Position numbers and translations under genes: made by a program. Shown here piece after piece: positions 1-32,676 of a stretch of DNA of 32,676 nt (position 1 is its first letter; each line of letters opens with the position of its first letter). Location of the stretch: NCBI GenBank assembly GCA_022842285.1, contig JALHPV010000047.1, positions 1 through 32,676 on the forward strand. Reading direction: 5' to 3'. Source of the stretch: Kofleriaceae bacterium (lineage in GTDB: Bacteria; Myxococcota_A; Polyangia; Haliangiales; Haliangiaceae). The notes beneath the pieces are model-generated. The model had not been told where the DNA came from. It was given only the letters and a program-made list of their open reading frames with translations, and did not search any database.

Positions 1-220
1 CGGTCTGGAACGCCAGCTCGGCCTCGAGCCACGCGACCTCGGCCGTGCCTGGCACCCGCTTCGACAGGTCCGCCAGCACCAGCCGCGCATCATCCAACCG
101 AGCCGACTGCAGGTACCGAGCAGCCTTGATGACATCCCCCATCACCGTGCGATCCCGCTTGGCTTCGGCCGACGGAACGAACGCCACGGCAACCAAGCCC
201 GCGAGTAGCAGGGGCCTCAC
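1..220 (-). CDS. Secreted TPR-like protein, N-terminal part (cut by window edge)
   Basis: The N-terminal 73 codons are visible on the minus strand from a GTG at 220; the rest lies outside the window. The GTG overlaps the TGA stop of the upstream DUF4175-like gene (GTGA), so the two are probably translationally coupled. The first ~19 residues form a signal peptide (hydrophobic LLLAGLVAVAFVPS, then an AEA-type cleavage site). After it comes a helical stretch (AARYLQSARLDDARLVLADL) with the spacing of a tetratricopeptide-like repeat. This suggests an exported, helical-repeat, protein-binding partner of the membrane protein encoded before it. Function unknown; the TPR assignment rests on one visible repeat. 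Confidence 0.6.
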   Translation of the reverse strand, partial: MRPLLLAGLVAVAFVPSAEAKRDRTVMGDVIKAARYLQSARLDDARLVLADLSKRVPGTAEVAWLEAELAFQT

Positions 221-3200
221 TTGATCAACTCCTCGTAGTACCGCTGGATCTGCTCGTCGTAGCCATCGGGTCCCTGCTGCCCCTTCTTCTTCATGGCTTC
301 TAGCAGGTCCTCGCGGAAGCGCTCGGGCGCGCGGTACTCGTCGGCCCCCGGGATGCGAATCGGCTCGTCTCCGACCGAGCCCCCCTCCTGCGCCTGCCGC
401 GCCGCCGAGCGAGCCCGGTCACGCGCCTTCGCGAGAGCATCGGCCGCGGCGCGGGTCGCTTCCCGCGTGCCCGAGGGGTCCTTCGCCTTCATCCGCTCGT
501 CGGCCTGGCCCATCTGCCCGACGGCGCTACCGAGCTTCTTGCCGAGCTCCGTGCCCGTGTCACCGGGCAGCTCGCCCTGGAGCTGCTTCGCCCGCTCGGC
601 CAGCTTCTGCGCCCGGCCCTTGGTCATCGCTTCGCGCCGACGCAGCCGGTCGAGTGACTTCTTGTCCTCGTCGGACATGATCTCATCGGGGCTCGGCGAC
701 AGCGACTGGAGCTCCTCGATGAGATCCTGCGCGATCGGGCGCGCCTTGCCGATGTCCTCGAGCGCGTCCTCGGTCGCGTCGCTCCACTTGCTGGTCGGAT
801 CATCCTCGAGCGCGGCTTCGAGCTCGCCGGCGATCGTGTCGAGGCTCTGCTTGGCCTGCTGCGCCATGCCGAGCGCCTCCGCCAGATCGCCGTCGGCGAC
901 CATCGTCTCCACGTCGGTGAGGCGCCGCTGCACGATATCGAGCTCCTCCTTCGCGAACGGCGTCAGGCCGGTCTCGTCGAGGTCTGCGAGCCGCTTGCGC
1001 AGCTTGTCGACGAGCTGTCCGACCGACTTGCTCGCCTCGCGACGGTGCTCCTTGGCGATCTCGTCGGCCTTGTCCGCGTAGCTCTCGAAGATGCGGTTCG
1101 CCTCGGCCGCGATCTCTTCCTGATCCTGGGCGACGTCGGCGAGCTCGTTCATGACCTCGTCGAGCTTGCGCTGCTCGTCGCTGAAGCGATCACCACGCAT
1201 CTCCGCGAGCGAGCCCTCGAGCGCACTCGAGGCGCGATCGTGTTGCGCACGGCACTGCTCGAGCTTGGCCGCCGCGCCCGCCGCGTCACCGGCGTTCACG
1301 AGCGCGCGCACTTCCTCGAGGCAGTTCGTGCCCTGCGCCGACTCGACCGCGTCGCGGTTCACGTACTGGTCGAGGACGTCCTCGGTCATGCCCTGGCGGT
1401 GCTTGTCGAGCTCCGCGTACGCACGTTCGAGCGCCTTCATCTCGCGCTCGATCTCGGCGAGCAGGCGCGGATCCTTCGACTTGCCGTACTGCTTCAAGAG
1501 ATCGGCGAGGCGCTCCTGGTGGGCCCCGATCTCGTCGGAGATATCGAGCACGCCCTCCATGCGTTCGCGGTCGAGCCAGTCGGCCAGCTCGATCACGTCG
1601 TCTTCGAGCTCGGCGATCATCTTCGTGTCGACGCTCGCGTACGCGCCCTTCGCCGCCGTCTTGCCCTTCGGCACCACGCGCGCCTCGAGATTGGCGAGCT
1701 TCTCGAGTCGCTCGCGCATCTCGTCGAGGGACTTGCGCAGAGCGTCGCTGGCGTGCGGATCCTTCTCGTAGGCGGCACCGACGGTACCGAGCTCGATCAC
1801 GACCTCTCGCAGCTGGCGGCCGAGCTCCTCGCGGTCGGCAGGCTGCGCGTCCGGGGACAGCACGAGTCGCCCCCCCAGGTTCGCGAGGAGCTTCTCGGCG
1901 AGCGCCTCGTGCTTGCCCAGCGTCTCCTCGTGTCGCTCGCGCGGCGAGACGACCTTGAGGTGCAGCTCGCGGGAGCGTCCGATGTTCGGACCCGCGATCG
2001 AGTCGTTGTCCTTGGCCTCGATCCAGTAGCGAACCTCGCCGCCACTCGGCACCTGCACCTCGGCGATGTCCCACAGCACCTTGCCGAGGGCGCGGCCGCC
2101 GGGCGCGACGTCCTGCGATCCGCTGGCGTCGGCGTGTACGGGGACGAGGCTGATCGGTTTCTTGCCGCGGTCCTTGCCGCCTTCCCACACGAGCTCCGCC
2201 GACGTGATGCCGAAGTCGTCCTCGATCACGTATGCGAGCTCGACGCGGCGCAGATTGGTCACGTCGAGCGGTTCGGCGGGCGCCATGAGCTGCACCGTCG
2301 GCGCCTGGTCGGGCTCGGCCTCGATCAAGCGCGGCGTGGTCTCGATGGAGCGCTTGCCGTCGGGCGCGGTGATGGCGAAGCGGTAGCGCGCGGCCCGCTG
2401 GATCACGAACTGCGCGGACAGCCGGAAGTCCGGCTCGAGATTGGGCCCGAGCCGCGGTGCGACCTCGACCTTCACGTCGACGCGCTGCTCGGGCTGACCG
2501 TCGGTCTCGATCACGAGCTCGGCCGACTTCACCGCCACGAGCGCGCGCGCGGCGAGCTTCACCGTCGTTCCGACGAGGCCGCGGACGTCACCCGAGCTGC
2601 TCTCGAGCGAGACCGGCGCGCGCTTGGTGTACGCCGGAAACTCGAGGCGCGCGTTCAGATCTCCGACGAGCGGGACCGCCGACAGCGTCGCGCCGTTGTA
2701 AGGCGCCGGCGGCGCGAACAGGAGTCGCTTCCAGCCTGCGCCGACGAGACCCGGGGCGAGCGCCGCGAGCAACGTCGCCGAACACACGGCCGCGAGGGCC
2801 CAGCGCCGAGCCCGCGTGACCTCGCCGCGATCGAGGAGCCCGTCGGGCGAGATGCCCTGGATGCGTTCGGAGGTCGCCGCCTGCAGGGCCGCGACGAGAT
2901 CGCTCGACGGCGCGCCGGGGCGCGCGGGCGCCTTGGCCAGCTCGACGGCGGAGAGGAGATCGCTCGCCACGTCGCGGCGACGGGAGCCGACCCAGCGCGC
3001 GACCTGCGAGTCACTGCCGTAGCGCCGGCGCGGAGCGACGACACCGAGGATGATCGCACCGATGATCGCCAGCGCACCGGCGAGCCCACCGAGGGTGAGG
3101 ATGGTGAGCGCCATCCGGCGGTTCTCACCGAGGAGCTGCCCGATCAGCGGCAGGACCAGCGCGAGCCCGGCCACGGAGGCGATGCCGTACCCCCACGCCC

Positions 3201-3285
3201 GCCTGGCCTCGTGGCGGTACAGACGCAAGCGTACCCGCCCGAGGAAGCTCGGGATCGCGGTCACCTTCGTCGAAACGGTCGCCAC
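217..3285 (-). CDS. DUF4175-like membrane protein with long coiled coil
   Basis: About 1022 aa from the chosen GTG at 3285. The open frame runs on to 3369, but that would overlap the divergent sigma-factor gene at 3315. Three hydrophobic segments near the N-terminus (about residues 33-51, 58-83 and 162-184) are followed by a periplasmic-looking beta-rich part (about 190-450). The rest is a very long, highly charged Glu/Arg/Ala-rich region (about 470-990) with strong coiled-coil character and few prolines. This matches the large DUF4175-type proteins I associate with proteobacteria and myxobacteria; their role is unknown. The short divergent gap puts its promoter next to that of the ECF sigma factor. 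Its stop overlaps the start of the secreted protein downstream. Start choice is uncertain: no clear Shine-Dalgarno is visible, and GTG 3264 is an alternative. Confidence 0.75.
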
Positions 3286-3314
3286 AGCCGCTAATACGTT
3301 ATAACCGCACGTGG

Positions 3315-4010
3315 ATGAATAAGGCGGGGCACCGAGCGTCCACGCCGACGGATGATGCGCGAGCAACACCCGTTGACGACGCCGACTTGGTGGCTGCGGC
3401 TCGCCGTGGCGATCGAGCGGCGTTCAAGACGCTGTTCGAGCGCTACCACCGTCGGGCCTACGGCCTCGCGTTTGGCGTCGTCCGTCATCCCGAGGATGCG
3501 CTCGACATCGTTCAGGATGCTTTCATCAAGGCTCACAGGTACCTAGACAAGTTCGAGGGCAACTCCAGCTTCTACACCTGGCTCTACCGCATCGTGATGA
3601 ACCTCGCCATCGACCATCTTCGCAAGCACCGCCGGGTCAAGCCCACGGAGCTGGACGAGACGCGCATCCACCCCGACGAGGGGGCCGAGTCGGCGCTAAT
3701 GCCGCGGATCCTCGGTGGAAATCCGGGACGGGCCCTCGCCGACAAGCAGATCCGTCACCGGATCGACCAGGCCCTCGACGAGCTCTCCGAGAATCACCGG
3801 ACCGTCCTTGTCATGCGCGAGCTGGAGGGGCTGTCCTACGAGGACATGGCCAAGGCGGTGGGGTGCTCCAAGGGCACCATCATGTCGCGGCTCTTCCACG
3901 CCCGAAAAAATATGCAGCGCCGGCTGCTCGACCTTATCGACAACCCGTCGCGCGAGCTCCTCGAGGAGCTGGGCGTCGCCCCGGAAGCTGAAGAAGGGAA
4001 GGCGAGCTGA
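3315..4010 (+). CDS. ECF-type RNA polymerase sigma factor (RpoE-like)
   Basis: 231 aa. Region 2 is clear at about residues 22-105: the [19 protein letters not shown] helix, then [14 protein letters not shown] and the -10 recognition part [20 protein letters not shown]. Region 4 is at about 150-205 ([20 protein letters not shown], then the helix-turn-helix [15 protein letters not shown]). There is no region 1.1 or 3, which makes it an extracytoplasmic-function sigma factor. The N-terminal ~20 residues are unconserved-looking, so a slightly later start is possible. Its stop overlaps the next ATG by one base (TGATG). The next gene encodes a single-pass membrane protein, the usual arrangement for a cognate anti-sigma factor. 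A TATAAC at 3300-3305 could be a -10 box but has no convincing -35. Confidence 0.93.
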
Positions 4011-4480
4011 TGGCGCGCCCGGATGACACCGAGGACGACGTCGCCTACGCCGAGCTGGGCGAGATCGTCCGTGCGCGGCTCGAGATCGACGCCGACGAGG
4101 TCGACGCTCGCAAGTTCCACGCGATGTGGCGCGAGATCGACAAGGCGATCGACGAGGAAGCTCCCGCATCGGTGTGGGGACGATTCGTCGCCTGGCTCGA
4201 TCGCCATCGCGGCAACCTCATCACCGGGGCCGTCACCGCCGGGGCTGTCGCCGCGATCGCGATGATGATCCGGCCTGCGCCGACCGTCGTGACGCGCACG
4301 GTGGTGGAGCGCGCATCCGACGGGGCGCTCGACGTGCAGCCGGCCGCGCTGCGCGCACCTCCGGAGATCGAAGATGTGGAGACCCCCGACGGCGAGGCGA
4401 CCGTGATCAACCTCGAAGACGAAGACGGACACACCACCGTGATCTGGGTGACTGCAGCAGATACTGTGGAGGGCATATGA
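4010..4480 (+). CDS. Putative membrane-anchored anti-sigma factor
   Basis: 156 aa with an acidic N-terminal domain (1-66, helical, many Asp/Glu), one transmembrane segment (about 69-88, NLITGAVTAGAVAAIAMMIR) and an acidic C-terminal tail that would be periplasmic. Size, topology and coupling to the ECF sigma gene (one-base overlap) fit an anti-sigma factor that holds the sigma factor at the membrane. The N-terminal domain has no His-x3-Cys-x2-Cys zinc motif; in fact it contains no cysteine. If it is an anti-sigma factor it belongs to a non-ZAS type. The function is inferred from context and topology only; no similarity to a named family was recognised. Confidence 0.65.
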   Translation: MARPDDTEDDVAYAELGEIVRARLEIDADEVDARKFHAMWREIDKAIDEEAPASVWGRFVAWLDRHRGNLITGAVTAGAVAAIAMMIRPAPTVVTRTVVERASDGALDVQPAALRAPPEIEDVETPDGEATVINLEDEDGHTTVIWVTAADTVEGI

Positions 4481-4932
4481 AGGCCCGCCTCGCAGCATGG
4501 GTGGTCGCCGCGCTCGTCGGGGTCACGACGCCCGCGGTCGCGCAGAACGTCACGGTGTCGTGCGACTTCGTCGAGATCAGCGCCACGAACACGGGCACCG
4601 CGTCCGTGGACAAGGCGCTGCCGGAGAAGGTCCAGAAGAAGCTCAAGAAGAAGCCGTTCTCTTCGCAGTGGAAGGTCTTCACGCAGCTCTCGTCGACGTC
4701 CAAGACGCTCGCCAAGAAGAAGCCCGAGACGATCAAGCTGACGCAGGGCAGCGCGAGCGGGACGCTCATCGAGATCGTGGACAAGAGCAAGACGCGGCTG
4801 ACGCTCACGATGGACGACGCCAGCGGGAAGCAGAAGGTCTCTCAGACCTCTCTCATCGAAGGCGGCGATTACACCGTTTTCGTCGACGCGACCAAAGACG
4901 ACGGGCACTTGCTCGCCGTCACCTGTAAGTAG
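4477..4932 (+). CDS. Small secreted Lys-rich protein of the sigma-factor operon
   Basis: 151 aa starting at ATG 4477, which overlaps the previous stop (ATGA) and has a good purine-rich ribosome site (GGAGGG at 4468-4473). A Sec signal peptide covers about residues 1-22 (ending PAVAQ). The mature protein is small, Lys-rich in the middle (KVQKKLKKK), otherwise beta-strand rich, with two cysteines (near the start of the mature part and next to the C-terminus) that could form a disulfide. It is the third member of a coupled sigma/anti-sigma operon and could be its envelope target or signal partner. I do not recognise the family. Confidence 0.8.
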   Translation: MKARLAAWVVAALVGVTTPAVAQNVTVSCDFVEISATNTGTASVDKALPEKVQKKLKKKPFSSQWKVFTQLSSTSKTLAKKKPETIKLTQGSASGTLIEIVDKSKTRLTLTMDDASGKQKVSQTSLIEGGDYTVFVDATKDDGHLLAVTCK

Positions 4933-5000
4933 TCGAAGTTTCGGCTTCGTGGACTAAGTCGTCGAGTCGCGCCGTTCTTGCGTTACAACGGGCGCGGTCC

Positions 5001-7265
5001 ATGAATCCGGGCGGTACGACGGCAAAGACGGTGCGCAGGCGACCTGCGCGCTGGGTGATTGCCTCGCTCTGTGTGCTGCTCGGGCTCGCGCTGGTCCTGA
5101 CCGTCGTGATCGCGGTCGTGTACCCGCGGGTGGGCGCGTCGAAGATTCGCGAGAAGGTCACGGCGAAGGTCCAGTCGAAGCTGGGGCGCGACGTGCGATT
5201 CGGCTCGGTGGATGTCCGCCTGGGGCACGCAACGATCCGCGGGATGGAGATCTACGGCGAGCTCGACAAGGACCTGCCGCTGATCGTGATCGATCGGATC
5301 GATGTCGACTTCGCGGCGCTCCCATCATTGATCGGGCGCGTGGAGCTGGGCGACGCGACGATCGACGGCGTGACCGTCACGTTGCGCCGCCATGCCGATG
5401 GCCGCGACAACGTGAGCGACATCATCGAGCGGCTGCGCGCCGAGCCGCGCGGTGGTGCTGGCGGTGGCAAGAGCCTGATGCCGCGGTCGATCACGGTCAC
5501 GCACGGCAAGCTGTTCGCCGACGATGCGGTGACGGGGACGACGGCGCTCGTCGAGGATGGCGGCGCGACCTGGAAGCCGGGCGAGCTGATCGCGCAGGGC
5601 CGTAACGTGTCGATGACGACGGTGGCGGCCCCGGCGGCGACCGCGACCGCGCTGACCATCACGAAGCGCAGCGGCCAGCCCCCGCTGGTGGCGATCGAGG
5701 GCGGCGAGCTCCGCGTGCTCGCCGGCCTCTCCCTGACGGGGATCGCGGGCACGGTCGCCTCTGATGCCGCCCAGCCGGGGCAGTACCGCGTCGATGTCGC
5801 GGGAGGCTACGGTGGCGTGCCTGGCAACCTGTGGACCGCGCGCGGTGGCATCGATCCGCAGGCGTTCACGGCGACGATCGATCTCGAGGCGGCGAAGTTT
5901 CAGCTCGACCGCCTCGCACCGATCCTCGCCACGACGCCCGTCGTGGACTACCAGTCGACGTCGGTCGACACCAAGGTGCGCCTGTCGCTCGCGCGCAATG
6001 GCGCGACGTTCGCCGGCGAGATGAACCTGCACGGCCTGAATGTCGGGCACCCCAAGATCGCCGAGAAGGAAGTCCGCGATCTGGATCTCGAGGCCAACGT
6101 CGAGGGGCGCTTCGATCGCGCGACGCGGTCGCTGGTCCTGTCACGTGGTGACTTCAAGGCGCGCAACGTCCCCTTCTCCGTCACCGGCGAGGTCGCGAAG
6201 CCGCGCACGCAGGAGCAAGCGCCGGCTCAGGTCGCGAAGGTCGACGACGATGATGACCAGGCGGTGAAGATCAAGACCGAGGGCCCGGGGGGGATCAAGG
6301 TCCTCAAGATGCACGTCGTGGTGCCACCGGTGGCCTGCCAGACGTTCCTGACGGCGCTCCCCGAGGAGATGGTGCCGTACATGGTCGGCTACCAGATGAC
6401 GGGCATGTTCTCGACGGACATCACCCTCGAGGTCGACTGGAACAACCTCGATGCCACCAAGCTCGGCGGGAGCGTCGGAATTCGGGGGTGCAAGGTCACG
6501 AGCGAGCCGCCGACCTCGCCGCGCCGCCTCCGCAGCGAGTTCGAACACTCGGTCGAGTACGAGGAGGACAAGTTCCGCGAGATCACCGTCGGGCCGACGA
6601 ACCCCGACTTCGTCCCCTACGAGCAGATCTCACCGAACCTCGTGAACTCGATCATGTCGACCGAGGACTCGGCCTTCATGTCTCACCGCGGCTTCATCGT
6701 CTCCGAGTTCCGGAGCGCCCTCGTGAAGGACCTCAAGGCGGGCCGGTTCAAGTACGGCGCGTCGAGCATCACCATGCAGATGGTGAAGAACGTCCTGCTC
6801 TACCGAGACAAGACGCTCATGCGAAAGTTCCAGGAGCTCTTCCTGACGTGGCACGTGGAGAACACCCTCGAGAAGGAGCGCATCCTCGAGATCTACTTCA
6901 ACGTGATCGAGTACGGCCCGAACCTCTACGGCATCGGTCCCGCCGCGAAGTACTACTTCGGCAAGTCCGCCGCCGAGCTCTCGCCGCGCGAGGCCGCGTT
7001 CTTCTCGTCGATCCTGCCGTCGCCGAAGGACCGCCATCGCCAGTACTGCCAGAACGAGCTCTGGAAGTGGTCGGCCGCGAAGATCGACCGCATCCTCGGC
7101 ATCATGCTGAAGCGCAACCGCCTCACGCAGGCCGACTACGACCTCGCCATGGCGACCCCGCTGGTCTTCTACAAGCCCGAGGACGCCGAGCCCGCGAACG
7201 AGTGCATCGCGCGCACGAAGAAGGCCATTCGCGCCGCCCGGGCCACGACGGTGCCCTCGCCCTGA
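5001..7265 (+). CDS. AsmA-like / GT51 peptidoglycan glycosyltransferase fusion
   Basis: 754 aa. A transmembrane anchor lies at about residues 18-41. A beta-rich AsmA/DUF748-like region follows (GRDVRFGSVDVRLGHATIRG, then repeated strand motifs) up to about residue 500. The C-terminal ~220 residues are a family-51 glycosyltransferase: motif EDSAFMSHRG with presumed catalytic Glu555, GASSITMQ at 586-593 (the GxSTITQQ motif), RKFQEL, then KERILEIYFNVIEYG and a YFGK/SPREAAFF region. GT51 enzymes polymerise lipid II into glycan strands on the outer face of the inner membrane. No penicillin-binding transpeptidase follows, so it resembles MtgA with a large AsmA-like insertion between anchor and catalytic domain. 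AsmA-family proteins act in envelope lipid traffic, so the combination is unusual. Confidence 0.85.
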   Translation: MNPGGTTAKTVRRRPARWVIASLCVLLGLALVLTVVIAVVYPRVGASKIREKVTAKVQSKLGRDVRFGSVDVRLGHATIRGMEIYGELDKDLPLIVIDRIDVDFAALPSLIGRVELGDATIDGVTVTLRRHADGRDNVSDIIERLRAEPRGGAGGGKSLMPRSITVTHGKLFADDAVTGTTALVEDGGATWKPGELIAQGRNVSMTTVAAPAATATALTITKRSGQPPLVAIEGGELRVLAGLSLTGIAGTVASDAAQPGQYRVDVAGGYGGVPGNLWTARGGIDPQAFTATIDLEAAKFQLDRLAPILATTPVVDYQSTSVDTKVRLSLARNGATFAGEMNLHGLNVGHPKIAEKEVRDLDLEANVEGRFDRATRSLVLSRGDFKARNVPFSVTGEVAKPRTQEQAPAQVAKVDDDDDQAVKIKTEGPGGIKVLKMHVVVPPVACQTFLTALPEEMVPYMVGYQMTGMFSTDITLEVDWNNLDATKLGGSVGIRGCKVTSEPPTSPRRLRSEFEHSVEYEEDKFREITVGPTNPDFVPYEQISPNLVNSIMSTEDSAFMSHRGFIVSEFRSALVKDLKAGRFKYGASSITMQMVKNVLLYRDKTLMRKFQELFLTWHVENTLEKERILEIYFNVIEYGPNLYGIGPAAKYYFGKSAAELSPREAAFFSSILPSPKDRHRQYCQNELWKWSAAKIDRILGIMLKRNRLTQADYDLAMATPLVFYKPEDAEPANECIARTKKAIRAARATTVPSP

Positions 7266-7268
7266 ACT

Positions 7269-7325
7269 GGGGACGGCGTAAGCTTTGTCAACCAAGCGAA
7301 AGTTGACAAGGTCTACACCGTCCCC
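7269..7325. repeat. 57-nt near-perfect hairpin (palindromic intergenic element)
   Basis: Arms 7269-7292 and 7302-7325 pair over 24 positions with two mismatches and two G-T wobbles, around a 9-nt loop (CAAGCGAAA). The outer part is GGGGACGGCGTA against TACACCGTCCCC; the inner part is TTGTCAAC against GTTGACAA. Weak pairing continues outward into the TGA stop of the transglycosylase gene (7263-7265). There is no T-run after it, so it is not a classical intrinsic terminator, though a hairpin this strong may still stop or protect transcripts. GGGGAC...GTCCCC ends suggest a REP-like element dispersed in the genome. Confidence 0.7.
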
Positions 7326-7356
7326 GTTTCTGCGAGCGCAGTGCTATACGAGCGAC

Positions 7357-7617
7357 GTGATCCGCGCCGTCGTTCTCGCGCTCGCGATGTTCGCCGCCTC
7401 ACCGGCGGAGGCACAGCCGCAGCCGAGCGAGGTGCCGACAGAGTTCGAGCCGCCCGCGAAGCGCCCGTCGGGCTTCTGGGGCACGACCGAGCGCGCGAAA
7501 GGCGGGGCCTACCGCTGGAAGCTGCTCGGAATCGGCGTCGTGCTGGCGGTGGTGACGGGGGCGGTGATGCTCCGGCTCGTGCGGCGAGCCAATTCTCAAC
7601 GAAGGACTGACCTATGA
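7357..7617 (+). CDS. Small exported single-pass membrane protein
   Basis: 86 aa from GTG 7357, chosen because it places a clean signal peptide at the N-terminus (MIRAVVLALAMFAASPAEAQ). The open frame extends upstream into the 57-nt hairpin, which is unlikely to be coding. After a Pro-rich linker (EPPAKRPSGFWG) comes one transmembrane segment (about residues 52-74, LLGIGVVLAVVTGAVMLRLV), a basic end, and a stop that overlaps the next gene by ATGA. It would span the inner membrane with a short periplasmic part. No family recognised. Coupling to the lipoprotein gene suggests joint expression. Confidence 0.6.
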   Translation: MIRAVVLALAMFAASPAEAQPQPSEVPTEFEPPAKRPSGFWGTTERAKGGAYRWKLLGIGVVLAVVTGAVMLRLVRRANSQRRTDL

Positions 7618-8708
7618 AGTTCCGTGCATGTTTGTTCGCGCTCGTCATGTTCGCCGCATGTGGAAAGAAGGACGAGAAGAAGGCCGACCCATCGCCGACG
7701 CCGGCCCCGACGACGAACGAGATGGCCAAGGCGCCGGCCGATGCGGCCGCGGCACCCGCTGACGCGGCGCCCACGGACGCCGAGAAGGTCGCCGCGCGCA
7801 TCAAGAAGAACGAAGATGCCGCCGCCGAGGAGAAGACCCGCTGGACCGCGGACATCGAGACCAAGGCGATGGCGCTCCACGACACGAAGTGGAAGAACCT
7901 CGACGAGGCGATGACCGCCATCCTCGCGAGCCCCCACCGCAAGCCAGGCAACAACGAGCGCGACGCGTTCCGGCATCCGGCCGAGGCGCTGAAGTTCTTC
8001 GGCATCACGCCGACGTCCACCGTGATCGAGGTCGGGGCCGGCGGCGGCTGGTGGACCGAGCTCCTCGCCCCGCTCCTCGCCGCGCAGGGCGGCTACATCG
8101 TGGCCGGCTTCGACGCGAACGGCCCCATGGACAAGATGCAGACCGCGTACGGCAAGAGCCTCGACCTCTTCCTCGCCAAGTCGAAGCTCTTCGACAAGAC
8201 CACCCGCGCCAACATCGGCCCGACTCCCTACAAGCTCGGCGAGGACGGCAAGGCCACCCACGCGATCGCCATGCGCGAGATGCACAACTGGGTGCGCCGC
8301 GGCGAGCTCGACGTGCACCTCAAGGCCATCCACGACGCCCTCGCCGAGGGCGGCACGTTCGGCGTCGAGCAGCACCGCGCGAAGCCGGGCACGAAGGGCG
8401 AGGACACCGCCGAGTCCGGCTACCTCGCCGAGGACTGGGTCATCGCGAAGGTCGAAGCGGCCGGCTTCAAGCTCGCAGAGAAGTCCGAGATCAACGCGAA
8501 CCCGAAGGACACGAAGGACTACCCCGAGGGCGTCTGGACCCTGCCGCCCAACTACGCCGAGGGCGACGCGACGAAGGCGAAGTACGACGCGATCGGCGAG
8601 AGCGACCGCATGACGCTCAAGTTCACGAAGGTCGCCGCCCCCGCCGCCGGCTCGGGCTCGGCCGCCCCGGCTGATGGCTCGGGCGCCGCCGGCTCGGCCG
8701 CCAAGTAA
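7614..8708 (+). CDS. Lipoprotein with SAM-dependent methyltransferase fold (COG4798-like)
   Basis: 364 aa. A type II signal sequence ends in the lipobox FAAC, with Cys16 as the lipidation site. Residues 17-75 are a low-complexity Ala/Pro/Lys/Asp linker. The catalytic-like part begins about residue 80. Motif I for S-adenosylmethionine binding is at 137-145 (VIEVGAGGG), followed by a WWTELLAPLLAA helix, then an acidic loop GFDANGP, and GGTFGVEQHR later in the Rossmann fold. This matches the predicted exported methyltransferases of COG4798. The C-terminus is a Gly/Ser/Ala tail. SAM is not normally available outside the cytoplasm, so the activity may be lost or altered. The start overlaps the previous stop (ATGA). 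Confidence 0.82.
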   Translation: MKFRACLFALVMFAACGKKDEKKADPSPTPAPTTNEMAKAPADAAAAPADAAPTDAEKVAARIKKNEDAAAEEKTRWTADIETKAMALHDTKWKNLDEAMTAILASPHRKPGNNERDAFRHPAEALKFFGITPTSTVIEVGAGGGWWTELLAPLLAAQGGYIVAGFDANGPMDKMQTAYGKSLDLFLAKSKLFDKTTRANIGPTPYKLGEDGKATHAIAMREMHNWVRRGELDVHLKAIHDALAEGGTFGVEQHRAKPGTKGEDTAESGYLAEDWVIAKVEAAGFKLAEKSEINANPKDTKDYPEGVWTLPPNYAEGDATKAKYDAIGESDRMTLKFTKVAAPAAGSGSAAPADGSGAAGSAAK

Positions 8709-8766
8709 TCCGGTTCCGACGTACTCGTGCCACGTGCGCCCCCGCAAGGGGCGGCTGGCGTGTGCC

Positions 8767-9021
8767 CCGGAGTTTCAACGCCACGACGCCAGACGCCAAG
8801 GGATCGATCTTGGTGGCGGCGCACGGGCGGGGGTCGTGCCCCGGAGGTTTGGACACCAAGCCGCCCCGGACGCCGAGGGATCGATCTTGGTGGCGGCGCA
8901 GGGGCGGGGTTCGTGCTCGTGCTCGTGCTCGTGCACCGGTCGCGCGGAGGTTCGAACGCCAAGCCGCCCCGGACGCCAAGGGATCGATCTTGGTGGCGGC
9001 GCACGGGCGGGGGTTCCCCCC
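8767..9021. repeat. Array of three imperfect palindromic repeats
   Basis: This ~370-nt non-coding stretch contains three copies of a ~43-nt core at 8792-8834, 8869-8911 and 8972-9014 (GACGCCAAGGGATCGATC, then TTGGTGGCGGCGCAC and GGGCGGGG). Copies 2 and 3 are each preceded by a diverged GGTTTGGACACCAAGCCGCC-like half; copy 1 has a more degenerate version. Within each unit GCCAAG pairs with CTTGGT around a GATCGATC centre, and GCCGCC with GGCGGC, so each can fold into a hairpin. Spacing differs (77 and 103 nt) because copy 2 carries a GTGCTC triplication at about 8913-8934. These look like REP-type elements rather than genes. No protein-coding signal was found here. Confidence 0.8.
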
Positions 9022-9075
9022 TGTGTCAGCGTAGTTGCCGCATCGACCTGACCAGCATGTGGGGCGAGAGCGGAA

Positions 9076-9621
9076 ATGAAAATGGAGTATTCGGAAGTAG
9101 TTCGCGCACGGAGCGTGCGCCGGATGGTCGGCCCCAGCGCGCTGTCGGCGACTGAGCTGTCCCGGGAGACCGGTATCCCGCAGCCAACGTTGTCGCGGTG
9201 GCTGCGGGAGGCGGCTAGCCTTCGATTGGTGAGCAGCAAGCCGACGTCGCCGAGCGAGCCCCCGTCCGCAGACGAAGCCAAGCGACCGCAGGATTGGAGC
9301 CCGCAGGAGCGGATGCAGCTGGTGCTCGATGCCCACAGGCTCGGCGACCAAGAGCTCGGCGAGCTGTTGCGTCAGCGAGGTGTTCATCGCGAACAGTTCG
9401 ACTCGTGGCGCGCCGCGCTCGATGACGCCTTCGCGCAGCCTCGAGCTTCCCGTCGGTCGCCGGAGGGCAAGCGGATTCGCGAGCTGGAACGCGAGGTCGC
9501 GCGCAAGGACAAGGCGCTTGCCGAGACGGCGGCACTGCTCGTACTCCAAAAAAAAGTCCAGCTCCTGTTCCCGAACGGCGTGTACGCGGGCGACGACACG
9601 GACGAGGAGAACGACGAGTGA
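9076..9621 (+). CDS. IS3-family transposase OrfA (DNA-binding subunit)
   Basis: 181 aa. An N-terminal helix-turn-helix lies at about residues 22-45 (LSATELSRETGIPQPTLSRW), as in OrfA proteins that bind the IS ends. A charged helical C-terminal part (KRIRELEREVARKDKALAET) looks like the leucine-zipper-type oligomerisation helix of OrfA. A run of eight A residues at 9548-9555 lies near its end. The stop TGA overlaps the GTG start of OrfB, which is in the -1 frame. Both frames appear intact, so the element may be functional. Confidence 0.9.
   Translation: MKMEYSEVVRARSVRRMVGPSALSATELSRETGIPQPTLSRWLREAASLRLVSSKPTSPSEPPSADEAKRPQDWSPQERMQLVLDAHRLGDQELGELLRQRGVHREQFDSWRAALDDAFAQPRASRRSPEGKRIRELEREVARKDKALAETAALLVLQKKVQLLFPNGVYAGDDTDEENDE
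9549..9555 (+). other. Candidate -1 ribosomal frameshift site (A AAA AAA)
   Basis: In the OrfA frame the codons are CAA AAA AAA GTC, which gives a slippery heptamer A AAA AAA. A -1 shift here continues in the OrfB frame without a stop through to the OrfB GTG at 9618, giving a fused OrfAB product. IS3-family elements commonly make OrfAB this way at A-rich heptamers. A downstream stimulatory structure was not established. Confidence 0.55.
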
Positions 9622-10625
9622 TCCTCGGTTTGATTGCGACCGCGGTGCGCGACGGAGCTACGCAAGCGCGTGCATGCGCCTCGCTCGGCCTCGACCCGCG
9701 TACCGTCCAACGCTGGCAAAAGTGTCCCGACAGCGACGACCTTCGTCGCGGGCCGAAGACACGGCCCGCGAACGCGCTCACGGCGGACGAAGAGGCGAAG
9801 ATCATCGCGCTCTCGACCGCCCCCGAGTTCGTAGGCCTCTCGCCTCACCAGCTCGTGCCCAAGCTCGCCGACATGGCGCTGTATGTCGGCTCTGAGTCGT
9901 CCATCTACCGGGTGCTGCGCCGCCGGAAGCTGCTGCGCCATCGTGACCGGTCTCGGCCGCGGACGCATCGTCGCCCGCGCGAGCTCGTCGCCACGGGTCC
10001 CAACCAAGTCTGGGCCTGGGACATCACCTACCTGCCGTCGGGCGTGCGCGGAAGGTACTGGTACCTGTACGCGATTCTCGACGTGTGGAGTCGCAAGCTG
10101 GTCGGCTGGGCCGTGCACGACGTACAAAGCGACGCGCTCGCGGCCCACCTCATCGACGCGACGTGTGCGCGCGAGGGTGTTGGGCGCGACCAGCTCGCCC
10201 TCCACGCCGACAATGGCGGTGCCATGAAGGGCAGCACGATGCTCGCCAAGCTCGAGCAGCTCGGCGTCATCCCTTCGTTCAGTCGGCCCCGGGTCAGCGA
10301 CGACAATCCGTACCCCGAGGCGCTATTCCGCACGCTCAAGTACCGCTCCGCGTATCCCGACCGCCCCTTCGCGCTCCTCGACGACGCGACGCAGTGGGTC
10401 GCCGCGTTCGTGCGCTGGTACAACGACGACCACCAGCACAGCGGCATCCGGTTCGTAACGCCGAGCCAGCGCCACGCTGGGCTCGACAGCGCGATCCTGG
10501 CGCGGCGCGCGGAGGTCTACCGCGCTGCCAAGCGCCGCACACCGAGCCGCTGGAGCGGCGACATCCGCAACTGCGACGCGATCACGACGGTACGTTTGAA
10601 CCCGGAGCACGGCATCTCGAACTGA
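9618..10625 (+). CDS. IS3-family transposase OrfB (DDE integrase)
   Basis: 335 aa from GTG 9618. An N-terminal helix-turn-helix part (ARACASLGLDPRTVQRWQK) and the HTH_21-like segment (LSPHQLVPKLADMA) precede the integrase core. Catalytic triad: Asp135 (WAWDITYLP), Asp198 (LHADNGGAMKG) and Glu234 (DDNPYPEALFRTLKYR), with exactly 35 residues between the second and third, the DD35E spacing of IS3. It cuts and joins DNA ends during transposition. The stop TGA lies inside the first of two TGACACTCACCG direct repeats. No truncation or missing residue seen. Confidence 0.95.
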   Translation: MILGLIATAVRDGATQARACASLGLDPRTVQRWQKCPDSDDLRRGPKTRPANALTADEEAKIIALSTAPEFVGLSPHQLVPKLADMALYVGSESSIYRVLRRRKLLRHRDRSRPRTHRRPRELVATGPNQVWAWDITYLPSGVRGRYWYLYAILDVWSRKLVGWAVHDVQSDALAAHLIDATCAREGVGRDQLALHADNGGAMKGSTMLAKLEQLGVIPSFSRPRVSDDNPYPEALFRTLKYRSAYPDRPFALLDDATQWVAAFVRWYNDDHQHSGIRFVTPSQRHAGLDSAILARRAEVYRAAKRRTPSRWSGDIRNCDAITTVRLNPEHGISN

Positions 10626-10657
10626 CACTCACCGTGCGGCAACAACCTTGACACTCA

Positions 10658-10699
10658 CCGGTTTGGACGCCAAGCCGCCCCAGACGCCCAGGGATCGGG
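10658..10699. repeat. Fragment of fourth palindromic repeat, right of the IS
   Basis: Immediately after the IS end, GGTTTGGACGCCAAGCCGCC, then CCAGACGCCCAGGGATCGG, matches the left half and beginning of the core of the array at 8767-9021. The match ends after GGGATCGG. This places the IS insertion between repeat copies. Confidence 0.75.
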
Positions 10700-10773
10700 A
10701 GTTTGGCTGGATCGTCGACGTGCGGGCGGCCAAAAAGTCGCCCGCTCGGGCGCGCGGCGTGACCCTCGGGGGG

Positions 10774-11886
10774 ATGCGCGCTCTCGCGTTCGCCGCCCTC
10801 CTGATTCCGTCGGTCGCTGTGGCCGATGACCTCTCCGTGCGAGCAAGCGGGGACGATGGACCAGCGGTACAGGTCGGGGCGGCCCTCGGCGCGGGCGGGC
10901 AGGGCGACGCCATCTACGGCGGCGTCGATCTCCGGCTCGATGTCGCGTGGGGCAACGCGAAGGCTGCGCTCGGAGGGCGGCTCGTGTGGCTCGACGGCGA
11001 CCTGCGCGATGACTACGCGTCGGCGAGCGATGCGATCCGCGTGCTGCGCGCGTTGCAGCTGGGCACGACCGTCGGCGAGACGCAGCTCGGCCTCGCCGGG
11101 GGAGCGCTCGCACCGCCGACGCTCGGGCACGTGGTCGACGGCTACCGCGTGCGCCTCGATGACCGGCCGCGCACGGGGGCCAGCGCGGCCCTCGCGAATC
11201 GCACGCTCGGTCTCCAGCTCGACATCGATGATGTCGTCGATCCGGGCCTGGTCGCGGGCGCGCTCGACTGGCAGTTCTCCGCGCCGTGGGGGATGCAGAG
11301 CGCCGTGGCCGTCGATCCAGTGGCGGGCGAGGCCGCGATCGAGATGGGCATCCTGCGCCGCTTCTCGCGCGAGGGGGTGCGGACCGACGTCGGCGGGGGC
11401 GCGATCCTCGAGCCGGGGCTCGGCATCGCCGCCATCGGCTACGTGAACACGGCGATCGATCATGCGGGGGCGCGCTGGACCACGTCGACGGAGCTTCGCG
11501 CTGGGCAGGGCACGGTGGGCGCGGCCTTCGGGCCGCTGCATCGGCTCGAGCGCGATGCGATGTACATGGATGCGCAACGTGGGTGGGGCGGTGCGTTCGC
11601 GGCCGGTGTCGCGCACGAGCGCGGATGGATCCAGGCCGGCGTGCGGCGCCGGACCGCCGGGTGGCTCGGTACGCTCGCGGCGGGGGCGCCCCTCCATCGC
11701 CGGGTGCAGGGGGCCGGCTGGATCGCGGCGACGCGCGATGTGGTCGCCGGGGCCGCGGCGGTGCGCATGACGCTGCCGCGTCGCCTGTCCACGTCCCTCG
11801 AGCTCGGCCGCTTCTACGACGTCGATGCAATGGCGCCGAGCGGCTTCACGAGCGTCACGGCGTGGCTCTCGATCACGAACGAGTAG
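10774..11886 (+). CDS. Putative outer-membrane beta-barrel-like protein
   Basis: 370 aa from ATG 10774, chosen because it gives a signal peptide (MRALAFAALLIPSVAVADD) and follows a G-rich stretch (CTCGGGGGG). The open frame extends upstream into the IS end and the repeat fragment, which is unlikely to be translated. The mature protein is rich in alternating strands and Gly/Ala/Asp turns (AALGAGGQGDAIYGGVDLRL, later TSVTAWLSITNE at the end), resembling a transmembrane beta-barrel. No family recognised. The TAG stop is directly adjacent to the stop of the convergent lipoprotein gene. Confidence 0.7.
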   Translation: MRALAFAALLIPSVAVADDLSVRASGDDGPAVQVGAALGAGGQGDAIYGGVDLRLDVAWGNAKAALGGRLVWLDGDLRDDYASASDAIRVLRALQLGTTVGETQLGLAGGALAPPTLGHVVDGYRVRLDDRPRTGASAALANRTLGLQLDIDDVVDPGLVAGALDWQFSAPWGMQSAVAVDPVAGEAAIEMGILRRFSREGVRTDVGGGAILEPGLGIAAIGYVNTAIDHAGARWTTSTELRAGQGTVGAAFGPLHRLERDAMYMDAQRGWGGAFAAGVAHERGWIQAGVRRRTAGWLGTLAAGAPLHRRVQGAGWIAATRDVVAGAAAVRMTLPRRLSTSLELGRFYDVDAMAPSGFTSVTAWLSITNE

Positions 11887-13206
11887 TCACTGGCCGCGGC
11901 ACTTGCTGATCTCGGCGTTCAGGGTCGGCACGCTCTCCGGTGACGAGCGCACGGCCGAGTTGAAGGCCAGCTCGATCATCGCGCACGCATCGGGGCTGGT
12001 CTCGCCGCCGGTCGCCTGGTATCCGGCCGCCGAGAACGTGAACACGCTCATGGCCGCGACATCGACGAGCCGCTTCATCTCGGGGTCCAGCGTCGCCTCG
12101 TGGTCCCGGTAGAACTGCGCGATCGCTTCGCCGTGCTTGCGGCACAGGGCGGGCTGATCGCCGAGCTGCTTCGTCTGCGCGGCGGTCTGCGTCGCACGGG
12201 CGCACTCGATGAACAGCGTGCGTACGGGCTCGGGGGACGTCGTCTCGATCTTGTAGCAGTCGGAGACGGTGTCCTGGCAGACGGTGGTGGGGGCGCTGGC
12301 CACGGTCGGCTCGACCACGGGCGGCGGCGGGGTCTCGGTGGTCTGCGGCCGCTTCGGCGCCTGCATGCCGAACGTGATGGTCGCGTTGAGGCCGAGCCGC
12401 GTCGTGGTCATCGAGCGCGTGAAGGCCGAGTCGCGCGCGATCTGCGCCGAGCCGCCGATGATGACACCCACCTTCTCCGTCGAGAACGGGCGCCACCCGA
12501 GCTCGAGCTCCGCCGATGGATAGAGGATCCCCTCGCCGATGAGGCCGCCGATGATCGGGCTGATGAAGCCGATCGCGACGCGCCCGGTGGCGGCGAGGTT
12601 CGGCGTCACCAGATAGGTCGTGGAGGCCCCCGCGGTGAGATCGAGGTTGAAGAGGTCGAGCTCGCGGTCGACGTTGCCCTCGGGCGCCGTGATCTGCCCG
12701 GCGAGCATGCCGAGGAAGAGGGACGACACCATCGGCAGGCGCTTGATCGGGCGGAACGTGTAGAACTCCGGCCGCAGATCGAACTCCCAGAACGACATGC
12801 CGCCTGTCGCCGCCGCGCCCGCGGGCAGCTCGAGGTCCTGCTCGCCAAAGCCGATGCGGAAGCGCAGGTCGGTCAGGAGCCCCGACAGGATGGGCATCGG
12901 GTCGTAGCGGACGGTGACCGTGACCTCGCCATTCTGATCCGGCGTCTGGTACTGCGCCTTCTCGATCGCCTCGTCGCGGGCCGTCTGCGCCTTGCCGGCG
13001 TTCACGAGCGCGGCGAGCAGGAGGCCGGTCGTGTCGATGATGCGGAACTCGTGATAGAAGCCGCTCACTTTTGCGGCGCTGTTCTGGTACGTGAGGGTCG
13101 ATCCCTCGTCGCCGACTCCGATCGCCCGCGACTTCGTGCCGACGCCGTAGCCGACGGCGCATCCCGACGTCGCCAGCGCCAGGCTCAATGCAGTCAGTGA
13201 TTTCAT
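11887..13206 (-). CDS. Lipoprotein with beta-rich body, possibly outer-membrane
   Basis: 439 aa from ATG 13206. An upstream extension to 13278 is open but would lack the signal sequence at its end. The N-terminus MKSLTALSLALATSGC is a type II signal peptide with Cys16 as lipid attachment site. The central part (about 30-290) is strand-rich with membrane-like hairpins (FISPIIGGLIGEGILYPSAE). A Pro-rich linker (about 295-305) precedes a helical C-terminal domain with four to six cysteines (CQDTVSDCYK, ECAR, LCRKHGEA, DACAM, SKCRG). Convergent with the barrel-like gene at 10774 with no gap. Function unknown. Confidence 0.78.
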   Translation of the reverse strand: MKSLTALSLALATSGCAVGYGVGTKSRAIGVGDEGSTLTYQNSAAKVSGFYHEFRIIDTTGLLLAALVNAGKAQTARDEAIEKAQYQTPDQNGEVTVTVRYDPMPILSGLLTDLRFRIGFGEQDLELPAGAAATGGMSFWEFDLRPEFYTFRPIKRLPMVSSLFLGMLAGQITAPEGNVDRELDLFNLDLTAGASTTYLVTPNLAATGRVAIGFISPIIGGLIGEGILYPSAELELGWRPFSTEKVGVIIGGSAQIARDSAFTRSMTTTRLGLNATITFGMQAPKRPQTTETPPPPVVEPTVASAPTTVCQDTVSDCYKIETTSPEPVRTLFIECARATQTAAQTKQLGDQPALCRKHGEAIAQFYRDHEATLDPEMKRLVDVAAMSVFTFSAAGYQATGGETSPDACAMIELAFNSAVRSSPESVPTLNAEISKCRGQ

Positions 13207-13277
13207 GATCCGAAACCGTACGTGCGCTTCGACGACGGTCGCTATCCCATGGTCATGGGTGATATGACTGCGGACCA

Positions 13278-13895
13278 ATGCGGCTGCTGTTCGTCGAGGA
13301 CGAGCCGTGGGTTCGCGCGGGAGTCACGAAGGTCCTGCAGGCCGCGGCGCTCGAGCTGACCCTGGGGATCGACGCGCGCTCGGCGGCGGCGTCCCTGCGC
13401 TCACCCTTCGATGCGGCGCTGATCGATCTCGGCCTGCCCGATGGCTCGGGCGTCGACCTGATCGTCGCCCTCCGCGACCAGCAGCCGGCATGCGCGTGCG
13501 TGGCGTTCACGAAGTTCGACGACGCCCCCACGATCCTCGCCGCGCTCCGGGCGGGCGCCCGGGGTTACCTGCTGAAGAGCACGCCGTCGGAGCGCATCGT
13601 GCCCGCGCTCCACGAGGCCATCGCCGGTGGGCTGCCGCTCTCGCCTGCGGTGGCGCAGCTCGTCGTCGATGCCGCCCTCGGTGCGTCCACCCCCGACGCC
13701 CATCGCCTCACCCAGCGCGAGACCGAGCTCCTGCGTCTCCTCGCTCGCGGCCGCACCTACGCCGAGTGTGCGACCGAGCTCGGCATCGGCCTCGGCACGG
13801 TGCAGACGTACGTGAAGGCCATCTACACGAAGCTCGATGTGTCGTCCAAGGCCGAAGCCGCCCTCGCCGCCGTGCGCCTCGGGCTCGTGCGATGA
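13278..13895 (+). CDS. NarL/FixJ-family response regulator
   Basis: 205 aa. The receiver domain (about 1-115) has the acidic pocket (VEDEP), the phosphoacceptor Asp50 in LIDLGLPDGSG, and the conserved Lys in GYLLKS. A LuxR-type helix-turn-helix lies at about 140-195 (LTQRETELLRLLARGRTYAE, then TELGIGLGTVQTYVKAIYTK). It should activate or repress transcription when phosphorylated by the kinase encoded next, whose ATG overlaps its stop (ATGA). Its start is divergent from the lipoprotein gene with ~71 bp between, so that gene is a plausible target (inference). Confidence 0.95.
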   Translation: MRLLFVEDEPWVRAGVTKVLQAAALELTLGIDARSAAASLRSPFDAALIDLGLPDGSGVDLIVALRDQQPACACVAFTKFDDAPTILAALRAGARGYLLKSTPSERIVPALHEAIAGGLPLSPAVAQLVVDAALGASTPDAHRLTQRETELLRLLARGRTYAECATELGIGLGTVQTYVKAIYTKLDVSSKAEAALAAVRLGLVR

Positions 13896-15079
13896 GCGTC
13901 GAGCGCACGAGCGAGGACTCCTACCGCGAGCCCCTCTCCGTCGCGCTGTCCGTCGTCCTCGCGATGGGCATCTCGCTCTTGCCACTGGTTCCCGGCGTCG
14001 CGCGCGTCCTCGGCGTCACCTGGCACCACGCCGCCCTCGCGATGGGCCTCGTCTCGTCCCTGATGATCGCGAGCGCCGTCCTCTACCGTCTGGCGCCGAC
14101 GTCCACGCTGTATCGCCGGTTCGACCGCATCGAGACCGTCGGCATCCAGCTCGCCCTCATGTACCTGATCTTCACCTCCGGTCGCGCCGACAGCTTCTTC
14201 TGGATCGCGGTCCTCGCGCACCAGATGCTCACCGCGCACTCGACCTTGAATGCGCGCTTCAGCCGCATCGTCTTCGTGGTCGGTCCTCTCCTCCTGGCCG
14301 TCGCCTTCCTCCTCGTGCACGGGGATGTCCCGGCCGCCGCCACCACGGTCCTCATCGCCGCCCTCGGCCTCTTCATCTTCCAGCAGATCCTCTCCGTCGC
14401 CCGCAAGCTCGAGATCGCGGACCGCGAACGCGCCCGCCTCGCCGCCGAGCTCGCCGACACCCGTGTCCGCGAAGACCGCGAGCGCATCGCACGCGATATC
14501 CACGACGGCATCGGCGCCGACCTCGCCGCCCTCGATTGGCGTCTGCGCGGCCTGCGCCACAACAGCTCCCCCGAGCTCGCCTCCGAGATCGACGTCCTCG
14601 CCGGCCGCCTCGCCCAGGGCACCGACGATCTCCGCTCGATCGTCTGGGCCCTCCGCACCCCCGAGCGCTCCTGGGCCGAGCTCGTGACCTACCTCCGCCA
14701 GCGCGGCGCCGAGCTCTGCGGCTCCTCCATCACCTTCACCCTCGACGCCTCCGACGACGGCGGCGTGGCATCCCGTCCCGGCGAGCTCGCCCTCGACTAC
14801 CTGCGCGCCGTCCTCGAGCTCGTCCGCAACGCCGTCCGTCACGCGTCCGCCACGCGCATCGACGTCACCTTGACCTCCACCACGTCCTCGCTCCTGGCCC
14901 GCGTCTCCGACAACGGCACGGGCTTGCACCCGGACATCCTCGCGCGCACCGAAGGCGGCCTCGCCAACCTCCGCCGCCGCATCGCCCGCACGCACGGCTC
15001 CCTGCGCATCAGCGGCCAGCGCGTCGAGCTAGCGATGGGGGCGGGCCCCGTCGATGTCCGGCATGCGGACAGCGGCTAG
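13892..15079 (+). CDS. DesK/NarX-like membrane sensor histidine kinase
   Basis: 395 aa. The N-terminal half holds about five to six transmembrane segments (residues ~15-40, 46-66, 84-96, 100-115, 126-143, 149-166). There is no obvious extracellular domain, so the signal may be sensed within the membrane. A coiled-coil linker (LEIADRERARLAAELADTRV) leads to the HisKA_3 domain with phosphoacceptor His204 (ARDIHDGIGADLAAL). The ATPase domain has the N box (LELVRNAVRHAS) and a G1-like SDNGTGL. Partner of the response regulator at 13278, with which it overlaps by four bases. Confidence 0.93.
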   Translation: MSVERTSEDSYREPLSVALSVVLAMGISLLPLVPGVARVLGVTWHHAALAMGLVSSLMIASAVLYRLAPTSTLYRRFDRIETVGIQLALMYLIFTSGRADSFFWIAVLAHQMLTAHSTLNARFSRIVFVVGPLLLAVAFLLVHGDVPAAATTVLIAALGLFIFQQILSVARKLEIADRERARLAAELADTRVREDRERIARDIHDGIGADLAALDWRLRGLRHNSSPELASEIDVLAGRLAQGTDDLRSIVWALRTPERSWAELVTYLRQRGAELCGSSITFTLDASDDGGVASRPGELALDYLRAVLELVRNAVRHASATRIDVTLTSTTSSLLARVSDNGTGLHPDILARTEGGLANLRRRIARTHGSLRISGQRVELAMGAGPVDVRHADSG

Positions 15080-15086
15080 CGGAGAA

Positions 15087-15097
15087 GGGCCAGGCCC
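15087..15097. repeat. GGGCCAGGCCC palindromic motif
   Basis: The 11-nt palindrome GGGCCAGGCCC, preceded by AA, lies just after the kinase stop. The same AAGGGCCAGGCCC word occurs twice more at 25362 and 25386, inside a coding region. It is probably a short dispersed REP-like word. Confidence 0.5.
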
Positions 15098-15114
15098 CAG
15101 CGTCTCCGGGACGG

Positions 15115-15145
15115 GGTGTCGCAGGGGTCGGACCCCTGCGACACC
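15115..15145. repeat. 31-nt perfect palindrome between convergent genes
   Basis: Arms 15115-15129 (GGTGTCGCAGGGGTC) and 15131-15145 are exact reverse complements around a single G. It lies between the ends of the histidine kinase (15079) and the convergent macro-domain gene (15173). It could form a very stable hairpin in either transcript and so act as a bidirectional transcription block, but it has no T-run. A REP-like dispersed element is the other reading. Confidence 0.75.
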
Positions 15146-15172
15146 ATGCTCGCAACGTGAGCGGTAAAGCCC

Positions 15173-15669
<497 letters not shown>

Positions 15670-15673
<4 letters not shown>

Positions 15674-17451
15674 GGAGTGACGCCGAACTTGCGGGCGATC
15701 CACTTGATGGCGGCGGTCAGCTTCAGCTTGTCGAGGAAGTCGTCGCGGCGGTCGCCGCCGAAGAACAGATCGACCTTGCGGAGGAAGGCGATGAAGGCGA
15801 TGGCGCGCTGGAGGCCGAGGGAGCGCAGGATGTGCGGCTTGCCGGCGGCGAAGCGCTGGGCGTCCCACGCCTTGAGCCAGGCGAACTGGGGCTCCTCGAG
15901 CGGCCAGACGTCGGCCTTGCGCGTGGTGGAGCCACTGCGCGTGAGGATCTCGTTGACGGCGCGCCGGCCGGCTTCGCAGGCGCCCTCCATCGAGGCGATG
16001 TTGGTGTTCGTGCGGACGTAGTCGGAGGCGAGGACGAGGTTCGGGATGGCGGTGCCCGCATCGGGCCGCAGGCCCCACGAGCCGGGCGGGTGGACGAGGA
16101 GGCGCGAGCTGTTGCCGATTGGACTCACCGTGAAGTCGAGATCGTCGTCGAGGTGCCAGGAGTGCAGGAGCTCGTCGGAGAGGACGGTGCCGCCCTCGCC
16201 GAGGCCGTTGAGGGCGGTCTTGAGCTGCATCCAGACTTCGTCCGCGATCTCGGTGGGCGTGCACTCCTTGGCCGTCTTCGGGTTGAAGGCGCCCGGCGTA
16301 TCCCACTCAGAGATGTCGACGGAGATCAGGCCGCCGACCGAGCCATCCCCGTAGATGCGGCGGAAGATGCCGAGGTCGCGCCAGAACTGGGGCTGGCTGA
16401 TCGCGGTGAGCGCCCACGGCGAGTCGGGGAAGAAGAGGTGGCCCTTCACGAGGGGCACGTCCTCGTAGAGGTAGTACTGGATGCCGACCATCCAGTTGAC
16501 GAGGTTGGCCGGGTCTTGCTGGCGCAGGGTGTCGAGCTTCGAGTCGAGCGCGCCCACCGCGGGCGAGAGGAGGCCGATGGCCGCGTCGAGTGGGACGGCG
16601 AGGACGTAGTAGTCGGCGGTGATCGTCGGACCACTCGCGAGGCGCACGCCGCTGATCTTGCCGGCGGCGACCTGGAGCTCGACGACGGGGTCGCCCTGGT
16701 GCATGACCGTGCCGCGCGACGTGAGGTAGTCCGTCCACGGCTGGATCCACATCCGCGTGGTCGGGCCGCCCATCGTGCGGTCGTTCTGTGCGCCCGCGAA
16801 CGCGAAGTCGCGCAGGAGCTGAAGCGTGATGACGCCGATGGTGTGGGCGGACCCGCGCTGCGAGTCCATCGCGACCATCATGCGCGGGATGCCGCGGAGC
16901 TGCTTCTGGAACTTCGGGGAGCAGCGGTCCGCCTCGAGGAACTCCCACCACGAGAGTTGTTCGTACTCGGCGAGGCGGCGAGCATCGCAGGCGGAGGCGA
17001 ACTCGGCGAGCTTCGCGGTGAAGATCGAGACGTCGTACTGATCGAAGTCGAGATCCTGGAAGAAGATCTCGAGCGACTCGAGGACGGCGTACGGCGTATC
17101 GAGGTGCTTGCGGTTGAAGCGATACCAGGTCGAGTCGTCGACCATCGCGATCGCGGCCTCGGTGGTCGGCTTCAGGTGGTCCGCGACGTAGCCCGTCCCC
17201 GTCCCCGACGGAATGCGCGCCATCGTGTCGATCACGTGGCGGTAGAACCGCGGATAGAAGCGAAAGCCATGCTCGCCCGGCAGGTCGGCCCGGCCGCCGG
17301 CTCCCGTGCCCACCACGGGCTGCGAGCGCGCCTTGCCCCCGAAGTCGGGCCGCGACTCGAAGACCTCGACCTCGAATCCTCGCTCGATCAACTCGTGCGC
17401 CGCGGTCAATCCGCCGACGCCTCCTCCGATCACGACTACGCGTGTGGCCAT
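15670..17451 (-). CDS. FAD-dependent amine-oxidase/phytoene-desaturase-like oxidoreductase
   Basis: 593 aa. The N-terminal Rossmann motif [17 protein letters not shown], with the acidic residue after the second strand (VEVFES), binds [20 protein letters not shown] is typical of the COG3349-type desaturases and hydroxysqualene dehydroxylase relatives. A C-terminal FAD-contact motif is visible ([19 protein letters not shown], then [11 protein letters not shown]). Likely a soluble or membrane-associated redox enzyme on an isoprenoid or other lipid, but the substrate cannot be told. ATG 17451 has a strong Shine-Dalgarno (GGAGGAG at 17459-17465). It overlaps the upstream kinase gene by 16 bp and the macro-domain gene by 4 bp. 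Confidence 0.88.
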
Positions 17452-20400
17452 CGCACTTCTCCTCCCGTGTTCCAGGTCAGGGCGGCGCCGAGGACGCCCG
17501 GGTTGATCACGCCGCCGCGCAGCGCGGTGATGGCGAGGCGGTCGATAGCGCCACCCGTGGCGCGGGCGGCGGACTCGGCGCGCTCGAGCGTCTTCGCGGC
17601 CGCGCGATCTTGCCCGAGGAAGGCCTCTGCTTGCCCCTGCATGCGGAGAGCCGTCGGCCCGTAGAACGAGGCGCCGCCGAGCCGGTGCAGACGCTTGGCC
17701 GTCCGCAGCACGCGCGCGGCCGCATCGCGATCACCATGCCGGGCGAGCCCCAGGTCCGCGGATGCGCTGGGCACGTCGACGATGGCGCGGACCGCCGGCA
17801 TCGCCGAGAGCCACTGCGTGCGAGCCGAGTTGGCGAGATCGTCGGCGGCGGCCCGGGCCCGGTTCCAGTCGTGCGCGGCGAGGGCGAGCTCGCAGCCAAA
17901 CACGCGGCGATAGATGCCGGCCATGCCGCGGTCGAATGCACTCGAGCGCTCCTGCTCGCGCCACGCTGCCCGCGCGCCGGCCAGATCACCGGCGTACAGC
18001 ATCGCGCGGCCACGGTACGAGCCGATCATCGCGCGGCCGAACAAGTCGTCGCTCGTGTCGTCGGCGAGGATGGCGAGCGTTGTCGTCGGCTCCCCCGCGT
18101 AGAGCTCGCCGAGCGCCCAGTAGCTCCGCAGAAACGACGCTTCCCAGGTCCGGCCCAGTCCAAGGCGGTTGCAGATCGTCTCCGCCTTGCCGTGCGCGCT
18201 TCGCATCGCGACCCAGTCGCCGCGAAGCATCGCCAAGATGCCGGTGCAGCCGGCGGCGACCATCTCGGCGTACGGTGCACCACACTGGGTCGCGAGTTGC
18301 TCGGCGTGCACGAGGGCGCGATCGCCGAACCGTCCGAGGGTCCCGGCGGCGAGGTAGGCGGCGAGCATCGACATGCCCTGACTCTGCGCGGCCCGATCCG
18401 CGGAGCGTTCGGCGAGGGCCACGCCCCGCAGCACGTACTCGAGCGCCTCGAGCGGATGCGGCGTCGACAGGAAGCTCGCGATCGCGCGGTAGGCGGCGGC
18501 CCGCACGTCGTCGATCGGCTCTGCGCGCCGGCCGAGCGGCACCAGCCACGTCGTGGCGACGGCGATCGCGCGCCCCAGTGACTGCACGCGCCCGCGGGCC
18601 CGCTTCTCGCCGCGGCGCCCGAGCACGTCGTCGAGCACCCGCAAGCCGCGCTCGATCTCGCCGAGCTTGAGATAGGCCTCGGCCGCCCGCACGCGATGCC
18701 GATCACCGTCGGCGGTCGCGTGTGCGAGGAGCAGATAGTCCTCGGCCGCCCCCGCGAGCTTGCCTCCGAGGAAGCGGGCATCCGCGCGCGCGAGGCGCAC
18801 CGCCCCCGCATCGGGCAGCAGGATGTCGTCGGTCCGGCCCGGCGTGTCCGCGCTGGTGATGAGGTCGAGGGCCATCGAGTACCAGTCGGCGGCGACGCTC
18901 CATGCGAGCTGCGCGCGGGCCGAATCGCCCGCGGCCACGGCCCACGGGGCGGCGCGCCCGGGTTCCCCCGCATCGCGCCAGTGGATCGCGACCTGTGCGG
19001 GCGAGCCGCCGGCCCCTTCGTAGTAGCGCGCGAAGCGCTGGTGCCGCTCGCGGCGGACGTCCTCGGCCATACCGGCCTGCGCGGCGGCGCGGAGGCGCTG
19101 GTGATAGAAGGCGTACACGGCATCGCCGGCGGCCGACGGCATCGCGCGTACGACGCGCGCATCTTCGAGGCCGCGCAGGGCCGACCGCACGCGACCCGCG
19201 GGCAAGCCCACCACGGCGCGGAGCTCGTCGAAGGACGCGGTGCCGCCCGTCGCGGCCACCTCGGCCACCGCGCGTTCGTCGCCGGCGAGGCGCGAGAGCC
19301 GGCGGTGCTCGGCGTCCGCGACCTCGGCGACATCGGCGGTCGCGAGCTCCGCCCCGATCAGCTCGGCGAGGTACGGGCTGCCCGCGGCGAGGCGCGCGGC
19401 TGCCAGCACGCGGAGGCGTGCGGCCCGCGGAGCCAGCTCGGCGATCATGTCGGCCAGCTCGACCTCTCCCATGGCCTCGAGCGGCACGATCGTCGTCGGC
19501 GGTAGCTTCTCGAGCAGCTCGGGCGGCAGCTCGCCGTCCGTGGTCCACGCGGCGATCACCGTCAGCGGACGCTCGATGCGCTCGACCATCATCTTCAGCA
19601 GCTCGAGGCTCTCGTCGTCGGCCCACTGCAGGTCATCGATCAGGATCGCCGCGCGCGCACTCTTCACGAGTGATCGCATCAGCTCGATGAGCGCGAGCAC
19701 GGCGCGCTCGCGCTCGACACGAAGGTCGCCGGCCGCCGGCTCGTCGTCGAGGGCGAGCGAGGGCGCCAGCACGGGGAACACCCGCGCGAGCGCACCGGCA
19801 TGCACGAGCGGCCGCGGATCTGCGGATAGCTCCATCGAGAGGTCATCGATGATCTGATCGAAGGCGCGGTACGGGACTCGCTCGCGCTCGTGACACCGGC
19901 CGCGCCAGGCGAGCATGCGACCGTCGATCGTCGCGCGGCCCAGCGCCTCGTCGACGAGCGCCGTCTTACCGACGCCCGACGGCCCCGTCACCAGCACGAA
20001 GCGCCCGTGCGACCGCTGATCGCCGAGCGCCGTCGCCAGCGTCTCGAGCTGGGCCTTGCGGCCGATGAAGCCCAGGGCCCGGCGCTGCTGGCTCGGCTGC
20101 GAGCGGTCGCCGGTGAGCTCCTGCACTACCTCGAGCGCGCTCGGTCGCAGCGCGGGGTCGGCGATGATCATGCGATCGATCAGCGCTCCGAGCTCCGGCG
20201 GCAGATCGGGATTCAAGGTGCAGGCGCCCGGCGCCGGGCCGCGTTTGTGCTGACGCGACAGCATGTGGATCGCACCCCCGAACGGCGGCGCACCCGTCAC
20301 GAGCTCGTAGCCCAGCACGCCGAGCGCGTACACGTCGAGGGCCGGCGTCACGGCCAGCGACTCGAGGTACTCGGGCGCGAGGTACGCGGCGGTGCCCACG

Positions 20401-21065
20401 ATGCGGCCCTCCGGCGCGAGCTCGCCATCGCGGCGCCGCTCCTCGAGGGCGAGGCCGAAGTCGAGGAGCTTCACCACGCTGCTGGCGATGAGCACGTTCG
20501 ACGGCTTCACGTCCCGATGGATCACCCCGCGGCCGTGCAGGAACGTCAGGCCCTCCGCGAGCTGCGCCAGCACCGACCGCACGCGCTCGAAGTCGACGGG
20601 GGGCGCGGCGCGGGCGATGATCGCATCGCTGCCCTCGATGAAGTCCGCGGGGACTTCGGTGCGCGCCTCCTGCAGCGGGGGCACGGTGCGCGTGGACTGC
20701 GCGGAGTCGTAGCCGCGGATCTCGCCGCTCCGCATGTCGTTGGCTTCGGTCCATCGGCGCGGATCGTGGCCGGGCAGGTACTCCATCGTGAAGAAGCACG
20801 AGCTGCCCATCGATCCGAGCTCGTACAGCTCGACCAGGTTGCGGTGGCGCAGCGAGGCCACCGCCCGGAACTCGCGCTTGAGCCAGAGCGTGGCATCGCC
20901 GTGGGGGGTGCCGACCAGCTTGAGCGCGACCTCCATGTCGAGGCGCTCGTCGTGGGCGAGGTACACGACGCCCATGCCGCCGCGTCCGAGCTCACGCACG
21001 ATGCGGTAGCGATCCGCGACGGCGCTTCCGACGCGCAACCGCTGCGCAGACGCACCCTCGATCAC
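17436..21065 (-). CDS. Ser/Thr protein kinase fused to AAA-type ATPase and TPR-like region
   Basis: 1209 aa from GTG 21065; upstream open frame would overlap the divergent TrmH-like gene. Kinase domain about 20-320: glycine loop GRGGMG (27-32), Lys49, catalytic HRDVKPSN (Asp185), DFG at 202-204, GTAAYLAPE. An insertion of about 45 residues (about 105-155) separates the hinge from the E helix. Next is an ATPase with Walker A GPSGVGKT (361-368) and Walker B-like ILIDDLQWADDE (about 473-485). The remaining ~700 residues are Ala/Arg-rich helices of TPR-like character. This resembles the large PknK/MalT-like kinases common in myxobacteria. No transmembrane segment, so cytoplasmic. Substrate unknown. 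Confidence 0.9.
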   Translation of the reverse strand: MIEGASAQRLRVGSAVADRYRIVRELGRGGMGVVYLAHDERLDMEVALKLVGTPHGDATLWLKREFRAVASLRHRNLVELYELGSMGSSCFFTMEYLPGHDPRRWTEANDMRSGEIRGYDSAQSTRTVPPLQEARTEVPADFIEGSDAIIARAAPPVDFERVRSVLAQLAEGLTFLHGRGVIHRDVKPSNVLIASSVVKLLDFGLALEERRRDGELAPEGRIVGTAAYLAPEYLESLAVTPALDVYALGVLGYELVTGAPPFGGAIHMLSRQHKRGPAPGACTLNPDLPPELGALIDRMIIADPALRPSALEVVQELTGDRSQPSQQRRALGFIGRKAQLETLATALGDQRSHGRFVLVTGPSGVGKTALVDEALGRATIDGRMLAWRGRCHERERVPYRAFDQIIDDLSMELSADPRPLVHAGALARVFPVLAPSLALDDEPAAGDLRVERERAVLALIELMRSLVKSARAAILIDDLQWADDESLELLKMMVERIERPLTVIAAWTTDGELPPELLEKLPPTTIVPLEAMGEVELADMIAELAPRAARLRVLAAARLAAGSPYLAELIGAELATADVAEVADAEHRRLSRLAGDERAVAEVAATGGTASFDELRAVVGLPAGRVRSALRGLEDARVVRAMPSAAGDAVYAFYHQRLRAAAQAGMAEDVRRERHQRFARYYEGAGGSPAQVAIHWRDAGEPGRAAPWAVAAGDSARAQLAWSVAADWYSMALDLITSADTPGRTDDILLPDAGAVRLARADARFLGGKLAGAAEDYLLLAHATADGDRHRVRAAEAYLKLGEIERGLRVLDDVLGRRGEKRARGRVQSLGRAIAVATTWLVPLGRRAEPIDDVRAAAYRAIASFLSTPHPLEALEYVLRGVALAERSADRAAQSQGMSMLAAYLAAGTLGRFGDRALVHAEQLATQCGAPYAEMVAAGCTGILAMLRGDWVAMRSAHGKAETICNRLGLGRTWEASFLRSYWALGELYAGEPTTTLAILADDTSDDLFGRAMIGSYRGRAMLYAGDLAGARAAWREQERSSAFDRGMAGIYRRVFGCELALAAHDWNRARAAADDLANSARTQWLSAMPAVRAIVDVPSASADLGLARHGDRDAAARVLRTAKRLHRLGGASFYGPTALRMQGQAEAFLGQDRAAAKTLERAESAARATGGAIDRLAITALRGGVINPGVLGAALTWNTGGEVRWPHA

Positions 21066-21081
21066 GTGGTGCCAAGGTATC

Positions 21082-21780
21082 GTGCCGAGCGTGCGCGATG
21101 CAATCGACCGCCTGATCGAGGCCCACGGGCCCGATGCCATCTGTGCGGCGCTGGAACCGATGCTGACTCCCGAGCGGATCGCCCGGATCGACGCCGTCCT
21201 CGCGGCGCGGCTGACCTCGGTGGTGACCGTCGTCGAGGACACCTACGATCCGCACAACGCCGCCGCCACGATCCGCACCACCGAGGCCTTCGGGCTCGGC
21301 GAGCTGCACGCCATCGAGCCGAATCAGCGCTTCGCGGCGGCGAAGGGGGTCACGCGGGGCTCGCACAAGTGGGTCGACATCCACCGCTGGAAGCGCGCCG
21401 AGGATGCCGTCGGTGCCCTCCACACCCGCGGCTTCAAGGTCTACGCCACCCTGCCGGGGGCGCCGTTTTCGATCGAGAACGTGGACGTCTCGACCCCCAT
21501 CGCGATCGCGTTCGGCAACGAGCATTCAGGGCTCACCCCCGAGGCCGTGCAGGCCTGCGATGGCGCCGTCGGCGTGCCCATGTTTGGCTTCTCGGAGAGC
21601 TTCAACCTGTCCGTGACCGTGGCCCTCGCCATGTCCCGCGTCGCGGCGCGGCGCCGGGCCCAGATCGGGGCCCCGGGCGATCTACCCGAAGCAGAGCGCC
21701 GGCGGCTTCGGGCCCGCTGGTTTGCCCTGAAGATTCGGGGGGCTGAGGGTGTTCTCGAGCGAGCATTCCCAGTCTCCTGA
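21082..21780 (+). CDS. TrmH-family (SpoU) RNA 2'-O-methyltransferase
   Basis: 232 aa from GTG 21082, with AAGG at about 21074-21077 as ribosome site. The SPOUT fold is clear: VVTVVEDTYDPHNAAATIRT near the start, then AIAFGNEHSGLT (motif 2) and SESFNLSVTVALAM (motif 3), the knotted SAM-binding region. The N-terminal extension (about 1-45) and the C-terminal helix resemble TrmH, which methylates Gm18 in tRNA, but rRNA methyltransferases of the family look similar. It starts only 16 bp from the divergent kinase gene. Confidence 0.92.
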   Translation: MPSVRDAIDRLIEAHGPDAICAALEPMLTPERIARIDAVLAARLTSVVTVVEDTYDPHNAAATIRTTEAFGLGELHAIEPNQRFAAAKGVTRGSHKWVDIHRWKRAEDAVGALHTRGFKVYATLPGAPFSIENVDVSTPIAIAFGNEHSGLTPEAVQACDGAVGVPMFGFSESFNLSVTVALAMSRVAARRRAQIGAPGDLPEAERRRLRARWFALKIRGAEGVLERAFPVS

Positions 21781-21901
21781 CGGACACGCCACGATGTGGC
21801 ATCGGGGACCCGATCGGGGGATATTCCGGGCGTGAGGCGGGTCCCGCGCGGTCCCGAGCTTGCAGAACCAACGCAGCATGTCGCAAGGGGCGCCACGATC
21901 C

Positions 21902-24358
21902 ATGGCCTACGGCTCACCGCCGCCGGTCGCTACGGCGCGACCCCAGAAGCCGGTGCCAGGGAAGCCGGGTAAGCCCGTCGGCAAGGGCAAGCGGCCGGTT
22001 CATCCCGACAAGCGCCCACGCAAGCTCTGGGTCCGCATCATCAAGTGGCTGTTCATCACGGGCCTGATCGGCATGGTCTGCCTGGTCGGCACCGTCGCCT
22101 TTATCTTCTGGATGTACGGGCGCGACCCCAATCTTCCGTCCGAGAAGTCGCTCGCGCAGTACAACCCGAAACAGGTCATCCGCGTCCTCGATGCCAACGA
22201 CCGCGAGGTCGGCGAGCTGTTCGGCCCCGACAAGCGCATCGAGCGCCGGACGTACGTACCGTACGAGAAGATCCCGCGACATGTTGTCGATTGCTTCGTG
22301 GCGGCGGAGGACAACCGCTTCTGGACCCACGGCGGCGTCGACTACTGGGGCATGTTCCGCGCGGCCCTGACGAACATCCGCAAGGGCAAGACGCACGGCG
22401 CCTCGACGATCACGCAGCAGGTGGTGAAGACCTTCCTGCTCACGCCCGAGAAGACCTTCAAGCGGAAGATTCAGGAGGTCATCATCGCGCGCCGGCTCGA
22501 GAAGACGCTGACGAAGGAGCAGATCATGAATCTGTACCTGAATCAGATCTACTTCGGGAACAACCGCTACGGCATCCAGGAAGCGTCGCACTTCTACTTC
22601 GGCAAGGACGTCGCGCAGCTCACGGTGGGGGAGGCCGCCGTCCTCGCCGCGCTCCCGCAGCGCCCCGAGGAGCTCGCGCCGAACAAGCCGAAGAACCAGT
22701 CGGCGGCCAAGGCCCGCCAGATCTACGTGCTGAACCAGATGGTCTCCATGGGGAAGCTCACGCCCGCCGAGGCGCAGAAGTGGATCGACGCGCCCATCCA
22801 GGTCGTGAAGGCCGCCGACGTGAAGAACGAAGCGTCGTCGGAGTGGATCGGTCTCGCGCGTGACGCGCTCGTCGCTGACTTGCTCACGCAGGGCAAGACC
22901 GAGGACGCGCTGAACACGCTCGGTGGCACCGTTCGTACGTCGCTCGACCCGGGCATCCAGGAAGCGGCGCAGCGGGCGCTGCAGAAGGGCCTCCGGGCCG
23001 TCGACAAGCGCCACGAGATCGGGCGTCCGCAGCGCTCGGTGAAGGACGTCAAGGCGGAGATCGCGAAGCTGGCGAAGAAGTTCCCCGGCAAGCTCGTCGG
23101 GATGGATCGCTACGAGGCGGTCGTGACGGCGGTCCACGACAACGACCACGAGCTCGTCGTCGATGCGGGCAACTACCCCGCGTCGATCATGCTCGATGAC
23201 GACGTCGACCTTCGCTTCAACCCGCCCGACGACGCCGGCGTGAAGAAGCAGCCGAGCGAGCGCTTCAAGCCAGGTGACGTCGTCGCGATCGCGGCCGCCA
23301 TCGGCCTGCCGCCCCTCAAGCACTCGCCGAATCGCGTGCAGTTCGCGCCGGGGCCGCAGGGCGCCGTCGTCGTCATCGACGTGAAGACGCGCCGCGTGAA
23401 GGCCCTCGTCGGTGGCTTCCAGACGCGCATCGGCGGCCTCGACCGCGCCACCCAGTCCCGGCGCCAGCCAGGCAGCTCCTTCAAGCCGTTCGTCTACGGT
23501 GCCGGCATCGACAGCCTGCAGTTCACCGCCGGCTCGAAGGTGAACGATGCGCCTGACGCCTACGACGCCTGGCGCCCCAAGAACTACGACAGCAAGTTCG
23601 CTGGCCCGCTGCTCCTCCGCTACGCGCTCTCGAAGTCGATCAACACGATCGCGATCCGGGTCACGGCCATCGTGAAGCCCGAGAACGTGGCCGCCTTTGC
23701 CAAGGCCCTCGGCATCCGCAGCGAGCTCACCCCCGACATGTCGATCTCCCTCGGCTCCAAGGAGGTCACGCCGCTCGAGATGACCAACGCGATCGCCAGC
23801 ATCGCCGCCGGTGGCCAGTACGCACCGCCGCGCTTCATCGAGGCCATCAACGGCAAGCCCGTGCCGGTCGTCCCCGCCGAGCGCGTGATGCGCCCCGACG
23901 CCGCGTGGATCCTCACCAGCATGATGACCTCCGTCGTCACGAGTGGTACCGGTCATCTCGCGAAGTCGGTCGGCGTCCCCATCGCCGGCAAGACCGGCAC
24001 GTCCAACGACGCGCGTGACACCTGGTTCGTGGGCTTCACCCCCGACGTCGCGATCGGGGTCTGGATCGGCTACGACGAGCCGCGCGCGATGGGCAAGGAG
24101 ACCGGCGGCACGACCGCTGTCCCCGTCTTCGTCGATGTCGCCAAGGCGATGAACCTTCCCGCGAAGCAGTTCCCGCGGCCCCCCGGCATCGTCGAGCGCA
24201 AGATCGACAAGCTCACGGGCCTCCTCGCGCCCGAGGGCGCGGCCGCCGATTCCTACGTCAACGAGTACTTCATCGAGGGCACCGCGCCCCTCGAAATCGC
24301 GCCGCTGCCCGACGAGACGACGTCATCGAACGTCTTCGAGAACGAGTACAACGACTAG
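21902..24358 (+). CDS. Class A penicillin-binding protein (PBP1A-like)
   Basis: 818 aa from ATG 21902, chosen for the AAGGGG about 11 nt upstream; TTG 21860 and ATG 21878 are alternatives. A basic Pro/Lys-rich cytoplasmic tail precedes one transmembrane segment (about 47-70). The GT51 domain has Glu136 in AAEDNRFWTHGG, then GASTITQQ and KEQIMNLYLNQIYFG. The transpeptidase has SSFK (Ser525-Lys528), SIN (579-581) and KTGT (697-700). It makes glycan strands and crosslinks their peptides on the periplasmic side. It starts a packed run that leads through sensor genes to dapA and dapB. Confidence 0.96.
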   Translation: MAYGSPPPVATARPQKPVPGKPGKPVGKGKRPVHPDKRPRKLWVRIIKWLFITGLIGMVCLVGTVAFIFWMYGRDPNLPSEKSLAQYNPKQVIRVLDANDREVGELFGPDKRIERRTYVPYEKIPRHVVDCFVAAEDNRFWTHGGVDYWGMFRAALTNIRKGKTHGASTITQQVVKTFLLTPEKTFKRKIQEVIIARRLEKTLTKEQIMNLYLNQIYFGNNRYGIQEASHFYFGKDVAQLTVGEAAVLAALPQRPEELAPNKPKNQSAAKARQIYVLNQMVSMGKLTPAEAQKWIDAPIQVVKAADVKNEASSEWIGLARDALVADLLTQGKTEDALNTLGGTVRTSLDPGIQEAAQRALQKGLRAVDKRHEIGRPQRSVKDVKAEIAKLAKKFPGKLVGMDRYEAVVTAVHDNDHELVVDAGNYPASIMLDDDVDLRFNPPDDAGVKKQPSERFKPGDVVAIAAAIGLPPLKHSPNRVQFAPGPQGAVVVIDVKTRRVKALVGGFQTRIGGLDRATQSRRQPGSSFKPFVYGAGIDSLQFTAGSKVNDAPDAYDAWRPKNYDSKFAGPLLLRYALSKSINTIAIRVTAIVKPENVAAFAKALGIRSELTPDMSISLGSKEVTPLEMTNAIASIAAGGQYAPPRFIEAINGKPVPVVPAERVMRPDAAWILTSMMTSVVTSGTGHLAKSVGVPIAGKTGTSNDARDTWFVGFTPDVAIGVWIGYDEPRAMGKETGGTTAVPVFVDVAKAMNLPAKQFPRPPGIVERKIDKLTGLLAPEGAAADSYVNEYFIEGTAPLEIAPLPDETTSSNVFENEYND

Positions 24359-24360
24359 CT

Positions 24361-25344
24361 ATGCGTCGTGGCCTGTCGATCGTGGCCGCGCTCACCCTGG
24401 GCGCGACGCTCGTCCGCGCCGACGACGGCGCCCCGTTCACGCAGCGCCTCGTCGATGATCTGCGCGCGCGCGTCGCCGAGCTCGTCGCGGCGAAGGTCCC
24501 GCCGATCGTGCCGCCGACCCCGATCGCCGTGTCGTGGAAGGCGGTGAAGCTCGGCTCCCTCGAGCTCGGCGCCCCCCTCCTCGCGACCTCCGCCGCTGAC
24601 ATCGACGGCGACGGCCACGACGAGCTCTTCGCCATCACCTCCGAGATGGTCATCGCGATCAGCCTCACGGGCCCGAAGCCCACCGAGGTGGGGCGCGTGG
24701 CTTTCACCGGTCCGCGCGCCGTCCCCGCGCCCCGCCAGCCGATCGGTACCGCCTTCATCGAGGCCGGCGAGCTCGTCGCGGCCGCGTCCCCGTGGGCAAC
24801 CGAGCTCCGCATCACCTGGCCCGGCGGCAAGCTCACCGGTCGGGCCGGCTCCCCCGGCTTCGGCGTCTGCGCCGGCGAGCGCCTCTCGCTCGTGCCCGGT
24901 CGCAACTACTTCGCCCCCGACCTTCTCGCCGTCCGCTGCCGGACCGACCTCGTCGACAAGGACGGAGCCGCCCTCCACCTGCGTGCGCAGCTCGCCGGCA
25001 AGCACAAGCTCGCCGTCACCTCCGAGCTGTGCCGCGGCGCGACCTGTGAACCCACCGTCCGCTTCGACATCGGCACCGCCGGCGCCGCCTTCGCCCTCTC
25101 CGACGTCGATCGCAACGGCACCCCGGAGGTGATCATCTCCGGCGCGGGCGCTCCCGGCGATGCGGACGCGGTGAAGGTCATCGCCTTCGGCGGCGACATC
25201 AAGAAGGGACTCTTCCGCAAGACCTTCACCGGCGGCGTCGCGGCGATCGAGGTCGTCTCGCGCGGTCCAGAGCATGCGGCCCGCATTGTCGCCGCCGTCC
25301 GGCTGTCCGGTGCCACGCGCGTCGACCTCTGGAGACTCAATTGA
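24361..25344 (+). CDS. Secreted FG-GAP/VCBS-like protein
   Basis: 327 aa. The signal peptide covers about 1-20 (MRRGLSIVAALTLGATLVRA), then DDG. Two loops look like calcium-binding Asp-x-Asp-x-Asp repeats of the FG-GAP/VCBS type: SAADIDGDGHDELFAITSEM (about 79-98) and LSDVDRNGTPEVIISGAG (about 243-260). Between them are beta strands suited to a propeller-like fold. Starts 2 bp after the PBP1A stop and overlaps the next gene by TTGA. Secreted, role unknown; the position suggests a wall-related function. Confidence 0.8.
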   Translation: MRRGLSIVAALTLGATLVRADDGAPFTQRLVDDLRARVAELVAAKVPPIVPPTPIAVSWKAVKLGSLELGAPLLATSAADIDGDGHDELFAITSEMVIAISLTGPKPTEVGRVAFTGPRAVPAPRQPIGTAFIEAGELVAAASPWATELRITWPGGKLTGRAGSPGFGVCAGERLSLVPGRNYFAPDLLAVRCRTDLVDKDGAALHLRAQLAGKHKLAVTSELCRGATCEPTVRFDIGTAGAAFALSDVDRNGTPEVIISGAGAPGDADAVKVIAFGGDIKKGLFRKTFTGGVAAIEVVSRGPEHAARIVAAVRLSGATRVDLWRLN

Positions 25345-26870
25345 TTCGCGACGCTGGAAAAGGGCCAGGCCCATTCAAGAAGAAGGGGCCAGGCCCATGG
25401 CAGCTCGTCGCGTTCGCCGCGGTCGCGACGCTGGTGTCCGGGCCTGTCCGGGCCGAGACGCGGCCGGTGTACGGCGGGTCGATCGAGGCGTCGCTGCTCG
25501 GGGCGCCCGGGACGTTCGATCCGGTGGCGGCACAGACGCACGCCGAGTCGATGCTGGCGGAGCTGGTGTTCGATGGGCTGTATCGGGTGGGGCCGGCGGG
25601 GACGGTACAGCCGCACCTGGCCGAGGCGATGCCGGTGCTCGATGCAGCGGGGACGACGGCGCGGATCGCGATCCGGGTGGGCGTGACGTTCCACGACGGG
25701 ACGGTGCTGGCGGCGAGTGACGTCGCGGCGTCGCTGGAGCGGCTGCGCGGCACGTGGGTGCTGGCGGCGGTGAAGAGCGTACGGGCGGATGGAGATGCGG
25801 TGGAGCTCGCGCTGAAGGCACCGACGGCGAATCTCACGACGCTCCTGGCGTTGCCGCAGGCGGCGATCACGCGGCGCGGGGTGGCCCCGGGGGAGGCGCC
25901 CGTGGGGACCGGGGCGTTCCGCGTCACGAAGGTCGACCGCGCGAATCGGAAGATCACGCTCGCGGCGTTCGAGGAGCACTTCGCGGGGCGGCCGTATCTC
26001 GATGCGCTCGCGCTGCGCTGGTACGACACGCCGGACGGCGAGGCGCGGCAGTTCGAGACCGGTGCGGCGCAGCTGTCGGCGCGCGGCGTGGCGGCGTTCA
26101 CCGGATCGCAGCCGAAGTACCGGGCGCGCGATGTGGAAGGGCCCGGGAGCGTGCTCGCATACGTGGGGTTCTCGCGGAAGCATCCCGATGTGCTCGGCGA
26201 GCCGGCGTTTCGGCGCGCACTCGATCTCGCGATCGCGCGCGGCGCCCTGACGGCGGTGTCGTCGGGAGAGCGGATCACGCCGGTCCGGTTGCCCGTGCCG
26301 CTCGAGGCGGGCGGCGCGGGCGTGCAGAAGCAGGCGGGCAACGGCGAGCTGGCTGCGGCCCAGACGGCACTGGCGGAGGCGGCGATGCGCGTGCCGGCGC
26401 TGGTGGCGTCGAAGTTGCCGGCGCTGTCGCTCGAGATCCTCGTCGACGAGACGCGGCCCGACGACAAGGAGATCGGGGAGCGGGTGCTGCGCGCCCTCGA
26501 CAAGCTCGGCATCGCCGCGACCGTGCGTGCGACGAGCGCCACCGCGATGCGGGATGCGGTCGCGAAGGGCACCACCGACCTCTACATCGGTCAGCTCGCG
26601 GCCCCGGCCACGACGAGCTGGGTGTGGTGGGCGGAAGCCTTCACCGCGGGCGGCAGCGACTGGGCGAAGCGAGAGCTGGCGAGCGGCTCGCTGTCGACGA
26701 CGTCCGCCCAGAAGGAGTTCGCCGCGAAGCTGCCCATCGTGCCGCTCATGTTCCGTGGCGTGCGGCTGTGGCATCGCACGGACATCCGCGGCGTCGCGTT
26801 CGATGCGTCGGGACTGCCGTGCTTCGCGGACATGTTCCTGTTCGGCTCGCCGTCGAGGTCGACCAAGTGA
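25341..26870 (+). CDS. Family-5 (peptide-type) ABC solute-binding protein
   Basis: 509 aa from TTG 25341. The mature protein is the SBP_bac_5 type (RPVYGGSIEASLLGAPGTFD, LAELVFDGLYRVGPAGTVQP, VTFHDGTVLAASDVAASLER, PVGTGAFRV), a family that binds oligopeptides, murein peptides, nickel or sugars. The first 20 residues contain KGPGPFKK and KKGPGPW, encoded by two copies of a dispersed GGGCCAGGCCC word, before the hydrophobic LVAFAAVATLVSG and a VRA cleavage site. No permease or ATPase gene lies nearby. The TGA stop overlaps the GTG of the sensor kinase (GTGA). Confidence 0.88.
   Translation: MIRDAGKGPGPFKKKGPGPWQLVAFAAVATLVSGPVRAETRPVYGGSIEASLLGAPGTFDPVAAQTHAESMLAELVFDGLYRVGPAGTVQPHLAEAMPVLDAAGTTARIAIRVGVTFHDGTVLAASDVAASLERLRGTWVLAAVKSVRADGDAVELALKAPTANLTTLLALPQAAITRRGVAPGEAPVGTGAFRVTKVDRANRKITLAAFEEHFAGRPYLDALALRWYDTPDGEARQFETGAAQLSARGVAAFTGSQPKYRARDVEGPGSVLAYVGFSRKHPDVLGEPAFRRALDLAIARGALTAVSSGERITPVRLPVPLEAGGAGVQKQAGNGELAAAQTALAEAAMRVPALVASKLPALSLEILVDETRPDDKEIGERVLRALDKLGIAATVRATSATAMRDAVAKGTTDLYIGQLAAPATTSWVWWAEAFTAGGSDWAKRELASGSLSTTSAQKEFAAKLPIVPLMFRGVRLWHRTDIRGVAFDASGLPCFADMFLFGSPSRSTK
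25362..25396. repeat. Two GGGCCAGGCCC palindromic words inside the signal-peptide region
   Basis: Copies at 25362-25372 and 25386-25396 are 24 nt apart, exactly eight codons, so both read in frame as KGPGP. The same word is at 15087-15097 outside any gene. This looks like a dispersed element absorbed into the 5' end of a gene. Confidence 0.65.
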
Positions 26871-28597
26871 AGCTGCGCGGTCGCTTCACGGTCACGCTCG
26901 CCCTCGCCGCGCTCGTGCCGATCGTCATCGCCGCCGTCATCACCCGGCAGGTGATCGCCGCGAGCTACACTGACGAGTACCGGGAGACGCGACGCAGCGT
27001 CGAGCAGTCGATGCTGCGCGAGGTCGCGCGCCTCTCGTCGCAGGTGCACGCAGCCGTGGCCTCCCTCGCGAGTCCCGACCATCCGTTCGTCGGTGGGCTC
27101 TTGCGCGAGCTCGTGAAGGGCACGCTCGACGCGCCGACCGAGCGGCGGTTGCGAGAGCAGGGCGGACCCGTCATGCGCGGCCTCTCGCTGCAGCTCCTCA
27201 CCCTCACGGATCCGAGCGACCGCGTGATGGTCTCGCCGCACAACCGCGCCGAGGTCGGTGAGCCCAACCCCGTGGTACGGCAGCGCGCGGAGAGGACCAA
27301 GGGCGAGACGTACTTCGTCCGCGAGAAGATCACGCGCGGTCCCACCGTCGAGACGGTCCTCGTCGCCCAGGCCGCGCAGCTCTCGCGCGATGGTCGCTTC
27401 GTGGTCGCCCTCTGGGCCGGCCGGACCATCGACAACGAGCTCCTCACCACCGTGCGGCGCGAGGGTCGCATCGACGCCCGGATCGTGGCCGCCAACGGCG
27501 ACGTGCTGCAGCCCTCCGTCGCGCCGAACTGGGGCGACCTCTCGGCAGATCCGCCGATCCGGATCCCGCTGGCGGGCCCCGACGGGGTGCCCATCGCCTT
27601 CATCGAGGTCGCGGTCTCCGACAACAACCTCGCCGGCGTGCTCCGCGAGGTCACGTACATCTCCGCCGGCCTCGCCGTCGGGGCGCTCGCGCTCGTCGTG
27701 CTCGCCGGGGTCTTCGTCGCCCGCCGCATCGCGCGTGACCTCGACGCCCTCGTCGAAGGCTCGCTGCACGCGGCGCGCGGGGACCTCGACTACCGCGTCC
27801 CCGTTCGCGGCCAGGACGAGATCGGGGCCGTCGCCTCCGCCTTCAACTTCATGATGGAGGACCTCCGCACGTCGAAGGATCGCCTGGTCATCGCCGAGCG
27901 CATCGCTGCTTGGCAAGAGATCGCGCGTCGTCTCGCCCACGAGATCAAGAATCCGCTCACGCCCATCCAGATGGCGATGGACACCCTCCGCAAGGTCTGG
28001 AAGAAGCAGCACCCGCAGTTCGGCGAGATCCTCGAGGAGTCGACGGAGACGGTCCTCGAGGAGGCCGATCGCCTGAAGCGCATCGTGAGCGAGTTCTCCG
28101 ACTTCGCCCGCATGCCCAAGCCCGAGCTGCAGCGCGTGGACCTGAACGACGTCGTCAAGTCGGTCACCGGCCTCTACCAGGGCGCGATCCGCGTCGAGAC
28201 CAAGCTCGCCAAGATCCCCGACATCGACGCCGACAAGGGCCAGATCAACCAGGTCGTCCTGAACCTTGTGGAGAACGCCCGCGATGCCATCGGCGAGCGC
28301 TCGGACGGCAAGATCACCGTCCAGACGAAGCTCGGCGACGCCGGCGACCGGGCGGTGCTCATTGTCGACGACAACGGCCCGGGCGTCCCCACCGAGCTCA
28401 AGGACAAGATCTTCGCCCCGTACTTCTCGACGAAGCTCAACAAGGGCGGCACCGGCCTTGGCCTCGCCATCGTCCACCGCATCGTCTCGGACCACGGCGG
28501 CCGCATCCAGATCACCGATGCCCTCGGCGGAGGCGCCCGCTTCCTGATCGAGCTGCCGCTGCGCAACGCCACGTCGCTACTCGCCTCGCGAATCTGA
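26867..28597 (+). CDS. NtrY-like membrane sensor histidine kinase
   Basis: 576 aa from GTG 26867, overlapping the preceding stop (GTGA). A transmembrane segment (about 8-26), a periplasmic sensor domain (about 30-262), a second transmembrane segment (about 264-285), HAMP (about 286-337), then HisKA with phosphoacceptor His358 (RRLAHEIKNPLTPIQMA). The ATPase has the N box LNLVENARDAIGE, DDNGPGVP, and GTGLGLAIVHRIVSDHGG. The periplasmic domain has no clear Cache-fold match that I can name. No response regulator follows in the window, so its partner lies elsewhere. Coupling to a solute-binding protein suggests the latter delivers the ligand signal. Confidence 0.93.
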   Translation: MKLRGRFTVTLALAALVPIVIAAVITRQVIAASYTDEYRETRRSVEQSMLREVARLSSQVHAAVASLASPDHPFVGGLLRELVKGTLDAPTERRLREQGGPVMRGLSLQLLTLTDPSDRVMVSPHNRAEVGEPNPVVRQRAERTKGETYFVREKITRGPTVETVLVAQAAQLSRDGRFVVALWAGRTIDNELLTTVRREGRIDARIVAANGDVLQPSVAPNWGDLSADPPIRIPLAGPDGVPIAFIEVAVSDNNLAGVLREVTYISAGLAVGALALVVLAGVFVARRIARDLDALVEGSLHAARGDLDYRVPVRGQDEIGAVASAFNFMMEDLRTSKDRLVIAERIAAWQEIARRLAHEIKNPLTPIQMAMDTLRKVWKKQHPQFGEILEESTETVLEEADRLKRIVSEFSDFARMPKPELQRVDLNDVVKSVTGLYQGAIRVETKLAKIPDIDADKGQINQVVLNLVENARDAIGERSDGKITVQTKLGDAGDRAVLIVDDNGPGVPTELKDKIFAPYFSTKLNKGGTGLGLAIVHRIVSDHGGRIQITDALGGGARFLIELPLRNATSLLASRI

Positions 28598-28613
28598 TAC
28601 AGAGGAACCCGCC

Positions 28614-29552
28614 ATGAAGCCCGGAACGATCGATCCCACCGCGTCGCCATCCGGCGCCGCTTCGCCGGCAGCCCGCCACCGGCTCGAGGGCTGCCTCACT
28701 GCAATCGTCACCCCGTTCCGCGACGGCAAGGTCGACTTCGACAAGCTCGCGCAGCTGGTCGACTGGCAGATCGACCAAGGCATCGACGGCATCGTCGCCG
28801 TGGGCACCACCGGCGAGTCGGCGACCCTCGACGTCGAGGAGCATGTCGCCGTCATCGCCGCTGTCGTCAAGGCGGCGAAGGGGCGGGTCCCCGTGGTTGC
28901 CGGCGCGGGCGGCAACGCGACGACAGAGGCCCTGGAGTTGACCAAGGCCTCCGAGCAGGCCGGCGCCGATGCGCTCCTGCACGTCACGCCTTACTACAAC
29001 CGGCCCTCGCAGGAGGGGTTGTTCCGCCACTTCGAGGCCATCGCGAAGTCGACGAAGCTCCCCATCATTCTCTACAACGTGCCCACGCGCACCGCGTGTG
29101 ACCTCTCGACCGATGTCGTCGTGCGCCTCGCCGACTTCCCGAACGTCGTCGGCATCAAGGATGCGACGGGCAACCTCGTGCGCGGCTCGGACCTCGTCGC
29201 GCGCGTGGGCGATCGCATGGCCGTCCTCTCCGGCGATGACGGCACCGCGTTCCCGCTCTACGCCGTGGGGGGCCGCGGCGTCATCTCCGTCGTCTCCAAC
29301 GTCGCTCCGCGCGCCATGAGTGACATGTGGGACGCTGCCGCCGCCGGTGACTGGGAGCGCGCCCGCAAGCGCCACCACGAGCTCCGCGTCCTCTCGGCGA
29401 TGCTCTTCAACGAGCCGAGCCCCGCGCCCACCAAGGCCGCGCTCGCGCTCATGAACCGCTGCTCGACGGAGCTTCGCCTGCCCCTCGTCCCGGCGTCGGC
29501 GGGCCTCACCGACCAGCTCCGCGCCGAGCTCAAGACCCTGGGCCTCTTGTGA
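28614..29552 (+). CDS. dapA: 4-hydroxy-tetrahydrodipicolinate synthase
   Basis: 312 aa, about 20 residues longer than usual because of an N-terminal Pro/Ser/Ala extension. ATG 28614 has GAGGA at 28602-28606. It condenses pyruvate and aspartate semialdehyde, the first step to meso-diaminopimelate and lysine. Catalytic Lys182 (GIKDATG) forms the Schiff base; Tyr154 (IILYNVPTRT) and the GTTGES loop (64-69) are present. It lies 16 bp after the kinase gene and its stop overlaps dapB. Confidence 0.96.
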   Translation: MKPGTIDPTASPSGAASPAARHRLEGCLTAIVTPFRDGKVDFDKLAQLVDWQIDQGIDGIVAVGTTGESATLDVEEHVAVIAAVVKAAKGRVPVVAGAGGNATTEALELTKASEQAGADALLHVTPYYNRPSQEGLFRHFEAIAKSTKLPIILYNVPTRTACDLSTDVVVRLADFPNVVGIKDATGNLVRGSDLVARVGDRMAVLSGDDGTAFPLYAVGGRGVISVVSNVAPRAMSDMWDAAAAGDWERARKRHHELRVLSAMLFNEPSPAPTKAALALMNRCSTELRLPLVPASAGLTDQLRAELKTLGLL

Positions 29553-30277
29553 CCCGCGTCTGCGTCCTCGGCCCCTCCGGCCGCATGGGCAAGGCCGTCA
29601 TCGAGGCCGCGACCGCGACCAACCTGACCATCAGCGCGCGCGTCGACCTCGGCGACGACATGGCCGCTGGCCTCGCCGCCAGCGACGTCTACATCGACTT
29701 CACGACCCCCGTCGCCACGCGCGCTGCCGCGGCGCTCGCCTTCACCCGCAAGCTGCCCGCCGTCGTCGGCACCACCGGCCTCGGCCCCGACGACGAGAAG
29801 GCTCTCGCCGCCCTCGCCGAGGTCGCGCCGATCGTCGTCGCCGCCAACTTCTCCCTCGGCGTGAACCTCCTGCTGGGCCTCGCCCGCCAAGCGGCTCGCA
29901 TCCTCGGCCCCGACTGGGACGCCGAGGTCGTCGAGACCCACCACAAGAACAAGCGCGATGCTCCGTCGGGCACCGCGCTCGCGATCGCCCGCGCCATCGC
30001 CGCCGGTCACGGCTCCGACTACGACACCGTGAAGCGCCACACCCGCGACGGCGACGTCGGCCCGCGCCCCCGCGGCGAGATCGGCGTGTCGACGGTCCGC
30101 GGCGGCGACGTCATCGGCGAGCACACCGCCACGTTCTTCGGCGCCGCCGAGCGCATCGAGCTCTCGCACCGCGCGACCTCTCGCACGATCTTTGCCGCCG
30201 GCGCCCTCCGCGCCGCCGCCTGGGTCGTCACGCAGCCGCCCGGCCGCTACGACATGCAGGCCGTCCTCGGCCTGTAG
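29549..30277 (+). CDS. dapB: 4-hydroxy-tetrahydrodipicolinate reductase
   Basis: 242 aa from GTG 29549 (overlaps the dapA stop, GTGA). The nucleotide motif GPSGRMG (8-14) binds NAD(P)H. The substrate motif is ETHHKNKRDAPSGTA (129-143), with His131 and Lys135 at the positions of E. coli His159 and Lys163. It reduces the dapA product in the diaminopimelate pathway. Full length, no missing key residue. Last gene of the run starting at 21902. Confidence 0.96.
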   Translation: MTRVCVLGPSGRMGKAVIEAATATNLTISARVDLGDDMAAGLAASDVYIDFTTPVATRAAAALAFTRKLPAVVGTTGLGPDDEKALAALAEVAPIVVAANFSLGVNLLLGLARQAARILGPDWDAEVVETHHKNKRDAPSGTALAIARAIAAGHGSDYDTVKRHTRDGDVGPRPRGEIGVSTVRGGDVIGEHTATFFGAAERIELSHRATSRTIFAAGALRAAAWVVTQPPGRYDMQAVLGL

Positions 30278-30328
30278 TTTCGGCGACACGGAACAAACCC
30301 GCCGCATCGCGCGTTACCTTCGACCGCC

Positions 30329-30742
30329 ATGTTCCGCGAGCAAGGCTACGTCGAGCGCTGCTACTGCGAGGCCGAGGCCGTGCGTGGCTGCGGGTGCTGC
30401 GGCCGGGCTCGCTGCGAGAGCCACCTGAGCGACTCGCTCTGCGACCGCTGCTCGCGGGCCCTCACGCGCGAGCTCGCGACTCTGACCGGTCGCGCCTGGG
30501 CGGTCGGAGGCGTCGTCGGGGCCGTTGGCGTGCTCGGCCTCATGGTTGCCCACGTCGGCCCGGCGTGTATCCTCGCGGCGCCGGCCGGCATCGTAGCGGG
30601 CTACCTCCAGCGTCGGCTCCAGCGCCGCTCCGTGCAGGCGGCGCTCGCGCCCGTGATGTCAGCGACCAAGGGCGAGCTCGCCGCTCCGCCCGAACCGCCC
30701 GCATTCCCGTCTGCTCCGACGGCGACGTACGGCAGCTACTGA
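30329..30742 (+). CDS. Cys-rich small membrane protein
   Basis: 137 aa. The N-terminal ~45 residues contain eight cysteines and a His (CYCEAEAVRGCGCCG, RCESHLSDSLCDRCS), arranged like a zinc-binding B-box or ribbon. One or two transmembrane segments follow (about 54-88, VGGVVGAVGVLGLMVAHV and ILAAPAGIVAGYL), then a basic stretch and a Pro-rich tail. No family recognised. Its start is 51 bp after dapB, so it may be in the same transcript, but there is no overlap. Confidence 0.7.
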   Translation: MFREQGYVERCYCEAEAVRGCGCCGRARCESHLSDSLCDRCSRALTRELATLTGRAWAVGGVVGAVGVLGLMVAHVGPACILAAPAGIVAGYLQRRLQRRSVQAALAPVMSATKGELAAPPEPPAFPSAPTATYGSY

Positions 30743-30824
30743 CTCGTCCGCGGGTAGCAGTCCCGGTGCGTGGCCGCCCGTCGTTCCGCTCGAGAACGGG
30801 ACGTATCGCGTCGCGGTCGGCACC

Positions 30825-31115
30825 CTAGGGATAGTCGAGCTCGCGTTGGTGGCGGATGGCCAGGATTCGAACCTCCTGGCGCACCGGCAAGAATCGGTAG
30901 AGGGCCACGTACCCCGTTCGTCCGTACGAGATGACGAGCTCTCGGACCTGCCCGGTCACGAGCCGCCCGACCAGTGGGTGATGAGCCAGCATGCTGACGG
31001 CCGATTCGATCGCCTGGACCGCCGCAAGCGCTGCTGCAGGAGCCTCGGCCGCGAGGAACTGACACGAGCGTTCGAGGTGCGCCAGGGCGGCTCGCGAATA
31101 GACTATGCGCGCCAC
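30825..31115 (-). CDS. RelE/ParE-family toxin
   Basis: 96 aa from GTG 31115; GTG 31163 upstream is an alternative. The sequence ARIVYSRAALAHLERSCQFL, then HHPLVGRLVTGQVRELVISY and VALYRFLPVRQEVRILAIRH follows the ParE/RelE pattern: an N-terminal helix pair, a P-x-x-G-R turn, and a C-terminal beta sheet ending in R-H-x-R. ParE toxins act on DNA gyrase and RelE toxins cleave mRNA on the ribosome; I lean to ParE. The start lies within the end of the antitoxin gene (13-bp overlap), as usual for these modules. Confidence 0.88.
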   Translation of the reverse strand: MARIVYSRAALAHLERSCQFLAAEAPAAALAAVQAIESAVSMLAHHPLVGRLVTGQVRELVISYGRTGYVALYRFLPVRQEVRILAIRHQRELDYP

Positions 31116-31390
31116 GGCTTGGGCCGCGCAGATTTCTCGCCGCTGGCCAGCCTCTTGAGCCACGCGTGCACATCATCGGCGCTGTACACGGCCGCGCCCT
31201 CCTCGATCTCGCGATCAGCATCCACCGCCTCCTGGACGAAGGCCGCCATGGCTTCGTCGCGCTGGACCTGACGTTCGAGCGCATCGACCATGACTGCGTG
31301 TGGAGCCCGCCCACTGCGCTTGGCCAGCTTCGCGATCCGTGCCTTGAGCGCCGTCGGTAGCTTCAAGGTCGTCGATGTCGTCTTCGACAT
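31103..31390 (-). CDS. Ribbon-helix-helix antitoxin
   Basis: 95 aa from ATG 31390. The N-terminus STTLKLPTALKARIAKLAKR, then SGRAPHAVMVDALERQV is a CopG/MetJ-type ribbon-helix-helix that binds DNA as a dimer. The C-terminal part (DADREIEEGAAVYSADDVHA) is the toxin-neutralising arm of the ParD/RHH type. It overlaps the ParE-like toxin gene and lies upstream in the operon, so it should repress its own promoter. Confidence 0.88.
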   Translation of the reverse strand: MSKTTSTTLKLPTALKARIAKLAKRSGRAPHAVMVDALERQVQRDEAMAAFVQEAVDADREIEEGAAVYSADDVHAWLKRLASGEKSARPKPWRA

Positions 31391-31410
31391 GGTGTTACCA
31401 GAGTACCACC
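31391..31410. promoter_or_regulatory. Candidate operator of the toxin-antitoxin operon
   Basis: Imperfect palindrome GGTGTTAC-CAGA-GTACCACC directly before the antitoxin ATG (7 of 8 positions match). This is where an RHH antitoxin would bind to autorepress. On the minus strand TACTCT within it could be a weak -10 box. Next to it is the perfect palindrome CCGCCGCGGCGG at 31410-31421. No binding data; sequence only. Confidence 0.5.
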
Positions 31411-31520
31411 CGCCGCGGCGGCGACCACTGAAAGCCGCATGAGTCCCGGGCACGGCGGGGCATCCTTGCTTGGCTCGTAGCGCGCCAGATTCACGGCGCC
31501 GCCCGTGGCAGAGTCGACCG

Positions 31521-32676
31521 ATGCGGTTGCGGCTCTGGTTTCTGATCCTCCTGCTGGTCGCGTGTGGCCCCAAGGGCCCGCCGAGTCCAGCCCCGGCGCC
31601 GAAGCCGCCGACCACGACGATCGCCGACGTACCGCCCGAAGGCAGCGACGACCTGTTGCCGCTGTGGCCCGCGATCAAGCACGGCACGCTGCCGAACGGG
31701 CTCCAGTACTATGTGATGAAGCACGGCGAGCCGAAGGGGCGCGCGATGATGTGGCTGGCCGTCGATGCGGGCGCCATCCAGGAGGATGACGACCAGCGCG
31801 GGCTCGCGCACTTCACCGAGCACATGGCGTTCAACGGGACGAAGCGGTTCCCGAAGCATCAGCTCGTCGACTACCTCGAGAAGATCGGGATGGACTTCGG
31901 GGCGGATCTGAACGCGTACACGAGCTTCGACGAGACCGTGTATCAGCTGACGGTCCCGACCGACGACAAGCAGTACCTGGACAAGGCGTTCGAGATCCTG
32001 CGCGACTGGGCGGGTGACATCTCGTTCGAACCTGGTGAATTCGAGAAGGAGCGCGGCGTGGTGCTCGAGGAGTGGCGGCTGGGGAAGGGCGTGGGTGACC
32101 GCATCTACCAGAAGGAGATGCCGGTGCTGCTGCCGGGGACGCGGTATCCGCTGCGGGAGGCGATCGGGCTGCCCGAGACGCTGAAGGGTGCGCCGCGCGA
32201 TGCCATTGTCCGATTCTACCGGGACTGGTACCGGCCCGATCTGATGGCGGTGTTCGTCGTCGGGGACTTCGCCGACGAGGCCGCCATGGTCGAGCAGGTG
32301 AAGGCCACGTTCGGCGATCTCGCCAATCCCGCGAAGCCGCGCGCGCGGACGTCCGGCGGGTTTCCCGCGGAGACGGAGACGCGGGTGTCGCTCGTCACGG
32401 ACAAGGAGCTGTCGCAACCGACGGTGACGGTGAGCAACCTCGTGCCTCATCGGCCCAAGGCGTCGGGCCGCGACTTCCGCCGCATGGTGCTCGAGGTGCT
32501 CTACAGCGACATCCTCAACGACCGCCTCGCGTCGATCGGGCGAACGGCGACGGCGCCCTTCACCGGAGCGGGGGTGTCCGTCGACGAGTACGTGCGCGGC
32601 ATCGATGCGTTCACGCGGGCGGCCTACCCGAAGCCGGGCAAGCTCGAGGAGGCGCTGCAGGCCGTCTTGCTGGAGG
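31521..32676 (+). CDS. M16-family zinc metalloprotease lipoprotein, N-terminal part (cut by window edge)
   Basis: 385 codons are visible from ATG 31521, with no stop before the end of the window. The signal sequence MRLRLWFLILLLVAC ends in a lipobox with Cys15, so it is probably anchored in the outer or inner membrane. The HxxEH zinc site is His97-Phe-Thr-Glu100-His101 in GLAHFTEHMAF, and the distal Glu177 lies in FEKERGVVLEEW at the M16/pitrilysin spacing. The first M16 peptidase domain is visible; a second would be expected downstream. A Pro-rich linker (about 20-35) separates lipid anchor and domain. It is divergent from the toxin-antitoxin operon. Confidence 0.9.
   Translation, partial: MRLRLWFLILLLVACGPKGPPSPAPAPKPPTTTIADVPPEGSDDLLPLWPAIKHGTLPNGLQYYVMKHGEPKGRAMMWLAVDAGAIQEDDDQRGLAHFTEHMAFNGTKRFPKHQLVDYLEKIGMDFGADLNAYTSFDETVYQLTVPTDDKQYLDKAFEILRDWAGDISFEPGEFEKERGVVLEEWRLGKGVGDRIYQKEMPVLLPGTRYPLREAIGLPETLKGAPRDAIVRFYRDWYRPDLMAVFVVGDFADEAAMVEQVKATFGDLANPAKPRARTSGGFPAETETRVSLVTDKELSQPTVTVSNLVPHRPKASGRDFRRMVLEVLYSDILNDRLASIGRTATAPFTGAGVSVDEYVRGIDAFTRAAYPKPGKLEEALQAVLLE

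Follow-up and report, generated by a model that had tools for sequence, protein, structure and literature searches.

An AsmA-type beta region joined to a GT51 glycosyltransferase in a Kofleriaceae bacterium and its relatives in several phyla

AsmA-like proteins are held to deliver phospholipids to the outer membrane, and GT51 enzymes build glycan from lipid II. Both domain types were noticed on a single predicted chain in a Kofleriaceae genome (assembly GCA_022842285.1, contig JALHPV010000047.1, positions 1 to 32,676; this stretch of 32,676 nucleotides is referred to below as the window). The chain raises the question of what an AsmA-type region does in front of a peptidoglycan glycosyltransferase. 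Having both on one chain makes it possible to ask directly which cargo AsmA-type grooves carry, and a family of such proteins allows one to ask whether the flow of lipids in the envelope is physically coupled to wall synthesis.

Domain composition and predicted fold

When the 754-aa translation was scanned with Pfam, Transgly (PF00912) was found at residues 532-680 with 157.3 bits against a cut-off of 27 (E 3.6e-46), and DUF748 (PF05359) at residues 11-185, in two stretches, with 63.0 bits against a cut-off of 50. Both were thus above their cut-offs on one chain. AsmA proper (PF05170) and YhdP stayed below theirs (20.0 against 29.8 bits and 15.8 against 46, respectively), and no transpeptidase domain (PF00905) was found in the 754 residues. 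The general layout was one membrane helix, followed by a DUF748/AsmA-type beta region of approximately 460 residues and then the GT51 domain (Table 1). The preliminary description, in which the chain had an anchor, an AsmA-like region and a complete GT51 domain without transpeptidase, was borne out by Pfam, two structure models, fold comparison and homologues. Matches to HIV protease in a phmmer search (E 0.03-1) were taken as chance.

Table 1. Fusion gene, its parts and its upstream neighbours (positions in the window)
Feature	Position	Strand	Evidence
ECF-type sigma factor gene, upstream	3315..4010	+	Pfam Sigma70_r2/r4_2; synteny at 31/34 loci
Single-TM anti-sigma-like protein	4010..4480	+	Start overlaps sigma stop; cross-lineage alignment
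Small secreted protein	4477..4932	+	Signal peptide-like start; two conserved cysteines
AsmA-GT51 fusion gene	5001..7265	+	ATG start; 754 aa, no stop inside ORF; homologues found
N-terminal membrane-anchor helix, residues ~16-40	5046..5120	+	Hydrophobic stretch 17-40; helix 16-61 by DSSP of the model
Chorein-N/DUF748-type part, residues ~41-240	5121..5720	+	DUF748 above cut-off; Vps13/LPD-3/Atg2 fold matches; TamB profile match
Continuation of beta region, residues ~241-400, extended curved antiparallel sheet	5721..6200	+	Models, pLDDT mostly >90
Acidic loop, residues 401-428, low confidence	6201..6284	+	pLDDT 51-74; no counterpart in most aligned homologues (alignment A1)
Bridging segment between beta region and GT51, residues 432-540, C446 and C497	6294..6620	+	Its profile recognises the family elsewhere
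GT51 glycosyltransferase domain, residues 532-680, E555 and E612	6594..7040	+	PF00912; fold matches to 3nb6 and 3vmq
C-terminal helical extension, residues 681-754, C683 and C735	7041..7262	+	Whole-protein model

Sequence and alignment placed the GT51 motifs where they had first been reported: E555, GASSITMQ at residues 586-593 and RKFQEL at 608-613. The alignment (A4) held 53 homologues from several phyla, namely the window's protein and 52 of the best 80 loci, with truncated, frame-split or near-duplicate loci left out. All 53 were identical at E555, D556, H562, G564, S588, Q593, K596, N597, R608, K609, E612, K625, E630 and N634. E555 and E612 are taken to be catalytic, and the 12 further motif positions to have the roles assumed for them in the GT51 literature. 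This invariance at 14 positions rules out chance or an assembly artefact as the source of the fusion, and indicates that catalysis has likely been selected. Four cysteines, C446, C497, C683 and C735, were all present in 34 of the 53 sequences (the Myxococcota-type ones) and all absent from the other 19. Such an all-or-none pattern suggests disulfides in the Myxococcota-type branch.

A whole-protein AlphaFold model built from A4 (53 sequences; pLDDT 91.1, pTM 0.80) consisted of a helix at residues 16-61, more than 20 antiparallel strands at 69-530 and then the helical GT51 domain. In this model the GT51 part shows an MtgA/PBP1-type fold, with Z 19.7, rmsd 2.5 and 183 of 183 residues aligned for the Aquifex PBP1a glycosyltransferase (3nb6), and Z 20.1, rmsd 3.3 and 216 residues aligned for S. 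aureus MtgA (3vmq). The VIA alignments to full-length MtgA and PBP1b began at model residues ~341-450; from these ranges alone, the end of the beta region might lie where MtgA and PBP1b meet the membrane.

The N-terminal part (residues 16-531) was also modelled separately, from alignment A6 with 42 of the 53 rows (pLDDT 91.3, pTM 0.81). Foldseek returned no match to it at E <= 0.001, and the fold values given here come from VIA re-alignment of the Foldseek candidates. The top row was Vps13 (6cbc; Z 9.6, rmsd 5.2, 174 residues aligned) and the second a chain of the LPD-3 complex (9cap; Z 9.4, rmsd 8.3, 196 aligned), with Atg2 further down the list (6a9e; Z 7.8, rmsd 4.1, 121 aligned). LPD-3, like Vps13 and Atg2, is a bridge-like lipid-transfer protein. 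All three matches spanned the first ~230 model residues, and at Z 8-9.6 the likeness of the predicted fold to lipid-transfer proteins is modest. The rows between LPD-3 and Atg2 were barrels and curved sheets covering the later part of the beta region. When a profile of the N-terminal part was compared with the PDB, the sole match at E <= 1 was full-length TamB (9xdc; E 0.0059, profile positions 5-161). The TamB and bridge-like matches agree with the chorein-N assignment made for AsmA and TamB in PMC6791001. Other solved AsmA-family structures were not matched by sequence, and none at all was matched by fold; this is no argument against kinship.

Pfam, profile and fold therefore all back the AsmA-like assignment of the N-terminal ~230 residues, and the chorein-type N-terminal part did come out AsmA-like in structure prediction. 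Of the ~460 residues originally assigned to an AsmA/DUF748-like region, the remainder is a curved sheet with no specific match. Among known folds, this C-terminal beta region resembled only curved sheets such as those of porin, BamA and TamA, with Z <9, and these predicted likenesses are read as a common arrangement. AsmA-like, DUF748, TamB, YhdP and YdbH proteins share with the fusion protein an N-terminal membrane helix followed by a chorein-N-type beta region, but the fusion protein ends in a GT51 enzyme and does not reach the length of the DUF748 model (1037 positions) or the YhdP model (1224). Vps13, Atg2 and LPD-3 match its predicted N-terminal fold with their own N-terminal segments; in contrast to them, the fusion protein is far shorter, carries an enzyme and gives no sequence match.

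It had also been asked whether the N-terminal region forms a lipid groove. Alternation of hydropathy along the strands of the beta region gave a mean difference of 2.12, compared to 1.28 in shuffled sequences (sd 0.20; none of 5000 shuffles was as high). The alternation was mainly in the C-terminal half, where it was strong. It was weak in strands 76-254, with differences mostly <1, and this is the same part that gave the best lipid-transfer fold match. An AsmA-type fold of the beta region is supported, whereas a continuous hydrophobic groove is backed only in part.

Distribution and relation to known GT51 enzymes

When the fusion protein was used as query, 54 of 56 genomes (its own and relatives) were matched at E <= 1e-30, a threshold that on its own also admits GT51-only matches; within the genus and family of the window, most genomes gave a best match that covered most of the fusion protein. 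A profile of the bridging segment (A5, residues 432-540) matched 67 of the 112 genomes of a phylum sample and 11 of 61 Bacteroidota genomes, one of them weakly (E 6.6e-4), and the segment is conserved across phyla. Named genomes were scanned with two short peptide patterns and the best 80 loci were kept. At least 80 loci were found in Myxococcota, Bacteroidota, Acidobacteriota and one Krumholzibacteriia, a list of phyla that is a lower bound and is biased to near relatives. Some of these best 80 carry broader taxon labels, and the Bacteroidota ones include many Sphingobacterium isolates.

All 53 aligned homologues had Transgly at E <= 0.01; at the same threshold DUF748 was found in 37, YhdP in 14, AsmA in 11 and YdbH in 1, and a transpeptidase was absent from the families listed for them. 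Nine distant members and a paralogue from the window's own genome were also scanned singly, and among these no AsmA-clan match at E <= 1 was obtained for L112, L117, L118, L093 and L116. The N-terminal region is shorter in the Acidobacteriota loci L112, L117 and L118. The draft genome is in 550 contigs, the window being one of them, and this would allow a chimaera or mis-assembly of two genes, but the same fusion occurs in independently assembled genomes, including the named Sphingobacterium isolates, and this recurrence rules such an origin out for practical purposes.

The architecture marks a widespread and probably old family. Its combination of domains had been thought unusual; it proved to be common across the window's phylum and to occur in at least three other phyla. 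GT51 and AsmA-type proteins are each known, and a description of the two in one architecture was not found in searches limited to open-licence papers; passages of PMC12419801 and PMC10861873 do not describe it. Wall-polymerase counts in Myxococcota and in part of Bacteroidota and Acidobacteriota would accordingly include a class with a likely role of its own.

A maximum-likelihood tree was built from 53 GT51 domains, including fused domains from all phyla as well as L006 and L136 (the latter being the same gene as L112). The fused domains, with L006 and L136, formed a single clade (support 96/86). This clade grouped with MtgA and with L007 of the window's own genome, while class A PBPs formed a separate branch (100/98). 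A single fused clade close to MtgA fits one old fusion to an MtgA-like enzyme, whether later inherited or transferred between phyla. An origin from a class A PBP that lost its transpeptidase is not favoured, the tree having set the fused domains beside MtgA; the fusion protein has the GT51 domain in common with class A PBPs, but it has no transpeptidase and lies on a separate branch. With MtgA, its nearest branch, it shares a single GT51 domain, one membrane anchor and the lack of a transpeptidase. It scored 158.1 against the NCBIfam cut-off of 182.65 for MtgA (TIGR02070), which together with the architecture rules out an ordinary MtgA.

In nine genomes reached via the listed loci, 2-7 GT51 genes were found in each (36 in total), and the fused gene co-occurs there with MtgA-sized or class A-sized ones. 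The MtgA-sized genes are open frames of 235-306 aa, hence without an AsmA-type region, and in several of the nine genomes they stand side by side with fused genes. The window's own genome has eight GT51 genes, one of which is a second, diverged AsmA-GT51 gene (C153, L006 100-2103) with a DUF748 match at E 4.5e-5, below the Pfam cut-off. Its Transgly match reaches position 177, in contrast to that of the window's gene.

Downstream neighbours and candidate roles of the beta region

A class A PBP transpeptidase match lay downstream on the same strand at 11 loci; judged by computed ORF ends, 34 loci had more than 2.5 kb of downstream DNA. Six of the 11 form a group in which some of those ends were mis-picked. 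In this group of six the class A PBP gene is close behind the AsmA-GT51 gene, as checked with Pfam in L069, L071 and L079; in L069 the gap is 58 bp and the pair spans 5971-10753. In L049, L055, L063, L075 and L081 it lies within several kb downstream. These downstream genes tie the AsmA-GT51 gene to wall synthesis. In the window itself, a class A PBP gene (Transgly and Transpeptidase; 21860-24358) is found on the same strand 14.6 kb downstream of the fusion gene. There are also dapA- and dapB-like genes adjoining each other (28614-30277; DHDPS, DapB_N/DapB_C), which feed wall precursor synthesis.

Domains, intact catalytic residues, a predicted fold, one fused clade and conserved neighbours were computed for the fusion, and the protein is almost certainly a GT51 enzyme with an AsmA-type architecture. 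It would be an inner-membrane-anchored periplasmic peptidoglycan glycosyltransferase on a separate, probably old GT51 branch, in which a putative AsmA/chorein-type lipid groove separates the catalytic domain from the membrane anchor. The GT51 domain would polymerise lipid II, and other enzymes would do the cross-linking, for example the class A PBP encoded downstream in some lineages. Our tentative preference is that the predicted groove handles the substrate or product of the enzyme, lipid II or the undecaprenyl carrier. It would pick up lipid II by its undecaprenyl tail at the outer leaflet of the inner membrane or, in the alternative direction, lead released undecaprenyl pyrophosphate back. 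By carrying the tail or the product, it would enable the enzyme to work at or closer to the wall. Against this reading, known GT51 enzymes draw lipid II directly from the membrane via the jaw subdomain (PMC6053601), so that a groove is not needed.

A bolder form, in which a bridge-like groove conducts lipid II away from the inner membrane to a GT51 domain that sits off the membrane, next to the wall, and polymerises it there, is unlikely. If true, it would be a third wall-polymerase architecture in diderm bacteria, and glycan synthesis need not occur on the bilayer.

A role of the beta region as a rigid spacer or docking arm is nearly as likely as the handling of substrate or product. Such an arm would position the GT51 domain or bind partners, for instance a class A PBP or outer-membrane activators, and would transport no lipid. 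Non-catalytic domains serve as docking sites in other GT51 proteins, as UB2H does in PBP1b, and the downstream class A PBPs would be natural partners. The weak hydropathy alternation in the N-terminal half is in keeping with such an arm, and conservation of the bridging segment across phyla is as expected of a mechanical joint. Yet the N-terminal part specifically matches chorein-type lipid-transfer proteins and DUF748, a costly fold for a plain spacer.

The same lipid-transfer likeness could belong to a protein that primarily conducts phospholipids towards the outer membrane in the manner of AsmA, its GT51 domain coupling or anchoring the conduit to the growing wall. This is improbable, given the likely selection on catalysis noted above; moreover, the chain ends in GT51, no TamB-domain match was found in it by Pfam, and the neighbouring class A PBP genes speak for wall synthesis.

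The C-terminal edge of the GT51 domain differs in the fused copies. In the nine genomes described above, the Transgly match reached only position 156-160 of 178 in eight of nine fused copies (172 in the ninth), compared to 174-178 in the 27 other GT51 matches. This difference could reflect action on another undecaprenyl-linked sugar, with a non-wall glycan as the product. Since the motif residues are kept, the nearest branch is MtgA and the neighbours are class A PBPs, we consider it very unlikely.

Upstream genes and other features of the window

The usual row in Myxococcota is an ECF sigma factor, a membrane anti-sigma-like protein, a secreted two-cysteine protein and the AsmA-GT51 gene. Among loci L039-L083, which are among the best 80 listed, a same-strand upstream sigma match was found in 31 of 45; 11 of the 14 without it have <1.5 kb of upstream DNA, hence 31 of the 34 with enough DNA. 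Identity to the window's sigma factor was 49-79% in 22 of the 31 loci and 36-39% in nine. The latter does not exceed the value for the next ECF paralogue of the window's own genome (40%), and these nine loci may hence have other ECF factors. No upstream sigma match was obtained in any of the 35 loci L084-L118, three of which have little upstream DNA.

In an alignment of 11 chosen loci, the anti-sigma-like protein had one membrane helix, a conserved tail and, in most relatives, a DGEL-type N-terminus like that of zinc-finger anti-sigma factors; the window's own copy is shorter there and has no DGEL-type start. A single weak zf-HC2 match was below the cut-off (E 0.0026). The secreted two-cysteine protein, aligned from 10 chosen loci, gave no Pfam match over cut-off, CopC being below it (E 0.0016). 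From the gene order, the sigma factor may regulate the AsmA-GT51 gene. In Myxococcota the ECF sigma/anti-sigma pair would then tune the supply of AsmA-GT51 to the state of the envelope, and it may be a wall-linked stress system.

An insertion-sequence-like pair of frames (HTH_Tnp_1 and an rve integrase core) was seen at 9076-10625. Upstream of the sigma factor gene, a frame of 749 aa at 1045-3294 gave no Pfam match, and its translation matches the upstream DNA of many relatives. A minus-strand frame overlapping it is longer, and either could be the real gene.

Follow-up and report, generated by a model that had tools for sequence, protein, structure and literature searches.

A conserved gene block linking a solute-binding protein and a sensor kinase to PBP1A in Myxococcota: a candidate periplasmic sensing operon

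Six closely packed genes

What might be the common purpose of a penicillin-binding protein, a secreted protein, a solute-binding protein, a sensor kinase and two enzymes of diaminopimelate synthesis, when their genes follow one another on a single strand with hardly a base between them? The original prediction saw here an operon in which the binding protein reports wall peptides to the kinase, matching the supply of precursor with wall synthesis. The window, by which we mean the whole stretch of 32 676 nucleotides from a Kofleriaceae bacterium that was analysed, does carry six co-directional genes (21902–30277, plus strand), and their coordinates bear out the packing first described. The series opens with a PBP1A-family class A penicillin-binding protein, comprising glycosyltransferase and transpeptidase domains (21902..24358). 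A gap of 2 bp leads to a secreted FG-GAP-like protein with DxDxDG-type loops (24361..25344), the stop of which overlaps, as TTGA, the start of a predicted periplasmic solute-binding protein of family 5, cluster C, endowed with a signal peptide (SBP5; 25341..26870; PF00496, 1.9e-37). A GTGA overlap joins the latter to a transmembrane sensor histidine kinase (26867..28597). Then, after 16 bp, come dapA (28614..29552; TIGR00674, 343.5 bits for a cut-off of 206.15) and, through another GTGA overlap, dapB (29549..30277; TIGR00036, 222.9 bits for a cut-off of 122).

The identity of the first gene is well defined. Its GT51 and transpeptidase regions score above the curated cut-off (TIGR02074, 546.8 bits against 508.75), and the catalytic residues E136, S525/K528, S579/N581 and K697-T-G-T700 vary little or not at all among 13 orthologs; translation might also begin at 21860 or 21878. 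The FG-GAP protein (327 residues) has a weak but real match to its family (PF01839, 1e-5). Upstream, a trmH-like gene for an RNA methyltransferase of the SpoU type (21082..21780, plus strand; PF00588, 1.3e-28) ends 121 bp before the PBP1A gene. In a dense genome, tight packing by itself is little proof of anything, and matches in a promoter and terminator scan of the locus were no more frequent than in shuffled sequences. The evidence that goes beyond chance is gene order conserved in relatives, and, as we shall see, it covers the genes from PBP1A to the kinase only, not dapA and dapB.

Gene order among relatives

Orthologs of the kinase, matched over the sensor domain as well, were collected from 25 near relatives and further across the phylum, with protein identities to that of the window going down to 34%, and their surroundings were surveyed with profiles. 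The SBP gene sits beside the kinase in 14/14 testable genomes of the same genus and 10/10 from the family's other genera (24/24 for the family), and in 23/35 from other families; for the FG-GAP gene at the kinase locus the corresponding values are 13/13, 10/10 and 23/33, and for PBP1A beside the module 11/11, 8/8 (19/19 for the family) and 19/30, it being understood that loci were chosen by similarity to the SBP or the kinase, a choice that gives the advantage to loci holding these genes, so that beyond the family the proportions carry some bias. The junctions themselves are retained: about −20 to +20 bp between PBP1A and FG-GAP genes in all 17 measurable relatives, a possible overlap of FG-GAP and SBP genes in nearly all those measured, and a possible overlap of exactly 4 bp between SBP and kinase in 16 of 23. 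Judging from sequence comparison, PBP1A–FG-GAP–SBP5–kinase is a real unit, its order kept across much of Myxococcota. We infer that it is co-transcribed.

Exceptions are instructive. At four loci (L053, L166, L170 and L172) PBP1A is directly followed by the kinase, with 79–303 bp between the matches, and the SBP and FG-GAP genes are both absent. Their joint absence suggests that the two form a sub-module, and the kinase, abutting PBP1A there, can do without both. The FG-GAP protein, whose orthologs occupy the same position in relatives, would probably be an accessory part of the assembly that the SBP and the kinase form in the periplasm. A tentative possibility is that the sensor follows some product of peptidoglycan synthesis or turnover other than one tied to diaminopimelate supply, or the status of PBP1A itself, and adjusts wall synthesis in return. 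The four loci where PBP1A adjoins the kinase speak for this, as does the presence, in several other genera and families, of a second glycosyltransferase gene upstream of trmH, in which an AsmA/DUF748-like N-terminal part is fused to a GT51 domain (L044:1748-3970; L048:1838-3967; L055:15360-17744, minus strand; L107:88-1851; similar genes in L052 and L123). This gene is absent upstream of trmH in the window. Against such wall surveillance, the SBP and the kinase are found without PBP1A beside them in f18, f22 and L073, and the case of trmH illustrates that a gene need not be related to its neighbours to stay in the block.

Indeed, trmH was used as a control for mere synteny. It lies upstream of the cluster in 10/11 genomes of the genus, 7/8 of other genera of the family (17/19 testable family genomes) and 12/24 of other families, hence in 29/43 testable loci overall, and is probably a conserved upstream neighbour with a function unrelated to the rest. 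It has no evident connection with signalling and keeps its position almost as well as the others do, which tells us that order alone could be inherited: the block might be a slowly eroding ancestral arrangement of genes deprived of functional coupling. We find this quite unlikely, in that the flanks on both sides, a protein kinase gene and dapA, do not persist from one genus to the next as the block does, and the trmH/PBP1A junction lacks the overlaps that are retained from PBP1A to the kinase. The flanking gene on the trmH side (17436–21242, minus strand), divergent from trmH, codes for a Ser/Thr kinase of 1268 residues with an AAA_16 ATPase domain, and is kept there within the genus only.

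The diaminopimelate genes

The picture changes downstream of the kinase. Within 5 kb of it, dapA is found in 9/12 genomes of the same genus, in 0/8 from the family's other genera and in 0/30 from other families (0/38 outside the genus). It comes directly behind the kinase in 3/12 testable genomes of the genus, those of the window, G002 and G006; the remaining loci of the genus have 1.0–3.4 kb of non-conserved genes in between, some of them on the opposite strand. As for dapB, it has a single match in the genome of the window and is located elsewhere in other genera. This tally makes the unit extend from PBP1A to the kinase, with dapA and dapB as neighbours: they are housekeeping genes which happen to be downstream in part of the genus, and their membership of the operon must be rejected, their position behind the kinase not being conserved. 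The expectation of a gene order common to related genomes thus held from PBP1A to the kinase and failed for the pair that was to provide the ‘supply’ half of the scheme.

Just downstream of dapB, on the minus strand, there is a gene for a ParE-type toxin (30825–31163; PF05016, 1.5e-12) with an overlapping upstream frame (31103–31687), the later part of which resembles a ribbon-helix-helix antitoxin, with no Pfam match. The two may possibly form a toxin–antitoxin pair.

The sensor kinase

The kinase is made of a dCache-like sensor domain (residues about 30–255) followed by HAMP (283–334), HisKA (350–416) and HATPase_c domains, with no receiver, as had been noticed at the outset. Its H-box histidine and its N and G boxes are intact: H358, N466, N470, D502, G504, G506, G528, G530 and G532 are invariant in 25 orthologs. 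It had also been described as NtrY-like. It does share with NtrY the general make-up of a transmembrane HAMP–HisKA kinase, but HAMP ends at 334 and HisKA starts at 350, and the 15 residues in between cannot accommodate a PAS domain, while neither NtrX nor ntrBC adjoins the gene; the NtrY assignment must therefore be abandoned. No response regulator is adjacent in the window, and no conserved one lies downstream in relatives. A neighbouring response regulator is common for HisKA kinases, yet it is not required, and orphans exist.

A model of the sensor domain (pLDDT 90.6) matches those of DctB (Z 13.2), KinD (12.8) and LuxQ (12.3), with Z values of 12–13 over 184–203 residues; single-PAS CitA domains equal these dCache matches in Z, over a shorter stretch. 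The model thus depicts a periplasmic domain of the dCache type. LuxQ is of particular relevance: its signal comes from a solute-binding protein, so that we count a LuxQ-like fold in favour of a couple between the SBP and the kinase, the two genes being adjacent and the sensor domain being predicted to be periplasmic.

The solute-binding protein and its ligand site

Membership of family 5 is clear for the SBP (PF00496, 129.7 bits for a cut-off of 32.4). Its AlphaFold model (pLDDT 90.7) aligned with 50 structures of cluster C proteins at Z 27.9–33.9, the best value being obtained over 438 residues; among them were AapF (33.9), AppA (32.2), MppA (31.4) and DppE (31.3). The modelled fold, however well it fits, gives no ligand identity. 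No lipobox was seen in the signal peptide. In its coding region (25341–25400) we noticed two copies of GGGCCAGGCCCAT, resulting in an odd KGPGPFKKKGPGPW that was not seen in orthologs. That the GGGCCAGGCCC repeat might be a dispersed element was considered and rejected: the exact 12-mer occurs three times in the genome, and so does a control pattern.

The original idea was that this protein reports wall peptides, some family-5 proteins being binders of murein tripeptide that contains diaminopimelate. MppA and DppE, which bind this tripeptide, have the same cluster C fold, with 15–16% identity to the protein of the window. MppA, moreover, is likewise encoded outside any transport operon, and its Asp439 holds the free amino group of the peptide (PMC6022919). 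This anchor, equivalent to D419 in OppA and D408 in DppA, is missing in the SBP of the window; in 21 of 21 orthologs no Asp is present in the aligned stretch, which mostly reads ..GQLA.P.., usually with Gln418 and, in 4/21, with Glu421. The aligned position moves by a few residues among alignments, which does not affect the conclusion. In contrast, another SBP5 of the same genome retains a GD.GDPD motif at the anchor site. The missing residue argues against the classical mode of peptide binding, as far as sequence can tell, while a peptide might be held otherwise; murein tripeptide recognition is weakened accordingly. The full scheme, where diaminopimelate-containing wall peptides, reported by the SBP to the kinase, would match dapA/dapB supply to PBP1A activity, becomes very improbable, even though the linkage of PBP1A, SBP5 and kinase is genuine, murein-tripeptide proteins share the fold and dapA does follow the kinase by 16 bp in the window.

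Could the SBP, then, belong to an ordinary importer, using a permease in trans as MppA uses Opp, with its place beside the kinase being a matter of history? For four SBP5 genes, the genome of the window has a single OppB-type permease. No permease gene is present at the locus, in keeping with the initial description, while that OppB-type gene lies on another contig (G000:C99) with no SBP found within ~10 kb around it, a finding which half undercuts the notion of a binding protein devoid of a transporter and is what an importer would ask for; the cluster C fold is also common to transport proteins. We nevertheless consider this reading unlikely: adjacency to the kinase and 4-bp overlaps are widely kept, no permease gene was seen joining them, and the SBP co-varies with the sensor domain (see below). 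An argument from cluster-bearing genomes without a permease was dropped, since G017 and G035, where PF19300 had no match, revealed permeases upon a direct OppB query.

A second locus of the same genome deserves mention. At L189 (G000:C255, 4714–10213, minus strand), an SBP_bac_5 gene, a HAMP–GAF–HATPase kinase gene and a gene for a REC–GGDEF protein are closely packed in this order, and it is this SBP5 that retains the GD.GDPD motif. The arrangement suggests a peptide-type input with a c-di-GMP output, and that the pairing of SBP5 with a kinase is in use in this lineage.

Co-variation of the binding protein with the sensor domain

Pairwise distances were compared in a mirror-tree approach, after removal of the contribution of the kinase core, PBP1A and trmH. 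The SBP co-varies with the sensor domain in 26 genomes (partial r 0.51, 0/2000 permutations) as well as in 11 close genomes (partial r 0.62, p 0.001), which counts in favour of the proposed couple. Its co-variation with FG-GAP is weaker (r 0.23, p 0.0085), and FG-GAP and the sensor domain do not co-vary among the 26 genomes (r 0.08, p 0.27), which counts against it. An r of 0.31 was found between the SBP and PBP1A, so that the signal between SBP and sensor is the strongest, yet not exclusive. That PBP1A does not co-vary with the module, as the run on 11 genomes suggested, is unsupported by that on 26.

Precedents

The AI-2 receptor of Vibrio, LuxP–LuxQ, resembles the present couple in that a periplasmic SBP is encoded together with a kinase bearing a tandem-PAS/dCache sensor; LuxP, however, comes from a different SBP family, LuxQ, being a hybrid kinase, carries a receiver, and neither a PBP nor an FG-GAP gene is involved. 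In the chitin-sensing system of Vibrio, an SBP of the peptide family, CBP, controls an orphan sensor kinase, ChiS, with no linked response regulator (PMC5519180), much as the gene layout would have it here, and a chitin-oligosaccharide SBP (1zty) is among the PDB matches of our SBP profile. CBP, however, works for an ABC transporter of its own as well, ChiS is a DNA-binding hybrid kinase, and there is no PBP1A. By analogy, both may be taken as working precedents for an SBP–kinase couple (PMC5519180, PMC11113362). AapF of Pseudomonas, a HEHEAA-binding SBP and our best structural match (19% identity), binds a signalling molecule, but it has a different genomic context and its lead in Z over other cluster C proteins is small. 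MppA, for its part, has no known kinase partner. As a rule, the two genes are next to each other, as in 10/11 characterized SBP–kinase couples, while AgtS and AruS belong to neighbouring SBP/kinase pairs without interaction (PMC11113362). A search of the available literature brought up no account of a system in Myxococcota that combines a PBP, an SBP and a kinase.

A proposed periplasmic sensing operon

Taken together, we propose, with a probability of about 0.6, that the four genes from PBP1A to the kinase make up an operon for periplasmic sensing, where an SBP–sensor-kinase couple is linked to a class A PBP. The SBP, exported to the periplasm, would bind a ligand and, loaded or empty, dock on the kinase at its dCache-type sensor domain. 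This contact would set the balance between kinase and phosphatase activities at H358, and the phosphoryl group would pass to a response regulator encoded elsewhere. An operon shared with PBP1A would tie production of the sensor to that of the class A PBP, which makes an envelope-related output the most likely; PBP1A is the gene that would provide the link with wall synthesis. What subsists of the first reading is the conserved, overlapping order of PBP1A, a kinase and an SBP with no permease at the locus, so that a role in sensing the wall is possible; it has lost its dap supply, and its wall-peptide signal is weakened. A more ambitious proposal, that of an undescribed wall-surveillance system, widespread in Myxococcota, in which a non-transport SBP5 and the FG-GAP protein would present a cue derived from the wall or from PBP1A to a dCache kinase co-transcribed with PBP1A, seems doubtful to us.

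Setting dap supply aside matters in practice, because that reading would have misdirected experiments. Few bacterial sensor kinases have a known signal, and few have a genetic tie to a class A PBP. The natural series of loci with and without the SBP and FG-GAP genes hints at which parts are core, and a conserved operon joining a kinase and a class A PBP across many families of Myxococcota makes a defined, testable candidate.
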